Shown here one piece after another: positions 1 through 64,000 of a DNA stretch of 64,000 nucleotides. The stretch comes from a bacterium (lineage in GTDB: Bacteria > Myxococcota > UBA727 > JAUIJE01): the NCBI GenBank assembly GCA_030431455.1, contig JAUIJE010000001.1:744001-808000 (forward strand), written 5' to 3'. Below the pieces are notes generated by a model. The model saw nothing but the letters and a program-made list of their open reading frames with translations. It did not search any database and was not told the origin of the DNA. The number at the start of each line of letters is the position of its first letter. Position 1 is the stretch's first letter. The position numbers were made by a program, and so were the translations under genes.

Positions 1-813
1 CACGTAGTAGACGTCCCCGGCCGCGCCCCGGCCTTGGGACACCGAGCGGGCCACGATGTCGTCCTCGTCGGGGAGGAAGTCGCGGGAGTCGTTGAGGGTG
101 GTGCCGTCCGATTGGTAGACCTCCATGCGCAGGTCGATGCCAATGTCACTGCTCGCGCGCACGGTGACGTCGACGACTTGGGCGTCGGCTTCCACCGGGA
201 TCGCGAACCAGTCCTCGTCCCCGGTGGTCCCGATGAGCCCGGTGGTGGCGGTGCCCAGGGTCAGGGGGGTGGCGGTGTCGGGGGTGTCGTTGAGCTCGTT
301 GCCGTCGGGGTCCGGGACCACGGTGACGTTGAGGCTGTATTCGTTGGTGATGTCGAAGCGGTCATCGAAGCCTTCGATGTCGTAGACCTGGATGATGTAG
401 TCGCCGGCGTTTTCGATGCGGTGGGCGGCGAGAATGTGCACCGCTTCGCCGGGGGTGCGGTCGACGTCGGCGCCGCTGATCCCGGTGGGCATGTCGTCGG
501 CGGTGACGATGGTGTAGCCGGGCTCGACGGGGGTGAGGTTGGTGTCCATCGAGAGTTCGATCTGCACCACGCTGCCCGGCTCCGAGATGGTGAACTTGAA
601 CCAGTCGCGGTCCCGGGCCGGACACAAGGTGCCGGTGGCGGTCTCGCCCAAGGTCAACGGGAAGGTGGTGTCGGCGGAGAACGACGAGTCCACGTCGCAC
701 TGTTCGCCGTCAGGCCCCGCGTCGACGCCGCCGGTGGATTGGCAGTCCGCGCCCATGAACAGGCCCGCGAGCAGGAAGAGGCCCCAACGAAAATGAATAT
801 GCACACGTGTCAT
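1..813 (-). CDS. Secreted PPC-like repeat protein, 3'-truncated by the window edge
   Basis: The gene starts at an ATG at 811-813 and runs off the left edge, leaving 271 codons. The N-terminus is a basic/hydrophobic signal peptide (about 22 residues). A Cys follows at GADC, but Asp at -1 is poor for a lipobox, so lipidation is doubtful. Two successive beta-rich modules follow, each with the pattern of a bacterial pre-peptidase C-terminal (PPC) domain: a DxDWFKF / DEDWFAI core, then V-rich strands and a statement on elapsed attributes. Such domains are extracellular and usually sit beside enzymes or adhesins; whatever lies C-terminal is outside the window. It is the last visible gene of a leftward operon behind two VWA lipoproteins, 60 bp after the previous stop. 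Confidence 0.75.
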   Translation of the reverse strand, partial: MTRVHIHFRWGLFLLAGLFMGADCQSTGGVDAGPDGEQCDVDSSFSADTTFPLTLGETATGTLCPARDRDWFKFTISEPGSVVQIELSMDTNLTPVEPGYTIVTADDMPTGISGADVDRTPGEAVHILAAHRIENAGDYIIQVYDIEGFDDRFDITNEYSLNVTVVPDPDGNELNDTPDTATPLTLGTATTGLIGTTGDEDWFAIPVEADAQVVDVTVRASSDIGIDLRMEVYQSDGTTLNDSRDFLPDEDDIVARSVSQGRGAAGDVYYV

Positions 814-840
814 GATTGCCCCTGTTCGAGGTCGGTCTTG

Positions 841-861
841 CCCGGCGGGTGACCCGCCGGG
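841..861 (-). other. Intercistronic hairpin
   Basis: A perfect 9-bp stem (841-849 pairing with 853-861) with a 3-nt loop lies in the 60-bp gap between the second VWA gene and the PPC gene. There is no U-tract on either side, so it is more likely an mRNA-stability or processing hairpin than a rho-independent terminator. Confidence 0.45.
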
Positions 862-873
862 GGCAAGGTCAGA

Positions 874-2685
874 TTATTCGGAGGCCACCACACAGTGGGT
901 GGCGGGGTCGAACTCCCGCGCATCGTAGAACGACTCGCGGGGCACGGTGAGCACGCCGTTGACCGGGATGCGAATGCGGTCCGCGGCGGAGAAGCGCGCG
1001 CTCACACAGGCGATGCGGGCGATGCCGGGCTGGTTGGGCGCGTCGAGGGGCGCCTCGGCGGCCTCGATGATGATGCGGTTTTCGCCCACCAACATCGCCC
1101 CCCCGCCGAGCCCCGGGGACTGGTTGGGGGTGCCGTCGGGGTTCTCGGCCGGGCCGAGGGCGCCGGTGGTGGAGGCCAAGCTGATGTTCTCGACGTGGAA
1201 GTTGTAGCAGGTGCGCGACCCTTCGAGGCCGGTCTCCTGGACGGTGTAGCGGTAGGCGTGTTCGCTGAGGTAGGAGATGTCGTCGGTGTCGGGCTGGCTG
1301 TGCCACCGGATCTCGGCCCCGTTGTCCGCCCCGTCAAAGTCGACGTCGAGCAGGCCGTCGGCGATGGAGGGGTTGGACCCGTACAAGAACTCGATGCCAT
1401 CGCCGAACCCGTCGAGGTCGGAATCGAATTGTTTGGGGTTGGTGCCGGCGAACCGCTCTTCACAGTCGCGCAGCCCGTCGCCGTCGGTGTCGAGCCGGTC
1501 GACCTCGTTGTTGCAGTCTGCGTCGGTGGGGTCGAGGGCGTCGAAGCCCGAGGCTTGCAGCGAGACCTCGAGCAGGTCGGAAAAGCCGTCGCCGTCGGAG
1601 TCCTGCAGAAGGGATGATGTGCCCGCGAGCTCCTCGCGCTCGTCGGTGAGGCCGTCGCCGTCGGAGTCGATGATGCCCAAGGCGAGGGTGGGGTCGTCGG
1701 AGCGCACGTCGGGCCCCACGTAGAGCGCTTCGGAAAAGGGGCGCGCGGAGAGGTTGGTGACCACGAAGTTCTTCAAGGAAAAGACGCGTTTGTACGACGT
1801 GAAGTCGACGAACAAGAAGTTGAGCGCTTCGCCCCCCGAAAAGTCCCGGAACACGCCTTCGCCTTTGTTGCTCATGGCCCGGATGAGGTTGGCCCCGCAG
1901 GCCTTGACCTGGGTGTCGACGTTGGGCTCGGCCAAGAACGCGCCGTTGAAGCTCAGCTCGCGCACGTCGTAGCGCTTGGCGAGCTCAAAGAACTCCTCGA
2001 TGAGTTCGTCGAGGGTCCCGGTGAGGCCGTCCTCGTCGGCGAAGCCATTGTTGGCCCAGTTGTCGACCTCGGTGGCGCAGAACTGCTCGGGCCCGAACGT
2101 GGAGTCCGCGTCGGGGATGCCGTCGGACAAGAAGATGAGCACGTAGCGCGCGTTCTGGATGTCCTCTTCGTTGGTCCCGGCCATGTCCTCGGCGATCATC
2201 GAGATCGCCGTGTCCAGGGCCGAGATGTAGTCGGTGGTGCCCGCGGCGATGCCGGTGCCCACCGAGGCTTGCAGCACGTGGTCGGGGTCGGTGGCGAAGC
2301 CCGAGCTGCACGTGTCCGGGGTGGGGTTCGCGTAGTCGGTGCAGCGCTCGGTCAGGATGTTGGCCCCGAGGCCGAACGCGATGATGCCCCACTCGACGCC
2401 GGGCTGGTCGCGGGTCTGCAACACCACATCTTGGATGGCGGTCACCCGGGTCCCGACCGGATCGGTGGTCTCCATCGACGAGGACGCGTCGATCATGAAC
2501 AGGATCTTGACCGGGAAGTTCAAGTTGTCCGGATCGGTGGTGCAAAACTCCCCCTCGACCTGGAGCTTGTTGTCCGCGGGGGCTTCTTTCACCGGGGGGA
2601 TGGGCTCGAGCTGTGCGTCGGTACAGGCCAAAAACGGCCCCAGGCACAAGCCGGCGATCAGCTTCGTGGTGGGTCGCAACGTCAT
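874..2685 (-). CDS. VWA-domain lipoprotein with calcium-binding (TSP3-like) repeats
   Basis: This is a 603-residue exported lipoprotein with lipobox FLAC (Cys21). A von Willebrand factor A domain begins near residue 45; its MIDAS motif is in MIDASSSMETTD (DxSxS), so it should bind a divalent metal. About residues 330-470 hold aspartate-rich repeats of the DSDGDGLTD type, which fold around calcium, and a Cys-containing beta-rich tail ends the protein. The ATG overlaps the TGA of the upstream gene (ATGA), implying translational coupling. The upstream neighbour has the same domain order, so the pair looks like a tandem duplication. A surface adhesion or sensing role is an inference; no ligand can be read from the sequence. 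Confidence 0.85.
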   Translation of the reverse strand: MTLRPTTKLIAGLCLGPFLACTDAQLEPIPPVKEAPADNKLQVEGEFCTTDPDNLNFPVKILFMIDASSSMETTDPVGTRVTAIQDVVLQTRDQPGVEWGIIAFGLGANILTERCTDYANPTPDTCSSGFATDPDHVLQASVGTGIAAGTTDYISALDTAISMIAEDMAGTNEEDIQNARYVLIFLSDGIPDADSTFGPEQFCATEVDNWANNGFADEDGLTGTLDELIEEFFELAKRYDVRELSFNGAFLAEPNVDTQVKACGANLIRAMSNKGEGVFRDFSGGEALNFLFVDFTSYKRVFSLKNFVVTNLSARPFSEALYVGPDVRSDDPTLALGIIDSDGDGLTDEREELAGTSSLLQDSDGDGFSDLLEVSLQASGFDALDPTDADCNNEVDRLDTDGDGLRDCEERFAGTNPKQFDSDLDGFGDGIEFLYGSNPSIADGLLDVDFDGADNGAEIRWHSQPDTDDISYLSEHAYRYTVQETGLEGSRTCYNFHVENISLASTTGALGPAENPDGTPNQSPGLGGGAMLVGENRIIIEAAEAPLDAPNQPGIARIACVSARFSAADRIRIPVNGVLTVPRESFYDAREFDPATHCVVASE

Positions 2686-4646
2686 TGCAGGTCCGCTCCG
2701 ATGCAGGGGTCCTCGCCCGACGCCAGCCGGGCCAAGTGCTCGTCGTTGGCCAAGTCCCACAGGTCCTCCTCGGTGAACTCGATGATTCCGGTGGGCGGGG
2801 CCTTGAACGAGGGCGCGATGTACTGGGCACGGTAACACGCAAACCGCTGCAACGACCGCCCGGTGGGGTTGTCGGTGGGGGTCTCGGCGATCCAGAAGTA
2901 AATGTCATTGTAGCCGGGCCGTCCGTTGTCGATGCGGGGCTCGGTGGTCACCAGCCGCACGCCCTTGACCACGCTGGTGAAGCAGGGCCGGCCGTCCTCG
3001 GTGGGGTCGCGCTCGACCAGCTCGTACCGGAACGACAGCCCCTCGCGCTCGTCGGCGTCGGCCACGGTGGGGTCCGAGCCGCGGCGCAGCTCCTTCAAGT
3101 TCTCGATGCCGTCAAAGTCGCTGTCGAGGTTGCGGTCGACCACGGTGGGGTCGAGCCCGAAGCGCACCTCGAGCCCGTCGATGATCCCGTCGCCATCGGT
3201 GTCGGAGATTTCCCGGTCGGTGCCGAGCAACGCCTCTTCGCACCCGGTGAGGCCATCGACGTCTTGGTCGGATTGGTCCGCACCGCCGTTGGGGTCGAAC
3301 GCGGGGCAAGGCGTGACCGGCAACGACTGGTACCGCGGGTCGAACCCGGTGGTCAGGTAGGTCATCTCGATCTTGTCGTTGTAGCCATCGCCCCACTGGT
3401 CGCGGGGGAGCACGTTGGGCAGCGTGCCCGGGGTGGGCTGGGTCGCGAGGGTGTCCGAGTCCCGGCTGTTGACCCCGGACCCGAACTCGATTTCCTCGCT
3501 GTCGCGCAGACCGTCCCCGTCGGTGTCGGGGGTGAATCCATCCGGCGCGGGCATCGCGTTGGTGTTGACCACGGTGTGCGACAACAGGGAAAAGCCCTGC
3601 TGCAGCGACGTGAAGTTGAAGGACAAAAAGTCGATCTCTTCGCTGCGCTCGAAGTCGCGGAACACGCCCCCGCCCAGCTCGGCCATGCGCCGGAGCAGAC
3701 CCTCCGACCGGCAACGGTTGAGGCGGTAGATCTCTTTGATCGCGGGATCGAGGTTCTCGTCGAAGAGCAGCGCGGTGTGCAGCCGGAACTCGCCGACCCC
3801 AAAGGTCTCGGTCAGCTCCACCGTCTCCCGCACCAGGTCTTCGATCTGGTAGGTGCGGTTGTAGTTGTCATTGGGCTCGAGCTCGTCGAGCGCCACCACC
3901 GGGCCGTCCTCGCCGCCGTAGTCGGGCGCGTAGGTCGTGCCGTTGAGGTCACGGAAGTTGTCGAGCCAGGTCTCGTCGTTGCAGAGGGTCTGCTCCTCCT
4001 GGCCTTCGCAGTACACGGTGCCGGCCACGTCGGTCTCGTAGGGCTCGGGCGCGCACCCGAAGGGCAGCTCCCCGCGCACACCGATGCTCTCCTCCGCCGA
4101 CAGGCAGCACACCGGGGTGGGGGCCCCGTCGGAGAAGAACACCACCACGTATTTGGTGCGCGCGAGCTCGGCAGGGTCGGAATCGAGCATGTCGCTGAGC
4201 AAGTGGGACCGCACCGCGGAGATCGCGCCGTGGTAGTTGGTCTGCACATCGGCCACGCCGAGGAACGGGGGCTCGACCCAATCCGACGCCGGGATGAACA
4301 TCGGGGTGCCGGGGCTGATCTGGGGGTCCACATACACATTGGACCCGAACACCATGGTGGACACGTACACGTCCGGCTGCCGGGCGAGGGCGCTCATCAG
4401 ATCGCGCACCGCGGCCCGCCGCACCCCCGACTGGTCGGTGAACTGCAACGACCCCGACCCGTCGAGCACCAGCAACAACTTCACCGGGAAGTCGACCTCG
4501 GTCGACTCACGGATGCAGAAATCCGCGCGAATCTCGACGAGGTCGTCGTAGGTCACGAAGGTGTCGTCCTCGACCGGGACAAGCTTCCGGTCGGTGCACG
4601 CCATCAACAGCAAGGCGGCGCAGGCGGCGAGAAAGATTCTTTTCAT
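2682..4646 (-). CDS. VWA-domain lipoprotein with calcium-binding repeats (paralogue)
   Basis: A 654-residue lipoprotein with lipobox LMAC (Cys17). The VWA domain carries the MIDAS motif LDGSGS near residue 60. After it come Asp/Gly-rich TSP3/EF-hand-like repeats (DTDGDGLRD, DTDGDGIID) and a C-terminal domain resembling that of the next gene. I chose the ATG at 4646 rather than the one at 4652 because GAGGGA lies 6 nt upstream of the former and touches the latter. It is the first gene of the operon; only about 130 bp separate it from the terminator of the upstream gene, so its promoter should lie there. Compared with its neighbour the VWA domain carries a long Cys-containing insertion. Confidence 0.85.
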   Translation of the reverse strand: MKRIFLAACAALLLMACTDRKLVPVEDDTFVTYDDLVEIRADFCIRESTEVDFPVKLLLVLDGSGSLQFTDQSGVRRAAVRDLMSALARQPDVYVSTMVFGSNVYVDPQISPGTPMFIPASDWVEPPFLGVADVQTNYHGAISAVRSHLLSDMLDSDPAELARTKYVVVFFSDGAPTPVCCLSAEESIGVRGELPFGCAPEPYETDVAGTVYCEGQEEQTLCNDETWLDNFRDLNGTTYAPDYGGEDGPVVALDELEPNDNYNRTYQIEDLVRETVELTETFGVGEFRLHTALLFDENLDPAIKEIYRLNRCRSEGLLRRMAELGGGVFRDFERSEEIDFLSFNFTSLQQGFSLLSHTVVNTNAMPAPDGFTPDTDGDGLRDSEEIEFGSGVNSRDSDTLATQPTPGTLPNVLPRDQWGDGYNDKIEMTYLTTGFDPRYQSLPVTPCPAFDPNGGADQSDQDVDGLTGCEEALLGTDREISDTDGDGIIDGLEVRFGLDPTVVDRNLDSDFDGIENLKELRRGSDPTVADADEREGLSFRYELVERDPTEDGRPCFTSVVKGVRLVTTEPRIDNGRPGYNDIYFWIAETPTDNPTGRSLQRFACYRAQYIAPSFKAPPTGIIEFTEEDLWDLANDEHLARLASGEDPCIGADLQ

Positions 4647-4774
4647 GGTCATTCCCTCGACGACAAGTGTACCCAAACCGCGGATGATTCTCGACGGGTG
4701 GGACACCAAAAAAACCGCGGGTTCTCGTCGGTGGCGCCGACGGTCGGGTCCCCGGTCAGCGCCCCCCCGGACAT

Positions 4775-4804
4775 AAAAAAGCCCCGGCACGAGGCCGGGG
4801 CTTT
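4775..4804 (-). terminator. Rho-independent terminator of the TSP3 protein gene
   Basis: On the minus strand a 7-bp GC stem (GCCCCGG at 4781-4787 with CCGGGGC at 4795-4801) is followed by six U residues (A-run at 4775-4780). It lies 25 bp past the stop of the 4830-6167 gene and insulates the VWA operon from it. Confidence 0.85.
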
Positions 4805-4829
4805 CCGTCACCAGAGAGAGAGTCGAGGC

Positions 4830-6167
4830 TTACTTCCGCCGGCGGCGGATGAGCAGCCCGGCGAACACCAGAGCGAACGCGCCGTACACCGCGGACGAGC
4901 TCTTCTGGGTGTGCATCGCGGAGCAGCCAGCCAGCGCGTCACCCTCGACGACGAGCGTCATGCGGTCTTCGCTGACGGTTTGGTCGGGGTAGGCTTCGTT
5001 GTCGCAGGCACCGTCGAGCACGTCGCAGAGCAGGGTGGCTTGCACTTTGACCACGTACTCGCCGGGGGTGTTGGCGATGAAGCGCGGCTCGTAGTCGCTG
5101 TCGTAGCGGAACTCGTACGCTTCAATGTCGGTGGCCGAGCCGCGCGGGTTCTGGATGCTGGCGTTGCCGTTGTCGGGCTGGCTCTCGATGCTCCAGGTGT
5201 AGCGCACCGGGATTTCGCGGTTGGCGAAGAGGTGCAGCAGCGGGTCCTGACCGGTTTGGATGAGGAGGTCGGGGCCGGTGAGGGCGGCGAAGGGCGCGTT
5301 GGGGTCGAGGCAGGCCTCCGGTTGCGCCGCGTCGATGACGAAGCAGAACCGGCTGTCGCAGGCCGCGCCGAAGCCGTCGCGGTCGTCGTCGCCTTGGGCC
5401 GGGTTGTACACCGCCGCGCAGTTGTCTTGGGTGTTGTCGATGCCGTCGTTGTCGAGGTCGCTGTCGCAGTCGTCGCCGATGAAGTCCTCGTCCGCGTCGA
5501 GCTGGGTCTGGTTGGCCACGCCCGGGCAGTTGTCGAGCTGGTCGGGGATGCCGTCCGCGTCTTCGTCATCGAAGCACTCGTTGGGGATGATGCCGCCGAG
5601 GTCGGCGCAGGAGGCCGCGGCCGCCAGCGGGCAGTTGTCCGCGGCGTCGAGGCAGCCGTCGTCGTCGTCGTCATCGTCGCAGGCGTTGCCGAGGCCGTCG
5701 CCGTCGAGGTTGTTCTGGGTGGGGTTCACCACCGTCCAGCAGTTGTCGAGGTCGTTCTCGATGCCGTCGTTGTCGGCGTCGCTGTCACAGGCATCGCCCA
5801 TGCCGTCGCCGTCGGAGTCGGTCTGCAGGTCGTTGGCGTTGGACACGCAGTTGTCGCAGCTGTCCCCGCGCCCGTCGCCGTCCGCGTCGACTTGGTCGGC
5901 GTTGGCCGCGAAGGGGCAGTTGTCGAAGTTGTCTTCGATGCCGTCGTCATCGTAGTCGTCGGCATATTGGTAGGAATCACCTTGGTCGGTGTAGTTGATG
6001 AGGATCGAGCCGCCGCCGCCGCAGCCGCCGCCGCCGCCGGATTGGTCGGGCGCGCCGCACATGGGGTCGGAGCTGGAGCCAGTACACTCGCCGTTGGGCG
6101 TTTGCGCCGAAGCCGGCAGGGCCAGGGCCACAATCGCAGTCGAAATCAGAATCGCCGTTTTTTGCAT
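4830..6167 (-). CDS. TSP3-repeat surface protein with MYXO-CTERM-like anchor
   Basis: A 445-residue secreted protein. The signal peptide ends at PASAQ (about residue 20), followed by a Gly-rich, Cys-containing stretch. Roughly eight thrombospondin type-3 repeats (DxDxDGxxDxxDNC) span residues 65-300; each is expected to hold calcium ions. A beta-sandwich-like segment follows, and the C-terminus is a tripartite sorting signal: a Cys (AGCSA), a hydrophobic helix and RRRRK. That arrangement matches the MYXO-CTERM class, in which the Cys is processed and the protein retained at the surface. The ATG at 6167 has GGGAGAG 5 nt upstream. It is monocistronic with its own terminator. The structural role is inferred from the repeats only. 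Confidence 0.85.
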
Positions 6168-6299
6168 CGTTCTCTCCCACTCTGGTGAGGGTGTCACGGA
6201 TGTTATAAGCCAGAACCGGGCCAACCCGCTTGTGGTGAGACAGGATCAGTAAAATCAGCCACTTAGGAGTTCTCGGGGCCGGCCTTTGGGGTTTTTAGT

Positions 6300-6387
6300 C
6301 CACACATCTGGGTGGGGTCTGGGGTCTGGGGACTCAAAACCACAGATTTGGTTGGGGTCTGAAGTCCACATCAGGTCGGGTGGCTCC
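6300..6387. repeat. Degenerate direct repeats in the promoter region
   Basis: Two 22-nt copies, at 6300-6321 and 6340-6361, match at 19 of 22 positions with a 40-nt period. A weaker third copy begins at 6366. They lie between divergent genes (6167 minus, 6438 plus). The sequence CCACA(C/G)AT(C/T)TGG is the core. They could be stacked regulator sites. Confidence 0.45.
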
Positions 6388-6437
6388 CCTGGGACGGGCG
6401 CGTGCAGCCGGCACGCGACATGCGTTACATCAACCCT

Positions 6438-7841
6438 ATGAAACGCCACACCTGGATTCATTCGTTTGTGTTGTTGAGCTTCATGTCGGTGTTGCCCTGG
6501 GTCACCGCCTGTCCGGATGCCGCCGGAGACGGCGATGGGGACGGGGACGGGGACGGCGACGGGGACGGCGATGGCGATGGGGACAACGCGCTGTTCGATG
6601 TGGACGAGTGGGTCATGAACGACATCAACCCCCTGGCCAGCCGGGGGCTCGGGGTCGCCACCCTCGACGGGGGCAGCGTGTTGGTCGCGTACGTGGGGGC
6701 CGGCACCGGGGCGTTCACCTGCCAGACCCTGATGGGCGAAATCGAAGGCGGCGAAAACGTCCGCATCCACGTCGCCGAGGTGGACAGCACCGGCGCGGTG
6801 GCCAGCGACACCGTGGTCGAGGACGTGCCCGGGGCCGGCAGCCAGACCATCGCTCTGGCGTCCGACGGGGCCGAGGTGCACGTGGCCTACGCCGGCGGCG
6901 AGACCGCCAACGGGTACTGCGGGCCGTCCGACCTGGTGCTCGCCTCGGGGACCTACCCCAACCTCACCCCCCAGGTCGTGGCCACCGATTCCCCGACCAC
7001 CTCCCAGTGCCTGATCGAAATCGGCAACGGCGAGGACCCTTACTGTGACATTGGCGACACCGTGGGGCTTTACCCGTCGGTGGCGGTCAGCGGCGACGGC
7101 ACCGTGGCCATCGGGTACCAGGACCTCCACAATGGTTTTGCCGACAAGGACATCAACGGCAGCGATCTCGAGCTCGCCAAGGGCACCGGGACCTTCACCC
7201 TCTCGTCCATCGTCACCGAAGCCGGCGCCGGGTACCACACCGACATCGCCTTCGGCCCCGACGACCGCGTGATCGTGGGCCACGAAGTGGTGTCCAACAA
7301 CGTGTTTCTCGACGCCAACGGCAACCAGTACAGCATCTCGAAAGGGGTGTACGCGGCGGTGGAGCAGACCGACGGCAGCTTCATCAGCACCTTGCTCGGC
7401 GACGGCATCAGCACCGACTCGCGGGTGACGGTGGCGTACGGCAGCGGGGTGTTCGGCGCCGCGTACCACAACCGGGTGGCCGACGACATCGTGTATTGGA
7501 GCAGCAGCGACGACGGCGCGACCTGGACGCCTGAATCTGTGGATACCCTGGGTCTGACCGGCCGCTCGCCCAAGCTCGGGTTCCTCAGCGATGGCACCGC
7601 GGTGATCGCCTACCGCTACTGCGGCTCGGCCCAGGACAGCAACTGCAACCGAAACGTCGACCGGGTGCGGGTGGCGATGAAGGTGGGGAGCGCCTGGCAA
7701 AAACAGGACATGCCGCGCTTTGACGAGGAGTTCGAGGGCACCGAGGTCAACATGGCCATCGGGGCGGACGACACCATTTACGTGGCGTCCCACCTTCCCA
7801 ACAGCAATAAAGTCGTCATCCACCGGTTGGTGCGGAGGTGA
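6438..7841 (+). CDS. Gly-Asp-linker lipoprotein with BNR/Asp-box repeats
   Basis: A 467-residue lipoprotein (lipobox VTAC, Cys25). Directly after the Cys is a (Gly-Asp)n spacer of about 20 residues, followed by a repetitive beta-rich domain with the Asp-box SSDDGATW, the signature of sialidase/BNR propeller blades. No catalytic sialidase residues were recognised, so it is more likely a binding propeller than an enzyme. The ATG at 6438 sits just ahead of the signal peptide; no good ribosome-binding site is visible for it or for an alternative ATG at 6420. It is followed immediately by a second lipoprotein gene whose SD lies inside its last codons. Confidence 0.75.
   Translation: MKRHTWIHSFVLLSFMSVLPWVTACPDAAGDGDGDGDGDGDGDGDGDGDNALFDVDEWVMNDINPLASRGLGVATLDGGSVLVAYVGAGTGAFTCQTLMGEIEGGENVRIHVAEVDSTGAVASDTVVEDVPGAGSQTIALASDGAEVHVAYAGGETANGYCGPSDLVLASGTYPNLTPQVVATDSPTTSQCLIEIGNGEDPYCDIGDTVGLYPSVAVSGDGTVAIGYQDLHNGFADKDINGSDLELAKGTGTFTLSSIVTEAGAGYHTDIAFGPDDRVIVGHEVVSNNVFLDANGNQYSISKGVYAAVEQTDGSFISTLLGDGISTDSRVTVAYGSGVFGAAYHNRVADDIVYWSSSDDGATWTPESVDTLGLTGRSPKLGFLSDGTAVIAYRYCGSAQDSNCNRNVDRVRVAMKVGSAWQKQDMPRFDEEFEGTEVNMAIGADDTIYVASHLPNSNKVVIHRLVRR
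6525..6584 (+). repeat. GGNGAY hexanucleotide tract encoding (Gly-Asp)n
   Basis: Ten or so tandem 6-bp units (GGCGAC, GGGGAC, GGCGAT) encode the spacer after the lipid-modified Cys. Synonymous variation between units suggests the protein repeat, not only the DNA, is maintained. Confidence 0.9.
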
Positions 7842-7843
7842 TC

Positions 7844-8299
7844 ATGTCTTGGCTTGTCCGTTCTGGCCTCGTCGCGGCGCTGTTGGTGTGCAGCGCGTGC
7901 CCCGAGCAACCCAACTCCCTCGAGGGCTCCATCGACGAGAGCTTCGATCTCAGCTTTGATCGGACCGAGCTCAAGCTCGTGGCCGGCTACCTCCGGCTCG
8001 AGTACCTCCAAGACATCGAGGGCAGCGATCAACCCGCGGTGATCTGTCGGGTGATCGTGCCGCCCCCCGAGGGTGGGGTCGTCGCGGGTGAGGCCATTGA
8101 CATTGTGCCCCCCGACGGGGTGATCGAACGTCGCGCGGGCGGGGGCGAGGACTTCCCCGACATCGACACCGCGTCGATCACGTTCGAAGAGGGCGGCAAC
8201 GAGGCGGGGCCGGCGAGCGGGCGTTTCATCTCGACGTTCACCACCGGCAAAACCTTGAACGGCAACTTCGACACCGAGCTCGAGGTCGTCGCCTTCTAG
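7844..8299 (+). CDS. Small lipoprotein of unknown function
   Basis: A 151-residue protein with lipobox CSAC (Cys19). The mature part is acidic, mostly beta-rich, and has no domain I recognise. GGAGG lies 5 nt before the ATG at 7844 and overlaps the stop of the preceding lipoprotein gene, so the two are probably translated together. A GTG at 7838 is possible but lies on the SD itself. The shared operon suggests it partners the BNR-type lipoprotein at the outer membrane. Confidence 0.7.
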   Translation: MSWLVRSGLVAALLVCSACPEQPNSLEGSIDESFDLSFDRTELKLVAGYLRLEYLQDIEGSDQPAVICRVIVPPPEGGVVAGEAIDIVPPDGVIERRAGGGEDFPDIDTASITFEEGGNEAGPASGRFISTFTTGKTLNGNFDTELEVVAF

Positions 8300-8494
8300 A
8301 GCGCCGTCGCGAGGCTGGAGCAGCGACATGGGGTGGGGGCCCGTGACCCGGCGGGCGACGAGCCGCGCGCGGGGAGGGGACAAGACGGCCCTCCGGAGGC
8401 GTGCGCAACCCAACGCAACGCGTGGGCGGGACCTGCGCCAGAGAGGCCGCGCCCGTCCGGCGGCGTCTTTTCACAAGCGGGTTTGGGCGCCAAC

Positions 8495-8525
8495 GAAAAC
8501 GGGCCCCCTGAGGAGGCCCGTTTTG
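8495..8525. terminator. Bidirectional rho-independent terminator
   Basis: AAAACGGGCC and GGCCCGTTTT flank a short loop. The A-run on one side and T-run on the other let it work for the metallopeptidase gene, whose stop at 8542 lies 17 bp away on the minus strand, and for the lipoprotein operon on the plus strand. Confidence 0.8.
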
Positions 8526-8541
8526 CTCTGGTCGGGGTCGG

Positions 8542-11268
8542 TCAGCGCCGTCGACGGCGGCGCAGGACCAGGCCGAACAGGACGAGGCCGGCGAGCATGG
8601 GGCCGGACGAATCGCCGTCCCCCCCGGTGCAGCCGCAGCCCATGGGCGGGTCGGCGTCGTCCCCGTCGCCATCTCCGTCGCCATCTCCGTCCCCGTCGCC
8701 GTCACCATCGCCGTCCCCGTCGCCGTCGCCGTCGCCCGAGCAGCTCGCGTCGGGGTCGGCGTCGAGCACGCCGACCTCGATGTTCTCGAGGACGGGGGTG
8801 GTGTTGTTGGTGTTGACCACCACGACGTGGAAGGTCTGCGGGCCGCAGGCGTCGACCTCGGCCGCGTAGTTGAACACGGGGTTTTCGGGGTTGGTCATGT
8901 CCGCTTCGTTGATCGGGTTGGGCGACCAGTTGAGCGGGGCGCCGTCGGCGAAGCTGGTGGACACGGTGTTGCCGTTGACCGCGAAGTCGACGGGCTCGTC
9001 GGTGGGGGCGACCAACACGTTGAGCTTGGGGGCTTCGTTGTTGGCGCCGATGTCGCCGGCGATGAGGGCGCGCTGGTCCCACCGCAGCGAGAAGCCTTGG
9101 GACGCGATGGGGATTTCGACCCGCAGTTGCACCGCGGCGGGCGCGTAGTTGTCGACGCCGAGTTGGCCGGGCGCGGGCATGAACAGGCGTTCTTTGGTGT
9201 AGGTGGTGCCGTTTTCTTCGGCCAGGGTCACCACCCGCTCGCAGCTGGACAGGCCCCGGTCGGCGAGGATGGTGCTCGCGCTGTCGGCGAGGGTGTCGCC
9301 AAACTCGGTGCGCACCGCTTCGATCACGCGGTCGCTGTGCAGCTCGAACGTCTCCGCGTCGTCGGCCTGGGCGATGGCGGCCATCAACGCTTGCTCGAGG
9401 CGGATGACGTCCGCTTCGCTGCCGGCCGCGATCACCGCGTCGCGGATGTCCCACAAGGCCGCGGCGAAGGGCTCGGAGTCGTCGTGTACCTCGCCGCTGA
9501 TGTCGTCGGGGCAGACCTTCTCGTTCTCCAGGTTGCGCAGGCCGACCTCGCTGGTCAGCTGCAGGCCGCTCGAGGCGTACAGGGCCATGCCGGGCTCACC
9601 GGTGAAGCTGGCGGCGAAGAAGTCGGCGTAGCCCTCGTTGAGCGCGCCGGGGGCGGCGTTGGCGCCTTGGTCGTCGAGCAAGGACTGCTTGAGGCCGGGC
9701 TTGAGCGCGAAGATCACCGCGTGGGTGAACTCGTGAAACACGATCGCGCCGTCGTAGGCGAAGTCGCGCAGCGTGCCCTGGAAGTAGATGTTGGAGTCGA
9801 AGGGCCGATCGAGCACCGCGGCCAAGCCGGACAGCTCGGGGGGCAGGTTGATGATCGTCTGGTCGCTGGCCGCGGGCAAGAACACCGCGTTGTCGGTGCG
9901 CACGAAGTCTTCGATCTCGATGGGGTTGCCCTCGGACGTGCCTTTGCCCTCGTTGACGAACTGCAGGAACATCGCCTCGATGTCGACGTCGGGGATGAGC
10001 ACGTTGCTCGTCACCCGGAACGGGCGCACCGGCACACCGCTGCCGTCGACGGTGGGGGTGCCGTCGTCCTCGCATTGCATGGACAGGCCGCCGAGGCAGA
10101 AGGTCTGGTCGTCGAGCACGTCGCGCACGTGTTGAAAGAACACGCTGGTGGCGTGGTAGGTCTGGATTTCAGAAAAGCCGTCCTCCTCGGAGGCGAGGGC
10201 GGCGGGGTTGGGGGTGCCATCGAGGTTGCGGGGGTTGTCGACCGGGGTCTCGAACCAACCGTCCGGGTTGGTGCCATCCGCGGCCTTCGATTGCACCCGC
10301 GGCAGCTCGGCGCAGAACGCGGCTTGGATGTGCAGGGTGTCGACGCCGGGGATGTCGATGGGGAACAGCGCGGTGTCGAGCGGCACGTAAAAGCGGCTGT
10401 CGATGGGCTCGATGTCGTCGACGGTGGCGCAGCGGGACTCGGTGCGCTCGTCAAACTCACAGTCGGTGCCGCCGTCGAGGCACACGTACTGTTTGCAGCA
10501 GTTGGCGGTCTCGATGTGGGTGCCTTGGATGTAGTCACCGACGGGGGCGTCGCGCAGGCCGATGAGGTCGACGTCGCTGAGGTCGGCTTCGTCCACGCCC
10601 TCGGGGTCGGGCCACCAGGAGAAGACCTTGGCCGCGGTGGGCGCGGCTTGGAAGAACGCCGCGGGGCGCTTTTCGAGCACGGCGAGCCCGGCCGCGTCGA
10701 CGGTGATGTCCTCGAGGCGGCGGATGTCGAAGGCGGGCACGCGGATGCGGTAGGCCGCGCGCAGGCCGTCGGGGCCGGCCCACCACACGGGCTGGGCCAG
10801 GCTGGCGACGTCCTCGACGGTGGGGTCGAGCAGCAACGACTGGAACGCGGCCTCGTGGGCGACGAGCACGGCCTCGGCACGGCTGTGGACGAAGCTGGTC
10901 AGGCGGTGCAGGGGCGCTTTTTGCAGGACCTCGGTCACTTGGCCGTCCTCGACGATGACCACCCGGTCGGCCCCGCGCACCGCGATGCCGTCCAGCGAGG
11001 GCGTGGCCCGCACCATGAACCGCGTCCCGATGGCGAACGCCCGCACGTCGAGGTCCGCCCCGTCGAGGGTGGGGTCGTGCGCGAGGTAGGCGGGGCTTTG
11101 CAGGAGGGCGCGGACTTGGGTCTCGACCGTGCGTTTGGTCAGGAGGGTGGGCTGGCCCAACCGGCCGAGGTCGAGCAGGCCACCTTCGGCGAACGACGTG
11201 ACCGTCTCGGCCGAGGCGCTGGGCGCGAGGGAAAGGGCGAGGGCGAACACCAATGAAAAGCGCAGCAT
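8542..11268 (-). CDS. Secreted gluzincin metallopeptidase (M36/M4-like) with MYXO-CTERM anchor
   Basis: A 908-residue secreted protease precursor. The signal peptide ends at SASA (about residue 20), and a long propeptide-like region of about 480 residues follows. The zinc-binding HEFTH lies at residues 512-516, with the third ligand supplied by ALNEGYADFF (Glu545), as in fungalysin/thermolysin-type enzymes. A beta-rich C-terminal domain, a (Gly-Asp)n spacer, and then GCGCTGG, a hydrophobic helix and RRRRRR form a MYXO-CTERM sorting signal. It should act outside the cell, processed and then held at or shed from the outer membrane. GGGAGA is 6 nt before the ATG at 11268. It is monocistronic, ending at a bidirectional terminator. 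Confidence 0.88.
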   Translation of the reverse strand: MLRFSLVFALALSLAPSASAETVTSFAEGGLLDLGRLGQPTLLTKRTVETQVRALLQSPAYLAHDPTLDGADLDVRAFAIGTRFMVRATPSLDGIAVRGADRVVIVEDGQVTEVLQKAPLHRLTSFVHSRAEAVLVAHEAAFQSLLLDPTVEDVASLAQPVWWAGPDGLRAAYRIRVPAFDIRRLEDITVDAAGLAVLEKRPAAFFQAAPTAAKVFSWWPDPEGVDEADLSDVDLIGLRDAPVGDYIQGTHIETANCCKQYVCLDGGTDCEFDERTESRCATVDDIEPIDSRFYVPLDTALFPIDIPGVDTLHIQAAFCAELPRVQSKAADGTNPDGWFETPVDNPRNLDGTPNPAALASEEDGFSEIQTYHATSVFFQHVRDVLDDQTFCLGGLSMQCEDDGTPTVDGSGVPVRPFRVTSNVLIPDVDIEAMFLQFVNEGKGTSEGNPIEIEDFVRTDNAVFLPAASDQTIINLPPELSGLAAVLDRPFDSNIYFQGTLRDFAYDGAIVFHEFTHAVIFALKPGLKQSLLDDQGANAAPGALNEGYADFFAASFTGEPGMALYASSGLQLTSEVGLRNLENEKVCPDDISGEVHDDSEPFAAALWDIRDAVIAAGSEADVIRLEQALMAAIAQADDAETFELHSDRVIEAVRTEFGDTLADSASTILADRGLSSCERVVTLAEENGTTYTKERLFMPAPGQLGVDNYAPAAVQLRVEIPIASQGFSLRWDQRALIAGDIGANNEAPKLNVLVAPTDEPVDFAVNGNTVSTSFADGAPLNWSPNPINEADMTNPENPVFNYAAEVDACGPQTFHVVVVNTNNTTPVLENIEVGVLDADPDASCSGDGDGDGDGDGDGDGDGDGDGDGDGDDADPPMGCGCTGGDGDSSGPMLAGLVLFGLVLRRRRRR
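8659..8737 (-). repeat. Hexanucleotide tract encoding (Gly-Asp)n near the protease C-terminus
   Basis: About thirteen 6-bp units (GGNGAY on the minus strand) sit between the C-terminal domain and the MYXO-CTERM signal. Here the linker is C-terminal, unlike the lipoproteins where it follows the lipidated Cys. Confidence 0.88.
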
Positions 11269-11522
11269 GTTGATTCTCCCGGTCCGCGCCACCCTACGCC
11301 GTTACGGGCGGGAAGTGGCGCGCAAAACGGTGCGGTCCGTGTAGTTTGGCATTGTCGGAGCGGGCTCGCCAGGCGCGCCCGGGGCGGCCGGTCGACGGGG
11401 AAGGGCGGCCCGGAATTCGATGAATGTCGACCTGACACATCCGTCAGACCGACGTTGACGAGCCCGGTGCCGGCTGCAAGCTTGCGCCTCCAGCAACAGA
11501 ACGACCCAGGAGGAACGACCGT

Positions 11523-12218
11523 ATGACCAAGTGGCCGCTGGTGTTTGCCGTGATGGCGCTTTTCACCTTCGCGACGGGTGTCCAGGCTGGCGAGCTGCAA
11601 AAGCTCACGCCCGAGGACTACCGCCTTTTCTGCGGCTACATGGACGCCCTGGACAACCCTAAGGTTGCGAAATTGAAGGGGAAAAAGCGTGATCGCAAGA
11701 TCGCCAAGATGGCGAAAATGCGGGTCAAAAAGCTGATGAAATCGGTCAACAAGGTCAAAGAACACGGCGCCACCTGCGACGAGGTGGGCAAGATGTTCGA
11801 GGGCAAGAGCAAAAAGGCGGTCGAGGCCGCGCTCCCCGGGCGCGTCGACCTCTACTACTTCGACGCCAGCGACCCGTCGCACGTCGTGGCCAGCGTGCGG
11901 TGGACGGGCGGCGACCGCAAAAAGCTCGTGCAGGAGGCCGCGCTGCTCGCCAAGGCGGTGTCCGAGTCCGCGTCGATCGTGAAGACCATCGCGATCCGCG
12001 GCGTCGACCCGCGCTCGGAGGACCGCGCCAGCGACGCGGCGATTTGGTTCGAGGCGACCATGACCGCGAGCCGGGCGAACAACATCGACAAGGGCAAGAT
12101 CAAAGACTACGCCGACCGCCGCTACATCCGCCTGTTCGACGGCGTGAAGTGTGCGGACGCCATCGCCGCCCCGACCCAGCTCGGCTACCGCGGCGGCCCC
12201 TGCGAGCGCAAAGAGTAG
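11523..12218 (+). CDS. Exported lysine-rich protein of unknown function
   Basis: A 231-residue protein with a clear signal peptide (cleavage near VQAGE, residue 23). Residues 40-90 are strongly basic (KLKGKKRDRKIAKMAKMRVK), probably an amphipathic helix; the remainder is mixed alpha/beta with four Cys. No family was recognised. GGAGGA is 7 nt before the ATG. It stands alone between the protease and the ATPase-ligase operon. The basic helix could bind nucleic acid, lipopolysaccharide or peptidoglycan, which is speculation. Confidence 0.7.
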   Translation: MTKWPLVFAVMALFTFATGVQAGELQKLTPEDYRLFCGYMDALDNPKVAKLKGKKRDRKIAKMAKMRVKKLMKSVNKVKEHGATCDEVGKMFEGKSKKAVEAALPGRVDLYYFDASDPSHVVASVRWTGGDRKKLVQEAALLAKAVSESASIVKTIAIRGVDPRSEDRASDAAIWFEATMTASRANNIDKGKIKDYADRRYIRLFDGVKCADAIAAPTQLGYRGGPCERKE

Positions 12219-12310
12219 GCTCGCCCGACGACCAGCCCCGCCGGTCTTGAACCACCGAGACAGGCGCCCGGTCCCCGGCTATGGTCGGCCCTCTTCGAGA
12301 GGAGGCGCCG

Positions 12311-13447
12311 ATGGCCGCGAAGAAGCCCGACCCCAACGCACAACCGCTGAACCCCCAAATGGGGGGCATGCCCGCGCAGCCGGGCATGGCGCAGCCGGGG
12401 ATGATGCCGGGTCAGCCCGGGATGATGCCGGGCCAGATGCCGATGGGGGGCATGCCCGGCATGCCCATGATGCAAAACCCGATGTTCGCCTTCATGCAGA
12501 TGATGCAGGCGTTTCAGCAGGGGCCCCAGGGGGGCTACGTCGACCCCGCGGCGATGCCGTTTTCGATGCCGGAGCCGGTGCAGGACACCGACCAAGGGCT
12601 CGACGCGGAGATCATCCGGCCCGCGCTCCTCGAGAACCGGGTGAAGACCCAGCAAGCGGTGCCGATGGGCTCGGTGCTCGACGTGCTCTGCCTCGACGAA
12701 AATGGGGAAAAGCCGCTCGGGGGCATTCCCCAGGGGTGCACCATCGCGTTCGCGGGCCCGCCGGGCAAGGGCAAGACCCGCACGGTGTTGGCCGGCCTTT
12801 GCCAGGTCGCGCTCGCGGGCACCCGGTGTGCGTTCATCGTCGCCGAGGAGGGTTTTCACGACGAGGAGGGCTCGGGCCGCGACGATCTGTGTTCGCGCCT
12901 GGAGAAGATCGGGCGCGCGGTCACCGGCCTGTCCGAGAAGGACTTCGCGGACAAGGTCCTGTCCAATGTCTATGTGCTCGAGTCCCAGTACCACAAGGGC
13001 AACAGCTGGGACGACTTCGTCACCAAGTACCGCTACCTCGTCGAAAAAGAGCAGATCAAGTTCGTGGTCATCGACTCGCTCAACATGCTCGACCCCTCGA
13101 AGAACCGCACCGCGGACAACCTGAGTGCGCTCAAGACATACAACCACGCCAAGGGCATCACGTGTCTGTGCGTCGGCCAAATCCGCGACACCGGGGGCCC
13201 GGTGGGGGGCGAGGCGCTGCAGCACACCGCCGACGCCGTGTTCCTCCTCGAGGAGATGTCGCTCACCTCCAAAGAGATGGCCGCGACCTGGGGCGGCAGC
13301 TACCGCGACAAGATCGACATCCTGCGCGCGGTGAAGTCGGTGACCACGCCGACCTTCCCGCATCCCATCCGGGTCACGCAGAACCCGGGCAGCGGTGAGC
13401 TCGTCGTGCACGACAGCCACCCTGAGGAGTTCGCGGTCCCCTCATGA
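12311..13447 (+). CDS. RecA/KaiC-superfamily ATPase with Met-Pro-Gly-rich N-terminus
   Basis: A 378-residue P-loop ATPase of the RadA/KaiC type. Walker A is GPPGKGKT (149-156) and Walker B is FVVIDSLN (Asp255). The first ~85 residues are an unusual low-complexity run rich in Met, Pro, Gly and Gln, lacking in classical RadA or KaiC. No zinc finger, Lon-like domain or second KaiC domain is present. AGGAGG is 7 nt upstream of the ATG at 12311; an upstream start at 12281 lacks this. Its stop overlaps the ATG of the DNA ligase gene (ATGA), so the two proteins are made together. A role loading or remodelling DNA for the ligase is inferred from this coupling. Confidence 0.82.
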   Translation: MAAKKPDPNAQPLNPQMGGMPAQPGMAQPGMMPGQPGMMPGQMPMGGMPGMPMMQNPMFAFMQMMQAFQQGPQGGYVDPAAMPFSMPEPVQDTDQGLDAEIIRPALLENRVKTQQAVPMGSVLDVLCLDENGEKPLGGIPQGCTIAFAGPPGKGKTRTVLAGLCQVALAGTRCAFIVAEEGFHDEEGSGRDDLCSRLEKIGRAVTGLSEKDFADKVLSNVYVLESQYHKGNSWDDFVTKYRYLVEKEQIKFVVIDSLNMLDPSKNRTADNLSALKTYNHAKGITCLCVGQIRDTGGPVGGEALQHTADAVFLLEEMSLTSKEMAATWGGSYRDKIDILRAVKSVTTPTFPHPIRVTQNPGSGELVVHDSHPEEFAVPS

Positions 13448-15384
13448 GCGGTGCGCCCCATTTCGTCAGCGCGCAGGACTTGGCCCGGTGGGCCGAGGCG
13501 GGCACGTCCGATTACCGGACGCTGGCCGCGGGCATCGGCGAGCGCACCCTCGACCGGGAGGCGCTGCACCAGAGCTTGTCGCTGAACGACCACGTGGCGT
13601 TCATCGTCGAGCAGGCCCGGCGCACCGACGAGCCGGCCGCGGTGCGGCTCGACTCGATTCCGTTCTACAGCCTGTGCAAAGGGCTGTTCTTGCCGCTGTC
13701 GATGATGGCCGCGGACAAGGTGCGCTACATCTTTGGGCTCGCCGACGCTGTGCCCCGGGACGCCCAGGGCCGCGAGGCGTTGCTGGGCGAGTTTTTGTCC
13801 AAAGACATTGGGCTGTCCTTGACCCAGAAGCTCGCGTGTATCCTCGGCGACGCCTTTCAAGGGCGGCGCAGCACCTTCCGGCGCGACAGCATGCTGCGGC
13901 TGCTCATGGGGGTCTCGATGCTGTCCCGGCGGCAGCTGCTCGACGAGCTCGCGGTCAAGGGCGACATCGCGCACGTGTTCGCCGACGCCATGCCCGGGCT
14001 GAAAAAAGACCCGCCGCTCACCGCCGCCGAGGTGTTGTGGACGCTGTACTTTTTGCCCAACGAAACGCGCAACCAGCGCTTCGAGATTCTGCGTTCGCTG
14101 CTCGTGCGCATGGGCAAGCTGGAGGCGTTTTTCTTCGCCAAGCTTTTGCTGCGCAAGGCGGGGTTCGGCTTTGACTACCAAGGGCCGCTCATCGCCCGCA
14201 CGGTGGCCGAGGCGCACGGGGCGGACCCGGACCTGGTGGGCCATGCCATTGCATTGACCGACGCGTTCAACGTCGCGCGCATCCTCGAGACCGAGGGCGT
14301 ACAGGGCCTTAAAAAGATCCAACTGCAACCCCTCGTGCCGGTGCGCCCCGCGCTGTGCGGCAACCGCACCACCAAGGACATCGAGCGCTACCCCGTGTGG
14401 GTCGAGCGCAAGTACGATGGCATCCGCATCATGGCGCACAAGTCGACGGGGGGCGCGGGCTCGGTGCTCGTCGGGGCGTACACCCGGCGGCGGTCGGATT
14501 GGCTCGAGCTGATGCCCGGGTTCGACATGACCCTGAAGATGATCCCCGCCCGCAGCGCGATCATCGACGGCGAAATCTACGGCAGCACCGTCAGCGGCCA
14601 CGGCGTGCGGCCGGCGACGGTCTACGAGCTGTACACCACCATGACCGGCGATACCCCCGGCCGGGTCAACCTCCGCTATGCCGCGTTCGACCTTTTGTAC
14701 CTCGACGGGCAGGACCTCACCGACCTGCCGCTGTCCGAGCGCCGGCGGCGGCTGGGGCTGTTGCTCGCCCCGCTCCAGGGGGCGTATCTGCCCGTGCCGG
14801 TGGGCTTCGCCGATGGCCAGCTCGCCCAGAGCCCCGACGACGTGAAGCGCCTGTACGAACACTTTCGCAACCAAGGGTACGAAGGGGTCATCGTCAAGGA
14901 CCTGAATCGTCCATATACATTGGCGCAGCGGGACCCCACCTGGTACAAGCGCAAGCCCGAGCTCACCTTGGACCTCGTGCTCATCGGGGCGGTGTTCGCC
15001 GTGACCCAAAAGACCAACGTCGGCATGTTCGGCTCGTACGTCATCGCCGCCCGCAACCGCGACGGCACCTTCGAGGACGTGGGCGACGTCGCCGGCATCG
15101 ATCAGCTGCGCGAGGCCGACATCCAGGCGGAGATCATGCGCGAGGGGCTGCTCACCGGCCGCCGCATCGAGCGCGCCTCGGCGTCGGGGGCGCGCCCCGG
15201 GGTCGAGCTCAAGCCGTCCATCGTGGTCACGGTGAAGTTTGAGGGCATCACCAAGGACAACACCACCGGTCGGCTTTCGTTGCGCGGGCCCAAGCTCGCC
15301 TACATCCGCGCGGACAAGGCGCCCCAAGAGGCGGATTTGGTCTCGTCCCTCGACGAACTCTACGTCCGCCAGCGCATGGCCTGA
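13444..15384 (+). CDS. ATP-dependent DNA ligase
   Basis: A 646-residue ligase that seals nicks using ATP. An alpha-helical N-terminal ligase domain (about 1-290) precedes the nucleotidyltransferase domain. Motif I is ERKYDGIR with Lys323 as the AMP acceptor; DGEIYG is motif III, and GVIVKDLNRPY with KRKPE gives motifs IV-V. An OB-fold follows to about residue 620. The size and order resemble archaeal-type LigI/LigB rather than the short Ku-associated LigD core, and no Ku, primase or nuclease gene is adjacent. It is translationally coupled to the RecA/KaiC-like ATPase upstream. Because bacteria normally also have NAD-dependent LigA, this is probably a repair or specialised ligase. Confidence 0.92.
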   Translation: MSGAPHFVSAQDLARWAEAGTSDYRTLAAGIGERTLDREALHQSLSLNDHVAFIVEQARRTDEPAAVRLDSIPFYSLCKGLFLPLSMMAADKVRYIFGLADAVPRDAQGREALLGEFLSKDIGLSLTQKLACILGDAFQGRRSTFRRDSMLRLLMGVSMLSRRQLLDELAVKGDIAHVFADAMPGLKKDPPLTAAEVLWTLYFLPNETRNQRFEILRSLLVRMGKLEAFFFAKLLLRKAGFGFDYQGPLIARTVAEAHGADPDLVGHAIALTDAFNVARILETEGVQGLKKIQLQPLVPVRPALCGNRTTKDIERYPVWVERKYDGIRIMAHKSTGGAGSVLVGAYTRRRSDWLELMPGFDMTLKMIPARSAIIDGEIYGSTVSGHGVRPATVYELYTTMTGDTPGRVNLRYAAFDLLYLDGQDLTDLPLSERRRRLGLLLAPLQGAYLPVPVGFADGQLAQSPDDVKRLYEHFRNQGYEGVIVKDLNRPYTLAQRDPTWYKRKPELTLDLVLIGAVFAVTQKTNVGMFGSYVIAARNRDGTFEDVGDVAGIDQLREADIQAEIMREGLLTGRRIERASASGARPGVELKPSIVVTVKFEGITKDNTTGRLSLRGPKLAYIRADKAPQEADLVSSLDELYVRQRMA

Positions 15385-15411
15385 CCTGGCGGGTCAGATC
15401 CGGTCTGGCCC

Positions 15412-15439
15412 TTGTCGCTGACCGGCCGGTGTCTATTGC
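15412..15439 (+). promoter_or_regulatory. Possible sigma-70-type promoter of the hpf-like gene
   Basis: TTGTCG at 15412-15417 and TATTGC at 15434-15439 are 16 nt apart, about 50 nt upstream of the start codon at 15492. The match is only moderate. Confidence 0.35.
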
Positions 15440-15491
15440 CGGACAATCCACAACATACGCAGGGCGTGCCCTGGAAGAGAGGAGAGGGAAG

Positions 15492-15785
15492 ATGGACTTC
15501 CATGTTTCGTTTCGTCACTTTCAAAAGAGTTCTGCGGTGGTGGAGCGCGCGGAAAAACGCGCCCGCCGCCTGTGTGAGCGCTTCGATCCAGCGGGGCAGG
15601 TCCGGGCCGTGTTCGACACCGACGGCCCTGGCTACCGGCTGGATTTGACCGCCAGGCTGCGGGGGGAGCACCTCGCCGCCCGCGGTCGCGACCACGATGT
15701 GTATCGCCTCGTCGACGACGTGTTCAACCGCTTGGCCCGTCAAGCCATGCGACTGCATGACCGGCAGACCGCGGCGGTGGTCTGA
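15492..15785 (+). CDS. hpf: Short ribosome-hibernation-promoting-factor-like protein (HPF/RaiA)
   Basis: A 97-residue protein with the HPF/RaiA pattern: a first strand starting MDFHVSF, a helix with basic residues (VERAEKRARRL), a strand with LDLTARLRGEHLAA, and a final helix DVYRLVDDVFNRLARQAMR. Such proteins bind the 30S decoding region and silence or dimerise ribosomes in stationary phase. There is no long C-terminal dimerisation domain, so it is the short form. GGAGAGGGAAG precedes the ATG at 15492; starts further upstream would add an unrelated tail. It is a single gene. Confidence 0.7.
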   Translation: MDFHVSFRHFQKSSAVVERAEKRARRLCERFDPAGQVRAVFDTDGPGYRLDLTARLRGEHLAARGRDHDVYRLVDDVFNRLARQAMRLHDRQTAAVV

Positions 15786-16029
15786 CCCCGACGTCATGCT
15801 CGTGTCCCGTCTCCCGACGGGGCACGGGCTGATCTGGGGGCGTGCATTCCCACGAGCGCACCCGCCGCCGATGTGGCAACACTGACGCCTGCGCGGCTCG
15901 ACGTCGTGGTCGATGGACCGTTTGTCCGTCCCAGACCGTCTCTGAGATCCGCGCGGGTTCGTGACGATACAGAGCACACAAGCATCTTGTTGGTTGGACC
16001 AATGGTCCTGGTGTGGTTGGAGGTGGGTG
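15786..16029. other. Intergenic region, nothing recognised
   Basis: This stretch after the hpf-like stop holds no convincing open frame or hairpin terminator. The reading frames that cross it on the minus strand are arginine- and proline-rich, as expected for antisense frames in G+C-rich DNA. Confidence 0.4.
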
Positions 16030-16158
16030 ATGGAAGGTTGGAACTGGCAGGCGATTTGGAATGGCATGACCGCGGGCTGGCCCGGGGTGTCGAACGACAA
16101 GCCCCCGCAGAAAAATCCGCGGCGGCGGGAAAAGCCGACGACACGGGTCGCGGGCTAA
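16030..16158 (+). CDS. Candidate 42-residue Trp-rich small protein
   Basis: GGAGG lies a few nucleotides before an ATG at 16030. The frame encodes a Trp-rich N-terminal half (MEGWNWQAIWNGMTAGWPG) followed by a proline/lysine/arginine half (PPQKNPRRREKP) and TAA at 16156. The codon and residue make-up differs from the arginine-rich shadow frames around it, and the SD is strong. It could be a small membrane-associated peptide. No homologue is known to me, so it remains a candidate. Confidence 0.35.
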   Translation: MEGWNWQAIWNGMTAGWPGVSNDKPPQKNPRRREKPTTRVAG

Positions 16159-16233
16159 ATCCGACCCTTTCGTGCGTGGAATGTCAGCCTGGGCTGGTTG
16201 CGGTGCCGCAACCGGCCACGTACGTGTTGGACC

Positions 16234-17331
16234 ATGCGGCGACATCTGATGTGTTTGGGGCTCGTCGGAGCCATGGCCTGCGCGGACGGCGTGCCTTTGG
16301 CCGACGCAGGCGGGGACCAGGACGCAGGCGGACAGACGGCGACCGATGGCGGCGCGGGGGGCGGTGACGCCGACGCCCACGCCACGGGGCCGGACGACGC
16401 AGGCCCGTTCGACACCGGAAGCCCGGTCGACGCGGGGAGCCCGGTCGACGCCGGGAGCGACGTCATCGACGCGGGACTTGGCTTCGATGGGGGCGCGGTG
16501 GGGCCCGACGGCGGTGGCCCCGGCGCGCCCGATGCGGGGGGAGGCAGCCCCGATGCCGGGCCGGTGGTGGTGGACCTCGCGGTGTCGGTGCTCAGCTACA
16601 ATGTGGCTGGCCTGCCGTTCGGCCTGTCCAGCGCCGACCCCGCGGTGAACACCGTGCTCATCAGCCCCTTGCTCAACCCGTACGACATGGTGCTGGTGCA
16701 GGAGGACTTCGGCTACCACGACGACCTCGCGTCCGCGGTCACGCTGCCCCACGCCAGCGAACCGATGCAGACGAGCCTGACCGATTCCATCGGGGACGGG
16801 CTCAACCGGTTCTCGGCGTCGTGGTTCGTGGGCTTTGAGCGCCACGCCTGGGAACAATGCAATGGCTTTGTCTCGGCGGCCAACGACTGCTTGACCAAGA
16901 AAGGGTTCTCGGTGGCCCGGCATGAGGTCGCGCCCGGGGTCTTCGTCGACGTGTACAACGCGCACTTCGACGCCGGCCGGGGCGATGGCGACCACGACGC
17001 GCGGGACGCGCAGGTGGCCCAGCTGTTGGCCCACATGGCCACCTACTCGGCCAACCAGGCGATCGTGCTCGGCGGGGACACCAACATGAACGACGAGGAC
17101 GAGGACACGTTCACCACGTTGCTCGACGGGGCGGGGCTGACCGACGCGTGCCGGGCCTTGGCCTGCGGGGACGAGTACCGCATCGATCGGGTGCTCTACC
17201 GGTCGAGCGCCGCGCTCACCATCGCGGCCACCGCGTGGTCACTGCCCGCGGGGTTTGTCGATGACCAGGGCGAGCCCTTGAGCGATCACGAGCCCGTCGA
17301 GGTCGCGCTCACGATCTCGTCCCCGGACTGA
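16234..17331 (+). CDS. Endonuclease/exonuclease/phosphatase-family lipoprotein
   Basis: A 365-residue protein with lipobox AMAC (Cys16), then a ~100-residue Asp-Ala-Gly-Pro-rich linker, then an EEP (DNase I-like/sphingomyelinase) domain. Seen motifs are LSYNVAGLP (Asn), VLVQED (the metal-binding acidic residue), YNAHFDA, GGDTNMND and SDHEPV, together the usual metal/His catalytic set. Substrates in this superfamily include DNA, phospholipids and phosphoinositides and cannot be decided here; surface exposure argues for an extracellular nuclease or phospholipase. No clear SD is seen before the ATG at 16234. The 3' end overlaps the convergent WYL regulator by 46 bp. Confidence 0.82.
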   Translation: MRRHLMCLGLVGAMACADGVPLADAGGDQDAGGQTATDGGAGGGDADAHATGPDDAGPFDTGSPVDAGSPVDAGSDVIDAGLGFDGGAVGPDGGGPGAPDAGGGSPDAGPVVVDLAVSVLSYNVAGLPFGLSSADPAVNTVLISPLLNPYDMVLVQEDFGYHDDLASAVTLPHASEPMQTSLTDSIGDGLNRFSASWFVGFERHAWEQCNGFVSAANDCLTKKGFSVARHEVAPGVFVDVYNAHFDAGRGDGDHDARDAQVAQLLAHMATYSANQAIVLGGDTNMNDEDEDTFTTLLDGAGLTDACRALACGDEYRIDRVLYRSSAALTIAATAWSLPAGFVDDQGEPLSDHEPVEVALTISSPD

Positions 17332-18299
17332 CCCGGCGCCGGCGCCCGCGGGGTCGCCCCGGTCAGGCACCGCCGGGCCAACCCCACGAGCGCTTCTTGC
17401 AACGCGAGCGGGCGCACCACCTCGAACGGCACGCGCAGCAGGCAGAGATACAGCGCCATCCAGTCGAGGTCCTCCCCGCTGAACACCATGCGCCACCGGC
17501 CGTGCCCCGCGGGCTCCACCGGTCCGCGCAGGGTCATGCCCAAAAGCTCGTCCTCGGTGGCGGTGAGCACGACCTCGGCCTCGATGGGCCAGGCCCGGGT
17601 CACGAGCGAACCCGCGACATAGGCGACCAGGTCCTCCGCGGGCAGGGCGCGCGGCGCATACGCCTCCTCGACGACGAGGCTGCTCGCGTCCACCCGGTCC
17701 ACGCGGAAGGTGCGCCAATCGGCCCGGGCCCGATCCCAGGCGAACAAGTACCAATGCTCATGGACAAAAACCAGGCGGTGGGCCTCGGCCTCGCGCGTCC
17801 CGTGCGCGCCGTCCCGGCGCCGGTAGCCGAACCGCACCACCCGCGCGCGGTCGCAGGCCTCGGCGAGGTCGACCAGCAACGGCGCGTGCACCCGGGTGGG
17901 CCGGGCCGCGTCCATCTGCACCGCGCGGGACATCGCGGACAGGCGTGACCGCAGCCGGCGCGGCATCACCGCTTCGAGTTTGGACAGGGCCCGCACCGCG
18001 GCTTGTTCAAGCCCGCCGAGGGGGCCGGTGGCGCTCAGCCGCAACCCGAGCGCCACCGCCGCGGCCTCCTCGTCGTCGAACGGCATCGGCGGCACCCCGC
18101 GCCCGGGCCCGAGCCGATAGCCCCCGCCCACCCCGGGGGCCGCGTCGATGCGGTACCCGAGGCTGCGCAACCGATCGATGTCGCGCCGCAGGGTGCGGTC
18201 GGTGATCTCGAGCGCGTCACAGAGGGACGCGCCTTCCCAAAACCGGCGCTCGCCGAGCAGGCGCAACAGCCGCAACAGCCGGGCGGACGTATCCAGCAT
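17286..18299 (-). CDS. WYL-domain transcriptional regulator (YafY/DeoR-like)
   Basis: A 337-residue regulator. Residues 1-55 form a winged helix-turn-helix (ALEITDRTLRRDIDRLRSLGY); about 140-225 form the WYL ligand-binding domain (RVVRFGYRRRDG...HWYLFAWD), followed by a WCX-type C-terminal extension. WYL proteins sense nucleotides or other small molecules, often in DNA-damage or defence settings. It is transcribed divergently from the GFA-family gene, and a perfect 10-bp palindrome immediately upstream of its start is a likely operator for autoregulation. The 3' end overlaps the neighbouring convergent gene. Confidence 0.88.
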   Translation of the reverse strand: MLDTSARLLRLLRLLGERRFWEGASLCDALEITDRTLRRDIDRLRSLGYRIDAAPGVGGGYRLGPGRGVPPMPFDDEEAAAVALGLRLSATGPLGGLEQAAVRALSKLEAVMPRRLRSRLSAMSRAVQMDAARPTRVHAPLLVDLAEACDRARVVRFGYRRRDGAHGTREAEAHRLVFVHEHWYLFAWDRARADWRTFRVDRVDASSLVVEEAYAPRALPAEDLVAYVAGSLVTRAWPIEAEVVLTATEDELLGMTLRGPVEPAGHGRWRMVFSGEDLDWMALYLCLLRVPFEVVRPLALQEALVGLARRCLTGATPRAPAPGQSGDEIVSATSTGS

Positions 18300-18310
18300 C
18301 CCGCCACGCT

Positions 18311-18335
18311 ATTGCGGACAGAAAATGTCCGCAAT
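18311..18335. promoter_or_regulatory. Perfect inverted repeat, probable WYL-regulator operator
   Basis: ATTGCGGACA and TGTCCGCAAT are exact reverse complements separated by GAAAA. The site lies 12 bp from the WYL gene start and 50 bp from the divergent GFA gene start, ideal for controlling both. Confidence 0.7.
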
Positions 18336-18384
18336 GGGTCGTACACCCAGAGGCGCGTTTAAACCCCCGTCGAAGGAGGACGAG

Positions 18385-18801
18385 ATGACCGACAACCACC
18401 AAGATGCCCCCGCGCCCACCCTGCACGGCGCCTGCAAATGTGGCGCGATGCACTTTGAGGTCGAGCTGGACCTGGCGAAGGGCACGACCCAGTGCAACTG
18501 CACGTTCTGTCGCAAGAACGGGTGGTGGGGCACGATCGTCAGCCCGGACAAGTTCCGCCTCACCCAGGGCAAAGACCCCACCGGGGCCGAGGCCGATGCC
18601 TGGGTGCGCTGCCCGGCCTGTCAGACCCTGGTGTGCGGGCGCGGCGACGTGGCCGAGCTGGGCGGGCCCTTTGTGTCCGTGAACGTGCGGGCCCTCGACG
18701 ACGTGTCCCTCGACGGGGTGCCCATCGTGTACCTGGACGGCGCGTCGAACACCTGGGAGGTCAAAGGCCAGGCGATCTACACAAGTCCGTTCGGCGGGTG
18801 A
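18385..18801 (+). CDS. GFA/CENP-V family zinc protein
   Basis: A 138-residue protein of the Gfa (glutathione-dependent formaldehyde-activating-like) family. Zinc-binding Cys motifs are visible: CKCGAMHFEVE, CNCTFCRKNG and CPACQTLVCG. Most members bind two zinc ions in a Mss4-like fold, and their real substrates are largely unknown. AAGGAGGACGAG precedes the ATG at 18385, a strong RBS. The gene is divergent from the WYL regulator across a palindrome and is probably its main target. Confidence 0.85.
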   Translation: MTDNHQDAPAPTLHGACKCGAMHFEVELDLAKGTTQCNCTFCRKNGWWGTIVSPDKFRLTQGKDPTGAEADAWVRCPACQTLVCGRGDVAELGGPFVSVNVRALDDVSLDGVPIVYLDGASNTWEVKGQAIYTSPFGG

Positions 18802-18822
18802 GCGGGGGAGGCGGGCCGACCG

Positions 18823-19884
18823 TCAGGCTCTACGACGGCGGCCCTCCACTTTTTTTTTGAGTCGTGCCTCGGGGGGCTGGGGGCGCGGGGCCCGCACGTA
18901 GGCGTCGGCCAACGCGGTCGCGTCGGTGCCCTTGAGCTGCTTTTTCGACACCGTGAACAGGAACGACACGTAGTCGAGCATGAGCTCGGCCACCTTCTCC
19001 CACGCGTGTTCGCTCGCGGTGGGGGCGGTGAGCCAGCTGACCATGTCCGCGGGGGGGAGGGTGAGCGCGCTGAAGTGCTCGAGCCCGTCTTTGAGGATGC
19101 GATCCCGGGCCCGGTTGCGGCGGCCGAAGAGGTTGGTGGCGCGCAGGTTGGTGGCGAGGAACAGCTCGGTGAGGGGCAACATCGCTTCGGCCCCCCGCAC
19201 CGAGGTGCGGAGGCTGGTGGCGTCGTCGCGGAGGCGTTCGACCCGGCCGAGCCCGGCGCGGCTGTGGGCCAAAAAGCCGAAGTCGTTGTCGTTGACGTCG
19301 GCCATGCCGACCCCGAGGAAGCGGTCGAGGGCGCGGCTCCATTCGCTCTCGAGGCGCTCGTCGGTCTGCTCGAGCAGCTCGTACAGCTCGCTGTCCCATT
19401 GGTCTTCGTCGTCGAACAGATCGAGCTCGGCGGGGGCGACGTCCTCGAGGGTGGGCTCTTCGAAGCTGCCTTCGGACAGGCGCGGGTCGAGGGCGGCGAG
19501 ACGGTGTTCGAGATCGTGAAACAGCGCGCCGAGGTAGTCGTCGTCGCCGATCAGGCGTTCGATGGGGCGGCGCCCGTCGGTGCCACGGGGCATGTCGCAG
19601 TAGTCGCGCATCACCGGCACCAGGGTGATGAACTCGTCTTGAAAGCGGCTGTCCCCTTTTTTCCCGAGGTCGAAACAGATCAAACAGGCCGCGGCCTGGC
19701 TCTTGAGGCCGCCTTTTTGGCGCAGGGCCTCGAGGTAGGCGTACAGCCGCCACTTGTCGTGATGGAACGCGTAGCAGAGCTCCAGGATGTCCTCGACCTC
19801 CAGCTGCCGGGCCTCGTTCACCAGCGCGCGCAACGCCGCCTCGGAGGGGGGCGGCCGGGTGGGCAGGGGCGGGGGGGAAGGCAT
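18823..19884 (-). CDS. Conserved-looking cytosolic protein of unknown function
   Basis: A 353-residue, largely helical protein without signal peptide or membrane segment. An acidic middle (LEDVAPAELDLFDDEDQWD) and a basic C-terminus (RLKKKVEGRRRRA) stand out. Three Cys lie in the N-terminal third (LCYAF, ACLICF). I recognise no domain. The ATG at 19884 has no good SD; the region just upstream instead reads CTCCTCC, so the true start may be a GTG slightly upstream. It faces the downstream end of the GFA gene and is divergent from the glutamine-synthetase-like operon, so it might be that operon's regulator, but nothing shows DNA binding. Confidence 0.6.
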   Translation of the reverse strand: MPSPPPLPTRPPPSEAALRALVNEARQLEVEDILELCYAFHHDKWRLYAYLEALRQKGGLKSQAAACLICFDLGKKGDSRFQDEFITLVPVMRDYCDMPRGTDGRRPIERLIGDDDYLGALFHDLEHRLAALDPRLSEGSFEEPTLEDVAPAELDLFDDEDQWDSELYELLEQTDERLESEWSRALDRFLGVGMADVNDNDFGFLAHSRAGLGRVERLRDDATSLRTSVRGAEAMLPLTELFLATNLRATNLFGRRNRARDRILKDGLEHFSALTLPPADMVSWLTAPTASEHAWEKVAELMLDYVSFLFTVSKKQLKGTDATALADAYVRAPRPQPPEARLKKKVEGRRRRA

Positions 19885-19987
19885 TTGGAGGAGACTAACG
19901 TACACCCGGCCGCGGTGACGAGGGCGCCTCGTTTGCACGGTTTTGATCCAGTGGGGTTTGATCCATGCTGCGCCCGCGGAGGTGACC

Positions 19988-21346
19988 ATGGAGCCGATGT
20001 CCAAAGACGCGTTGCTGAGCTGGGTGGAGGCGCAAGAGCTGCCGGCGGTGAAGGTCGCGGTGACCGACCTCGATGGCATCCTGCGCGGCAAATACATGTC
20101 CAAGGACAAGTTCAAGAGCGCGGTCGAGAAAGGCTTTGGCTTTTGCGACGTGGTGCTCGGGTGGGACAGCAGCGATCAGCTGCTCGACAATGTCACGTTC
20201 ACCGGGTGGCACACCGGGTACCCCGACGCCGAGGTTCGTTTGGTGCCCGAGACCGCGCGAAAGGTGGTGGTGGCCGACGACGAGGTCTTTGTGCTCGGCG
20301 AGTTCGTGGGCCGGGCCGAGGCGATCTGTCCCCGGGGCACGTTGCGCCGCGTGCTGCAGAAGGCGTCGGACATGGGCTACGGGGTGATGGCGGGGTTCGA
20401 GTACGAGTTCTTCGTGTTCGACGAGACCCCGCAGACGGCGGCGGAAAAAGGGTACCGCAACCTCAAGCCGCTGACCCCGGGGAGCTTCGGCTATTCCCTG
20501 TTGCGCAACACGCTCTACTCAGATTTTTACCAGGACCTGCTGGCGATGGGCGAGCAGATGCGCCTCGACATCGAGGGCCTGCACACCGAGACCGGTCCCG
20601 GCGTGCTCGAGGCCGCCCTCAGCGTGACCGAGGGGCTCGAGGCCGCGGACCGGGCGGTGATGTTCAAGACCTTCAGCAAGGTCCTCGCCCAAAAGAACGG
20701 CCTGATGGCGACGTTCATGGCCAAGTGGAACAACAGCGTGCCCGGCCAGTCCGGCCACCTGCACCTGTCGCTCCTGGATACAAAATCGGGTGACAATGTC
20801 TTTTACAAAGAGGGCGCGGCCCACTCGATGAGCGATGCCCAGCGTTGGTTTGTCGGTGGGCAACAGAAGCTGCTCCCCGAGCTGTGCGCGATGGTGGCCC
20901 CCACCGTCAACAGCTACACCCGGTTGGTGCCCGGCTTCTGGGCCCCGATCAACGCCACCTGGGGGGTCGAGAACCGCACGTGTGCGTTGCGCGTCATTCC
21001 GGGGTCCAAAAAAGCCCAACGCGTCGAGTTCCGCATCGGGGCCGCCGACGGCAACCCCTACCTGGTGTTGGCCGCGGCCCTGCTCGCGGGGCTCTGGGGC
21101 ATCGAGCACAAGGTGGAGCCCGGCCCCATGGTCGAGGGCAACGCCTACGCGGATCCCAAGGGCGCGCCCTCGCTCCCGGCCACGTTGTTCGAGGCCGCGG
21201 GCCGGCTGCGGGGCTCCGAAGCGGCCCGGGCGGGGCTGGGCGATGCCTTCGTCGAGCACTTCGCCGCGTCCCGCGAATGGGAAGAGCGCGAGTTCCGCAA
21301 GCACGTGACCGATTGGGAACTGAAACGGTATTTCGAGATCATCTGA
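19988..21346 (+). CDS. Glutamine-synthetase-family gamma-glutamyl ligase (PuuA/GlnA3/GlnA4-like)
   Basis: A 452-residue GS-fold enzyme expected to join L-glutamate to an amine using ATP. Metal and substrate motifs seen are GFEYEFFVF, QSGHLHLS, NATWGVENR and RVEFRIGAADGNPYL. The usual adenylylation-loop Tyr of GlnA-I was not identified, consistent with amine-specific paralogues. The operon continues with an aldehyde dehydrogenase and an iron alcohol dehydrogenase, so the amine is probably polyamine-like or an amino alcohol such as ethanolamine, oxidised while protected by the glutamyl group. GCGGAGG precedes the ATG at 19988. True nitrogen-assimilating GS activity is unlikely but not excluded. 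Confidence 0.85.
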   Translation: MEPMSKDALLSWVEAQELPAVKVAVTDLDGILRGKYMSKDKFKSAVEKGFGFCDVVLGWDSSDQLLDNVTFTGWHTGYPDAEVRLVPETARKVVVADDEVFVLGEFVGRAEAICPRGTLRRVLQKASDMGYGVMAGFEYEFFVFDETPQTAAEKGYRNLKPLTPGSFGYSLLRNTLYSDFYQDLLAMGEQMRLDIEGLHTETGPGVLEAALSVTEGLEAADRAVMFKTFSKVLAQKNGLMATFMAKWNNSVPGQSGHLHLSLLDTKSGDNVFYKEGAAHSMSDAQRWFVGGQQKLLPELCAMVAPTVNSYTRLVPGFWAPINATWGVENRTCALRVIPGSKKAQRVEFRIGAADGNPYLVLAAALLAGLWGIEHKVEPGPMVEGNAYADPKGAPSLPATLFEAAGRLRGSEAARAGLGDAFVEHFAASREWEEREFRKHVTDWELKRYFEII

Positions 21347-21368
21347 GCCATCCGAAAGGCGGCCGCAC

Positions 21369-22769
21369 ATGAGCCAGACGTTGACGATCAAATCGCCCAT
21401 CGACGGGCGGGTGGTGGGCGAGCTCCCCCTCGCGGACGAGGCGGGCATCGAGGCCACGCTGCAAAAAGCCCGCGAAGGGTTTCGGGCCTGGAAAGAGACC
21501 TCGCTCGAGGAGCGCCTCGCGCTGTGCGGCCGCTTCATCGACGCGCTGATGGCGGATCAGGCCGCGAGCGCCGACGAGCTGACCCGGCAGATGGGCCGGC
21601 CCATTCGCTACACGCCCAAAGAGATCGCCACCGCCGCGGACCGGGCCCGGACCATGATGGACCTCGCCCCCGCGGGGCTCGCCGACGTCGAGGTCGAACA
21701 GTCCGCGGCCTGGGGCAAGTACATCCGGCGCGAACCGGTGGGCCCCGTGCTCGTGGTCCCGGCCTGGAACTACCCCTACCTCATCGCGGTGAACAGCGTC
21801 GTGCCCGCCCTGCTCGCGGGCAACAGCGTGATCCTCAAACACAGTTCGCAAACCGCGCTGGTGGCCGAGCGCATCGCGGCCGCGCTGGACAAGGCGGGCC
21901 TGCCCGCGGGCGTGCACAATGTCGTTCACACCAGCCACGCGCTGACCGAGAAGATGGTCGGCGATGACCGGGTGGCGTTCGTGGCCTTCACCGGCTCGGT
22001 CAAGGGCGGACACGAGATGGTCCGCGCGGCGAAAGACCGTTTCATCGGGTGCGGGCTCGAGCTGGGCGGCAAAGACCCCGCCTACGTGCGCGAAGACTGC
22101 GCGTTCGATTTCACCGTCGAGAACTTGGTGGACGGGTCGTTCTTCAACTCCGGACAAAGCTGCTGCGGCATCGAGCGCATCTACGTGCACCGGTCGCTCT
22201 ACGACCGCTTCGTGGAGAAGTTCGTGGCCTTGACCAATGACTACACATTGGGCGACCCCCTCGACGAGCAGACCACGCTCGGGCCCATGGCCAAACAGGG
22301 CCAAGCCGAGTACGTGCGCGACGAAATCAAAAAGGCGGTCGCGGCCGGGGCCACCGCCCACGTCGACGAGAAGAAGTTTCCGCTGGCCCAGAGCGGCTCG
22401 CACTACTGCGCGCCCCAGGTGCTCACCGGCGTGGACCACTCGATGTCGGTCATGACCGAAGAGACCTTCGGCCCCGTGGTCGGGATCATGCCCGTGAACG
22501 ACGACGACGAAGCCGTGCGCCTGATGAACGACAGCGTCTACGGCCTCACCGCCAGCGTGTGGACCGAGGACGCGGACGCGGCGGTGGCGATCGGCAACCG
22601 GGTCGAGACGGGCACGTTTTTTCAGAATCGCTGCGACTACCTCGACCCGGCCCTGGCCTGGGTGGGGGTCAAAGACACGGGACGGGGCTGCACCCTCTCG
22701 CGGCTCGGGTACGAACAACTCACCCGGCCCAAGTCGTACCACCTGCGCAAACAAGGAGCGGGGTCATGA
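21369..22769 (+). CDS. NAD(P)-dependent aldehyde dehydrogenase
   Basis: A 466-residue ALDH-superfamily enzyme oxidising an aldehyde to its acid. The general base is in LELGGKD (Glu231) and the catalytic Cys is in GQSCCGIER (Cys265). NYPYLIAVNSVVPALLAGN and KHSSQ mark the cofactor site. It starts 23 bp after the GS-like ligase and its stop overlaps the alcohol dehydrogenase start (ATGA), so the three enzymes form one pathway. The natural substrate may be a gamma-glutamylamino aldehyde, as PuuC uses in E. coli; that is inferred from context. Confidence 0.9.
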   Translation: MSQTLTIKSPIDGRVVGELPLADEAGIEATLQKAREGFRAWKETSLEERLALCGRFIDALMADQAASADELTRQMGRPIRYTPKEIATAADRARTMMDLAPAGLADVEVEQSAAWGKYIRREPVGPVLVVPAWNYPYLIAVNSVVPALLAGNSVILKHSSQTALVAERIAAALDKAGLPAGVHNVVHTSHALTEKMVGDDRVAFVAFTGSVKGGHEMVRAAKDRFIGCGLELGGKDPAYVREDCAFDFTVENLVDGSFFNSGQSCCGIERIYVHRSLYDRFVEKFVALTNDYTLGDPLDEQTTLGPMAKQGQAEYVRDEIKKAVAAGATAHVDEKKFPLAQSGSHYCAPQVLTGVDHSMSVMTEETFGPVVGIMPVNDDDEAVRLMNDSVYGLTASVWTEDADAAVAIGNRVETGTFFQNRCDYLDPALAWVGVKDTGRGCTLSRLGYEQLTRPKSYHLRKQGAGS

Positions 22770-23947
22770 CCGCACAACACGGCAAATGGAACTACCCGAC
22801 CACGGTGCACTTCGGGGCCGGCATCGTCAGCAGTCTGCCCGAGCTGTGCCGGGGCCGCGGAATCGGTCGCCCGTTGGTGGTCACCGACGAGGGCCTGGCC
22901 GAGACAGAGATGGTGCACGAGTTGGTGCGCCACCTGTCGGGGTCGGGCCTGCGCCCGGGGCTGTTCTCCGATGTGCAGGGCAACCCCGTGGGCAAGAACG
23001 TCGACGATGGGACCGCGGTCCTGAAAGAGGGCGAACACGACGGGGTCGTGGCCATCGGCGGGGGCTCGGCCCTGGACGTGGGCAAAGCGATTGCGTTGAT
23101 GGCGGGGCAGGACCGCCCCCTCTGGGACTTTGAGGACGTGGGCGACAACTGGCTGCGGGTCAACGAGGCCGGGGTGCTCGACACCATCGCCATCGCCACC
23201 ACCGCGGGCACGGGCTCGGAGGTGGGGCGCTCGAGCGTGATCACCAACGAGGCCGAGACCCGCAAGATCATCATCTTTCACCCCAAGATGATGCCTGCAG
23301 TGGCATTGTGCGATCCCGAGCTCACCATCTCGTTGCCCAAGCACCTCACCGCGGCCACGGGCATGGACGCGATGTCACACAGCCTCGAGGCCTACTGCGC
23401 CACCGGCTTTCACCCCATGGCCGACGGCATCGCCACCGAGGGCATCCGGCTGGTGCGCAAGTCGCTCAAGACCGCGACCTTCGAGCCCGACAACCTCGAA
23501 GCCCGGGCGGACATGCTCGCGGCTTCGCTCATGGGCGCGACCGCGTTCCAGAAGGGGCTCGGGGGCATGCACGCGTTGTCGCACCCCATCGGCACCCACC
23601 TGCACAAACACCACGGCCTCATCAACGCGGTGATGATGCCCTACGTGCTCGCCTACAACAAAGGCGTCATCGAGGAGCGCATCGAGCGCCTGGCCGCGGC
23701 CATCGGCTTGCCCGACGTGAGCTTCACCGGCTTTTTGCGCTGGGTGCTCGACCTGCGCAAAGAGCTCGGCATCGTGCACACCGCGGCCGAGCTCGACATG
23801 ACCGAGGACCACATCGACCTGTTCTCGTCGATGGCCGAGCAAGACCCGGCGGGCTTTGGCAACCCCATCAAGCTCACCAAGGCGCGGTACCAGGAGCTGT
23901 ACCGCGCGGCGTTGTCCGGCACGCTGCCCGCGGCCGCCCAACCCTGA
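22766..23947 (+). CDS. Iron-containing (group III) alcohol dehydrogenase
   Basis: A 393-residue dehydrogenase. NAD-binding GGGSALDVGKAIA and TTAGTGSEVG are present, and the metal ligands are visible as Asp in TGMDAMSH and His in SHSLEA, HALSHPIG and LHKHHG. It interconverts a primary alcohol and an aldehyde and would precede the aldehyde dehydrogenase in oxidising an amino-alcohol amide. ATG overlaps the ALDH stop by 4 nt, and its own stop overlaps the azlC start (TGATG). Confidence 0.9.
   Translation: MTAQHGKWNYPTTVHFGAGIVSSLPELCRGRGIGRPLVVTDEGLAETEMVHELVRHLSGSGLRPGLFSDVQGNPVGKNVDDGTAVLKEGEHDGVVAIGGGSALDVGKAIALMAGQDRPLWDFEDVGDNWLRVNEAGVLDTIAIATTAGTGSEVGRSSVITNEAETRKIIIFHPKMMPAVALCDPELTISLPKHLTAATGMDAMSHSLEAYCATGFHPMADGIATEGIRLVRKSLKTATFEPDNLEARADMLAASLMGATAFQKGLGGMHALSHPIGTHLHKHHGLINAVMMPYVLAYNKGVIEERIERLAAAIGLPDVSFTGFLRWVLDLRKELGIVHTAAELDMTEDHIDLFSSMAEQDPAGFGNPIKLTKARYQELYRAALSGTLPAAAQP
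23296..23309 (+). repeat. Variant copy of the TGCAGnnACATTGG motif
   Basis: TGCAGTGGCATTGT differs from the consensus at two positions. It lies in the sense strand of the alcohol dehydrogenase gene and uses codons (GCA, GCA, TTG) that are rare in the surrounding sequence. Confidence 0.35.
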
Positions 23948-24642
23948 TGCGCCCGGGCGCGTCGTCGCCGGTCAAGGCCGGCTTCTGGGCGTGTCTGCCC
24001 GCGGGGCTGGGCTCGATCCCCTTCGCGGTGGTGGTGGCGGTGGGCGCGGCGGAGGCCGGGCTCACCCCTGCAGAGACATTGGGAATGTCACTGATCGTGT
24101 TCGCGGGGGTGGCCCAGCTCGCGGCGGTGGAGCTGTTGCGCACGGGGACCCCCGGGCTCGTCATCGTGGGGGTCACCGTCCTCATCAACCTGCGGTTCGT
24201 GCTCTACAGCGCGACCTTGCGCGGTTGGTTTGCCGACGTGGGCCGCGGCGGGCGGGTGGCGTCGGCCCAGCTTTTGACCGACCAGGCCTTCGCCACCACC
24301 GCGGCCGCTCACGCGCAATCGAGCGTGCCCGAGGGGCACGAGATGTTTCGCTACTACCTCGGGGCGGGGCTTTGCCAATGGTCCTGCTGGCAGGGCGGCA
24401 CCGCCCTCGGGGTCGCGTTCGGCGCGCTCTTGCCGGACTCGCCGCTGTGGCGGTTTTCGGTGGCGCTGGTGTTCATTGGGCTCGGGGTGCCGGCCCTGCG
24501 CAACAAAGGCGCGGTGGTGGCGGCGGGCGCGGCCATCGTCGTCGCGGTGTTGTGCCGGGGCCTGCCCTACGGCGGGAGCATTCTCGCCGGGGCCGCGGCG
24601 GGGATGGTGGCGGGCGCGCTCTTCGACCGGGGGCAACGATGA
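23947..24642 (+). CDS. azlC: AzlC-family branched-chain amino-acid exporter, large subunit
   Basis: A 231-residue integral membrane protein with about five to six hydrophobic helices. The N-terminal helix region (KAGFWACLPAGLGSIPFAVVV) and INLRFVLYSATL match AzlC proteins, which pair with AzlD to export branched-chain or related amino acids. The start codon overlaps the alcohol dehydrogenase stop, and azlD follows with a 4-nt overlap. In this operon it may export an amino-acid-like intermediate or end product. Confidence 0.88.
   Translation: MRPGASSPVKAGFWACLPAGLGSIPFAVVVAVGAAEAGLTPAETLGMSLIVFAGVAQLAAVELLRTGTPGLVIVGVTVLINLRFVLYSATLRGWFADVGRGGRVASAQLLTDQAFATTAAAHAQSSVPEGHEMFRYYLGAGLCQWSCWQGGTALGVAFGALLPDSPLWRFSVALVFIGLGVPALRNKGAVVAAGAAIVVAVLCRGLPYGGSILAGAAAGMVAGALFDRGQR
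24069..24082 (+). repeat. Exact copy of the recurrent motif TGCAGnnACATTGG
   Basis: One of three exact copies; the others are minus-strand copies at 25447-25460 (malic enzyme) and 42621-42634 (ZIP-permease). All are in the sense strand and in the same reading frame (GCA nnn ACA TTG), giving rare codons inside G+C-rich genes. Near copies lie at 31640-31653, 30449-30462, 14910-14923 and 140-153. Confidence 0.5.
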
Positions 24643-24944
24643 TGTGGCTGCTCATCTTCGGCATGGCCGGCGTGACGTACGCGTTGCGCGTCGTGTTCCT
24701 CGGCGGGGGCGCCGAGCAGGCGGACGGTCGCTGGGCGCGTTGGTTTCGGTATGTGCCTGCATCGGTGCTGCCCGCCCTGGCCGCTTCCGCGGTGTGGGGC
24801 GAGCCCGGGCCCGACGACGGGCGCGTGCCCCGGCTGTTGGCCGCCGCGGTGGCGGTGGGCATCGCCCAGCTCACCAAAAACACCATGGCCACGCTGTGCG
24901 CGGGATTGTTCGCCCTCTGGGCGGTGATGACATTTTGGCCGTGA
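24639..24944 (+). CDS. azlD: AzlD-family exporter, small subunit
   Basis: A 101-residue protein with three to four hydrophobic segments (GMAGVTYALRVVFL, YVPASVLPALAASAVW, the C-terminal helix ending MTFWP). This is the usual size of AzlD, the partner of AzlC. The ATG lies in the ATGATG junction overlapping the azlC stop, so expression is coupled. Confidence 0.85.
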   Translation: MMWLLIFGMAGVTYALRVVFLGGGAEQADGRWARWFRYVPASVLPALAASAVWGEPGPDDGRVPRLLAAAVAVGIAQLTKNTMATLCAGLFALWAVMTFWP

Positions 24945-24957
24945 AAGGCACGAGACG

Positions 24958-25211
24958 ATGAACGCAAAATCCTTCAAGCCCGCGGGCTACCCGTCGGTCA
25001 GTCCCTACCTCATCTGCCCGAACGGGCCGGCGTCGGTCGCGTTCTTGGTCGAGGTGTTCGGCGGGAGTCTGGCGCGGCGGTTTGATCGGCCGGACGGGTC
25101 TTTGATGCACGCGGAGGTGCGCATCGACGACACGGTGACGGTGACGATCGCCGCGGAGGATTCCGCGACGCGTGGGGCAACACCTGGTGGGTCGCGACCA
25201 ATGAGACTTAG
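24958..25211 (+). pseudogene. Decayed VOC/glyoxalase (PhnB-like) gene with internal deletion
   Basis: The first ~65 codons from the ATG at 24958 read as the N-terminal half of a PhnB-type VOC protein (VSPYLICPNGPASVAFLVEVFGG, DGSLMHAEVRIDD). The conserved C-terminal signature of this family, D-x-W-G-N-T-W-W-x-A-T, is present at 25167-25199, but in another frame and only a few codons later, ending TAG at 25209. Normal members are about 140 residues, so about 50-60 codons have been deleted with a frameshift. The in-frame reading continues only to an unrelated stop at 25236. Its last bases overlap the malic enzyme stop. Confidence 0.75.
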
Positions 25212-26947
25212 TCGTCGTCGGTGCGCCGGTCCTTGAACCGCACCGGGCGGTAAGCGACGTAGTCCGGGGTCCACATCTGGTCCTTGACCCGTTCGCGGGC
25301 TTTTTCGAGGCTGAGCCGTTCGCCCACGCCCTCCTCGCCGGCCTGGACCGCGACCCGGGCTGCGATCTCGGCGGAGATGTCGCGCAGCTGGGTCAAGCTG
25401 GGAAAGAGCGCGCCCTGGTCGAGGTCTTCGTCGCTGACCTTGTGTGCCAATGTATCTGCAGCAACCGTGAACATCGCGTCGGTGACCTCGCTGGCGTCGG
25501 CGATGAGCGCGCCGAGACCCACCCCGGGGAAGATGTACACGTTGTTGCCCTGGCCGATGCGGTGGGTCTTGCCGTTGTACTCGACGGGGTCGAAGGGGCT
25601 GCCGGTGGCGACCACGCAGCGGCCGTCGGTCCACTTGAAGAGGTCTTCGGGCACCGCTTCGCTGTTGGCGGTGGGGTTGCTGAACGGGAAGATCGCGGGG
25701 CGGTCGACCGCGCTGGCCATGGCCCGCACGACCTCCTCGGTGAACGAGCCCGGCTCCCCGGAGGTGCCGATGAGCACCGTGGGTTTGACCTTTTTGACCA
25801 CGGTCAAGAAGTCATCGTCCGCGCGCAGGCCGATGGCCTCGGCGTGGCGGGTGGGGATGACGAACTCACGCTTGTGGGCGTCGTCGATCTTGCGTCCCTC
25901 GACGAGCGGTCCCTTGCTGTCGATGAGCACGATGCGCGACGCGACCTCGTCCGCGGCCACCCCCGCGCGGATGAACGCGTCACGCAGCTGACGGCCGATG
26001 CCGACCCCGGCGGCGCCGGCCCCGAGGGTGACCACCCGCTGTTCGCTCATGGGCACACCGGTCTTGCGGGCCGCGGCCATGACCCCGGCGAGGGCGACCG
26101 CGGCGGTGCCTTGGATGTCGTCGTTGAAGCTGAGCAGCCGCTTCTTGTAGCGGTCGAGCAGGCGGAAGGCGTTGCCCTTCTTGAAGTCCTCCCATTGCAG
26201 CAACGCGGCGGGGAAGCGGCGCTTCACCGCCTTGACGAACTCCTCGATGAGCTCGTCGTAGCGCTCGCCGCGCAGCCGCTTGTGCGGCCAGCCCACGTAG
26301 TAGGGGTCGTCGAGCCGCTCTTGGTTGTCGGTGCCGACGTCGAGGCTGATGGGCAACACCTGGCTCGGGTGAATGCCCGCGGCCACGGTGTAGAGCGCGA
26401 GCTTGCCGATGGGGATGCCAATGCCCCCCGCGCCTTGGTCGCCGAGGCCGAGGATGCGTTCGTTGTCGGTGACCACGATGAGCCGGATGTTGTGGTGCGG
26501 CCAGCTCGCGAGCACCTCGTCGACGCGGCCCTGGTCGTCGGGGGTGATCCACATCCCGCGCCCCCGGCGGAAGATGCTCGAGAACAGCTGGCAGGCTTTG
26601 CCCACCGTGGGCGTGTACACGATGGGCGCGAACTGCTCGATGTGCTCGTGCAGCAACCGGTAAAAGAGCGTCTCGTTGCGGTCTTGGAGCGCGGCCAGGC
26701 CGATGTACTGCTCGAGGGGGTCGGTCTTGCGCATCAACCGCCGGTAGGCGCGCGCGACCTGCTGGTCGATGGTGCTCACGATGTGGGGGAGCATGCCGTG
26801 CAGCTTGAACTGCTCCCGCTCGTCGTGGCTGAAGGCGGTGCCCTTGTTGTACATGGCGTGGGCGAGCAGCTGGTCGCCCCGGTAGGGGCAGTCCACGACG
26901 GGGCGACCCTCGTCGTCTTTTTCCACCCGGTACTGAAACGGCTTCAT
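25208..26947 (-). CDS. maeA: NAD-dependent malic enzyme
   Basis: A 579-residue oxidative decarboxylase converting malate to pyruvate, CO2 and NADH. The malic-enzyme N-terminal domain carries IVYTPTVG and GLGDQGAGGIGIP; FNDDIQGTA and the dinucleotide fold GAGAAGVGIGR follow, and FPFSNPTANSE is in the C-terminal domain. Length and motifs match the large SfcA/MaeA form rather than the short or PTA-fused forms. The ATG at 26947 has GGGGG 8 nt upstream; a GTG at 26977 is an alternative. It may feed NADH or pyruvate; no regulator is visible. It is convergent with the amine-catabolic operon. Confidence 0.93.
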   Translation of the reverse strand: MKPFQYRVEKDDEGRPVVDCPYRGDQLLAHAMYNKGTAFSHDEREQFKLHGMLPHIVSTIDQQVARAYRRLMRKTDPLEQYIGLAALQDRNETLFYRLLHEHIEQFAPIVYTPTVGKACQLFSSIFRRGRGMWITPDDQGRVDEVLASWPHHNIRLIVVTDNERILGLGDQGAGGIGIPIGKLALYTVAAGIHPSQVLPISLDVGTDNQERLDDPYYVGWPHKRLRGERYDELIEEFVKAVKRRFPAALLQWEDFKKGNAFRLLDRYKKRLLSFNDDIQGTAAVALAGVMAAARKTGVPMSEQRVVTLGAGAAGVGIGRQLRDAFIRAGVAADEVASRIVLIDSKGPLVEGRKIDDAHKREFVIPTRHAEAIGLRADDDFLTVVKKVKPTVLIGTSGEPGSFTEEVVRAMASAVDRPAIFPFSNPTANSEAVPEDLFKWTDGRCVVATGSPFDPVEYNGKTHRIGQGNNVYIFPGVGLGALIADASEVTDAMFTVAADTLAHKVSDEDLDQGALFPSLTQLRDISAEIAARVAVQAGEEGVGERLSLEKARERVKDQMWTPDYVAYRPVRFKDRRTDDD

Positions 26948-27093
26948 CCAAAACCCCCAGGACGACGAGGCTGTCACGGGGGCAGGGGGCGTTCAACCGT
27001 CGAACCGGGCACCGCCGGCGCCCCAGTGTGATTGCGCAACGCGTTAGGTGCGGCGCGTTGAACGGGCGGGGCCAGCGAACATGACGCGGCCGG

Positions 27094-28236
27094 TCACGTC
27101 CGGCGGGCCATCTTCTCCAGAATCTGCACCTTGGCCAGCGGCCCGATGACGACGATGACCGCGCCCGCGGAGAGCACGGTGTCGCTGGCCGGCGAATACA
27201 CAAAGTCACGTTCGCCGAAACGTTTCATCGCTACCACGAGCAGACCGACGCGCTCGCCGATGCGGCTCTCGAGGATGCGTTTGCCGGCCAGTTCGCTGCC
27301 TTCTTCGATGGTGCACTCCGCGACCCGGGCTTCCCCCGCGGTGCGCAACATCGCGTCGAGGAAGTCGACCACGTGGGGGCGCAGCGCTTGTGACGCGATG
27401 CGCATCCCGCCGATGTACGTCGGGCTGACCACGTGGGACGCGCCCGCGGCGTTGAACTTCCCCACCGAGTCATGCTCCACGCACTTGGCAATGATGATGA
27501 GCTCGGGGACCACGTACCGGGCGGTGACCACGAGAAAGAGGTTGTCTTTGTCGTTGCCCAGCACCGCCACCAGCTTGTTGGCGCGTTCGATCCCGGCTTT
27601 GCGCAGCACTTCCTCGTCGGTGGCGTCGCCTTCGATGTACGGAAACTGCCCGTGTACATCGAGGGCGTGTTCGAGGTGGTCGCGGTCGCTGTCGATGACC
27701 ACAAAGTCGGCCCCGGACTGTGCGTGCTCCTCGATGACGTGCGTGCCCGTGGCCCCGGCGCCGCAGATGATGGTGTGTCCGCGCAGACCTTCGATGATGC
27801 GTTCCATGCGCGCCTCCCGAAACAACCGGCCGAGGTAACCCTCGACAAAAAACGCGGTGAGCGACGACACCGAGTAGAGGGTGGCCCCCATCCCGCTGAC
27901 GATCAGGATCATCACGTAGATTTTTCCGCCGGGATACTGCGACACCCCGATGGTGTCGCCGTAGCCGACGGTGGTCAGCGTAATGCTGGTCATGAACGCG
28001 CACTCGAGCAAGCTCCAGTCCTGCCCATAGAAGCGGCCCAACATCCAAAACCCGAGGGTGCCCCCGAGGAACACGATGAGCAAAAGGCCGAAGGGCTGAG
28101 CCGTCCGCGCGAACAGCTGGATCGGCACCGACAGGCGACGCCTGACCCAATGCCACACCATCGCTGCGATGGCGCGCAGGTCGCGGCCTTGCTCGGGCGC
28201 GTCAGGGGGCGGGGGGGCCTGCACCGGCGCGTTCAC
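27094..28236 (-). CDS. Two-TM potassium channel with RCK (TrkA-N/TrkA-C) domains
   Basis: A 380-residue channel subunit. Two membrane helices (about 48-68 and 105-130) flank the selectivity filter TTVGYGD (88-94), the K+ signature. A Rossmann RCK_N domain starts at GHTIICGAGATGTHV and an RCK_C domain fills the last ~80 residues; such domains gate the pore on binding Ca2+, nucleotides or Na+/K+. Four subunits assemble in the inner membrane. The start is GTG at 28236, overlapping the stop of the STAND regulator (GTGA), so the two are translated together, suggesting ion flux is controlled with that regulator. Confidence 0.92.
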   Translation of the reverse strand: MNAPVQAPPPPDAPEQGRDLRAIAAMVWHWVRRRLSVPIQLFARTAQPFGLLLIVFLGGTLGFWMLGRFYGQDWSLLECAFMTSITLTTVGYGDTIGVSQYPGGKIYVMILIVSGMGATLYSVSSLTAFFVEGYLGRLFREARMERIIEGLRGHTIICGAGATGTHVIEEHAQSGADFVVIDSDRDHLEHALDVHGQFPYIEGDATDEEVLRKAGIERANKLVAVLGNDKDNLFLVVTARYVVPELIIIAKCVEHDSVGKFNAAGASHVVSPTYIGGMRIASQALRPHVVDFLDAMLRTAGEARVAECTIEEGSELAGKRILESRIGERVGLLVVAMKRFGERDFVYSPASDTVLSAGAVIVVIGPLAKVQILEKMARRT

Positions 28237-30749
28237 CCCGCGGTCCCCACGATCTGCAGATCGGGGGCGAGCAGGTACCCGGCGTCCCGCGTGAACAGGT
28301 ACTCCTCGAAGCCCAGCTTTCGCAGGGTGCGGATCGCGGCGTAGACCCGCGCGGGCCCGGCGTCGGCCACGATGCGTTGCCCCGGCCAGCCCGCCTCGAT
28401 GAGCTGGGGCACGTCGAGGGGGGTGGGGGGCTCTTTGTCGTGGGCCTCACACAGGGCGAGCAGGATGAGGCGCAGGGGGCCCCGCCGGGAGAGGTCGATG
28501 TTGGTGCCGTCGGGGAGCACGACCTGGCGGCCGGCTTCGCCGATGAGCAGCGCGGGCCGGTCGTCGCTGGTCTCCGCCGCGCGGGCCGTGGCCTTGTGGA
28601 AGTACCGCTGGGCCGCGGCCACGTGAGCACCGGGACCCAGCTCGTCGGGGACCTCCACGCTCTCGCCCCGCAGGGCGGCCACGGCCCGGGTGAGCACCGC
28701 CACCACCGCCCGGGGCGCGGGGTGCGAAAAGTGGCTCGCCGCCTCGCGGGCCGCGCTCAGGCGCTCGTCGGCCTCGGCCGAGCGGCCGGCCTTCTCGTCG
28801 AGCACCGCGAGGTACGCCCCCGCCCAGGTCGCGCTGAGCACGTCTTGCTCCTCGTTGGCCAAGACCTCGGCCTCGCCGAGCAGCATGCGCGCCTCGTCGT
28901 CGCGGTCGCGGAACAGCGCCGCCACTCCCAAGCCGCAGGTCGCGTACACAAACAGCCGGGCATCGCCCGCGCCTTTGGCCTGGTCCGCGGCCTGGACCAT
29001 CAACGGCTCCGCCCGGTCGCCGTCGCCTTGGGCGAGGGCGGCGAGCCCGAGATTGACCAGCACCGGGCCGGTGGGGGCGCCGACCTGTTCGTAATGTTCC
29101 TGCGCGCGGTCCAGGGCATAGCGGGCGGCGTCGACCCGGCCGGCGTCGAGGCGCGCGGTGCCGAGGTTGAGCCAGGCCCGCCCAATGGGCCAAGGGTCGT
29201 TGGTGAGCGAGATGGTGCGCCGGGTGTACCCCTCGGCCCGGGCGAGGTCGCCCCCGATGGCCGCGCAGGCCGCGAGGCGCACCGCGGCGGCGGCCTCGCG
29301 GTCCTTGTCCCGCCGGGCGGCGAAGCCCGCCTTGGCCTCGACGAGGGTCGTGGCCGCCTCGTCGGTCTTGCCCTGCAGGGACAACACCATGCCCCGGGCC
29401 AGACCCACCGCGGGGTGGGCCGCGAACGGGCCGGGCACGTGGTCGAGCAGGTCCTGGGCGCGCCCGCCGTCGCCGCAGACCTGGTCGAGTTCGATCTCGG
29501 CCGCGTACAGCTCGGCCGCGAGGTCGGGCTCGAGGTCTTCGCCGTCGGTGAGCCGCACGTCCTCGACGAGGTCGCGCAGGGGGCGAATGGGCCCGTGGAT
29601 GTGCGCGAGCCGGGCCAAGGCCAGGGCCGCGCGGGCCCGGCCGGTGCCGTCCGCGCCATGCCGGGCCACGTCGAGGAGGTTCTCGCGTTCGTGGGCGAGG
29701 CTGCGCCGGCCCTCTTGGGAGCTTTGGGTCCACGGGGCGTCGGGCCGGGCGAAGTAGGCGGCCATTTTCGCGTGTACGGCCGCGGCCCGGCCGGACTGCT
29801 CGAGCCGAGATCGGGCATAGCTCCACAGCGGCGGGGGCATGCGGAACCGCAGGCTCGACGGGTCCGGCGCGTAGGGCACCAGCACCGACTTGCGCTTGAG
29901 CCCTTGGATCATGTCCACCGCCCAGCCCACCGCGGGCGTGGGGGTGTAGACCGCTTCGGCCCCGTCGATGGAAAAGCCCCCGGGGAACACCGACAGGTCC
30001 ATCAACGCCTGCTGCTCGCCCTCGTCGCACAGCTCCCAGGAAAACCCGATCGCCGGGGCCAGGGGCATGCCCGGCTCCCCGCTCGCCGAGAGCGCGGCTT
30101 CGACCCGCTCGCGCAGGTCTTGGATGCGCAAGACGTCGGCCCGGGCCGCGCACAGCGTGATCGCCAGCGGGTGGCCGGTGAGGGCCCGCACGATGGCGCG
30201 CACGTCGCCGCGCTCGTCGTCGGTGAGCGGGGGGCGAATCTGCCCGGTGGCGCGCTCGAACAACGCCACCGCGCTGTCCTCGTCGAGCCCCCCGAGGGCG
30301 AGCTCGGCCTCCTTGGGCACGTTGAGCTTCTCCGGCCCGGTGAGCACGACCTGGACCTTGTCGTGGGCCTTTAGCACCCCGGGGACCGTCTCGGCGACCT
30401 GGGCGCGGACCCGGTCGATGCCGTCGAACACCAACACCAACGAGTCGCGCAATGACAATGCAGCGTGGGCCTGGGTCCAGATCGCCTCCCGGTCGGCGAG
30501 CGGCCGGTAGGAAAGCCCCAGGGCCTCGGCCACCGCGGCGGCGAGCTCGTCGGGGTCGGTCGCCTTGGCACAGTCGACCACGAGGGTGTCTTCCCCCTCG
30601 AGCACCGCCCGCATGAACGTGCTCTTGCCCACCCCGGCGGGCCCGGTGATCGAGACCAGCCGGTGCCCCGCCCGGAGCGCGGTGAAGCGCTCGCGCTCGG
30701 GTGCACGCCCCAACAAGGGAGGAGCGGCGTGTGCAGCAGCGCGTTGCAT
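28233..30749 (-). CDS. STAND NTPase transcriptional regulator with TPR-like helices and winged-helix C-terminus
   Basis: An 838-residue protein of the MalT/AfsR-like STAND class. The P-loop GPAGVGKST spans residues 36-44, with Walker B-like LVLVFDGID. The NACHT/NB-ARC core extends to about residue 300, then an Ala-rich superhelix of tetratricopeptide-like repeats runs to about 730. The last ~110 residues look like an OmpR-type winged helix (ARVYAAIRTLRKLGFEEYL, ending DAGYLLAPDL). Such proteins sit inactive until a ligand binds, then oligomerise. It is upstream of and overlaps a K+ channel gene. The usual position of DNA binding at the C-terminus supports a transcription factor over a defence effector, though a STAND-channel pair is also compatible with defence. 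Confidence 0.82.
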   Translation of the reverse strand: MQRAAAHAAPPLLGRAPERERFTALRAGHRLVSITGPAGVGKSTFMRAVLEGEDTLVVDCAKATDPDELAAAVAEALGLSYRPLADREAIWTQAHAALSLRDSLVLVFDGIDRVRAQVAETVPGVLKAHDKVQVVLTGPEKLNVPKEAELALGGLDEDSAVALFERATGQIRPPLTDDERGDVRAIVRALTGHPLAITLCAARADVLRIQDLRERVEAALSASGEPGMPLAPAIGFSWELCDEGEQQALMDLSVFPGGFSIDGAEAVYTPTPAVGWAVDMIQGLKRKSVLVPYAPDPSSLRFRMPPPLWSYARSRLEQSGRAAAVHAKMAAYFARPDAPWTQSSQEGRRSLAHERENLLDVARHGADGTGRARAALALARLAHIHGPIRPLRDLVEDVRLTDGEDLEPDLAAELYAAEIELDQVCGDGGRAQDLLDHVPGPFAAHPAVGLARGMVLSLQGKTDEAATTLVEAKAGFAARRDKDREAAAAVRLAACAAIGGDLARAEGYTRRTISLTNDPWPIGRAWLNLGTARLDAGRVDAARYALDRAQEHYEQVGAPTGPVLVNLGLAALAQGDGDRAEPLMVQAADQAKGAGDARLFVYATCGLGVAALFRDRDDEARMLLGEAEVLANEEQDVLSATWAGAYLAVLDEKAGRSAEADERLSAAREAASHFSHPAPRAVVAVLTRAVAALRGESVEVPDELGPGAHVAAAQRYFHKATARAAETSDDRPALLIGEAGRQVVLPDGTNIDLSRRGPLRLILLALCEAHDKEPPTPLDVPQLIEAGWPGQRIVADAGPARVYAAIRTLRKLGFEEYLFTRDAGYLLAPDLQIVGTAG

Positions 30750-30797
30750 GAGGCTGTCATACCCCGCCCGGCGCCCGGTGAATACCCGGCGCCGGCG

Positions 30798-32333
30798 TCA
30801 GAATCGGGAGATGAGCTGGGCCTGCACCCCCGAGAACGCGGGGAACTCCCGGCACACCCCGGCGATGCACTTGATGCCCCCGCGCTGGGTGCCGGCGGTG
30901 CCCCGGAAGGTGAAGTGGCGGTTGATTTCAGCGTTGAGGATCAGCGCGTAGAACACGTTGCGCACGTCGGGGGAGGGGTCGAACGTGTCGTAACCGAGCT
31001 CAAAGGTGAGCCCCCCCAGGCCCGCGCGTTCGATGCCCAAAAACGTCGAGCCGAACAGGTACCGCCGCCCCTCGAGGGTGCGGAACCAGGTCTGGGTCAC
31101 GAGGTGGAGGGCGAAGTCCCAGCCCAGGGCCTGCAGGTAGTCCACATCGAGGTGCACGATGGTCTTGATGGGGATGGGTTGGGCCGGCTGCTGCTCGTGG
31201 CGGTACCCGGAGGCGATGGCGATGCGGGACGCGCCCCCGTTGTATTGCATCGACATACCGCCGAAACCATGAAACTGCACGACCTGAGCGGGGTCAAGGT
31301 AGTCGTTGAGCCGCAACATCACGTTGCCGTAGATGAGGAGGTTGAGCGGGAGGTAGAAGTACTCCAGGCGGACCCGGCCCCCGACGGTGTTGCGGTTGTT
31401 GAGCACCTCTTGGTCGATGCGCTCGAGGGTGGGGGGGCGGTTGTAGTTGAAGCGGCTGCCCAGGGCGGTGTTGCGGCTCCCCTTTTGTTCGAACTGGTTG
31501 AGGAGCATGCCCTCCGTGAACAGGGTGAAGTCCCAGACCCGGGTCTCGGTCTGCAGGTAGAGGGCGGACCCGGGCTGAAAGTCGCCCGCCAGGGAGCGTT
31601 CTTGGGCCGCGACCTCGAGGTACACCCCGAACCAGTCCGCCAATGTGGATGCATCGATGTAGGCTCCGCCGTTGACGGTGAAGTCCAGGCTCTCGTCGAT
31701 GAGTCGCTCCTCGGGCTGGTTGTACAGGCCGTAGACCCCGGTCTTGAGCCGGGGGGTGGCGGTGAGTTGATACAGGCCCCCGGCCAACAGGTCTCGCTTG
31801 TCGGCCACGAACCGCCGGCTGATGGCGTCGGTGTTGGCGGTGTTGGCCCGCCCCGCGAACAATGTGACTGTGTGGGCCTGCGACCGGTAGGACGCCTTGG
31901 CCCCGAAGATCGAGATGTCCACCCCCGCTTCTTGTTGCTTGCGGATCGAGAGCACAAAACCTCGGCCAAATTGTTCATAAAAATCGCCCACTTCGAGCGT
32001 GAAGTCGCCGAGCTTGTAGCGCAGGGCGGCGCGCTCGAGCCGGATTTGGCTCACGTAGCCATCATCGGGCGGCCACAAAAACCCGAACCCGTCGATGCGG
32101 GCGGTGGCGTCCACCGGGCCCGCGCCTCCCTGGATGTTCATCCGGTCGAAGATCGCCCCGTAGTTGTCGTCCGCGTCGTTGCTGTTCAGGTTGTCGGTCC
32201 GGTATTCCACCGACGAGGTGTTGGTGACGCTGAGGTGCACGTCATCGTCGGCGCGAACCGATGACCCGCCGAGCCCGAAAAGGGCGCAGCCCAGGAGCCA
32301 GGCACCGGGGCACCCCCGTCGGGCGGTGGGCAC
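30798..32333 (-). CDS. Outer-membrane beta-barrel protein (DUF6029-like)
   Basis: A 511-residue exported protein: signal peptide to about SSVRA (27), then alternating amphipathic strands (ATARIDGFGFLWPP, RAALRYKLGDFTLEVGDFYEQFGRG) typical of a large barrel, ending in ISRF with the terminal Phe expected for BAM insertion. The FYEQFGRGF motif resembles the DUF6029 group of barrels. The start is GTG at 32333 with AGGA just upstream, 6 bp after the thioredoxin gene, in an operon with two thioredoxin-fold exported proteins. The function is unknown; transport or assembly of a redox-sensitive surface component fits the setting. Confidence 0.78.
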   Translation of the reverse strand: MPTARRGCPGAWLLGCALFGLGGSSVRADDDVHLSVTNTSSVEYRTDNLNSNDADDNYGAIFDRMNIQGGAGPVDATARIDGFGFLWPPDDGYVSQIRLERAALRYKLGDFTLEVGDFYEQFGRGFVLSIRKQQEAGVDISIFGAKASYRSQAHTVTLFAGRANTANTDAISRRFVADKRDLLAGGLYQLTATPRLKTGVYGLYNQPEERLIDESLDFTVNGGAYIDASTLADWFGVYLEVAAQERSLAGDFQPGSALYLQTETRVWDFTLFTEGMLLNQFEQKGSRNTALGSRFNYNRPPTLERIDQEVLNNRNTVGGRVRLEYFYLPLNLLIYGNVMLRLNDYLDPAQVVQFHGFGGMSMQYNGGASRIAIASGYRHEQQPAQPIPIKTIVHLDVDYLQALGWDFALHLVTQTWFRTLEGRRYLFGSTFLGIERAGLGGLTFELGYDTFDPSPDVRNVFYALILNAEINRHFTFRGTAGTQRGGIKCIAGVCREFPAFSGVQAQLISRF

Positions 32334-32339
32334 GAGATC

Positions 32340-32867
32340 CTATTTCTCGTGCAGAAGGGCCTTGATGACCTTGAGGTATTTCTTCTCGTCGCCGCTGGAG
32401 TACCCCTCATGGGCGAAGGCCTTCTGGCCGTGGCGATCGATGAACAATGTATAGGGATTGTTGCCCCGCGGGTTGAGCTGGCTCAGCAGCTCGCCGGACA
32501 CATCGTGGATCACCGGCATGGTGAACTTGCGCTGCTTGACCACGGTGCGCACCCGGGACGCGGTCTCCGGCCCGTCGGTGGAGACGGCCAACACCACCAA
32601 GCCGTCGTCTTTGTACTTGTCGTAGAAGCGCTGCAGGAAGGGGAGCTCTTGCAGACAGGGCGCGCACCACGTGGCCCAGAAGTTCACGACCACCACTTTG
32701 CCCTCGAGCCCCCCGAGGGTGACGCGGTGCCCGCTGAGGTCGGTGCCGCTGAAGTTGGTGACCTTGGCCCGGGTGCTCTTCTTGGCGTCAGAGGTGCCCG
32801 CGAACAAAGCGACCGCGCACAGGCTGAGGGCGGCGAGGGCGGGGAGGAATCGGCGGATGTTGCGCAT
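32340..32867 (-). CDS. TlpA-family periplasmic thioredoxin
   Basis: A 175-residue exported thiol-disulfide protein. The signal peptide is followed by the thioredoxin fold with VVVNFWATWCAPCLQELPF, catalytic CAPC, and the cis-Pro in NNPYTLFID. It should reduce or isomerise disulfides in the periplasm. I chose ATG at 32867, preceded by GAGG at a 6-nt spacing; a GTG at 32879 overlapping the upstream stop is the alternative. It is the middle gene of a three-gene operon with a thioredoxin-like lipoprotein and an outer-membrane barrel. Confidence 0.88.
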   Translation of the reverse strand: MRNIRRFLPALAALSLCAVALFAGTSDAKKSTRAKVTNFSGTDLSGHRVTLGGLEGKVVVVNFWATWCAPCLQELPFLQRFYDKYKDDGLVVLAVSTDGPETASRVRTVVKQRKFTMPVIHDVSGELLSQLNPRGNNPYTLFIDRHGQKAFAHEGYSSGDEKKYLKVIKALLHEK

Positions 32868-32875
32868 GGGGAGCC

Positions 32876-33442
32876 TCACAGCTTGGCGTCGATGATCGCC
32901 TCGATGGCGCTTTGGTCGAACCCGGTGCTGATGCGGAGAATTTCCATGGTGTCGAGTTCGACGATCATGTTCATCGGGGTCAGGGTGGGGTCGTAGTACA
33001 CCGCCATTTCGAAGTCAGCGTCGAGCACCACCGGGATGGTGAGGGTGTATTGGTCGATCCAGCTCTGCACAAATGCGGTGTCGGGCACATCCGTGTTGTT
33101 GTCCTCAAACAACGTCACGAGCACGACCAAGCCGTCGGCGCCGTGGTTGTCGGCCAGCTCTTGCAGGGCCGGTTGCTCGTCCCGGCACGCGGTGCACCAG
33201 CCCGCGCCGGTGGAGAGGAGCAGGAGCTTGTTGTCGACGTCGGCGAACAGGTCCTCCAGGCTGAGGGCCCCACCGTCCGCGGTGGTGAAGCTGTGCGGCT
33301 CGATCACGTCGCCTTCGTCCAGGCCATAGGGCCCCTCGGGATAGGCATCGCGCCCGCTGTTGCCGTCGTCACCGGTGGTGGTGGTACAGCCGAGAGCTGC
33401 TGCCAACCACACGCACATCGCGACCTGCGCCCCACGCTTCAT
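32876..33442 (-). CDS. Thioredoxin-like lipoprotein
   Basis: A 188-residue lipoprotein with lipobox AALGC (Cys19). The fold is redoxin-like with the active site [13 protein letters not shown] (CTAC) and the cis-Pro in [10 protein letters not shown]. The AGGAG before the ATG at 33442 is well placed. It is the first gene of the operon; a divergent gene at 33598 encodes another thioredoxin-like lipoprotein, so the 155-bp gap probably controls both. The variant active-site dipeptide TA suggests a redox potential different from standard CGPC thioredoxin. Confidence 0.85.
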
Positions 33443-33597
33443 GTCTGCTCCTGCCCGCTGTGACGGCCTGAGGCCGCACATGTTCGATCTGGACACCCCA
33501 TACGACAAAAGTTGGCGCGTGGTGACCGCCGAAAGGCCGTTGGCGGATCGGCGCGCACAGTGTACGACATTTATTCCCCTGCGTCCCCGAGGTCCCG

Positions 33598-34740
33598 ATG
33601 AAAAAGCTGTTGTTCTTGTTCCCGTTTGTGGTGCTTTCCCTGGCCACCGCCGTGGCCTGCGACGGGGGCATTGGAGATGGGGACGGCGACGGTGATGGGG
33701 ACGGCGACGGCGATGGCGACGGCGACGGCGACACCAACGGCGATGGGGACGGTGACGGCGACGGCGACACCAGCGGCGATGGCGACGGCGACGGCGACGG
33801 CGACACCAGCGGCGACGGTGATGGAGATGGGGACGGCGACGGCGACCAACCCTGCACGTACCCCACCTACGGCACCCCCTACGGGCCCGGGGATGTGATG
33901 ATCCCGCTGGCGTTTGATGGCGGATTCGCCCCGAACGGAACCGCCCTCGATTCGTTCTCCCTCGAGGACTTCCACTGCAACCCGATCTACGACCAATACA
34001 ACACGATGACGATCATCATCGTGGCCGAGTGGTGCCCCAACTGTCCGCAGTACGTCACCGACGTCGGCAACCAAGCCGCGGTGCTCGAGGCCAACGGTTC
34101 GCTGCTCGTGTGGCTGGTGACCGAGGACCCCGCTGGCGCGCCCACCAACCACACCCGGGCCAACAACTACATCAACGGCTACATCGGGCAGGGCGCGGGC
34201 GTGCGCGTCGGTCTGTCCGGCATGACCCCCCCGACCGGGATCAACACCCTGCTCAGCTTCGTGCCCAACGGCATGGTGATCAACCGCGCGGACATGACCA
34301 TCGTCGCCCACCAAGAGCACACCGGCTACGTGGTGCCCTACAGCGACGTCACCGCCCAACCCGAGCTCGACTGGGCCGAGATCCTCAACCCCTTCATCAA
34401 CCAATGCGCGGCCGACTCCGACGAGGCCAGCGAGCCGAACAACAGCCTCGAGGAGGCCGAGACGCTCGGGCTCGGCAGCTTCAACGGCGGCATTTGTGAT
34501 CAGTCCGCGGACTTCTTCTACGTCGACGTGACCGGGCCGGTTCGTGTCGACTTGCTCTTCAGCCACGCCACCGGCGACCTCGACCTGCACCGCATCAACG
34601 ATGCCGGCGAATCCGTGCAGCAGGCCTGGTCGGTGACCGACGACGAGCAGATGGACTTCGAAGGCCCCGCCTATGTCGCGGTCGTGGGCTACAACGGCGC
34701 CAGCGCCAACTACGAGTTCATTCTGTCCCAGCCGGAGTGA
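33598..34740 (+). CDS. Gly-Asp-linker lipoprotein with thioredoxin-like and PPC domains
   Basis: A 380-residue lipoprotein (lipobox AVAC, Cys21). An exceptionally long (Gly-Asp)n linker with (Asn/Ser)-Thr interruptions covers about residues 25-83. A redoxin-like domain follows with active site [10 protein letters not shown] (CPNC), then a C-terminal module [12 protein letters not shown]...DFFYVDV typical of PPC domains. GAGG is 6 nt before ATG. It is divergent from another CxxC lipoprotein, and the next lipoprotein gene starts 10 bp downstream. It is probably surface-tethered, with the long linker projecting the redox domain. Confidence 0.82.
33673..33846 (+). repeat. Longest GGNGAY hexanucleotide tract, interrupted
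   Basis: About 29 six-base units with ACCAACGGCGAT- or ACCAGCGGCGAT-type breaks that recur at intervals, so the tract has a higher-order period. It encodes (Gly-Asp)n-Thr-(Asn/Ser). Because it is so long it is a likely site of slippage and length variation. Confidence 0.9.
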
Positions 34741-34750
34741 TCGCCCGCCC

Positions 34751-35782
34751 ATGACCCGCCCAGTGTCGGTTCGTTTGGCGTCTGTGCTGCTCGCCGCCCT
34801 GCTCGGGGTGGCGGGTGGTGCCATGACCGCTTGTCCCGCGGACTCTGGCGACGGGGACGGAGATGGCGACGGGGACGGAGATGGCGACGGGGACGGAGAC
34901 GGTGACGGTGACGGTGACGGCGATGGAGACGGCGATGGAGACGGCGATGGAGACGGCGACGGCGACATCAGCTGTGACATGAAGTCGACGTACGTCGAGC
35001 GCATCACCGGCTTCGCGGTCGACGAAGCCGGGGTGGGCCTCGACGGGGCCCTGTCCCAAGCGTGCCTCCGGCTCAACACCGGCAACCTCGTGTGTCTCGC
35101 CCCCACCGGCACCGGGGCGGACGGGAGCTTTTCCATCGACGTGACCCCCGCGGCCCGGTGCGTGCTGCAGGCCACCGCGCGCACCTTCGTGGCCGGGGCG
35201 AACAAGACCACCGCCTACTGCCGCATGACCCTCGAGACCGACGACGAGGACACGCTTCCCGCGGCCGCGCCGTACACCCTGTACGACACCGTGCCGGCCA
35301 CCACGTTGCCCCCGGTGGGCGACGCGGACGCGGTGCGGACGGTGGTGTTCGACGACGGGCTCGAGGTCGACTTCGTGCCCGGCCGGTACTTCGGCAACGC
35401 CGCGGACGACTATGACCGGTTGGCCGCGCGCCGGCTGGATCCCGCGGTTGACGACATCTGTCTGTTCGAGGACGAGGACCCCATCGACGCGGTGTACGGT
35501 TTGTCGCCCGAGGGCAACATCATCAACGGCGCGTTCGACCTGCGCATCCCCAACCACCAAGGTCTCGACCCCGGGACCGAGGTCGAGATGATTGTGCTCG
35601 GGGCGCTGTCCTGCACGCTCAACGACGCCGACCCCGACAACGGTGTCGATGCCACCGTCGTCGAGGAAGGCCACTGGGAACCGTTCGGCATCGGCACGGT
35701 CTCCGCCGACGGCGCGACGATCGAAGCCGCGGGGGACAACGCCCTGCCGTGCTGGACCTGGTTCGGCTACCGGGCGCCATGA
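34751..35782 (+). CDS. Gly-Asp-linker lipoprotein with carboxypeptidase-like domain
   Basis: A 343-residue lipoprotein (MTAC, Cys28) with a (Gly-Asp)n spacer at about 33-72. The following part (YVERITGFAVDEAGVGLDGALSQACLRLNTGN) reads like a carboxypeptidase-regulatory/transthyretin-like beta-sandwich; the C-terminal part is unrecognised. It lies 10 bp after the redox lipoprotein and its stop overlaps the adenosyltransferase start (ATGA). No SD is obvious, so translation is probably coupled to the upstream gene. Confidence 0.72.
   Translation: MTRPVSVRLASVLLAALLGVAGGAMTACPADSGDGDGDGDGDGDGDGDGDGDGDGDGDGDGDGDGDGDGDGDISCDMKSTYVERITGFAVDEAGVGLDGALSQACLRLNTGNLVCLAPTGTGADGSFSIDVTPAARCVLQATARTFVAGANKTTAYCRMTLETDDEDTLPAAAPYTLYDTVPATTLPPVGDADAVRTVVFDDGLEVDFVPGRYFGNAADDYDRLAARRLDPAVDDICLFEDEDPIDAVYGLSPEGNIINGAFDLRIPNHQGLDPGTEVEMIVLGALSCTLNDADPDNGVDATVVEEGHWEPFGIGTVSADGATIEAAGDNALPCWTWFGYRAP
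34847..34966 (+). repeat. GGNGAY hexanucleotide tract
   Basis: About 20 units. Alternation of GGCGATGGAGAC and GGGGACGGAGAT forms a visible 12-bp higher-order repeat, which suggests recent expansion of double units. Confidence 0.9.
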
Positions 35783-36357
35783 AGCTGTACACCCGCACCG
35801 GGGACGCAGGGGAGACCGGCCTGTTCGGCGGCGAGCGGGTACCTAAGGACCACGCCCGGGTGCGCGCCTACGGCGCGGTGGACGCGGCCAACGCGGTGCT
35901 CGGCTGGTGCCGCGCCGGGCTCGACCCCGACGACGGGCTCGGCCGCGAGCTCGAAGCGATCATGAGCGACCTGTTCGATGTGGGGGCTGAGCTGGCCACC
36001 CCCCCGAGCAAGGAAAAGTCACTGCACGAGCGGTTGACGTCGATGATCGATCCCGTGCGCATCGCGCACCTGGAGTCGCTCATCGACGCGGCCGAGGACG
36101 AGCTCCCCCCGCTTGCCACATTTGTGTTGCCCACCGGGGTCGAGGTCGCGGCCCGCCTGCACGTCGGCCGCACCAAGGTGCGCGAAGCCGAACGCGACGT
36201 GGTCAGCCTCATCGGGGCCGGCCACGAGGTGCGGCCCGAGGTGCTCGGGTACCTCAACCGGCTGAGCGACCTGCTGTTTGCCTGGGCCCGGCTGTGCAAC
36301 CACCGCGCCGGGGTCGCGGACGTGCCCTGGCAGTCGCAAAAGGCGCGACGGGGCTGA
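35779..36357 (+). CDS. PduO-type cob(I)alamin adenosyltransferase
   Basis: A 192-residue enzyme that transfers adenosyl from ATP to cob(I)alamin, making coenzyme B12. The ATP-binding start is YTRTGDAGETGLFGGERVPKD; RTKVREAERDVV and YLNRLSDLLFAWAR complete the family signature. The ATG overlaps the stop of the lipoprotein gene upstream, a surprising operon partner. No B12-dependent mutase gene lies in the window. Confidence 0.93.
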   Translation: MKLYTRTGDAGETGLFGGERVPKDHARVRAYGAVDAANAVLGWCRAGLDPDDGLGRELEAIMSDLFDVGAELATPPSKEKSLHERLTSMIDPVRIAHLESLIDAAEDELPPLATFVLPTGVEVAARLHVGRTKVREAERDVVSLIGAGHEVRPEVLGYLNRLSDLLFAWARLCNHRAGVADVPWQSQKARRG

Positions 36358-36370
36358 GACGGGAGACGCG

Positions 36371-36793
36371 ATGGGCTGGGCCGAGGAGACCGTGCGGTCG
36401 TTCATGGAGGAGAAGATCCCGTTCAACCTCCACCTGGGCATGAAGCTCGCGCACTACGCCCCGGGCGAGGTCCACCTGCTGTTGCCGTTTCAGCCTTCGT
36501 TCATCGGTGACCCTCGTCGACCCGCCCTGCACGGCGGCGTGCTCAGCACCTTGATCGACACCTGCGGCGGGGCCGCGGCGATGAGCGCGATCGACGAGGG
36601 CGAAATGGTGAGCACCGTCGACCTCCGGGTCGATTACCTGCGGCCCGGCCCCCCCACCGACATCACCGCCAAGGCCACCGTGATCCGCCGCGGCAACCGG
36701 GTGTGCCTCACCGAAATCGACGTCGTCGCCGACGGGCCCGACATCATCGCCAAGGGCCGCGCGGCCTATAACATTGTGGCCTCGCGGGGCTGA
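36371..36793 (+). CDS. PaaI-type hotdog-fold thioesterase
   Basis: A 140-residue protein with the hotdog signature LHGGVLSTLIDTCGGAAA and VDLRVDYLRPGP. PaaI-like enzymes hydrolyse acyl- or aryl-CoA thioesters as tetramers. Exact substrate unknown. GGGAGA precedes the ATG at 36371, 13 bp after the adenosyltransferase stop, in the same operon. Confidence 0.9.
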   Translation: MGWAEETVRSFMEEKIPFNLHLGMKLAHYAPGEVHLLLPFQPSFIGDPRRPALHGGVLSTLIDTCGGAAAMSAIDEGEMVSTVDLRVDYLRPGPPTDITAKATVIRRGNRVCLTEIDVVADGPDIIAKGRAAYNIVASRG

Positions 36794-36821
36794 CCGCTCG
36801 CCCCCCCCGGTCGGGGGAACA

Positions 36822-37427
36822 TCACGGGAACACGCCGGCCAACGCGCACCGGCTCGCGTCGTCGACCGCGTCTTCGATCGCGGGGAACATGCCCGCGTAC
36901 TCCGAGCAGCGGCTCACCCACACCAGGTCGTCGTCGGCGCCCTTGCCGATGCGGATGAGCACCTGGTGTTCGCGCAGGGAGAGCACACCCTCGGGGGCCG
37001 AGATGGAGATGCGCACCGTCACCGTCGCGGTGGCCGCGGCCCGGCTCAGCAGCGCGGCCCGGCCCGCGGGGGTCATGTCGTTGAAGATCTCGCCCACTTG
37101 GCGCCGGTTGGCCGCGCGCAGCACCCGCTCGCCGAACATGCGCACCGGCTTTTCCGCCTGCTCATCGGTGCGCGCCTCCAGCGCGATCTTCTCCGCGTCG
37201 ACGATGGCGTAGCCGGCGAACTCAAGCTCGCTGTGCACCAATGTCGTGACCCCCGCGAGGAACGCGTCGTCGCACAGGTCCTCGACCGAACCACACGACG
37301 CGGGCACGACAAGCAAACGCTCCGGGGGAATCGACGCGGCCAAACCGCGCCGGACCTCCGCGGCCGGGGTCTGGCACGACGACAACAGCACCGAGAGCAC
37401 ACCGAGGGCAATGACGCGGGTCCACAT
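36822..37427 (-). CDS. Lipoprotein of unknown function
   Basis: A 201-residue lipoprotein, lipobox LSSC (Cys18). The mature part is an alpha/beta sequence (ERLLVVPASCGSVEDLCDDAF, VTVRISISAPEGVLSLREHQVLIRI) with a pattern somewhat like lipoproteins that act as solvent-exposed factors at the outer membrane; no family is assigned. It follows the sirtuin gene by 30 bp on the same strand and probably shares its transcript. Confidence 0.7.
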   Translation of the reverse strand: MWTRVIALGVLSVLLSSCQTPAAEVRRGLAASIPPERLLVVPASCGSVEDLCDDAFLAGVTTLVHSELEFAGYAIVDAEKIALEARTDEQAEKPVRMFGERVLRAANRRQVGEIFNDMTPAGRAALLSRAAATATVTVRISISAPEGVLSLREHQVLIRIGKGADDDLVWVSRCSEYAGMFPAIEDAVDDASRCALAGVFP

Positions 37428-37457
37428 CGCGCGAGCGTACCGGGGTGGGGCGGGATT

Positions 37458-38258
37458 TCAAGCGTTCTCGACGAGGGCGGGCAACCACTTCGCGGACCGG
37501 CCTTGGAGCCAGATGTCGAACGGGCCAGGCTCGAGCCCGATGCCGATCACCGGCGTGCGCTCGGACCGGGCGAGCAGCGGCAACTGGTTGGCGGGCGCGA
37601 CCTCGCCCGACGTCCCGACCACCACGAGCACGTCAGCATCGTGCACCGCGTGGCGGGCCAGGGTCCAGTCCGGCTCGCGCAGACCCTCGCCGAACAGGAC
37701 CACGCTGGGTCGTCGACGCAAGCGGCCGGTCGGGGTCAGGGACAAGATCGGCCACACCGCACGCAACAGCCGCAGCAGCTTGAACCGTCGGGTGCGGGCC
37801 CGCCGCAGCCGGGCCACCAACCGTTGCAGGTCGGGGCGCTGCAGCCGGCGCACGACGTGCCCGGCGTCGTCGACCACCGAGAACAGGCTGCCATGGATTT
37901 CGTACACCGTGGTGCTGCCCGCGGCCTGGTGGAGACCGTCGACGTTCTGGGTGATGACCGCGACGTCCTTGTGGGGTTGGAGCGCGGCCACCGCCCGGTG
38001 GCCGGGGTTGGGGGCGGCCTGGGCCACCGGCTCAAACACGTCGATGAGAAAATCCGCCACCCGTTCGGGGGCGGTGGTCCCGGTCTTGAGCAGCCCGGTG
38101 AGGGTCGCGAAGTCATCTAGTGGATAGCGGTCCCAGAACCCGCCATCGTCGCGAAAGGTATCGATGCCGCTCTCCTGTGAAGCGCCGGCGCCAGTGAAGA
38201 ATGCGACGCTTTGGGCGCGGGCCAACAGCCCCCGCGCGGCCTCGAGATCATCGCTCAC
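37458..38258 (-). CDS. Sirtuin (Sir2) family protein without zinc-binding cysteines
   Basis: A 266-residue Sir2-fold protein. NAD-binding GAGASQESGI (23-32), TQNVDGLH (103-110), the catalytic-type His122 in EIHGSLF, and VVLFGE (186-191) are all present. The Cys-x2-Cys...Cys-x2-Cys zinc module that normally lies between the His and the FGE motif is absent: the whole protein has no cysteine, and residues 138-183 are an Arg-rich helical stretch (RARTRRFKLLRLLRAVWP). It should still bind NAD and could be a deacylase, NADase or ADP-ribosyltransferase. It is upstream of a lipoprotein gene and divergent from a choice-of-anchor lipoprotein. Confidence 0.85.
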   Translation of the reverse strand: MSDDLEAARGLLARAQSVAFFTGAGASQESGIDTFRDDGGFWDRYPLDDFATLTGLLKTGTTAPERVADFLIDVFEPVAQAAPNPGHRAVAALQPHKDVAVITQNVDGLHQAAGSTTVYEIHGSLFSVVDDAGHVVRRLQRPDLQRLVARLRRARTRRFKLLRLLRAVWPILSLTPTGRLRRRPSVVLFGEGLREPDWTLARHAVHDADVLVVVGTSGEVAPANQLPLLARSERTPVIGIGLEPGPFDIWLQGRSAKWLPALVENA

Positions 38259-38453
38259 GGTCGGGCCTGGTCGTCGACGATGTCGGAATCCTGCCTACAT
38301 CTGCGTACAGCGATCCGCAGTTCGCACCGGGCAAAAAGTGCAGGCTGATCAGCGCTGTGCGGTCTACACCAAAGGTCGACGCGGCCTCGTCAAGGGGCAT
38401 TGCCAGATGGGCGACAGTGTGCGCGTTATCGGACATTCAGCTGGAGACTATAT

Positions 38454-39842
38454 ATGCAACAGACCCTCGCTTCGATTTTGTTCGGTGTGTTCGCGCTGGC
38501 GCTTTCCGCCTGCACCTCCGGGACGGGCACCGAGCCCGAGCCGCAACCCGAAGGCGAGACCGACCCCTGCGAGGAGAACAACCTGTACGGCGACGGCGTC
38601 TGTGACGGCAACTGCCCGCTGCCGGACCCCGATTGCGGCGGGACCACCGGCGACGGGGACGGCGATGGTGACGGGGACGGCGACGGGGATGGCGACGGTG
38701 ACGGTGACGGCGATGGGGACGGCGACGGCGACGGCGACGGGGACGGCGATGGCGACGGGGATGACCCCAACGACCTCGACAACGACGGCGTGCCCAACGC
38801 CAACGACAACTGCCCCGATCACCCCAACACCAACCAGGCGGACTTCGACGAGGACGGGCTGGGCAACGAGTGCGACCCCGACCAAGACAACGACGGCACC
38901 CCCAACCCCGACGACTGCATGCCCTTCGACCCCAACGTCTACCCCGGGGCGGAGGAGATCCTCGACAACCCCATCGACGAGAACTGTGACGGGGTCGCCG
39001 ACAGCATCGTGACCACGCCGCCGGAGTGCACCGGGACCTGCACCGGCACGAGCAACGAAGCCATCCTCTGCGCCATGGAGCTCTGCTACGACAGCAGCAT
39101 TGTGCAGAGCGGCGCGGTCAGCACCCCGCTCGGGGACGACAGCACCAACGCGGCCCTCGCGATCAGCCAATGGGGCAACGGGGGCAACGACCTCGTGCCC
39201 GAGGGCGAGAGCTACTTCGTGATGTCCACCGGCGTGTGGAACGACAGCATTCACAAGTCCGCGCTCCCCGGCGGGACCAGCGCGGATGACCCCTTCTCCG
39301 AGGACGTCGACCAGATGAACGACGTGGTGGAATACACCCTCCACCTCACCGCGCCGGGTGGGGCGGGCGGCTTCTCCATCGAGTACATCTTCATGTCGGT
39401 GGAATACGAGGAGTACATTGGCTCGATCTTCAACGACAAGTTCTACATCGTGCTCAACGCCCCCACGACGACCAACGGCCAAGACCAAGTCATCAACTTC
39501 ACCGACTGCAGCGACCCCGCCAACTACTACGACTTCATGGGACCGGACGGACCGCTTTGCTACATCGCGATCAACTCCGCGTTCTCTGAGCCGTGTGACA
39601 ACCAAACCACCGACATCACCGGCACCGGGTACGAAGCGACCCAGTTCGGCACGTGCAGCTCCCTGTCGGACGCGGGCTCGTCGACGGGCTGGCTGAAGAC
39701 GACCTGGACGATCCAGGGCGGTGAAGAGTTCACGCTGACCTTCCACATCCACGACACCGCGGACGACAGCTGGGACTCGGCGGTTATCCTGGACAACTTC
39801 CGGTGGGAGGGGGCGGGCGCCAAGCCCGGCACCGAACAGTGA
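38454..39842 (+). CDS. Gly-Asp-linker lipoprotein with TSP3-like and choice-of-anchor L domains
   Basis: A 462-residue lipoprotein (LSAC, Cys20). A small Cys-rich segment ([16 protein letters not shown]) precedes a (Gly-Asp)n spacer (about 66-103). Next come TSP3-like repeats ([15 protein letters not shown]) and a MopE-like metal-binding motif ([16 protein letters not shown]). The C-terminal ~280 residues match the choice-of-anchor L type ([27 protein letters not shown]). ATG at 38454 has GGAG 8 nt upstream, in an A/T-rich stretch. It ends in the surface-exposed module rather than a sorting signal, so the lipid is the anchor. Confidence 0.82.
38649..38763 (+). repeat. GGNGAY hexanucleotide tract
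   Basis: About 19 units encode the spacer of the choice-of-anchor lipoprotein. The mix of GGTGAC, GGCGAT and GGGGAC units is irregular, unlike the 12-bp double units at 34847-34966. Confidence 0.9.
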
Positions 39843-40187
39843 AGCACACCTGACGCGGCCCCAGAACGCCGATGCCCGCGTTGCTCCGCTCCTCGGTCGG
39901 TCACGTACCTCATGTACGCTCCCTCCCTGCGGTGCTCGCGCCTTGGCCTCGACGCCCTCGAACCGCCTCAGGCGCACTTCACACCGGCGCTGTGTGTTAG
40001 GCGCTCACCGCGAAGCGTGAGCGGAGCGAGCCGCAACACCGTGGCGAGCCACCGGGACACGGGGCTCGCCACGATTGTTTGTGGGGGCAGCACCTGGGGC
40101 AGGGCAAGGGAAAAACAGGCAGGCGCCTGACGCAGCGGATTTGGCTTGTGGTTTTGTGGGACCCGCGCTCTCCCCCGCCAGCCGCGC
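39843..40187. other. Intergenic region with a hairpin and a possible dispersed repeat
   Basis: No gene is supported in these 345 bp. An 11-bp perfect inverted repeat (40040-40050 with 40063-40073, 12-nt loop) is followed by ATTGTTTGT and may end transcription of the lipoprotein gene. The section 39880-39980 (TCACGTACCTCATGTACGCT and flanks) has the look of dispersed intergenic repeats seen in other genomes, but only one copy is in this window. Confidence 0.4.
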
Positions 40188-40712
40188 TCAGTCCTTGACC
40201 TTCACGAACACGCGGCGGCCGCGGAGGACTTTGCCCATCCCGCGCAGCTCCATCTCGAGGATGCAGTGACCTTGGGGGGCGAGATAGCGGTGGGCGGTCA
40301 TCGTGCCGGTGCTGCCGTCGGCCATCTCGGTGGGGATGACGGTGATGAGGGTGGTCTTTTCCTCCGACCAATGCGACGTCACCGTGACCTCACGCTGGTT
40401 GAGGTCCTTGCTCTGGCTTTTGCGGCCGTCGAAGTAGAGCGTCATGTGTTCGCTGAAGATGAGCGCCTTGCGGTCGATCTCCAGGCGGTCTTTGTGCTGC
40501 ACGATGTCCTGCCGCATCGAGGTGTGCGGGGCGAGCTTGCGGATCATGAAGTTGGCGTCGACGACCTCGAGCAGGGCGGTGGGGTCGGTGCTGCGCTTGA
40601 GGTCGAGTTCCCAGTGCCCGGTGAAGTCGGGGTTTTGGACGCGTGCTTCGGGCGCGGCCGAGGCCACGGTGGCGCACAGCGCCACGACGACGAACAGGAG
40701 GCGGCGGGTCAC
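40188..40712 (-). CDS. Small exported protein of unknown function
   Basis: A 174-residue protein with a signal peptide (LLFVVVALCATVASA) and a beta-rich lipocalin-like mature part (TGHWELDLKRS, MTLYFDGRKSQSKDL, TTLITVIPTEM). It starts with GTG at 40712, overlapping the stop of the CoA-binding gene (GTGA). As the last gene of the metal-permease operon it might bind or buffer a substrate in the periplasm. No catalytic residues were recognised. Confidence 0.7.
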   Translation of the reverse strand: MTRRLLFVVVALCATVASAAPEARVQNPDFTGHWELDLKRSTDPTALLEVVDANFMIRKLAPHTSMRQDIVQHKDRLEIDRKALIFSEHMTLYFDGRKSQSKDLNQREVTVTSHWSEEKTTLITVIPTEMADGSTGTMTAHRYLAPQGHCILEMELRGMGKVLRGRRVFVKVKD

Positions 40713-41218
40713 CAAATCTCCCGGCGTTTGGCGTCGGGGTCGGTCTGGGGGGGCTTGCTGCGCGTGCCCGTGAGCTTGGTGAGGGCCACGTGGGCCTTGC
40801 ACGCGGCGGGGATGTCGCCGTCGAGGTAGTAGATGGGGCAGCGGCCGATCTCGACCACGGTCATGTCGAGCTCGCGCGCCTTTTGCACCGCGTCCCGGTG
40901 GCCGGTGGTGAACGAGAACCACACCCGAGAGCACCCAGCTTGCTTCGCGACCTCCACGCCGCGTACGGCGGTCCGTGGTTTGGTCCAGATGATGGCCAGC
41001 GGGCCGAGGTCGGCGGGCAACTGGGCCACGTCGTTGACCACCGGGCGCCCGGCGGCCTTGCCCCGCGACGTGGTGCGGCCCCCGAGGTCAAAACACGTGA
41101 AGGTGCGGCCGGCTTGCACGTAGGCGGCGAAGCTGAGCGCCGGGAAACGTTCTTCGCTGGAGTCGCCGATGAGCAGGAAGTGGCCGGATTCGTTGATCTC
41201 ACGTTCGAGGGGATGCAT
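40709..41218 (-). CDS. CoA-binding domain protein (YccU-like)
   Basis: A 169-residue single-domain Rossmann protein of the CoA_binding_2 family, shown by FLLIGDSSEERFPALSF, VVNDVAQLPADLGPLAIIW and WFSFTTGHRDAVQKAREL. Family members bind CoA or a nucleotide; few have a known reaction. The ATG at 41218 lies 8 bp past the ZIP-permease stop, and the stop overlaps the next gene (GTGA). It contains three Cys in the second half (GCSRVWF, GRCPIYY, AACKAH). Confidence 0.78.
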   Translation of the reverse strand: MHPLEREINESGHFLLIGDSSEERFPALSFAAYVQAGRTFTCFDLGGRTTSRGKAAGRPVVNDVAQLPADLGPLAIIWTKPRTAVRGVEVAKQAGCSRVWFSFTTGHRDAVQKARELDMTVVEIGRCPIYYLDGDIPAACKAHVALTKLTGTRSKPPQTDPDAKRREIW

Positions 41219-41226
41219 GGCGCCGC

Positions 41227-43095
41227 CTAGGAACAACAGCCGCGGTCCGGTGCGACGGGCGGCGGCGGGTCGTGGTCGTGGTCGTGATGGTCGTGGTCGT
41301 GGTGGTCGTGGTGGTGATGGTCGTGGTCGTGGTGATGATGGTCGTGCCCGTGCCCATGACCGTGGTCGTGACCGCCCAAGTGCAACACCGGGTGCAAAAA
41401 GCCCGACGGCCCCCGGCGCAACACGCTGAACAGCACCCCGGCGAGGAACAGCACCGCGCTGGCCACGCCGAGGAGCGACCCGCTCTCGTGCAGGTGGCCG
41501 GCGCGGGCCACGGTGGGGCCGGCCTCGGGCAGCACCGCGTTGGTCAAAAACCCGAGCGCGATGGCCCCGGCGGTGACGAGGCCGGCGAACGCGGCCGCGG
41601 TCTTGCGCGAATGCAACTGCGCGAGGGTGCCCAGGGTGGTCACGTTGGTGGCCGGGCCCGCGAGCAGGAAGGTCAACACCGCGCCGGGGGACAGGCCGGC
41701 CACGAGCAGGGCCGCGGCGAGCGGGGTCGCGCCCGACGCGCACACGTACAGCGGGGCCCCGAGCAACGCGGCCAACACAATGTCACTTCCCGCGGGCAGC
41801 TGGGCGAGGATGCCGTGCAGGCTGGACGCGTCGATGGCCGCGGCCACCGCGATGCCGGCCACGATCCAGGCCGCGGTGTCGTCGAGGACCTCGACGAAGC
41901 CGTGGCGGAGCGCGGCGAGGATCTTGGCCGGCCACGACCGGTGGGCGACGTCGTGCGCGGCCTCGGCCGGACCGGGGGCGCGGCCGGGCAGGGCGCTGCC
42001 GAGCACGAGGGCGACGCCGAGCGCCACCGCCACCGCCGCGACCACCCGGGCCACGGCCAGCTCGGGGCCGAGCAGGGGAAAGCTGAGCAGCACCGCCTCG
42101 ATGCCGAGCTCGGGGGTCGCGATCAAAAACGCGATCGCCGCGGCCGGGGGCGCGCCCCGGGTGACCAAGCCCTGGTACAGGGGGATGACCCCGCACGAGC
42201 AGATCGGCAGGGGCAGGCCAAACGCGGTGCCGCGCAGGGCCGAGCCAAAAGGGGTCCGGCCTTGCAGCCACCCGCTCGAGGCCTTGGGCAAGAGCACCAC
42301 GAGCACGCCGGCGAGGGCATAGCCGAGCAACAGCGCGGGCGCGGCCTCGACACAGTAGTCCCAAAACCGCGCCGCGTACGTGAGCAGCGGGGACCGCTCC
42401 TCGTCGTGCAACGACAAGGCGAACAGGCCGGCCCCGACGAGCAGGGCCACGGTCTCGACCAGGTGCAGGCCGAGCCCGCGCTCGGTCCGGGGGTGGGCGG
42501 TGCGGTGACCGGTGCGGTGACCGAGCACGTGCAGCAGCGCCCCGCCCATGCCCGCCTGGAACACCGCGACCTTCGGGCCCTCGAGCAGCGAGAGCGCGCC
42601 GTGGCCGAGCTCGAACCCCGCCAATGTCGCTGCAGCCACGAGCACGAGGGCCAGCGCCGCCCCCACCGCGCCCACCCGGGGCTTGAGCAGCCACCACACC
42701 CCGATGGCGAACGGTACCCGGTGGACCACCACCGCGAAGCCCACGTCGTCATCCGGGGCGTGCACGGCCACACCGTCGAGCACGACGTGGACGAGCAGCG
42801 CCACGAAGGCGAGCGCGATGAACGCCCCGTGGATGCCCTGCACCGAGATGCGCGTGACCCGCTCGAGCAGGGTCAGGGCCGCGAACCCCAGGGCGGCCGC
42901 GGCCACCGCCATCCAGCCCGCGGTCGCGGTCGCTTCGGGGAGAATGCCGAACAGCACCAGCGCGCCCACCGTGCCGATCACAAACCCGTCGAGCGCGGGG
43001 AGGATGCGGCGCCGGTGCACGGCCAGCTCATAGACGAGCGGCCCGAGCAGCAGCGCGAACAGCGAAGCCCACAAAAACCAACTGGCATCGAACAT
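41227..43095 (-). CDS. ZIP-like/SO_0444-type permease fusion with His-Asp-rich tail
   Basis: A 622-residue membrane protein. The N-terminal ~250 residues hold about eight helices with ZIP-like motifs: HVVLDG (103-108) and HRVPFAIG (125-132), the latter with Arg where ZIP transporters have Glu. The C-terminal ~330 residues are a permease of the SO_0444 Cu/Zn-efflux type, with PICSCGVIP (Cys299, Cys301) and a matching half LYVCASGATPLAAALL. The last ~40 residues are mostly His and Asp, a metal-chelating tail, ending GCCS. It probably moves zinc or copper across the inner membrane. The start may be 43095 or 43104. It is divergent from a MarR regulator. Confidence 0.82.
   Translation of the reverse strand: MFDASWFLWASLFALLLGPLVYELAVHRRRILPALDGFVIGTVGALVLFGILPEATATAGWMAVAAAALGFAALTLLERVTRISVQGIHGAFIALAFVALLVHVVLDGVAVHAPDDDVGFAVVVHRVPFAIGVWWLLKPRVGAVGAALALVLVAAATLAGFELGHGALSLLEGPKVAVFQAGMGGALLHVLGHRTGHRTAHPRTERGLGLHLVETVALLVGAGLFALSLHDEERSPLLTYAARFWDYCVEAAPALLLGYALAGVLVVLLPKASSGWLQGRTPFGSALRGTAFGLPLPICSCGVIPLYQGLVTRGAPPAAAIAFLIATPELGIEAVLLSFPLLGPELAVARVVAAVAVALGVALVLGSALPGRAPGPAEAAHDVAHRSWPAKILAALRHGFVEVLDDTAAWIVAGIAVAAAIDASSLHGILAQLPAGSDIVLAALLGAPLYVCASGATPLAAALLVAGLSPGAVLTFLLAGPATNVTTLGTLAQLHSRKTAAAFAGLVTAGAIALGFLTNAVLPEAGPTVARAGHLHESGSLLGVASAVLFLAGVLFSVLRRGPSGFLHPVLHLGGHDHGHGHGHDHHHHDHDHHHHDHHDHDHHDHDHDPPPPVAPDRGCCS
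41270..41375 (-). repeat. His-Asp codon repeat (CAYGAC) in the permease tail
   Basis: A degenerate CAYGAC/CACCAY tract on the minus strand encodes the chelating tail. Units of 6 and 15 bp are visible, so its length may vary between strains. Confidence 0.75.
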
Positions 43096-43208
43096 GGCGG
43101 TCATCCAGTCTATCGCACGAAACCGCGTCCGGCGCGACGCCCCGCAGCCAAGACGCGGCAAACCCGCGCCGGCTTGCTATAACAATCCGACCCGCCCCCG
43201 AGGAGCCG

Positions 43209-43766
43209 ATGGCCGGCCACGATCCGACGCAGGACAGCACCTTCTCCCTCTCCCCCGATGACCTCGAGGACCGTGTGCTCCGCGACCTGCGGAAGCTGTC
43301 CCGCGCGGTCGACATCTACAGCCGCAAGCTGGCCACCACCCACCAGCTCACCGGGCCGCAGCTGGTGTGCCTCCGGGAGCTCGCCACCGGGCCGGTCTCG
43401 CCGAGCCAGCTCGCCCGCCGGGTGTCCCTGAGCCACGCCACCGTGACCGGCATCCTCTCCCGTCTGTCCGGCCGGGACCTCATCGTGACCACCCCGAGCC
43501 CCACGGATCGCCGAAGCAAGACCGTGTCGCTCACCGCCGCGGGCCGGGCCCTGGTCGACACCGCCCCCTCGCCCTTGCAGGAACATTTTGTGCGCCGGCT
43601 TCACGCCCTCCCACGGGCCAACCAGGCGATGATCTACATCGCCCTGGAGCAGTTGGTGGAGATGATGGGGGCGGAGGACATCGACGCCGCCCCCGTGCTC
43701 GCCACCGGCCCGTTGAGCGCCTCGGCCGAAGACCTCGAAGGGTTGCTCGAGCCCCAGGACGGCTGA
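43209..43766 (+). CDS. MarR-family transcriptional regulator
   Basis: A 185-residue winged-helix regulator. The recognition part is SPSQLARRVSLSHATVTGILSRLSGRDLI with wing TPSPTDRRSKTVSLTAAGRAL, classic MarR. Dimerisation helices lie at both ends. GAGGAG is 5 nt before ATG. It is divergent from the ZIP-permease operon across about 110 bp containing TATAAC, so it likely represses that operon in response to a metal or oxidant, though it has only one Cys and no obvious metal site. Confidence 0.9.
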   Translation: MAGHDPTQDSTFSLSPDDLEDRVLRDLRKLSRAVDIYSRKLATTHQLTGPQLVCLRELATGPVSPSQLARRVSLSHATVTGILSRLSGRDLIVTTPSPTDRRSKTVSLTAAGRALVDTAPSPLQEHFVRRLHALPRANQAMIYIALEQLVEMMGAEDIDAAPVLATGPLSASAEDLEGLLEPQDG

Positions 43767-43771
43767 AGCAC

Positions 43772-45313
43772 TCAGGTCCCCGGGGGGGCGAGCCGCCGTT
43801 CGACCAGGCCGAGCGCGACGTCGGCCACCACCGCGAGCAGGGCCGCGGGGACCGCCCCCCGCAACACCATGGCGGTGTCGTTGAGCTGCAGCCCGGTGAT
43901 GATGGGGTCGCCCAGTCCGCCCGCGCCAATGAACGCGGCCAGTGTCGCAATGCCAATGCCGATGACCGCGGAGGTGCGGATGCCGGCCATGATCGTGCGG
44001 CTGGCCAGGGGAAGCTCGACGAGGACCAACCGCTGGCGGTCGGTCAGGCCCATGCCCCGGGCCGCGTCGACGATGTCGGCGTCCACCTCGGTGACGCCGG
44101 TGTACGTGTTGCGGACAATCGGGAGCAGCGCGTAGAGAAACAGTGCGAGCACCGCCGAGCGCGAGCCCAGACCGAGCCCGGGAATCGGGATCATGAACGC
44201 CAGGAGCGCGAGGCTGGGCACGGTCTGGATCACCCCGGTGGCGCCGATGACCGGGCCGGCGAACCGCGGGTGGCGGGTCAGCCACAGCCCGAGGGGAATG
44301 CCGCCCAGGGCGGCGAGCAGAAGGGCGAGGAACGTCAACCAGACATGGGTCAAGAGCAGTTGAGCCAGCGGCGTGCCGGTGGGGGTGGGCGCGGCCGCGG
44401 GGGTGGGGGCGCTTTTTGCGGCGGCGCCGGCTTGGAGCAGGCCGGCCTCGTCCAAAAACCGGTGGGCGGCGGCGGCGAAGCTGAGGCCCTCGGCCTCGAC
44501 GAGGGCGTTGATGCGTTGCATGCGGCGGTTGTCGATCTTGAACGCCAGCCGGGCCAACAGCGGGCCGACCTCGGGGTGGGCGGCGAGGGTGCCCTGTCGA
44601 ATCACCGGCGCGCAGTCGTAGGGGGGAAAAAACTGGTGGTCGTCCTCGAGCACGGTGACGTCAAACCGCGCGAGCTTGCCGTCGGTGGTCCAGGTGTCGA
44701 CAATGTCAATGCGACCGGAGTCGATGGCCTCGTAGGCCAAGCCGTGCTCCATGCCGGTGGGGGTGGCCGCGGCGGGGAATTGGTAGGCCCGGGCCAGGCC
44801 CGGCCACCCGTCCTCCCGGCGCAAAAACTCGTGGGACAGGCCGAGCCGCAGCGTCGACAAATGGGGGGTGAGGTCAGAGATGCGGCGGAGCGAGAGGCGG
44901 TCGGCGACGTCGTCGCGCACCGCGATGGCGTAACTGTTTTCGAAACCAAAGGGGGATAGCCAGATCAGGCCGTAGCGGGCTTGGTATTCGCGGGCCACGG
45001 TGACGTAGGTCTCGAGGGCGTCGCGGGTGCCCTGGCGCTTGAGCACGATGGCCCAACCGGTGCCGGTGTATTCGGGGTAGAGGTCGATGTCCCCGCTCTG
45101 CAGGGCCGCGAACACCACCATGGTGCCCCCGAGGTTGGTCCGGCGCTCGACCTCGAGGTCGGTGTGGGCCTCGATGAGCTGGGCCATCATCTCGGCGAGG
45201 ATGCGGTTCTCGGTGAAGTTCTTGCTGCCCACCACGAGGTCGGCCGCGGCCGCGGGCCCGGCGGTGAGCATCGCGCACAACGCGGCGAGGGCCGCCGGGC
45301 CGGGGCTACGCAC
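43772..45313 (-). CDS. OpuC-type betaine/quaternary-amine ABC importer: substrate-binding protein fused to permease
   Basis: A 513-residue fusion. After a signal peptide (ALCAMLTAGPAAAA), residues 25-290 form an OpuAC/OsmF-type binding protein (VVGSKNFTENRILAEMMAQLI, DLYPEYTGTGWAI, RIDIVDTWTTDG). Residues 310-510 are a BPD_transp_1 permease (QTVPSLALLAFMIPIPGLG, EVDADIVDAARGMGLTDRQ, the coupling EAA-like loop). The order SBP-TMD is the reverse of EgtU or OpuABC, where the permease comes first. GTG at 45313 has GAGG 6 nt upstream and overlaps the ATPase stop by 8 nt. Substrates of this class are glycine betaine, choline, carnitine or ergothioneine. Confidence 0.88.
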   Translation of the reverse strand: MRSPGPAALAALCAMLTAGPAAAADLVVGSKNFTENRILAEMMAQLIEAHTDLEVERRTNLGGTMVVFAALQSGDIDLYPEYTGTGWAIVLKRQGTRDALETYVTVAREYQARYGLIWLSPFGFENSYAIAVRDDVADRLSLRRISDLTPHLSTLRLGLSHEFLRREDGWPGLARAYQFPAAATPTGMEHGLAYEAIDSGRIDIVDTWTTDGKLARFDVTVLEDDHQFFPPYDCAPVIRQGTLAAHPEVGPLLARLAFKIDNRRMQRINALVEAEGLSFAAAAHRFLDEAGLLQAGAAAKSAPTPAAAPTPTGTPLAQLLLTHVWLTFLALLLAALGGIPLGLWLTRHPRFAGPVIGATGVIQTVPSLALLAFMIPIPGLGLGSRSAVLALFLYALLPIVRNTYTGVTEVDADIVDAARGMGLTDRQRLVLVELPLASRTIMAGIRTSAVIGIGIATLAAFIGAGGLGDPIITGLQLNDTAMVLRGAVPAALLAVVADVALGLVERRLAPPGT

Positions 45314-46058
45314 CCGGGGCCTCGGGGGTCGCGGCCTCCAGCAGGTCGCGGACAAAGTCGTTGGCGGGCGCGGCCCGGAGCTCGTCTGCGGTCCCGCACT
45401 GCACCATTTTGCCCGCGTCCATGACCCCGATGCGATCGCCGAGCAAGAACGCCTCGTCCATGTCGTGGGTCACGATGACCATGGTCTTGTCGAGGATGTC
45501 CTGGAGGGACAAGAACTCCCGGTGCAGCTGTCGTCGGGTGAGCGGGTCCAGCGCGCCAAACGGCTCGTCCATGAGCACGATGGGCGGGTCCAGGGCCAGG
45601 GCCCGGGCCACGCTCACCCGTTGCTGTTGGCCCCCGGACAGTTCGCGGGGGTAGCGGCTCTGGTAGGTGTCGGGCGGCAACCCCACGAGGTCGAGCAGCT
45701 CTTGTACCCGGGACGTGGTGCGCGCGGTCTCGTACCCCTCCAGCTCGCAGAGCAGGCCGATGTTGCGCGCCACCGTCATGTGGGGAAACAGGCCGCCGCG
45801 CTGGATGACGTACCCGATGCTGCGCCGGAGCATGGTCGCGTCTTGTTCGGTCACGGGCCGACCGCCGGTGCGCACCGTGCCCGTGGTCGGCTCCTCGAGG
45901 CGGTTGATCATCCGCATCGCGGTGGTCTTGCCCGACCCGCTGGTCCCGATCAGACACAAGGTCTCGCCCTCGTCGACGGTGAAGCTCACGTCATCGACCG
46001 CGCGCACCTCACCGGTGTCGGTGGGGTAGACCTTGGTGACGTGGGCCAGCTCGATCAT
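45306..46058 (-). CDS. OpuC/ProV-type ABC transporter ATP-binding protein
   Basis: A 250-residue ATPase: Walker A GTSGSGKT (38-45), signature LSGGQQQR, Walker B IVLMDEPFGALD and the H-loop VTHDMDEAF. It lacks the C-terminal CBS pair found in OpuA/OpuCA/EgtV ATPases, so ionic-strength gating through CBS is not expected. It overlaps the SBP-permease gene and follows the double methyltransferase gene by 43 bp, which suggests one operon. Confidence 0.92.
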   Translation of the reverse strand: MIELAHVTKVYPTDTGEVRAVDDVSFTVDEGETLCLIGTSGSGKTTAMRMINRLEEPTTGTVRTGGRPVTEQDATMLRRSIGYVIQRGGLFPHMTVARNIGLLCELEGYETARTTSRVQELLDLVGLPPDTYQSRYPRELSGGQQQRVSVARALALDPPIVLMDEPFGALDPLTRRQLHREFLSLQDILDKTMVIVTHDMDEAFLLGDRIGVMDAGKMVQCGTADELRAAPANDFVRDLLEAATPEAPGA

Positions 46059-46101
46059 GGGCGGAGGCTCGCGTCGACGGGCGCGGGGGTCAAGCGCGGC
46101 C

Positions 46102-47760
46102 TCACACCACGAACGAGGGCGCCGCGTCGTCGCGACAGAAGTCCGCGAGGCAGAACCATTCGCGTTGATCAAAATACATCGCCCCGCAGCTCAACCCCGC
46201 GGCGGTGGCCAGGGCCCGAATGCCCTCGGTGGTGAACTTGCGGGACAGCCCGACCCCGATGGTGTCCCCGGCCGCGAGCTCGACCCGCAGGTCGAGGGCG
46301 GGGATGTGCACCGATTGGGCGCGCGTGCTCTTGACCTGCAACCGCATCAGGGCGCTTTGCACGTCGAGCACCGGCGCCTCGGGCTCGTACGTCGAGGCAA
46401 GGTCGAACGCGCAGACGTCGAAGTTCGCCCCCAGCAGGTGGTTCATGCGGCGCACCATGTGCACAAAGAAGCTGCGGTTGCGCTCGCCGGCGTTGTAGGC
46501 CCGGAGCAGCACGTCCCGGTCTTTGTCGAGGTCAAAACCGATGATCAGCCGGTCCCGTTCGGTCATGCGGTCCCGCAGGCTGCGCAAGAACGCCACCGTG
46601 TCCTCGATGGTCTCGAAGTTACCGATGGAGCCGCCAAAAAAGAGCATGGTCTTGGCGATGTCGGGCGCGATCTCCGACAGCTTGTCGTCGAAGGTGCCGC
46701 ACAAGGGCCGGACCTTGACCTTGTCGCCGAACACGCCCTCAACCGCTTGTTTGGTGTCGGCCAAGGCCCCGTCGCTGACGTCGATGGGGGCGTACACCAC
46801 GTTCTGTTCGCCCTCTTGCAGCAGGTGGGACAGCAGGTGGGTGATCTTGCGCGCCGACCCACACCCGAGCTCGACCACGAACCGGCTGGGCCCGAGCAGG
46901 GCCGCCCCGTGGGTGCGCAGAATCTCTTCCTCGCTGTCCGGCAGGTAGTAGTCGTCGGCCTCGATGTACGCGTTGTACAGGCGCGAGGCGGCGGCATCCC
47001 AGATGTGCACGTGGTCGAGGGCGCGGGTGGGGCGCGGCCCGGAAAAGGCGGCCCGCACCGCGTCGCGAAACGCGTCGGACACCGCCGGCTGGCCCCGCTT
47101 CACCTCAAAACAGAACGCGCGGAACATCGCGTCGGGGTCCTTGCCCGGCAGGTACTGGGCCGAGGCGGTGACCTCGACCTGTTGCCACACGCCGTCGTCG
47201 CCCAGGCGCGTCATGTGGCTCTTCACCCCCATCGCGTCCTGTTCGTAAAAGTCGGTGCGCATGGTGAACACGACTTTGCCCCCGGGGCGCACCACCCGGA
47301 CGATCTCGTCGAGGGCGTGGGCGGGGGCTTGTCCGTACGAAAACACCCCCACCAGGATCGCCCCGTCGAACGCGTCGGTGTCGAGCGCGTCGAGGGGTTC
47401 GCTCAGGTCGGCCTGCACCTGCGACTGGTACACGCCCTTTTGCGACGCCCGCTCGAGCATGTGGGCGGAGAAATCCAAGGCCACGATGTCGGCAAACCCG
47501 CGCTTGGCGAGCTCCACCCCCGCGTGGCCGGTGCCGGCGCCAGCGTCGAGCACGCGGCAGCCGGCGGGGGGCAAATGTTGTTGCAAAAGGTCCGCGGCGG
47601 TGCGGTGGGCAAAAAAGCCGATCGCGGCGTGGTCGGCGTCGTAGCTGCCCGCCCAGTCGGCGTAGAGGGCCTGGAGGTCGTCCCGGGTCTTGGCGTCGTA
47701 GGCCTTCTTCCAGATGCGCGCCAAGCGCGCCTCGGTGGATTCATCGAGTTGGTCTTTCAT
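46102..47760 (-). CDS. Double methyltransferase: METTL27-like fused to EgtD-like domain
   Basis: A 552-residue two-enzyme fusion. Residues 1-220 are a class I SAM methyltransferase (VLDAGAGTGHA at 70-80, VALDFSAHML) resembling METTL27/WBSCR27. Residues 225-552 match the EgtD/histidine N-alpha-methyltransferase family: DDYYLPDSEEEIL, VELGCGSARK (297-305), GGSIGNFE, LIIGFDLDKD and ending with SRKFTTEGIRAL. EgtD trimethylates histidine to hercynine, the ergothioneine precursor; no EgtB sulfoxide synthase is nearby, so the product may be a trimethyl-amino-acid betaine. AGGGG precedes a double ATG, second at 47760. The downstream genes encode a betaine-class ABC importer. Confidence 0.85.
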   Translation of the reverse strand: MKDQLDESTEARLARIWKKAYDAKTRDDLQALYADWAGSYDADHAAIGFFAHRTAADLLQQHLPPAGCRVLDAGAGTGHAGVELAKRGFADIVALDFSAHMLERASQKGVYQSQVQADLSEPLDALDTDAFDGAILVGVFSYGQAPAHALDEIVRVVRPGGKVVFTMRTDFYEQDAMGVKSHMTRLGDDGVWQQVEVTASAQYLPGKDPDAMFRAFCFEVKRGQPAVSDAFRDAVRAAFSGPRPTRALDHVHIWDAAASRLYNAYIEADDYYLPDSEEEILRTHGAALLGPSRFVVELGCGSARKITHLLSHLLQEGEQNVVYAPIDVSDGALADTKQAVEGVFGDKVKVRPLCGTFDDKLSEIAPDIAKTMLFFGGSIGNFETIEDTVAFLRSLRDRMTERDRLIIGFDLDKDRDVLLRAYNAGERNRSFFVHMVRRMNHLLGANFDVCAFDLASTYEPEAPVLDVQSALMRLQVKSTRAQSVHIPALDLRVELAAGDTIGVGLSRKFTTEGIRALATAAGLSCGAMYFDQREWFCLADFCRDDAAPSFVV

Positions 47761-47797
47761 CATCTCCCCTGTGGCGGGCGCGGCCGCGGCCGCTCCC

Positions 47798-48352
47798 TCA
47801 GCGTCGTCGACGACGACGGCGGCGCCGCTTCTTGCGGCGCTTCTTTTTGGCTTTTTGTGTCGGCGGCTGGACCAGCGAAAACGACGACCGCCACACCAGC
47901 TCAAACTCGGGGGGCTCCTCTTCGTCGACGCTCAACCAGGCCAGCTCGGGCTCGGTCCGGCGCAACAGCAGCAGGCCCTGCAGCCCCACGTAGGCCACCT
48001 GCCAGTCTTCGCCGAGGGCATCGTCGGTGTGCACGGCGGCGTGCGCCTCGTCGCACAAGCCGTCGAAGGCCTCGCCCAGCACCAGCACCGCGTCCTCGCC
48101 GACCTCGGTGTGCTCGAGCACGACATCGTCGGTGGTCAGCACCCGGGGCGCATCGAGGGCGAGCTGGTGGGTGATCACCACCACCCCGGGGCGCTCTTCG
48201 ACATCGGCGATGACCCGGAGGCGCCGGTCGTGGTGATCGGCGTGGGCCTGATCGTCACCGACCAACGCGGCACAGAACGCCGGGTCGTCCGCGAGGGCGG
48301 GCGAGGCGGCAAACAACAGGACCAGAGCGGGAATCACCAACGCGACACGCAA
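47798..48352 (-). CDS. Exported protein with poly-Arg/Lys C-terminus
   Basis: A 184-residue protein with a signal peptide (VALVIPALVLLFAASPALA). The mature part is acidic and His/Asp-rich (DDQAHADHHDRRL) and has no recognised family; its last 18 residues are almost only Lys and Arg (KAKKKRRKKRRRRRRRRR). The best start is TTG at 48352 with GGAGGAG 10 nt upstream, because starts further upstream add no signal and cross an A/T-rich promoter region. It precedes the double methyltransferase by 37 bp and is the first gene of that operon. The charged tail could bind polyanions such as LPS or nucleic acid. Confidence 0.6.
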   Translation of the reverse strand: MRVALVIPALVLLFAASPALADDPAFCAALVGDDQAHADHHDRRLRVIADVEERPGVVVITHQLALDAPRVLTTDDVVLEHTEVGEDAVLVLGEAFDGLCDEAHAAVHTDDALGEDWQVAYVGLQGLLLLRRTEPELAWLSVDEEEPPEFELVWRSSFSLVQPPTQKAKKKRRKKRRRRRRRRR

Positions 48353-48391
48353 AATCTGAGCACTCCTCCGAGGTGGACCGCGGCACCCTAC

Positions 48392-48420
48392 TTGAAAGTA
48401 TTTCGTACGTAAAGTATCAC
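48392..48420 (+). promoter_or_regulatory. Sigma-70-type promoter for the 71-residue protein gene
   Basis: TTGAAA (48392-48397) and TATCAC (48415-48420) are separated by 17 nt in an A/T-rich island. The gene begins about 30 nt further on. Confidence 0.6.
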
Positions 48421-48449
48421 TAAGGTGACGCTTAACGCATGGAGGTGCT

Positions 48450-48665
48450 TTGTACATCGTCGATTCTGGAGCAAAATATATTGAAAAACAGGAGCTTGAT
48501 TCCGCGATTGCGCGGGCCAAAGAACTGAGCCAAGACGGCCGCAAGGTCGCCGTATACATCCCCGATGGCCGCCTCAACCTGGTCTATCGGCGCGGAGAAA
48601 TGGTTTCTTTCCGGGATGATAGGGCCTCTCGGCCCCACCCCAAGGACCGGGCAAAAGCCTCCTGA
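48450..48665 (+). CDS. Small basic protein of unknown function (71 aa)
   Basis: Starts with TTG at 48450 (GGAGG 4 nt upstream). The predicted sequence (MYIVDSGAKYIEKQELDSA, RKVAVYIPDGRLNLVYRRGE) suggests one helix plus a beta-hairpin and a disordered, basic tail. The gene lies on a lower-G+C island with its own promoter and a strong terminator, between two leftward operons, so it is a separate unit. The family is unknown to me; stand-alone, small and basic would suit a nucleic-acid or protein-binding regulator. Confidence 0.65.
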   Translation: MYIVDSGAKYIEKQELDSAIARAKELSQDGRKVAVYIPDGRLNLVYRRGEMVSFRDDRASRPHPKDRAKAS

Positions 48666-48693
48666 ACCAATCATGAAGTATACGAAATAAATC

Positions 48694-48719
48694 GGCCGCC
48701 GGGGAGGCGGCCGTTTTTG
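48694..48719 (+). terminator. Rho-independent terminator of the 71-residue protein gene
   Basis: An 8-bp stem (CGGCCGCC with GGCGGCCG), 5-nt loop GGGGA and TTTTT. The opposite strand shows ATTTATTT past the stem, so it may also end the ablB transcript coming from the right. Confidence 0.88.
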
Positions 48720-48770
48720 TGGGCTGCGGGGCCGGCGCACCCGGGCACGGGCGGCCGGCGATCGCTGCCG

Positions 48771-49670
48771 CTACTGGGTGGTGACCAGGCTGCGGCTCCA
48801 GACGTTCATGTCTTCGATGCCGTCCCCGATGCGGCACGACTGCGCCATGCAGCCGTGCAGGGTGAACCCGAGCCGCGCAAACGCGAGGTTGACCCCGGGG
48901 ATGCGGGCCCGGGCGAGGGTGAACGCGCCGGTGTAGTTCATCTTTTGGAGGTCCCCCATCAGGTCCTCGAGGATGGCGCGCATCAGGCCTTGGCCGCGGT
49001 GGCTGGGCCGGGTCGCGCAATCGGTGAGCTCGGCGTTCTTGGCCGCTTCCACGAGGTCGGCGCTCGCGCACGACACCATCCGGTCCCCGTCGGTCACGAA
49101 CCGGAAGGGCGTGCCTTGCTCGATCTGGCGCCGCACGTAGGCCGGGTCGTGGCTCGGGGTGGGGTAGTCGTCGAACGTCTCGTCGAGCAACTGGGCGATG
49201 TCTTCGGCGTCCTCGGGGACCGCGAGCTGGGTCTCGATGTCGGGCCGCGGCCGCTTCGGGCGCGGGGTCTCGAGCAGGCTGCGCACGTGCGCCACCTCGC
49301 GGGGGTGGGCGAGCCCGGTGCGGTCCGCGGAGCCAAAACCGGCGAGCACCACACAGTCTTCTTCGCCCTCGTAGAAGCCGGGCATGATCGCCTCGGGCAC
49401 AAACCCTTCATCGATGAGCCCGGTGGACGTGTCGGTGTCCGCGAACACCACGATGCGATCGCGGCCGCGCTTGTCGGCGCGGTCCCACAGCAACGAGCCG
49501 AGCTCGGCCCCGTCGATGCCGGCGGGGTGATCGCACCGCAGGCGCGCCGAGTACGGGTCGTCCACCACGGTCACGGCGGGCGCGACCTCGATGATTTTCT
49601 TCTGAATTTCATGGACGTAGCCGAGACCAGCGCTCGTCTCGTCCGCGGGGGGCATGGTGTCTGTGGTCAT
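48771..49670 (-). CDS. ablB: Beta-lysine N-acetyltransferase (AblB-like)
   Basis: A 299-residue protein whose C-terminal half is a GNAT acetyltransferase of the AblB type: FDDYPTPSHDPAYV, ELTDCATRPSHRGQGLMRAIL (acetyl-CoA loop), TLARARIPGVNLAFARLGF and IEDMNVWSRSL. AblB makes N-epsilon-acetyl-beta-lysine, a compatible solute. The N-terminal half (GLIDEGFVPEAIMPGFYEGEEDCVV) also fits AblB. Its usual partner, lysine 2,3-aminomutase AblA, is not in the window. No SD is seen; the -10 lies so close that the mRNA is probably leaderless. Confidence 0.8.
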   Translation of the reverse strand: MTTDTMPPADETSAGLGYVHEIQKKIIEVAPAVTVVDDPYSARLRCDHPAGIDGAELGSLLWDRADKRGRDRIVVFADTDTSTGLIDEGFVPEAIMPGFYEGEEDCVVLAGFGSADRTGLAHPREVAHVRSLLETPRPKRPRPDIETQLAVPEDAEDIAQLLDETFDDYPTPSHDPAYVRRQIEQGTPFRFVTDGDRMVSCASADLVEAAKNAELTDCATRPSHRGQGLMRAILEDLMGDLQKMNYTGAFTLARARIPGVNLAFARLGFTLHGCMAQSCRIGDGIEDMNVWSRSLVTTQ

Positions 49671-49681
49671 AGGTGTTTCGC

Positions 49682-49709
49682 ATTCTAATCAAAAACCGCC
49701 AAACGACAA
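49682..49709 (-). promoter_or_regulatory. Promoter for ablB giving a near-leaderless transcript
   Basis: On the minus strand TTGTCG (49704-49709) and TAGAAT (49682-49687) are 16 nt apart. Transcription should begin near 49675, about 5 nt from the ATG at 49670, which would explain the absent ribosome-binding site. Confidence 0.55.
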
Positions 49710-49763
49710 GCGCCACTGTCTGTCGACCCATCATGAGTCAATAAAAACAATAGGTTACGATAT

Positions 49764-49777
49764 GTACCGAAAGGTAC
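49764..49777. promoter_or_regulatory. Short inverted repeat between ablB and the amino-acid ABC operon
   Basis: GTACC-GAAA-GGTAC, 5-bp arms, lies about 95 bp upstream of ablB in an A/T-rich gap. It could be an operator, but the arms are short. Confidence 0.25.
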
Positions 49778-49829
49778 GCAGGCCCCCCGGCCGCGATTTC
49801 TTTTGTTGTCAAAAGGCTGCCCCTGGCGA

Positions 49830-50576
49830 TCAGCGCCCGGCGGCCCCCAAGAACGCCTGGAGGCGTTCGCTCTGCGGGGCGTCCAGCAGCTGGTGGGCCG
49901 GGCCGTCTTCGATGATGGCGCCGCCGTCCATAAAACAGATGCGGTGGGCGCCATCGCGCACGAACGCGAGGTCGTGGGTGACCATCACCATGGTGGTGCC
50001 CGCGTCGCTCAGCTCGTGCAACAGCGCCTGGAGGTCGGCGATGTTCTCGACGTCGAGGGCGGACGTGACCTCGTCGAGCAACAACACCCGCGGGGCCATG
50101 CAGAGGGCGCGGGCGATCGCCACCCGTTGCCGCTGTCCCCCCGACAGGGCCTGCACCCGGGCGCCGGCGCGGTCTTGCAGGCCGACCTGCGCGAGCAGGT
50201 CGCGGGCGCGGGCCTCGGCCTCGGCCCGGGGCTGCCCGAGCACGTGCACGGGGGCCTCGACGATGTTGTCCAGCGCGGAGAGGTGACCGAACAGGTGCAG
50301 GTGTTGAAACACCATGCCCACGTTGGCGCGGTGGGCGCTCAGGGCCTTGCCGGTGAGGGTGGTGGGCACGGTCTGGCCGTCGACGAGCAGGGTGCCCGCG
50401 TCCGGGCGTTCGAGGAGGTTGAGGCACCGCAGGGCGGTGCTCTTGCCCGCGCCGCTTTTGCCGATGAGGGCCACGATTTGGCGCTCGGGCACGGCGAGGG
50501 AAAAATCCTGCAGCACCGGGGTGTCGCCGAACCGCTTCTGCAGCCCGCGGGCTTCGAGGACCACCGGGCCGGTCAT
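49830..50576 (-). CDS. Polar amino-acid ABC transporter ATP-binding protein (GlnQ-like)
   Basis: A 248-residue ATPase: Walker A GKSGAGKS (39-46), FQHLHLFGHLSALDN (Q-loop), LSGGQRQRVAIARAL and VLLLDEVTSALD, H-loop VTHDLAF. Sequence features match GlnQ/HisP-type subunits. The ATG overlaps the stop of the SBP-permease fusion gene (ATGA), so both are made as one two-gene importer. Confidence 0.92.
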   Translation of the reverse strand: MTGPVVLEARGLQKRFGDTPVLQDFSLAVPERQIVALIGKSGAGKSTALRCLNLLERPDAGTLLVDGQTVPTTLTGKALSAHRANVGMVFQHLHLFGHLSALDNIVEAPVHVLGQPRAEAEARARDLLAQVGLQDRAGARVQALSGGQRQRVAIARALCMAPRVLLLDEVTSALDVENIADLQALLHELSDAGTTMVMVTHDLAFVRDGAHRICFMDGGAIIEDGPAHQLLDAPQSERLQAFLGAAGR

Positions 50577-51985
50577 GGGCTGTCCCCGTCGGTGCGGCGC
50601 TCGAGGCGTGAGACCGCGAGCGACAACGTGCCGATGATGACGACGTAAAAGGCCGCGGCGAGCAAAAACGGCAACAGCGCTTGGCCGGTCTGGAACACGA
50701 CGTTGCGCGCGGCGTAGCTCAGCTCGATCAAGGTGATGGCCCCGACCAGGGAGGTGTCTTTGACCAGCACCACGAGGTTGTTGCCGAACGACGGCAGCGC
50801 GGCCCGCAGGGCCTGGGGCAGAATGATGCGGCGCAGGGTCAGGCCCCGGGACATGCCCAAGGCCGCGGCTGCGTCCCACTGCCCGTCGTCGACCGCGAGG
50901 ATGCCGCCGCGCACGGTCTCGGCGTTGTAGGCGGTGGTGTTGGCCACCAAAGCGAACAGGGCGGCGCCGAACGGTCCCATGACCTCGGCCCCGAACAGCC
51001 GGTTGAAAAACGTCGCGACCGCGAAGTAGGCGATGAACAACTGGACGAGCAGCGGCGTGCCCCGCACCAGCCACACGTACAACTGGGCCAAGCGGGCGAG
51101 GGCCGCCCGACGGGAGATCGAGAGCAGCCCGATGAAGGTGCCGGTGACCAACGAGAGCAACGCGGTGAGCAGCGACAAGAGCAGCGTCCAGCCCGCGCCC
51201 TCGACGAGGAGGGGGAGCATCTGGCCCACGCGATCCGCGAACTGCGGGGCGGCCTTTTCCGGGGCGGCGTCGGCCGCGGGCCGCGCCTGGGGGAGCAACC
51301 CGACGTGGTCGCTCCACGACGACAAGAGCACATCGAGGGCGGGGGGGCTGCCCACCCAGCGCCGGTAGATTTGGGCATAGGTGCCGTCCTGGATCATGTC
51401 GAGCAAGGCGCGGTTGACCGCCTCGACCAGGGCGGTGTCGCTCTTGCGGGCGGCGATGCCGCAGGCTTCGCGGTAGAGCAGGTCGCCTTGTGCCTCGATG
51501 TCGTCGGTGCCGGCTTTGTGAATGTAAAAACCACCCACGATGCGATCGCTCACGAAGGCGTCGACCTTGTCGGTGCCGAGGGCGGCGATGATCTCGGCCT
51601 CGCTCCCGTAGCGCAGGATCTCGACGCCGGGAAAGTCGGCGGGGTGCTCGTGGACGTAGGTCGCGTACGTCGAGTCCTCGGTCACCCCCAGGCGCGCGCC
51701 GTCGAGGGAGGCGGTGCCCCGGCGGGCGAAGACCTGGGCCCCGCTGACGTAGTAGGGCAAGGAGAACTGCATGGTCTCTTGCCGCTCGTCGGTGATGGCC
51801 ATCGAGCCGCAGATGAGGTCGACCTTGCCGAGTTGCAGCGCGGCCTGGATGCCGGCCCAATCCACCTGCACGAGCTCGGCGGGGCGGTCGAGCCTGCGGG
51901 CGAGCTCGGTGGCGATGTCGGCGTCGAAGCCCACCAGCCGGCCCTGGTCATCGGTGGTGGAGAACGGCTGGAACGCCCCGGACAT
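50573..51985 (-). CDS. Polar amino-acid ABC importer: binding protein fused to permease; start codon unclear
   Basis: From the first ATG (51985) the product is 470 residues: a SBP_bac_3 domain (about 1-235; FQPFSTTDDQGRLVGFDADI, KVDLICGSMAITDERQETM) fused to a HisM-type permease (about 255-465; VRGTPLLVQLFIAYF, AYNAETVRGGI). But in the same frame upstream of the ATG, codons 51986-52087 read as a signal peptide (RNLFLVAFCTFSFTAFFAPRVEA), with no ATG, GTG or TTG before the stop at 52097-52099. The true start may be an ATC (52087) or CTG codon, or a frameshift separates the GTG at 52083. Without it the binding domain would not be exported. Confidence 0.8.
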   Translation of the reverse strand: MSGAFQPFSTTDDQGRLVGFDADIATELARRLDRPAELVQVDWAGIQAALQLGKVDLICGSMAITDERQETMQFSLPYYVSGAQVFARRGTASLDGARLGVTEDSTYATYVHEHPADFPGVEILRYGSEAEIIAALGTDKVDAFVSDRIVGGFYIHKAGTDDIEAQGDLLYREACGIAARKSDTALVEAVNRALLDMIQDGTYAQIYRRWVGSPPALDVLLSSWSDHVGLLPQARPAADAAPEKAAPQFADRVGQMLPLLVEGAGWTLLLSLLTALLSLVTGTFIGLLSISRRAALARLAQLYVWLVRGTPLLVQLFIAYFAVATFFNRLFGAEVMGPFGAALFALVANTTAYNAETVRGGILAVDDGQWDAAAALGMSRGLTLRRIILPQALRAALPSFGNNLVVLVKDTSLVGAITLIELSYAARNVVFQTGQALLPFLLAAAFYVVIIGTLSLAVSRLERRTDGDSP

Positions 51986-52157
51986 CGCCAGGCGCAGCGG
52001 GGGCTTGGTCGCCTCGACGCGTGGTGCGAAAAACGCCGTGAACGAAAATGTGCAGAACGCGACCAGGAAGAGGTTCCGAACACCGATGCGGGCCTGTTAA
52101 CACGGATTTGCCGGCGTGGGGACCGGCTGCGAGAATATCCCGATCAGGAGACGAACG

Positions 52158-53702
52158 ATGGCGATCACGGTGTTTGAGAACGCAGAGGTGTTGACAGTGG
52201 GTCGTCGTCGTCGTCGAGCCACGTGGTTTTCCGTGACCAACGGGAAGTTCGGCGAGGTGGGGGAAGGCCCCGCGCCCGCGGCCAAACAACGCGTCGACCT
52301 GCAGGGACGTTGTGTGGTGCCGGGGTTTGTCGACAGCCACATTCACTTCTTCCAGACCGGGCTCGACCTGCTGTTCACCAATTTGAGCGGCTGCACCACC
52401 CTGGAGGAGGTCTTTGCCCGCCTGGACAATGACGCCCGGGGCAAACGCAGCTGGGTCTTCGCCCACAGCTTCGAGGAGGACGCGCTCACCGACGTCACGC
52501 GCCTCACCGCCGCCGACCTCGACGCGCGGTTCCCCGACCGGCCGGTGTGGGTCAACCGCATCGACTACCACTCCGCGGTGGCCAACACCGCGGCGCTGCG
52601 CCGGCTCGAGGTGCCGCCGGGCACGCGGGGGTTGATGAGCGACAACGGCGCGCCCAATGGCATTTTGCGCTCGGACGCGTACATGCACGCCAAGACCCGC
52701 ATCGCGCGCCTGTACCCGGTGTGGGTCCGCGAAAAGGCGGTCAAAGAGGCGGTGCGTGCCTGCGTGCGCCGCGGCATCACCGCGGTGCACGCCCTCGAGG
52801 GGGGCCCGCTGTTCGGCGACGAGGGCGTGCACGTGCTGCTCTCCAAGATGGAGAACGTGCCCATCGACGTGACCCTGTTTCTGCAACAAAAGAACGTCTA
52901 CTTCACCCAGAAGATGGGCTTTGACCACCTCGGGGGCTGCATCCTCATCGACGGGTCCATCGGGTCTTACACCGCGGCGCTCGACGACGGCGGCTACCCC
53001 GCAGGGGGCGATGGGCAGCTGTACGAGAATTTGCGCACCATCGGCCCGTTCATCTCCACCGCGCACGCGGCCGGGGCCCAGCTCGCCTTTCACGCCATCG
53101 GCCCCCGGGCCATCGACGTGGTGCTCGACGCCTACAGCAAAGCGTTGCTGCAAAAGCCGCGCTACGACCACCGCCACCGGATCGAACACTTCGAGCTCGC
53201 CACCGATGCCCAAATCGAGCGCGCCGCCGACCTCGGGGTGGTGGTGGCGATGCAGCCCAGCTTCGAACATTTCTGGGGCGGCCCCGACGGCATGTACGCC
53301 TCCCGGCTGGGCGAGCGGTGGCGCAACACCAACCGGCTGCGCACGATCCTCGACGCGGGGGTGGTGGTGGCGGGGGGATCGGACGCCAATGTCACGCCCC
53401 CCGACCCGCTGCTCGGCATGCACGCGGCGGTCAATCACCCCAACCCCGACCAACGGGTCACCGCGGAGGAAGCGCTGCGCATGATGACCCTCGACGCGGC
53501 GGTGGCGGCGTTCAACGACGACCGGCACGGGTCCATCGAGGCGGGCAAAGAGGCGAGTTTTGCGGTGCTTGATCAAGACCCCACCGCGGTGGATGCGTCC
53601 GCGATCAAAGACATCCGTGTGCTCGAGACCTGGGCCCAGGGCAAACAGGTGCACCTCGCGGGCAAGGCCGACCCCGAGTGGGATGTGACTGCATCTGTGT
53701 AG
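52158..53702 (+). CDS. Amidohydrolase-family (Amidohydro_3-type) hydrolase
   Basis: A 514-residue metal-dependent hydrolase. Metal ligands are in VVPGFVDSHIHFFQ (HxH), FHAIGPRAID and HRIEHFE, and the catalytic Asp in AGGSDANVTPPDPL. The sequence is YtcJ-like, a group with largely unknown substrates. It lacks a signal peptide. ATG at 52158 has CAGGAG 7 nt upstream. Its 3' end runs into a tandem 15-bp repeat that repeats the stop codon. It is divergent from the polar amino-acid importer, which might supply a substrate. Confidence 0.88.
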   Translation: MAITVFENAEVLTVGRRRRRATWFSVTNGKFGEVGEGPAPAAKQRVDLQGRCVVPGFVDSHIHFFQTGLDLLFTNLSGCTTLEEVFARLDNDARGKRSWVFAHSFEEDALTDVTRLTAADLDARFPDRPVWVNRIDYHSAVANTAALRRLEVPPGTRGLMSDNGAPNGILRSDAYMHAKTRIARLYPVWVREKAVKEAVRACVRRGITAVHALEGGPLFGDEGVHVLLSKMENVPIDVTLFLQQKNVYFTQKMGFDHLGGCILIDGSIGSYTAALDDGGYPAGGDGQLYENLRTIGPFISTAHAAGAQLAFHAIGPRAIDVVLDAYSKALLQKPRYDHRHRIEHFELATDAQIERAADLGVVVAMQPSFEHFWGGPDGMYASRLGERWRNTNRLRTILDAGVVVAGGSDANVTPPDPLLGMHAAVNHPNPDQRVTAEEALRMMTLDAAVAAFNDDRHGSIEAGKEASFAVLDQDPTAVDASAIKDIRVLETWAQGKQVHLAGKADPEWDVTASV

Positions 53703-53732
53703 ACTGCATCTGTGTAGACTGCATCTGTGTAG
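53688..53732 (+). repeat. Three perfect 15-bp tandem repeats across the stop codon
   Basis: ACTGCATCTGTGTAG is repeated three times without change (53688-53702, 53703-53717, 53718-53732). The first copy encodes the last codons (ACT GCA TCT GTG TAG) of the hydrolase; each following copy adds another in-frame TAG. Confidence 0.95.
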
Positions 53733-53768
53733 ACTCCCTGGGCATTGGGTCCTGTATGCGGGAGTTCC

Positions 53769-53796
53769 TTGACCGGCGCGGGCTCGTGGTTACACT
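53769..53796 (+). promoter_or_regulatory. Sigma-70-type promoter of the DUF442 gene
   Basis: TTGACC (53769-53774) and TACACT (53791-53796) are 16 nt apart. The start codon is at 53924, so the 5' leader would be about 120 nt. Confidence 0.6.
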
Positions 53797-53923
53797 GTAG
53801 AGACCGGCGGATTTTTCCTTGTTTCCGCGGGGTTGCGGGCGCGCATGAGCGGGCGCCGCGGGTGTTTCAGATTCGGCCGACGTGACTCTTGCGGTGTCGC
53901 CGAATCGCGACGACGGGAGTCAA

Positions 53924-54400
53924 ATGGAAGAACGGATCGAAGTAAGCGGTGACATCACCATGGGCCCTCAGCTGTCCGCCGATGGGTGGGAGCGACTGGC
54001 CCAAGAGGGATACAAGACGGTGATCAACCTCAGCACCAAGGGCGAGCTTGGCCAGGTCAAGCCCGACGAAGAAGAAGCCTTGGTGCAGCAACATGGGATG
54101 CAGTACGTGCACTACCCCGTGTCGGTGAGCGCCTTGTCCCAAAAACACGTCGACGAGTTCTTGTCCCAGGTCGAGGGCGTCGCCATGCCCGCCTACGTGC
54201 ACTGTCGTCTCGGCCAGCGCTCGGGTCCCTTCGCGCTGATCTGGCACGCGGCCCGGCGGGGGCTGTCCTTTGCCCACGTGCGCAAAAAGGCCCAAAGCCT
54301 GGGCTTGTATTGGAACTCCCCGTTCTTGCCCGACTTCATCCGCCGATCCATCCAGCGGCTGCGCGAGGCGGAGCAGGCGGGCCACGAGGCCGCGGCCTAG
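53924..54400 (+). CDS. DUF442 (beta-lactamase-hydrolase-like) phosphatase-fold protein
   Basis: A 158-residue protein of the DUF442/BLH N-domain family: ISGDITMGPQLSADGW-like start (EVSGDITMGPQLSADGWE), VINLSTKGE, and the phosphatase loop HCRLGQRSG, with Cys as the nucleophile and Arg in the expected place. Some members act in sulfide or persulfide metabolism with sulfur dioxygenases, others as dual-specificity phosphatases. No dioxygenase is adjacent. ATG at 53924 has GGGAG upstream. The neighbouring operon contains APS kinase and a sulfotransferase, but in convergent orientation. Confidence 0.82.
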   Translation: MEERIEVSGDITMGPQLSADGWERLAQEGYKTVINLSTKGELGQVKPDEEEALVQQHGMQYVHYPVSVSALSQKHVDEFLSQVEGVAMPAYVHCRLGQRSGPFALIWHAARRGLSFAHVRKKAQSLGLYWNSPFLPDFIRRSIQRLREAEQAGHEAAA

Positions 54401-54481
54401 CGTCCACACCGACGAGACGCCCGATCGGGCGCTCGTCGTGGCCCTGTCGAGCGCATGGCATCTTCGATTTCGTGATGCGCT

Positions 54482-55105
54482 CTAGCCCGTCGTCGTCGTC
54501 GCTGAAAAGCGCGCGGACAGCGCCTCCACCACCTGCGCCACGCCTTCGGCCACCGTGTGGCGGGACGCATCCACCCGGGTCAGCGGGGCCGCGGGCTCGT
54601 CGTAGGGCGCGGACACACCGGTGAAGCGGTCGAGTTCGCCCCGCATCGCCTTCTTGTACAGGCCCTTCGGATCCCGGGCCGCGCACACCGAGAGCGGGGT
54701 GCTCACATGCACCAGCGCGAACCGTTCGGCGCCGATGATGTCCGCGGCCATCGCCCGCATCTCGCGGCGGGGGGAGATCAGGGCCACCACACACATCAAT
54801 CCAGCTTCATTGAACAGGCGCGCGGCACAGGCCGCGCGTCTGACGTTCTCGGTGCGGTCTTCGGCCGAAAAGCCCAAGCCCGCAGAGAGGCCGGTGCGCA
54901 GGTTGTCCCCGTCGAGGCGGGCGATGGCGCGCCCGGACTCGAACAGGTGCCGCTCGAGGGCGATGGCGAGGGTGGTCTTGCCGCTGGCCGACAGGCCGGT
55001 GAGCCAAATCGTGCGGGGGTCGGTGTGGTACCGCATCGCGCGGTCCGCGGCCGACACTTGGCCCGCGGTGGGGAACAGCAACCGCGCCGCGTCCGGTGGC
55101 GTCAT
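54482..55105 (-). CDS. cysC: Adenylylsulfate (APS) kinase
   Basis: A 207-residue kinase that phosphorylates APS to PAPS. P-loop GLSASGKT (37-44), APS-binding LDGDNLRTGL, ENVRRAA and SPRREMRA, and the phosphosulfate signature KGLYKKA are present. It is the last gene of a five-gene operon containing a PAPS-dependent sulfotransferase, so PAPS here is probably for sulfation, not sulfate reduction; ATP sulfurylase is not in the window. The ATG overlaps the upstream transporter stop (ATGA). Confidence 0.93.
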   Translation of the reverse strand: MTPPDAARLLFPTAGQVSAADRAMRYHTDPRTIWLTGLSASGKTTLAIALERHLFESGRAIARLDGDNLRTGLSAGLGFSAEDRTENVRRAACAARLFNEAGLMCVVALISPRREMRAMAADIIGAERFALVHVSTPLSVCAARDPKGLYKKAMRGELDRFTGVSAPYDEPAAPLTRVDASRHTVAEGVAQVVEALSARFSATTTTG

Positions 55106-55995
55106 CTCACCCCCGTCCGGGCCGCGCCCACCACCGCCGCGCCCACCACCGCCACGCCCACCAGGGCGCTCGGCCGGGGCTGCTCGTCGAGGAGGATCGC
55201 GGACAGGGCGATGCCGAAGGCGGGCATCAACCAGCCCGCGGTGCTCACAAACCGGACCCCGTGCCGCGCGGCCTGCCACGCGCGGAGCGAAAGCGCCGCC
55301 GCGGTCGGGCCCAGCCCGAGCCAGGCCACCGCGCCGGCCGCCTCGGGGTCGGCGGGCATGGTGCCGTCGACCAGCGCCCAGGCCCCGGCCGCGAAAAGCG
55401 CCCCATACCCGGCGCCGTGGGCGGCGAGGCGCACCGGACCGAGGTGGGCCGCGCGCCGGATGAGCACCCCGGCGGCGGCGTACGAGGCCAAGGCCGCCAC
55501 CACCAGCAGGGCGGGGCCGAGGGGCAGGCCCGTCGACCACGGGGTGCGCCCCACGATGACAAAGCCGCCCGCGCAGCCCGCGGCCAGGACCCCGAGGGTG
55601 GCGAGGCGGGGGCGTTCGTCGTCGAGAAACACGCTGGCCACCACCGTGGCCACCACCGGCCCGAGGCAGACCAGGGCGGCGGTGTCCGCGCCGGTGAGCG
55701 CGGTCTGGGCATGGGCAAACAATGAATAGGGAAGCGCAAAATAGAGCAGCCCGAGCCCGGCCCCGAGGGCGACCGGGACGGGGGGCCGCGGCGGGCCCTG
55801 GCCGGCGGTGACCGCGAGCAGGGCCGCGGCCCCGACGAGCAACCGCCCGGCGGTGACCGCCCACGGGCTGAGCGGCGACAGCGCGACCTCGGTGGCCACG
55901 AACGACGATGCGAACAGGCCGGCGCTGGCCACGAGCCACACGACGTCGAGGGGGCGCGGCGGGGTCAAGGCGGGGGCGGGCACGGCGGGCCTCAA
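55102..55995 (-). CDS. EamA/DMT-superfamily transporter
   Basis: A 297-residue integral membrane protein with about ten helices in two EamA repeats (VVWLVASAGLFASSFVATEVAL and the second half around LVVAALASYAAAGVLIRR). Members export amino acids, nucleotide sugars or metabolites. The TTG at 55995 overlaps the sulfotransferase stop; a GTG at 55983 is an alternative start. In this operon it might export the sulfated product or bring in an acceptor. Confidence 0.88.
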   Translation of the reverse strand: MRPAVPAPALTPPRPLDVVWLVASAGLFASSFVATEVALSPLSPWAVTAGRLLVGAAALLAVTAGQGPPRPPVPVALGAGLGLLYFALPYSLFAHAQTALTGADTAALVCLGPVVATVVASVFLDDERPRLATLGVLAAGCAGGFVIVGRTPWSTGLPLGPALLVVAALASYAAAGVLIRRAAHLGPVRLAAHGAGYGALFAAGAWALVDGTMPADPEAAGAVAWLGLGPTAAALSLRAWQAARHGVRFVSTAGWLMPAFGIALSAILLDEQPRPSALVGVAVVGAAVVGAARTGVR

Positions 55996-56843
55996 TGCAA
56001 AAACGCCGGGAGCCGGAGCTCGATGTGGGGCAGCGGCCGGGGCCGGCGGGCGGCGCGGGCCAGGCGCTGGCGCATCGCGGGGGTGAGCAGGTCGCCCCGG
56101 GAGGCGGCCGCGGCGCGGATGAATCCCGCGCGGGGGGCGCCCCCGTCGACGGTGGCGTGGTCAAAACACGCTTCGTGGGTTTTCATGAACGAGCGGTGGG
56201 TGCGGGCCACCGCCCCGTCCACCGTCGCCTCGTCCGGGGCGAGGCCCAAGTGTTGGGCGATGCGGCGGGCGGCGGCCGCGGGCTGGCCGCAGAGTTCGTC
56301 GTAGTCGATGCGCAGCACGCGAGGCTGTCGCCGGGCCGCGCGCTGGTAAGCGGCATTGTGTTTGAAGTAGCAACGGTACTGCACGTCGCCGCGCAGGAAC
56401 GCGCGAAAGAACGCGGCGAAGTCGCGGTCGTCGTCGAGGTGGGTGCGGTAGAGGTGATGGTACGAGACCACCACGTCCTCCACCGGGCGGGTGAGGTAGA
56501 GGACGCGGCCGGCGCGGGGCAGATGACCCACCCCAAGGTGGGTCTTGAACACCCGGGGCCCGGGTCGCGCGTTGAGGGCCTCGGCGGTGTGGCGGCCCCG
56601 GGCCAGGTCCCGCTCGAACCAGGGGGTGACGTCCGCGATGTGGCGGAAGCCCGGCGGCGCCGACAACGGACGCTGGGCCTCGTCGGGGTGGAGCAACAAC
56701 CAGATCAGGTGTTGGGTGCGGGTCGTGCCAGATCGTGGATAGCTGGCGACGTAGATGTCGTCGGGGCGGGGCACGAACCGGCGCCGTTCGCGCAGGTAGC
56801 GGCAGGTGCGCCCGGCGTCGCCGAGGAGGTCGCCGCCGGTCAT
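55992..56843 (-). CDS. PAPS-dependent sulfotransferase
   Basis: A 283-residue sulfotransferase. The 5'-phosphosulfate loop is VASYPRSGTT (32-41), and the 3'-phosphate-binding motif is YLTRPVEDVVVSYHH (Arg120, Ser128). The layout is that of cytosolic (Sulfotransfer_1) enzymes; a FRAFLRGDVQYR region precedes a GxxGxxK-type C-terminus that is poorly conserved. It transfers sulfate from PAPS to a hydroxyl or amine. ATG overlaps the L,D-transpeptidase stop, and APS kinase is encoded two genes downstream. Confidence 0.9.
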   Translation of the reverse strand: MTGGDLLGDAGRTCRYLRERRRFVPRPDDIYVASYPRSGTTRTQHLIWLLLHPDEAQRPLSAPPGFRHIADVTPWFERDLARGRHTAEALNARPGPRVFKTHLGVGHLPRAGRVLYLTRPVEDVVVSYHHLYRTHLDDDRDFAAFFRAFLRGDVQYRCYFKHNAAYQRAARRQPRVLRIDYDELCGQPAAAARRIAQHLGLAPDEATVDGAVARTHRSFMKTHEACFDHATVDGGAPRAGFIRAAAASRGDLLTPAMRQRLARAARRPRPLPHIELRLPAFLH

Positions 56844-58198
56844 GTGTCCCTCGTGAAGTAGAACCATGTGCCCGGCCGGCCCACCATCCCGTGCCAGCCC
56901 GCGGGCACCTCCGGCGTCGACCAGTGGTACAGCCAGCGGGCGTCGCGGGGGGCGAGGTTGGTGCAGCCGTGGCTGCGCACGTTGCCGAAGATGTTGTGCC
57001 AGTAGGCGCCGTGCACGGCGAAGCCGCCCTTGTAATACATCGTCCAGGGCACGTCCTCGATGTGGTAGCGGCCCACGTCGGGGTCGGGGCCGACCATGGT
57101 CTTGGTGAGGTATTTGCGCCGTACGCGGTAGGTGCCGGTGGGGGTGGCGAACCGTTCGATGCCGGACGAAATGAGCGAGGCGTAGACCGGGGTGCGGCCC
57201 TCGTAGGCGACGAAGGTCTGTTCGTCGAGGTTGAAGTGCACCCACTTGTCCCCTTTGAACTTGGCCCGCGGCAGGGGCCGGGCCCGGGCGACCCGCACCC
57301 GGTCCCGGGGCACGAAGCGGCCGTCGCGGGTGGTCACATACGCAGCGCCGTCCAGGGTGACCTCGTCATCGATGGAGAACCGCGCGTGTTTCTCTGCGGT
57401 CCCGCAGGGGGACAAGCCACCCCCGGCGGCGGGGCAATACACCGGCGCGCCCTCCTCGACGTGCACAAACGCGAGGGGCAGCACGTCGGGGCCCGCGAGC
57501 GCGACCCCGAAAAAGAGCGGCATGGTCTTGTCTTCGTATTCCGCCCGCACCCACTGACCGGCCACGGTCTTTTGCAACACGACGTCCCCCACCGTGCGGG
57601 TCTCGTCGGTGAGCGACAGCCAATACGCCCCGTCGGTGGTTTCGTCGGCCCACGGCAGCTGCCGCACCGCGTGGTCGGGGGCGCGGGCCACAAACCGCAG
57701 GGCGCGGGGGGAGGGCAGCTTGTTCCACAGCACCGCGTCGGTGGGCGCGACCTTCTTGTACACGTGGGGGAAGGCCTCGTCGGACCGGGGCCGCAGCCGG
57801 TCGTCGTCGCGGCGGGGGGGGCGCGGGCCGAGGGCGACGATGCGCCGGCCCACACACACATAGCCTCCGTCGACCTTGTACCAGCGGCCCCGCCGGCCGT
57901 GGTCGCGGCAGCGCCGGGACGTGCGGGTGGCGGGCAGCACGCTGTCCTCGGCGAGGCGCCCGAGCACACGTTTGCGCGACCCCGCGCGCGCGCTCCACAC
58001 CGGCGCGAGGTGGTCGCGCGCCTTGATGCTGCGGCGGGCGGTGGCGGCGGGCCAGGGCGGCGCCTCAAACACCGGGACATAAGCATTGGGATCGGGCGCG
58101 GCCAGCGCCACCCGGTCCGGGGGATCGGCGTCGACCCCGGGGGCCAAGAGCCCGACCGCGCCGAGGGTGAGCAGGGTGGTGATGCGAAGGCGGGTCAC
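56840..58198 (-). CDS. L,D-transpeptidase (YkuD family)
   Basis: A 452-residue exported enzyme. Signal peptide (ITTLLTLGAVGLLAPGVDA), a long N-terminal region with Arg-rich repeats and six Cys (possible disulfide-rich domain), and the C-terminal YkuD domain with HGAYWHNIFGNVRSHGC; SHGC is at 409-412 with Cys412 the nucleophile. It forms 3-3 or Lpp-type cross-links in peptidoglycan. GTG start at 58198 overlaps the upstream gene stop, and the stop overlaps the sulfotransferase start. The coupling with sulfation genes is unusual. Confidence 0.9.
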   Translation of the reverse strand: MTRLRITTLLTLGAVGLLAPGVDADPPDRVALAAPDPNAYVPVFEAPPWPAATARRSIKARDHLAPVWSARAGSRKRVLGRLAEDSVLPATRTSRRCRDHGRRGRWYKVDGGYVCVGRRIVALGPRPPRRDDDRLRPRSDEAFPHVYKKVAPTDAVLWNKLPSPRALRFVARAPDHAVRQLPWADETTDGAYWLSLTDETRTVGDVVLQKTVAGQWVRAEYEDKTMPLFFGVALAGPDVLPLAFVHVEEGAPVYCPAAGGGLSPCGTAEKHARFSIDDEVTLDGAAYVTTRDGRFVPRDRVRVARARPLPRAKFKGDKWVHFNLDEQTFVAYEGRTPVYASLISSGIERFATPTGTYRVRRKYLTKTMVGPDPDVGRYHIEDVPWTMYYKGGFAVHGAYWHNIFGNVRSHGCTNLAPRDARWLYHWSTPEVPAGWHGMVGRPGTWFYFTRDT

Positions 58199-59127
58199 CG
58201 TTGCATCGCCCCCGGTCGCGGCGCGGACGCGTCGGCGTGGCCGGCGGCCCGGGCGAAAAACTGGTCGTAGAGGGCGGGCAGACGCGCCTCGAGCGGTCCC
58301 TGGAGCGGCGCGATCTCTTCGGACCACAGGCGGGCGATGGCCTTGAGGTGGCGGCGGACCCCGGCGAGCACCAACGGGGGCGCGTGGCGGTGGGCCGCGA
58401 GCTGGGCCGCGGGGTCGACGTGGTCGCGCAACAACACCCGGGCGGTCTCGGATGCAGCCACATAGGGAATGGCCCGTGGCCGGCGGGGGTCGAAGGTGCG
58501 ACCCGGCCGGGTGTACCAAAAGCCCAGCCCCGGGTGCGCCCGGCGGCGCAGGGGCCAGTCGAACGCCATCTCGTCGAAGCGTCCCCACGCCACGTGGTCG
58601 GCCAACGACCAGCCGACCTTGAGCAGGGGGCCGCGGGTCCTTTGCAGGTGCAGCAGGTCGGCGACCTGCAGCCGGCAGTAGTCGCTCGCGTCGGGCGGAC
58701 ACAGCGCGGCGGCGTCGGCCCGGGCCGCGGCGTGTCCGGCCTCGGCGTGGAGGGCGTGGGCCCGTTGCACGACGACGCGCACGCCGGGGCTCAACCGCGC
58801 GAACCGATCGAGCACCCCGCGCCACTCCGCGGTGCGGGCCTGGACCCGGAGGGAGCGCGCGCCCGCGTCCTCGGCGTGGGCATCGGCGACGAGGATGAGC
58901 AGCGGGGCGTGCACCAGCCGCGCGGCCCGGTGCGCGGTCAGCAGCAGACCGAGCACGTCGAGGGGGGGGCCGACGCTGAGGCCATGCCGGCCGCACAGCC
59001 CGATGCCGACGAACACCAGGCGGGGCTCGTCGAGGCACGACCCCCCGACAACCGACGGGTGGGTCCGAATCAGGGTCTGTTGGCGCGCGGCGTGGTAGAG
59101 CCGGCGCCGAATGGCTTCGCGCGGCAT
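58195..59127 (-). CDS. Unrecognised cytosolic protein, first gene of the sulfation operon
   Basis: A 310-residue protein without signal peptide. The N-terminal half alternates hydrophobic strands and helices like a Rossmann-type fold (EPRLVFVGIGLCG, HAPLLILVADAHAED); the ADAHA segment recalls the class I tRNA-synthetase ADLHA element, and the central DYCRLQVADLLHL with KVGWS could match its later motifs. No HIGH or KMSKS motif is clear, so this is only a weak resemblance and could be chance. The ATG at 59127 has little SD. It overlaps the L,D-transpeptidase gene (GTGA). Confidence 0.65.
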   Translation of the reverse strand: MPREAIRRRLYHAARQQTLIRTHPSVVGGSCLDEPRLVFVGIGLCGRHGLSVGPPLDVLGLLLTAHRAARLVHAPLLILVADAHAEDAGARSLRVQARTAEWRGVLDRFARLSPGVRVVVQRAHALHAEAGHAAARADAAALCPPDASDYCRLQVADLLHLQRTRGPLLKVGWSLADHVAWGRFDEMAFDWPLRRRAHPGLGFWYTRPGRTFDPRRPRAIPYVAASETARVLLRDHVDPAAQLAAHRHAPPLVLAGVRRHLKAIARLWSEEIAPLQGPLEARLPALYDQFFARAAGHADASAPRPGAMQR

Positions 59128-59471
59128 GGCTGCTCAGAATGGGTTCGAAATGCTTTGAACGCAAAAAACTAGCGGACGGGGGTGGCCGCTGACAAATGCG
59201 GTGGCTGGGCGGAAAAACTGTCCAGATATTGGTTCGGACACAAAGCAGATTCTGGTCGAGCAGATCGCGAACCCGGTCAGCCTGGCCGGGATACAAGTAT
59301 CTGATTTATCGGTATAAATGCGTGGTTCCCGACGCGGCGCGCCATGGGCGACGGGTTGACGATGTCCAGCCTGCGCCTATTCATCGGCATGTACGCCTGT
59401 CATAGTGCTTCGTACACAAAAGAAATGCCGCGCAACAAAGGGGGCGATCGGCCGCAGCCAAGGAGGACACC
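59128..59471. other. A/T-richer divergent promoter region
   Basis: Between the sulfation operon and the CBS/BON operon. The segment around 59295-59320 (TATCTGATTTATCGGTATAAA) is far more A/T-rich than its surroundings and includes TATAAA, probably the promoter area. No open frame in it is convincing. Confidence 0.45.
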
Positions 59472-59981
59472 GTGCATCAAACCGCCAAGGACATCATGGA
59501 GACAAGCTTTGAGGTCTTACGTCCCGATCAGGAGCTGATCGAGGCGGCCCGGGTGTTCCTGGAGCGGGACCTCTCGGCGGCCCCCGTGCTCGACCACCGC
59601 CAGCGGTTGGTGGGCATCCTGTCGGAAAAGGACTGCATGCTGCTCGCGATCGACCGGGCGTTCGGCACCAACCCGCGGCCTCAAGCCCACGTCGCAGACT
59701 TGATGCGGCCCGACGTGGTCGCTGTCCGCCCGGAGACGTCGGCCAACGAGTTGGCGACGATCTTCTACCGAGAGCAGTTTCACCAACTCCCGGTGGTCGA
59801 CGGGGCCCGCATGGTGGGCATGGTCCGGCGGCGGGCGGTGTTTCGCCTGATTCAACAGGTTCTGGCCAGCCAGCCCCGGGCAATCACCGCCCAGGCGTCC
59901 CTCATCACCCACGACACCCAAGACTTGATCGGACCCGCCAGCAACGAGGCGTTTCGTCGCGCGGTCGAGAACCTGAGCTGA
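59472..59981 (+). CDS. CBS-domain-pair protein
   Basis: A 169-residue stand-alone Bateman module: two CBS motifs, AKDIMETSFEVLRPDQELIEAARVF...RLVGILSEKD (about 4-55) and VADLMRPDVVAVRPETSANELA...RMVGMVRRRAVF (about 75-130). Such pairs bind AMP/ATP or SAM and sense energy status. GTG start at 59472 with AGGAGG at 6 nt. A BON-domain gene follows 23 bp later; CBS plus BON pairs are often made under stress. Confidence 0.88.
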   Translation: MHQTAKDIMETSFEVLRPDQELIEAARVFLERDLSAAPVLDHRQRLVGILSEKDCMLLAIDRAFGTNPRPQAHVADLMRPDVVAVRPETSANELATIFYREQFHQLPVVDGARMVGMVRRRAVFRLIQQVLASQPRAITAQASLITHDTQDLIGPASNEAFRRAVENLS

Positions 59982-60004
59982 GCCGGACAGAAAGGACAAT
60001 CCAA

Positions 60005-60424
60005 TTGCATCCGCACAATCCCATCGAACGAAAAATCATCCAGACCATCGACGCCCATCCTCACCTCGACCGCCGCTGCTTGGCGGTGTCCGAGCAGGAC
60101 AACGTGGTGACCATCGCGGGGGTGGTCGAGAACCATGACGCCCTCGTCGCGGTCAATGGCTGCGCCGAAAAGGCCGCCCCCCACCACCGCGTGATCAACC
60201 TCGCCACCGTGTCGGTGAACGGGGTGAAGGCCCACACCAGCAAGGCGCGCATGGTGAAGTCGGCGATCGAAACCGAGCTCCCCCACGCCGACGTCGACGT
60301 CGCCTACCTCGGCCCCACCGTCGTGCTCCGGGGCCAAGCCAACGCCCGCGAACAACGCCGGGCCACGATGATCGCGGCCCAGACCGGTGGCGCCACCGCC
60401 CTCAACGCGATGCGGAGCGTGTAG
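60005..60424 (+). CDS. BON-domain protein
   Basis: A 139-residue protein with two BON-like halves (IIQTIDAHPHLDRRCLAVSEQDNVVTIAGVV and KSAIETELPHADVDVAYLGPTVVLRGQA), but no signal peptide, so it is cytosolic, unlike OsmY. BON domains bind phospholipid or osmolyte-responsive partners. The start TTG at 60005 has AAAGGA upstream. It is co-transcribed with the CBS protein. Confidence 0.75.
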   Translation: MHPHNPIERKIIQTIDAHPHLDRRCLAVSEQDNVVTIAGVVENHDALVAVNGCAEKAAPHHRVINLATVSVNGVKAHTSKARMVKSAIETELPHADVDVAYLGPTVVLRGQANAREQRRATMIAAQTGGATALNAMRSV

Positions 60425-60428
60425 CCGG

Positions 60429-60451
60429 GCCGCCGACTTCGCGTCGGCGGC
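60429..60451. terminator. Convergent hairpin between BON and menB genes
   Basis: A perfect 9-bp stem (GCCGCCGAC with GTCGGCGGC) and TTCGC loop lie between two convergent stops. It has no U-tract, so termination would need Rho or act as a 3' end stabiliser. Confidence 0.55.
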
Positions 60452-61356
60452 TAATAGTGCCAAGGGAACTTGCTGTAGTCCTGCGGCCGCTTCTCCAAGA
60501 ACGCGTCGCGGCCCTCGCGGGCCTCGTCGGTCCCGTAGGCCAGGCGGGTGGCTTCGCCCGCGAACAGCTGTTGCCCCACCAGGCCGTCGTCGGGGAGATT
60601 GAACCCGAACTTGAGCATGCGCATCGCGGTGGGGCTCTTGCTGTTGATGAGCGCGCCCCACTCGAGGGCCACCGCCTCGAGCTCGGCGTGGAGCACGACC
60701 TTGTTGGCCATGCCCATCTCGAACGCTTCTTGCGCGCTGTAGTTGAGCCCGAGGAAGAACACCTCCCGGGCGCGTTTTTGACCGACCTGGCGGGCGAGCA
60801 ACGCTGAGCCGTAGCCCGAGTCGAAGCTCGCGACGTCGGGATCGGTCTGCTTGAAAATTGCGTGCTCTTTCGAGGCCAAGGTGAGGTCACACACCACGTG
60901 CAGGCTGTGGCCGCCGCCCACCGCCCACCCTGGGACCACCGCGATGACCACTTTGGGCATGAAGCGAATCAGCCGCTGCACCTCGAGGATGTGCAGGCGA
61001 CCGAGACGGGCCGCGTCGATTTTGCCGCCCGCGCCGGCGTCGGCGCCTTCGTATTTGTACCCGTCTTTGCCCCGGATGCGCTGGTCGCCGCCCGAGCAGA
61101 ACGCCCAGCCGCCGTCTTTGGGCGACGGCCCATTGCCGGTGAGCAACACGCAGCCCACGTCGGCCCACTGCCGGGCGTGGTCGAGGGCGACGTAGAGCTC
61201 GTCGACGGTGTGGGGGCGGAAGGCGTTGCGGCAGTCCGGCCGGTCGAACGCGATGCGCACCGTGCCTTGGTCTTTGGCCCGGTGGTAGGTGATGTCGGTG
61301 AAGGAGAAGCCTTCGACCTCGACCCAGCGCTCGGCATCAAACAGTTCAGAAACCAT
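60451..61356 (-). CDS. menB: 1,4-dihydroxy-2-naphthoyl-CoA synthase
   Basis: A 301-residue crotonase-fold enzyme that closes the second ring in menaquinone synthesis. MenB-specific features are CSGGDQRIRGKDGY, WAVGGGHSLHVVCDLTLAS, TDPDVASFDSGYGSALL and the terminal FPWHY-like segment. Length is typical of the 300-residue MenB subtype. GAGGAGG is 5 nt before ATG. No other men gene is adjacent, so the pathway is scattered. Confidence 0.95.
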   Translation of the reverse strand: MVSELFDAERWVEVEGFSFTDITYHRAKDQGTVRIAFDRPDCRNAFRPHTVDELYVALDHARQWADVGCVLLTGNGPSPKDGGWAFCSGGDQRIRGKDGYKYEGADAGAGGKIDAARLGRLHILEVQRLIRFMPKVVIAVVPGWAVGGGHSLHVVCDLTLASKEHAIFKQTDPDVASFDSGYGSALLARQVGQKRAREVFFLGLNYSAQEAFEMGMANKVVLHAELEAVALEWGALINSKSPTAMRMLKFGFNLPDDGLVGQQLFAGEATRLAYGTDEAREGRDAFLEKRPQDYSKFPWHY

Positions 61357-61417
61357 CGCGACCTCCTCGGGCGCGAGGGGTGACACATCGGGGGCGGGCG
61401 GTCCAGCGGTGGGGTCG

Positions 61418-63457
61418 TCACGATGGCGGGACCGGGCGCACGATCGCGACCCAATGTCCCTTGCGCGCGCGGCCGACCCGAAGAAGGTGCGGACCGGTCC
61501 ACAACTCGCGCACCGACCAGGTGACGTCGACGACATCGCCGCGCGCGAGGGCGTGGGGCTCGGCGGCGAGCGTCTTGTCGCCTTGCCGAAAGTGCGGGAA
61601 GGGGGGGAGCGCCACGTTGTCCCCGGTGTCGTCGACCACGGCCAACGCGTCGACGAACGAGGGCGAGCGGGTGAGATCCAACGAGGTGGCCTTTGTGGCC
61701 CGAAGGCGCACGGTCAGCGCGCAGCGGTAGGCCTGACAGTCGACCTCGGCGCGGTCGACGGCAAATGTGCCAAGCCGGGGGGTGGGGGGATGGGAGGCGA
61801 GGTCTCTGTGGGCGGCGGCCACCTTCTCGGCGAACTGCGCCTCGGCCGCGTCCACGCGATCGCTGTACGGTTGGGTGGCGGCCCAGCCCGTGCGCGCGGC
61901 GTGTTCTTCGATGGCCACGATCGCGCCGCGCCGGCTCTGGGGGTCGACGCCGAGGGTGTGGGAGCGCAGGTCCACCGCGCGGCAGGAGCGCTCAAAGGCC
62001 CGCAGCGTGCGCTGGGCTTGGTGGCGAATCGAGGCCAAGCGATCCTTGTCGTCGTCGAGGATGTGACACCGTGCGGTGAAGCGCGGGTGCTCAAACCGCA
62101 AGGGCAACGTGCCGTCGAAGGTCGCCCGGGCGGACCCGACCCAGTCGTGTTCGAGGATGTCGCGGTCGATGGCGGCGAGCTTGACGATGTCGCCGGGGGC
62201 GAGGTGAACGTGTTCGATGGTCAGGGTCCCGGTGAGGCGGTTGTCGTCGAGCACCAGGGTGCGGCCCGCGGCGTCGGTGCGCCCGGCGGTGAACCGCACC
62301 GAGAGGTCGGGCCGGCCCCCGAACGCGTCCCAGTTGCCGCCCGCGACGCGGAGGCGGCATTGCAGCGGGACATCGTCCAGTTGCTCGACGGTGCGGGCCC
62401 GGCCGGACACCGGCGCCGCCGACTGCGGTGTGCCCCGGTGCGCGCCGACGACAAAGCCGGGGGCGGCGTGGTCGGCGTCGGTCCACCCCTGGCGCATGCG
62501 CCCGACCCGGTCGGGGGGCGCGGGCGCCGGGCGCGGGGGGGGCGCCATCGCCCGCGGCGGGGGCAACGGCACCGCAATGTCCATGGAGAGCGCCACGCGG
62601 CAGCCATTGGGAAAGGCCAGGTCCACGACGTGGCGGTCGCGGGCAATGCGGGGGCGCACGCGGAGGTGGCGGCACGGGGCCGGCCCGGTGGCGGTGCACG
62701 CCAGCAGGGTGGCCAGCGCGTCGACCCGGGCGGCGGCTTCGTCGGCGCTTTGTTGTCGGGCGTTGTGCCGGGCGAGGGCGGTCAGGTAGGTGCGCGCGCG
62801 GTCGCCGACCTCGGCCTGGTAGACCTCGGGGTCAAGCAGCCCGTCGTCGAACATCGTGCGGGCGGGGGTGTCGGTGACGCGCTGAAAGATCTGAAAGGGC
62901 CGGTAGGGCGGGCCGGGCAACATCGAGGCCGCGATGCCCGCGGGGAGCAGCGCGGTGTCGACGACCAAAGCCACTGCACCCCCGACCAGGCGGTTCATCT
63001 CCTCGTGAAACGTCGGGCGCCACCTCGGGGCATCGAGGTAAGGCGGGGGCGGGAGCAGGGGTTTTTCCGGTGGGGGTTCGGCCACCGCGAACCAGGGGGC
63101 GCTGGGCAGAGGCGCGCTGGGGGTCCACACCAACGACGCTTGGGCCCCTTGGGCGGCGGGCTCGATCACCTCGAGCACGGTCTCGGTGAGCACGAGGTCG
63201 ACGCCGTAGACGGTCGGGGACAGGCCGGCCTGGGCCGCGACCTCGTCGACGTCGAGGGCCCGTTCGGTCACTTTGACCAACCCGGCGTCGCGCAGCCGTT
63301 CGGCGAGGGCGGTGCGCCCGTCGGGGCCGGCTTGGGCGCAGGCGTCCTCCCAGCGGGCGGGGGGCGCGGGCGCGGCGGGGGCGTCCGGCGCGGTCGCGCA
63401 GTGACATAGGGTCGGCGCGACGGCGATGACGGGCAGGAGGCGGAGCAACGGCCGCAT
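61418..63457 (-). CDS. Large lipoprotein-like exported protein of unknown function
   Basis: A 679-residue protein. A signal peptide ends at a poor lipobox LCHC (Cys20). The rest is an Arg/Pro/Ala-rich sequence with repeated beta-sandwich-like segments (WTPSAPLPSAPWF, PLQCRLRVAGGNWDAFGG, RTLVLDDNRLTGTLTIEHVHLAPGD, ALTVRLRATKATSLDL). No domain recognised. The internal hydrophobic stretch GGAVALVVDTALLPAGIAASML (about 175-195) could be a membrane segment, so it may be anchored. It lies 61 bp upstream of menB, on the same strand. Confidence 0.65.
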   Translation of the reverse strand: MRPLLRLLPVIAVAPTLCHCATAPDAPAAPAPPARWEDACAQAGPDGRTALAERLRDAGLVKVTERALDVDEVAAQAGLSPTVYGVDLVLTETVLEVIEPAAQGAQASLVWTPSAPLPSAPWFAVAEPPPEKPLLPPPPYLDAPRWRPTFHEEMNRLVGGAVALVVDTALLPAGIAASMLPGPPYRPFQIFQRVTDTPARTMFDDGLLDPEVYQAEVGDRARTYLTALARHNARQQSADEAAARVDALATLLACTATGPAPCRHLRVRPRIARDRHVVDLAFPNGCRVALSMDIAVPLPPPRAMAPPPRPAPAPPDRVGRMRQGWTDADHAAPGFVVGAHRGTPQSAAPVSGRARTVEQLDDVPLQCRLRVAGGNWDAFGGRPDLSVRFTAGRTDAAGRTLVLDDNRLTGTLTIEHVHLAPGDIVKLAAIDRDILEHDWVGSARATFDGTLPLRFEHPRFTARCHILDDDKDRLASIRHQAQRTLRAFERSCRAVDLRSHTLGVDPQSRRGAIVAIEEHAARTGWAATQPYSDRVDAAEAQFAEKVAAAHRDLASHPPTPRLGTFAVDRAEVDCQAYRCALTVRLRATKATSLDLTRSPSFVDALAVVDDTGDNVALPPFPHFRQGDKTLAAEPHALARGDVVDVTWSVRELWTGPHLLRVGRARKGHWVAIVRPVPPS

Positions 63458-63506
63458 GGGGCAAAGGATAGCGGCGGCCAGCCCGCGGATGTGGCAAGAT
63501 CGCGTG

Positions 63507-64000
63507 ATGACGGACAAGAGAATGCTCGGTTGGCGCCTCACGCGCCGCGACGCTTTGGGGGTGTTGGGGGGCGCGGCCGCGGCCTCGGCGGTGGGGTGCA
63601 TCGACCCCGTGGGGCCGGGCCCGGACGCTGGCGCCGACGCGGGACGGCCAGATGCGGCGGGGGCGGATGCGGGCGCGGACCGGGATGCCGGGGCCGTCGA
63701 CGCGCACGCCGCCGACGGGGGCCGGGACGCGGGCGCCCCCGACGCCCACGACGCGGACGCGGCCGGCGCCGATGCCGGGGAACCCGCGGGGTGGGCCACG
63801 GGGGGCACCGCGGCGATGGTGGACGCGGCCACCTACCCGAACCCCTTCGGCCCCCTGGGCAATGTGTGTGCTTTGCACTGTTCGGCGATCCTCGGGCCCT
63901 GTCACGTGGCGTCCCCGCTGCGCCACGACGTGAGCGAAGGAAGCGACGGCCTTCCCGTGCGCTTGGCCCTCCGGGTGGTGGACGGCCTCTGCCAGCCTCT
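63507..64000 (+). CDS. Tat-exported lipoprotein resembling intradiol dioxygenase (right-edge partial)
   Basis: 164 codons are visible from the ATG at 63507; the gene continues beyond the window. The signal has the twin-arginine motif TRRDALG (Arg13-Arg14) and lipobox AVGC (Cys31), then an Asp-Ala-Gly-rich linker to about residue 90. The last ~55 residues (ATYPNPFGPLG, GPCHVASPLRHDVSEGSDGLPVRL) match the N-terminal strand of intradiol ring-cleavage dioxygenases, where the usual pattern is GP(Y/C)(Y/H)...LR(R/H)D(I/V)(T/S)EG. The iron ligands lie outside. The known family uses Fe(III) bound by Tyr and His and should fold before export, fitting Tat. Confidence 0.75.
   Translation, partial: MTDKRMLGWRLTRRDALGVLGGAAAASAVGCIDPVGPGPDAGADAGRPDAAGADAGADRDAGAVDAHAADGGRDAGAPDAHDADAAGADAGEPAGWATGGTAAMVDAATYPNPFGPLGNVCALHCSAILGPCHVASPLRHDVSEGSDGLPVRLALRVVDGLCQP

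Follow-up and report, generated by a model that had tools for sequence, protein, structure and literature searches.

In the cyclodipeptide synthases (CDPSs), the aminoacyl group is anchored by Y178 and E182 (Y-x3-E), and the catalytic Ser lies in a GxSxxN loop. Some aminoacyl-tRNA synthetase paralogs are regulators, and the NodPQ-NodH system provides a case in which PAPS-making genes serve a sulfotransferase. MshC, the mycothiol cysteine ligase, is a paralog of CysRS and is believed to carry out the adenylation of cysteine itself (PMC2922099). The window analyzed here, a stretch of 64,000 nucleotides from a genome of the Myxococcota, contains an operon in which a protein of predicted synthetase-like fold, here termed X, stands together with a sulfotransferase and a YkuD L,D-transpeptidase. 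The recurrence of this trio in at least five distant relatives suggests a pathway, so far undescribed, that yields an envelope-linked sulfated amino-acid product, whose identity and cell-wall link we infer. In the open-access literature, no report was found of YkuD-sulfotransferase clusters, sulfated peptidoglycan, or a pairing of synthetase-like proteins with sulfotransferases.

Operon Organization

The initial annotation had described five overlapping genes on the - strand, running from 59127 to 54482, and these are real: the open reading frames encode, in order, X, the YkuD protein, the sulfotransferase, an EamA transporter, and an APS kinase, and Pfam confirms the families of the last four (Table 1). 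The further claim that every overlap measures 4 nt stands for the three with ATG or GTG starts (GTGA, ATGA, and ATGA); the sulfotransferase/EamA overlap requires a TTG start, and an alternative GTG 12 nt downstream would leave a gap of about 8 nt between the genes. The unit comprises exactly five genes, because both flanking genes, a CBS-domain gene from 59472 and a phosphatase-like gene at 53882-54400, lie on the opposite (+) strand.

Table 1. Genes and motifs of the operon, in coordinates of the window.
Feature	Position	Strand	Evidence
X, class-Ic aminoacyl-tRNA-synthetase-like (predicted), 310 aa	58195..59127	-	ORF, AF2 model and Foldseek
YkuD L,D-transpeptidase, 452 aa, GTG start	56840..58198	-	Pfam PF03734, E 1.3e-18, residues 318-429
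SULT-type PAPS-dependent sulfotransferase, 283 aa	55992..56843	-	Pfam PF00685, E 2.7e-31
EamA (DMT superfamily) transporter, 297 aa, TTG start	55102..55995	-	Pfam PF00892, E 3.9e-23, two repeats
APS kinase CysC, 207 aa	54482..55105	-	Pfam PF01583, E 5.9e-56; TIGR00455 above cut-off
X residues 55-60, P-x-D-x-L-G, at HIGH position	58948..58965	-	Manual alignment
X residues 150-157, Y-x3-[Q/E]-x2-D, matching TyrRS tyrosine-binding motif	58657..58680	-	Alignment
YkuD catalytic S-H-G-C	56963..56974	-	Sequence; kept in 7/7 aligned YkuD relatives
Sulfotransferase 5'-phosphosulfate-binding loop YPRSGTT	56721..56741	-	Sequence and alignment
APS kinase Walker A GLSASGKT	54974..54997	-	Sequence

Conservation of the Trio across Genomes

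A genome scan with a single X sequence recovered no loci and a scan with an alignment recovered six. In each of the six bacterial genomes in which X was found, all Myxococcota and including that of the window, X (31-41% identity), the sulfotransferase, and YkuD are neighbors. Since relatives of all three are adjacent in six Myxococcota genomes, their linkage is more than chance. Within a sample of 98 genomes, X, the sulfotransferase, and YkuD share one distribution of exactly four genomes, a co-occurrence with a chance probability of about 3e-7 per pair if the genomes are taken as independent. An archaeal MAG carries an X homolog with neither a sulfotransferase nor YkuD nearby, archaea being a group without peptidoglycan.

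Conserved synteny of all five families is rejected, and the check proposed with the initial annotation, on co-occurrence of cysC, sulfotransferase, EamA, and YkuD, is borne out in part: the sulfotransferase-YkuD association is conserved, the two genes being adjacent in every X-bearing bacterial genome (6/6), whereas the APS kinase gene is linked to the trio only in the window (1/6) and EamA genes accompany it in half of the genomes (3/6). EamA as a single conserved ortholog is likewise rejected, as the copies of genomes G040 and L020 are related to each other (E 4e-26) and the window's copy belongs to a different lineage. The X and sulfotransferase trees pair the window with L020 and the YkuD tree does not, all three being poorly resolved with six taxa. 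Wall-related neighbors elsewhere are an AmpG-family muropeptide transporter gene, which adjoins the trio of G034, and an M23 peptidase, which adjoins that of L021.

X and the sulfotransferase are always adjacent and co-directional, except in the window, where YkuD separates the two genes, and YkuD is divergently transcribed from the pair in four of the six genomes. This arrangement, together with the recurrence of EamA transporter genes near the trio and the typical location of derived class-I synthetase-like proteins in small-molecule clusters (PMC2922099), would suit a secreted sulfated aminoacyl small molecule (a signal, antibiotic, or siderophore-like compound) made by X and the sulfotransferase, with YkuD co-regulated for self-protection or wall remodeling and not using the product. 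Nevertheless, YkuD is present at all six loci, and the clusters lack the additional tailoring enzymes usual at natural-product loci. Related YkuD proteins are widespread in Myxococcota that have neither X nor the sulfotransferase, but the close relatives (>240 bits) are confined, among the 98 genomes, to those bearing X, and a secreted small molecule of this kind is thus considered rather unlikely.

Predicted Fold and Motifs of X

X has no match in Pfam or NCBIfam, in agreement with its initial annotation as unknown, which overlooked that this gene is the conserved core of the unit and its most informative part. The AlphaFold2 model (pLDDT 82.5, pTM 0.85) predicts the HUP Rossmann catalytic fold of class Ic, and the best 50 Foldseek matches in the PDB are all TyrRS or TrpRS (top E 1.2e-6); the synthetase-like fold is obtained from two models, with a TM of about 0.5. 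At the sequence level, the matches are marginal (TyrRS PRK08560, E 0.0069, for the archaeal member; CDPS TIGR04539, E 0.15), a profile search against PDB sequences returned only chance-level matches, and hhalign of the X profile against the genome's own single TyrRS and TrpRS sequences gave no significance. Predicted fold and marginal sequence support together mark X as a tyrosyl-tRNA-synthetase-like protein, and it is an extra paralog, because canonical TyrRS and TrpRS genes lie elsewhere in the genome.

The HIGH motif is replaced by PxDxLG, which has no His pair and whose four specified residues are identical in the seven homologs; in P0008 the loop at this position is devoid of His. KMSKS is also absent, the matching loop reading G-R-x-L-D-x-R-x-P-[RK]-A-x-P-Y, and these proteins of 257-342 aa have no anticodon-binding domain, since neither the model nor Pfam reveals a second domain. 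On the other hand, the putative amino-acid pocket does not vary, either among the bacterial members or in the archaeal one. Y150 is invariant, residue 154 is E in two and Q in five of the seven homologs, and an invariant Asp occupies the position reading the tyrosine OH, by comparison with Asp158 of MjTyrRS; the genome's own canonical TyrRS carries Y-P-L-A-Q-G-Y-D.

The shared fold class, the loss of HIGH, the anchor-like Y-x3-E of two members, and the weak TIGR04539 match could indicate that X is a genuine CDPS whose tyrosine-containing cyclodipeptide is then sulfated by the sulfotransferase. The strictly conserved catalytic Ser of these enzymes (S37 in GxSxxN) is, however, replaced by an invariant Gly (G43, within a G41-x-G43 found in 7/7 homologs), and the Pfam CDPS family matches none of the seven members, so that this identity is quite improbable.

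Sulfotransferase, Transpeptidase, and PAPS Supply

The operon encodes the only sulfotransferase detected in the whole genome (PF00685, 109.4 bits against a cut-off of 22). Its best PDB matches are the SULT1A/1C/1B/1E phenol, aryl, and estrogen sulfotransferases; the basic residue of the 5'-PSB (YPRSGTT), the catalytic His (KTHL), and the 3'-PB Ser (VVSYHH) are present, and no signal peptide was seen. The window's enzyme differs from its orthologs at the PAPS site, with R in place of W in PRSGTTW, and its C-terminal RxGxxG PAPS motif, FLRQGxxGxG in most orthologs, is degenerate (FIRAAAASRGD). The YkuD protein (PF03734, 68.5 bits) has the SHGC active site, an N-terminal signal-like segment, and an N-terminal accessory region.

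Bacterial tyrosine sulfation of the RaxST type, with PAPS-making genes, offers a precedent for an enzyme whose target is a tyrosine residue of a protein or peptide, or else a lipid, in which case X would have no catalytic role and would act as a scaffold or sense tyrosine or tRNA, as the loss of HIGH and KMSKS and the regulatory roles of some synthetase paralogs might suggest. The SULT-like nature of the closest solved relatives, the invariance of the putative pocket of X, and the fact that no gene for a small secreted peptide was seen within the operon all point away from it, making it decidedly unlikely.

That no intact APS kinase other than the operon copy was found in the 7.7-Mb genome (a single match, with its Walker A intact and both PF01583 and TIGR00455 above cut-off), and that cysC is unlinked to the trio elsewhere, would also be expected if the kinase served sulfate assimilation, a concern already raised in the initial annotation, and the operon were a chance grouping. 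However, the genome's CysH has both APS-reductase motifs, CCxxRKxxPL and SxGCxxCT (CCRIRKVEPL and SIGCAPCT), and scores 227.7 bits with TIGR02055 versus 169.9 with TIGR02057, neither above its cut-off; cysH is grouped with cysD, cysN, and cysK away from the operon, and the kinase domain fused to CysN is derelict. Because CysH is of the APS type and the CysN-fused kinase is derelict, the operon kinase is not needed for assimilation, and cysC as an assimilation enzyme is rejected; with the trio remaining linked at 31-50% protein identity, a chance grouping is highly improbable. The initial proposal that the kinase supplies PAPS to the sulfotransferase, as a dedicated source, is supported, the only intact APS kinase and the only detected sulfotransferase of the genome both being in the operon. 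PAPS production thus appears separated from assimilation, with the CysN-fused kinase decayed and a stand-alone kinase in a sulfation operon. A check for a PAP phosphatase (CysQ) gave two matches to the broad Inositol_P family, indistinguishable from inositol phosphatases.

Proposed Function

The best reading, still a tentative one, is the PAPS-fed sulfation of a product made by X from tyrosine or another amino acid, which is exported and then acted on by the transpeptidase in the periplasm. The operon kinase, judging from its family and genome context, would convert APS to PAPS. X, as a derived TyrRS-like catalytic domain, may bind tyrosine, or an aminoacyl group resembling it, and transfer or ligate this to an acceptor, probably from aminoacyl-tRNA, like the CDPSs. 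The SULT-type enzyme would sulfate the product, most simply at the phenol oxygen, and the EamA protein may export it. In the most conjectural step, the L,D-transpeptidase would join the product to peptidoglycan stem peptides or remodel the wall around it. The wall-related neighbors of the trio in G034 and L021 favor this reading; the altered PAPS site of the window's sulfotransferase, the divergent orientation of YkuD and the wide occurrence of its relatives without X or the sulfotransferase, the inconstancy of EamA, and the archaeal X locus speak against it.

A bolder version, which is unlikely, is that X founds a further functional class among the class-Ic synthetase-like enzymes, distinct from both the tRNA synthetases and the CDPSs, which transfers tyrosine, or one of its relatives, to an acceptor, the sulfated amino-acid compound being installed in peptidoglycan by the L,D-transpeptidase to give a sulfated cell wall. 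If the proposed route is true, it would link a reprogrammed tRNA-synthetase fold, SULT-type sulfation, and L,D-transpeptidation, which are not known to cooperate, would give an unannotated family common to Myxococcota and an archaeon its fold and a likely class of substrate, and would open a compact, testable path to peptidoglycan that may be sulfated or to a sulfated aminoacyl metabolite of a new kind.

Comparison with Known Systems

X resembles TyrRS and TrpRS in its predicted fold, the Y-x3-Q-x2-D motif, an 'ADxHA' segment, and the KMSKS-side framework, in which one basic residue is kept in 7/7 homologs; it differs in having no HIGH, KMSKS, or anticodon-binding domain and in a loop after strand 1 that is about 7 residues longer and contains the invariant PxDxLG. 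With the CDPSs (the AlbC and Rv2275 family), it shares the character of a derived class-Ic-like domain with lost ATP motifs and a candidate Y-x3-[Q/E] anchor, although it has G-x-G instead of G-x-S, and therefore no catalytic Ser, and it neighbors a sulfotransferase gene and YkuD instead of genes for a P450 or an oxidase. Like MshC, X is a class-I synthetase paralog, here read as recruited to small-molecule synthesis, but, in contrast to MshC, it has lost the HIGH motif. The dedication of PAPS-making genes to a particular sulfotransferase recalls RaxP/RaxQ-RaxST and NodPQ-NodH; RaxST, however, is modeled on TPST2 and has a peptide substrate, whereas the operon enzyme is SULT-like and encoded beside a synthetase-like protein and a transpeptidase. 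Finally, the YkuD protein has the HGxxWHxxFGxxxSHGCxN core and signal-like N-terminus of the L,D-transpeptidases (Ldt), yet it represents a distinct subfamily, set apart by its accessory region and tied to X and the sulfotransferase.

Operon structure and conservation

The five ORFs placed on the minus strand by the initial annotation, namely X (the first gene, 310 aa), YkuD, the Sulfotransfer_1 protein (ST), EamA and APS kinase (CysC), were all found, and because the neighbouring gene at each end is encoded on the plus strand, the unit consists of five genes. Four of the operon proteins have Pfam matches (YkuD, Sulfotransfer_1, EamA and APS_kinase), and X has none in Pfam or NCBIfam. In searches of 97 related genomes, strong relatives of X, ST and YkuD occurred only in the same four (the window's own and the Myxococcota genomes G027, G034 and G040), adjacent in each, and scanning 84,980 species with a pattern yielded two further Myxococcota with the same trio (loci L020 and L021), together with an archaeal contig (L025). 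Pairwise identities across genomes are low (31-41% for X, 39-50% for ST and 34-42% for YkuD, the second G034 copy left out), and the linkage has therefore withstood either deep divergence or transfer on several occasions; X is rare, since a phylum-wide profile search found it in 4 of 195 genomes. The operon is real and conserved as a trio: the linkage is kept for X, ST and YkuD, but not for APS kinase, which is linked to them in the window alone, every trio genome encoding at least one APS kinase elsewhere.

Features of the operon, the trio loci and related genes
Feature	Location (strand)	Remarks
X/YkuD overlap	window 58195-58198 (-)	GTGA
YkuD/ST overlap	window 56840-56843 (-)	ATGA
ST/EamA overlap	window 55992-55995 (-)	TTGA; needs TTG start; alternative GTG 12 nt further on
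EamA/APS kinase overlap	window 55102-55105 (-)	ATGA
ST C-terminus	window 55992-56003 (-)	F-L-H in 6/6, orthologs included
Amino-acid ABC transporter gene	window 50573-51985 (-)	substrate-binding protein and permease apparently fused in one ORF (by eye from translation); its ATPase gene comes after
CysN with C-terminal APS-kinase-like domain	L029:6077-8113, contig C5 of the window's genome (-)	alignment to operon CysC
Trio, L020		EamA-YkuD-ST-X, co-directional; overlaps at YkuD/ST and ST/X
Trio, L021		YkuD divergent from X-ST
Trio, G034		YkuD divergent from ST-X
Trio, G027		YkuD divergent from X-ST
Trio, G040		YkuD divergent from X-ST; EamA gene adjoins YkuD
Second YkuD relative, G034	L010:7942-9255, contig C456	54% identical to trio copy; without X or ST
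AmpG-family muropeptide transporter-like MFS gene, G034	L006:12570-14066	trio neighbour
M23 peptidase gene	L021:11070-12584	trio neighbour
X homolog, Micrarchaeota MAG contig	L025:4008-4781	overlaps aminotransferase gene
Aminotransferase gene, same contig	L025:4774-5778	HisC/CobD-like, class I/II

PAPS supply and a possible cell-wall link

Among solved structures, ST is closest to the animal SULT1 phenol/aryl enzymes, and it has the basic 5'-PSB residue, the catalytic His and the 3'-PB Ser; the window protein, a putatively active sulfotransferase, departs from most orthologs at the PAPS site in having neither a Trp following SGTT nor the RxGxxG pattern, and these deviations may bear on activity. 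The window's genome (7.7 Mb, 96.9% complete) has one APS kinase (family-model search) and one Sulfotransfer_1 protein, both inside the operon, and a Sulfotransfer_3 search of it gave no additional protein. Its two PF01507 proteins, on C5, are CysH and CysD; CysN and a cysteine synthase come next. CysH carries both CCRIRKVEPL and SIGCAPCT, a motif pair that marks APS reductases and is absent from PAPS reductases (PMC3125206), and of the two family models the one for APS reductases fits it better (227.7 bits, against 169.9 for PAPS reductases), both scores being below their own curated cut-offs. The C-terminal extension of CysN, undetected by the APS-kinase family model, aligns to the operon CysC with a score of 95 (1000 shuffles: mean 31, sd 5.4, maximum 60), and its Walker A is gone (WLSGKGPRLEF vs WLTGLSASGKTTLA); judged by sequence, it is a derelict APS kinase. 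Two other APS kinases that were compared resemble this domain less than the operon CysC does, which suggests that the operon kinase derived from a CysNC fusion in which the fused kinase later decayed. The APS-reductase type of CysH and the derelict CysN kinase argue that PAPS should be dispensable for sulfate assimilation here, against the possibility, raised initially, that cysC serves assimilation only. The operon kinase is the only intact source of PAPS found in this genome, and PAPS supply for sulfation by the operon is well supported.

In YkuD the SHGC site is intact and the N-terminus is signal-like. Enzymes of the L,D-transpeptidase type can swap the terminal D-Ala of the stem for free D-amino acids (PMC9638812), and such exchange could be a route of a free amino compound into the wall; that products of X or ST are the acceptors is speculation. 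The wall-related neighbours in G034 and L021 lend mild support to a wall link, and the sulfated wall is a hypothesis.

X and its predicted class-Ic synthetase-like fold

The operon is more interesting than earlier described because of X, whose resemblance to class-Ic synthetases was noted from sequence ahead of modelling. When two AlphaFold2 models (pLDDT 71.5 with 4 sequences, 82.5 with 7) were searched against PDB, the 50 top-ranked matches of each were all TyrRS or TrpRS (best E 1.1e-5 and 1.2e-6, respectively), with TM scores of about 0.5, indicating a common core and a different periphery; sequence profiles gave marginal support in the same direction. X thus appears, from the models, to use the fold of synthetases and cyclodipeptide synthases (CDPSs). 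Y150 and D157 are invariant in the 7-member alignment and residue 154 is Q or E (Y-x3-[QE]-x2-D), with the same spacing as in the genome's own TyrRS (Y-P-L-A-Q-G-Y-D). The position that we take, from manual alignment, to match MjTyrRS Tyr32 is Tyr or Phe in X. MjTyrRS binds the hydroxyl of tyrosine through Tyr32 and through Asp158, the Asp of Y-x3-Q-x2-D (PMC9499402), and in CDPSs the first aminoacyl group is anchored by Y178 and E182 (PMC5935735). These points, with the separate TyrRS and TrpRS of the window's genome, favour an amino acid, most likely tyrosine, as the ligand; the reaction carried out by X is one that we infer. The archaeal overlap with an aminotransferase gene, on a contig with HerA and Rad50-like genes and no ST or YkuD near the X homolog, points to amino-acid chemistry independent of walls.

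In the 7 members, PxDxLG stands at the HIGH position and a loop with one conserved basic residue at that of KMSKS. CDPSs have likewise lost HIGH and gained GxSxxN (PMC2922099), where X has GxG; by the features tested, X is therefore neither a canonical synthetase nor a CDPS.
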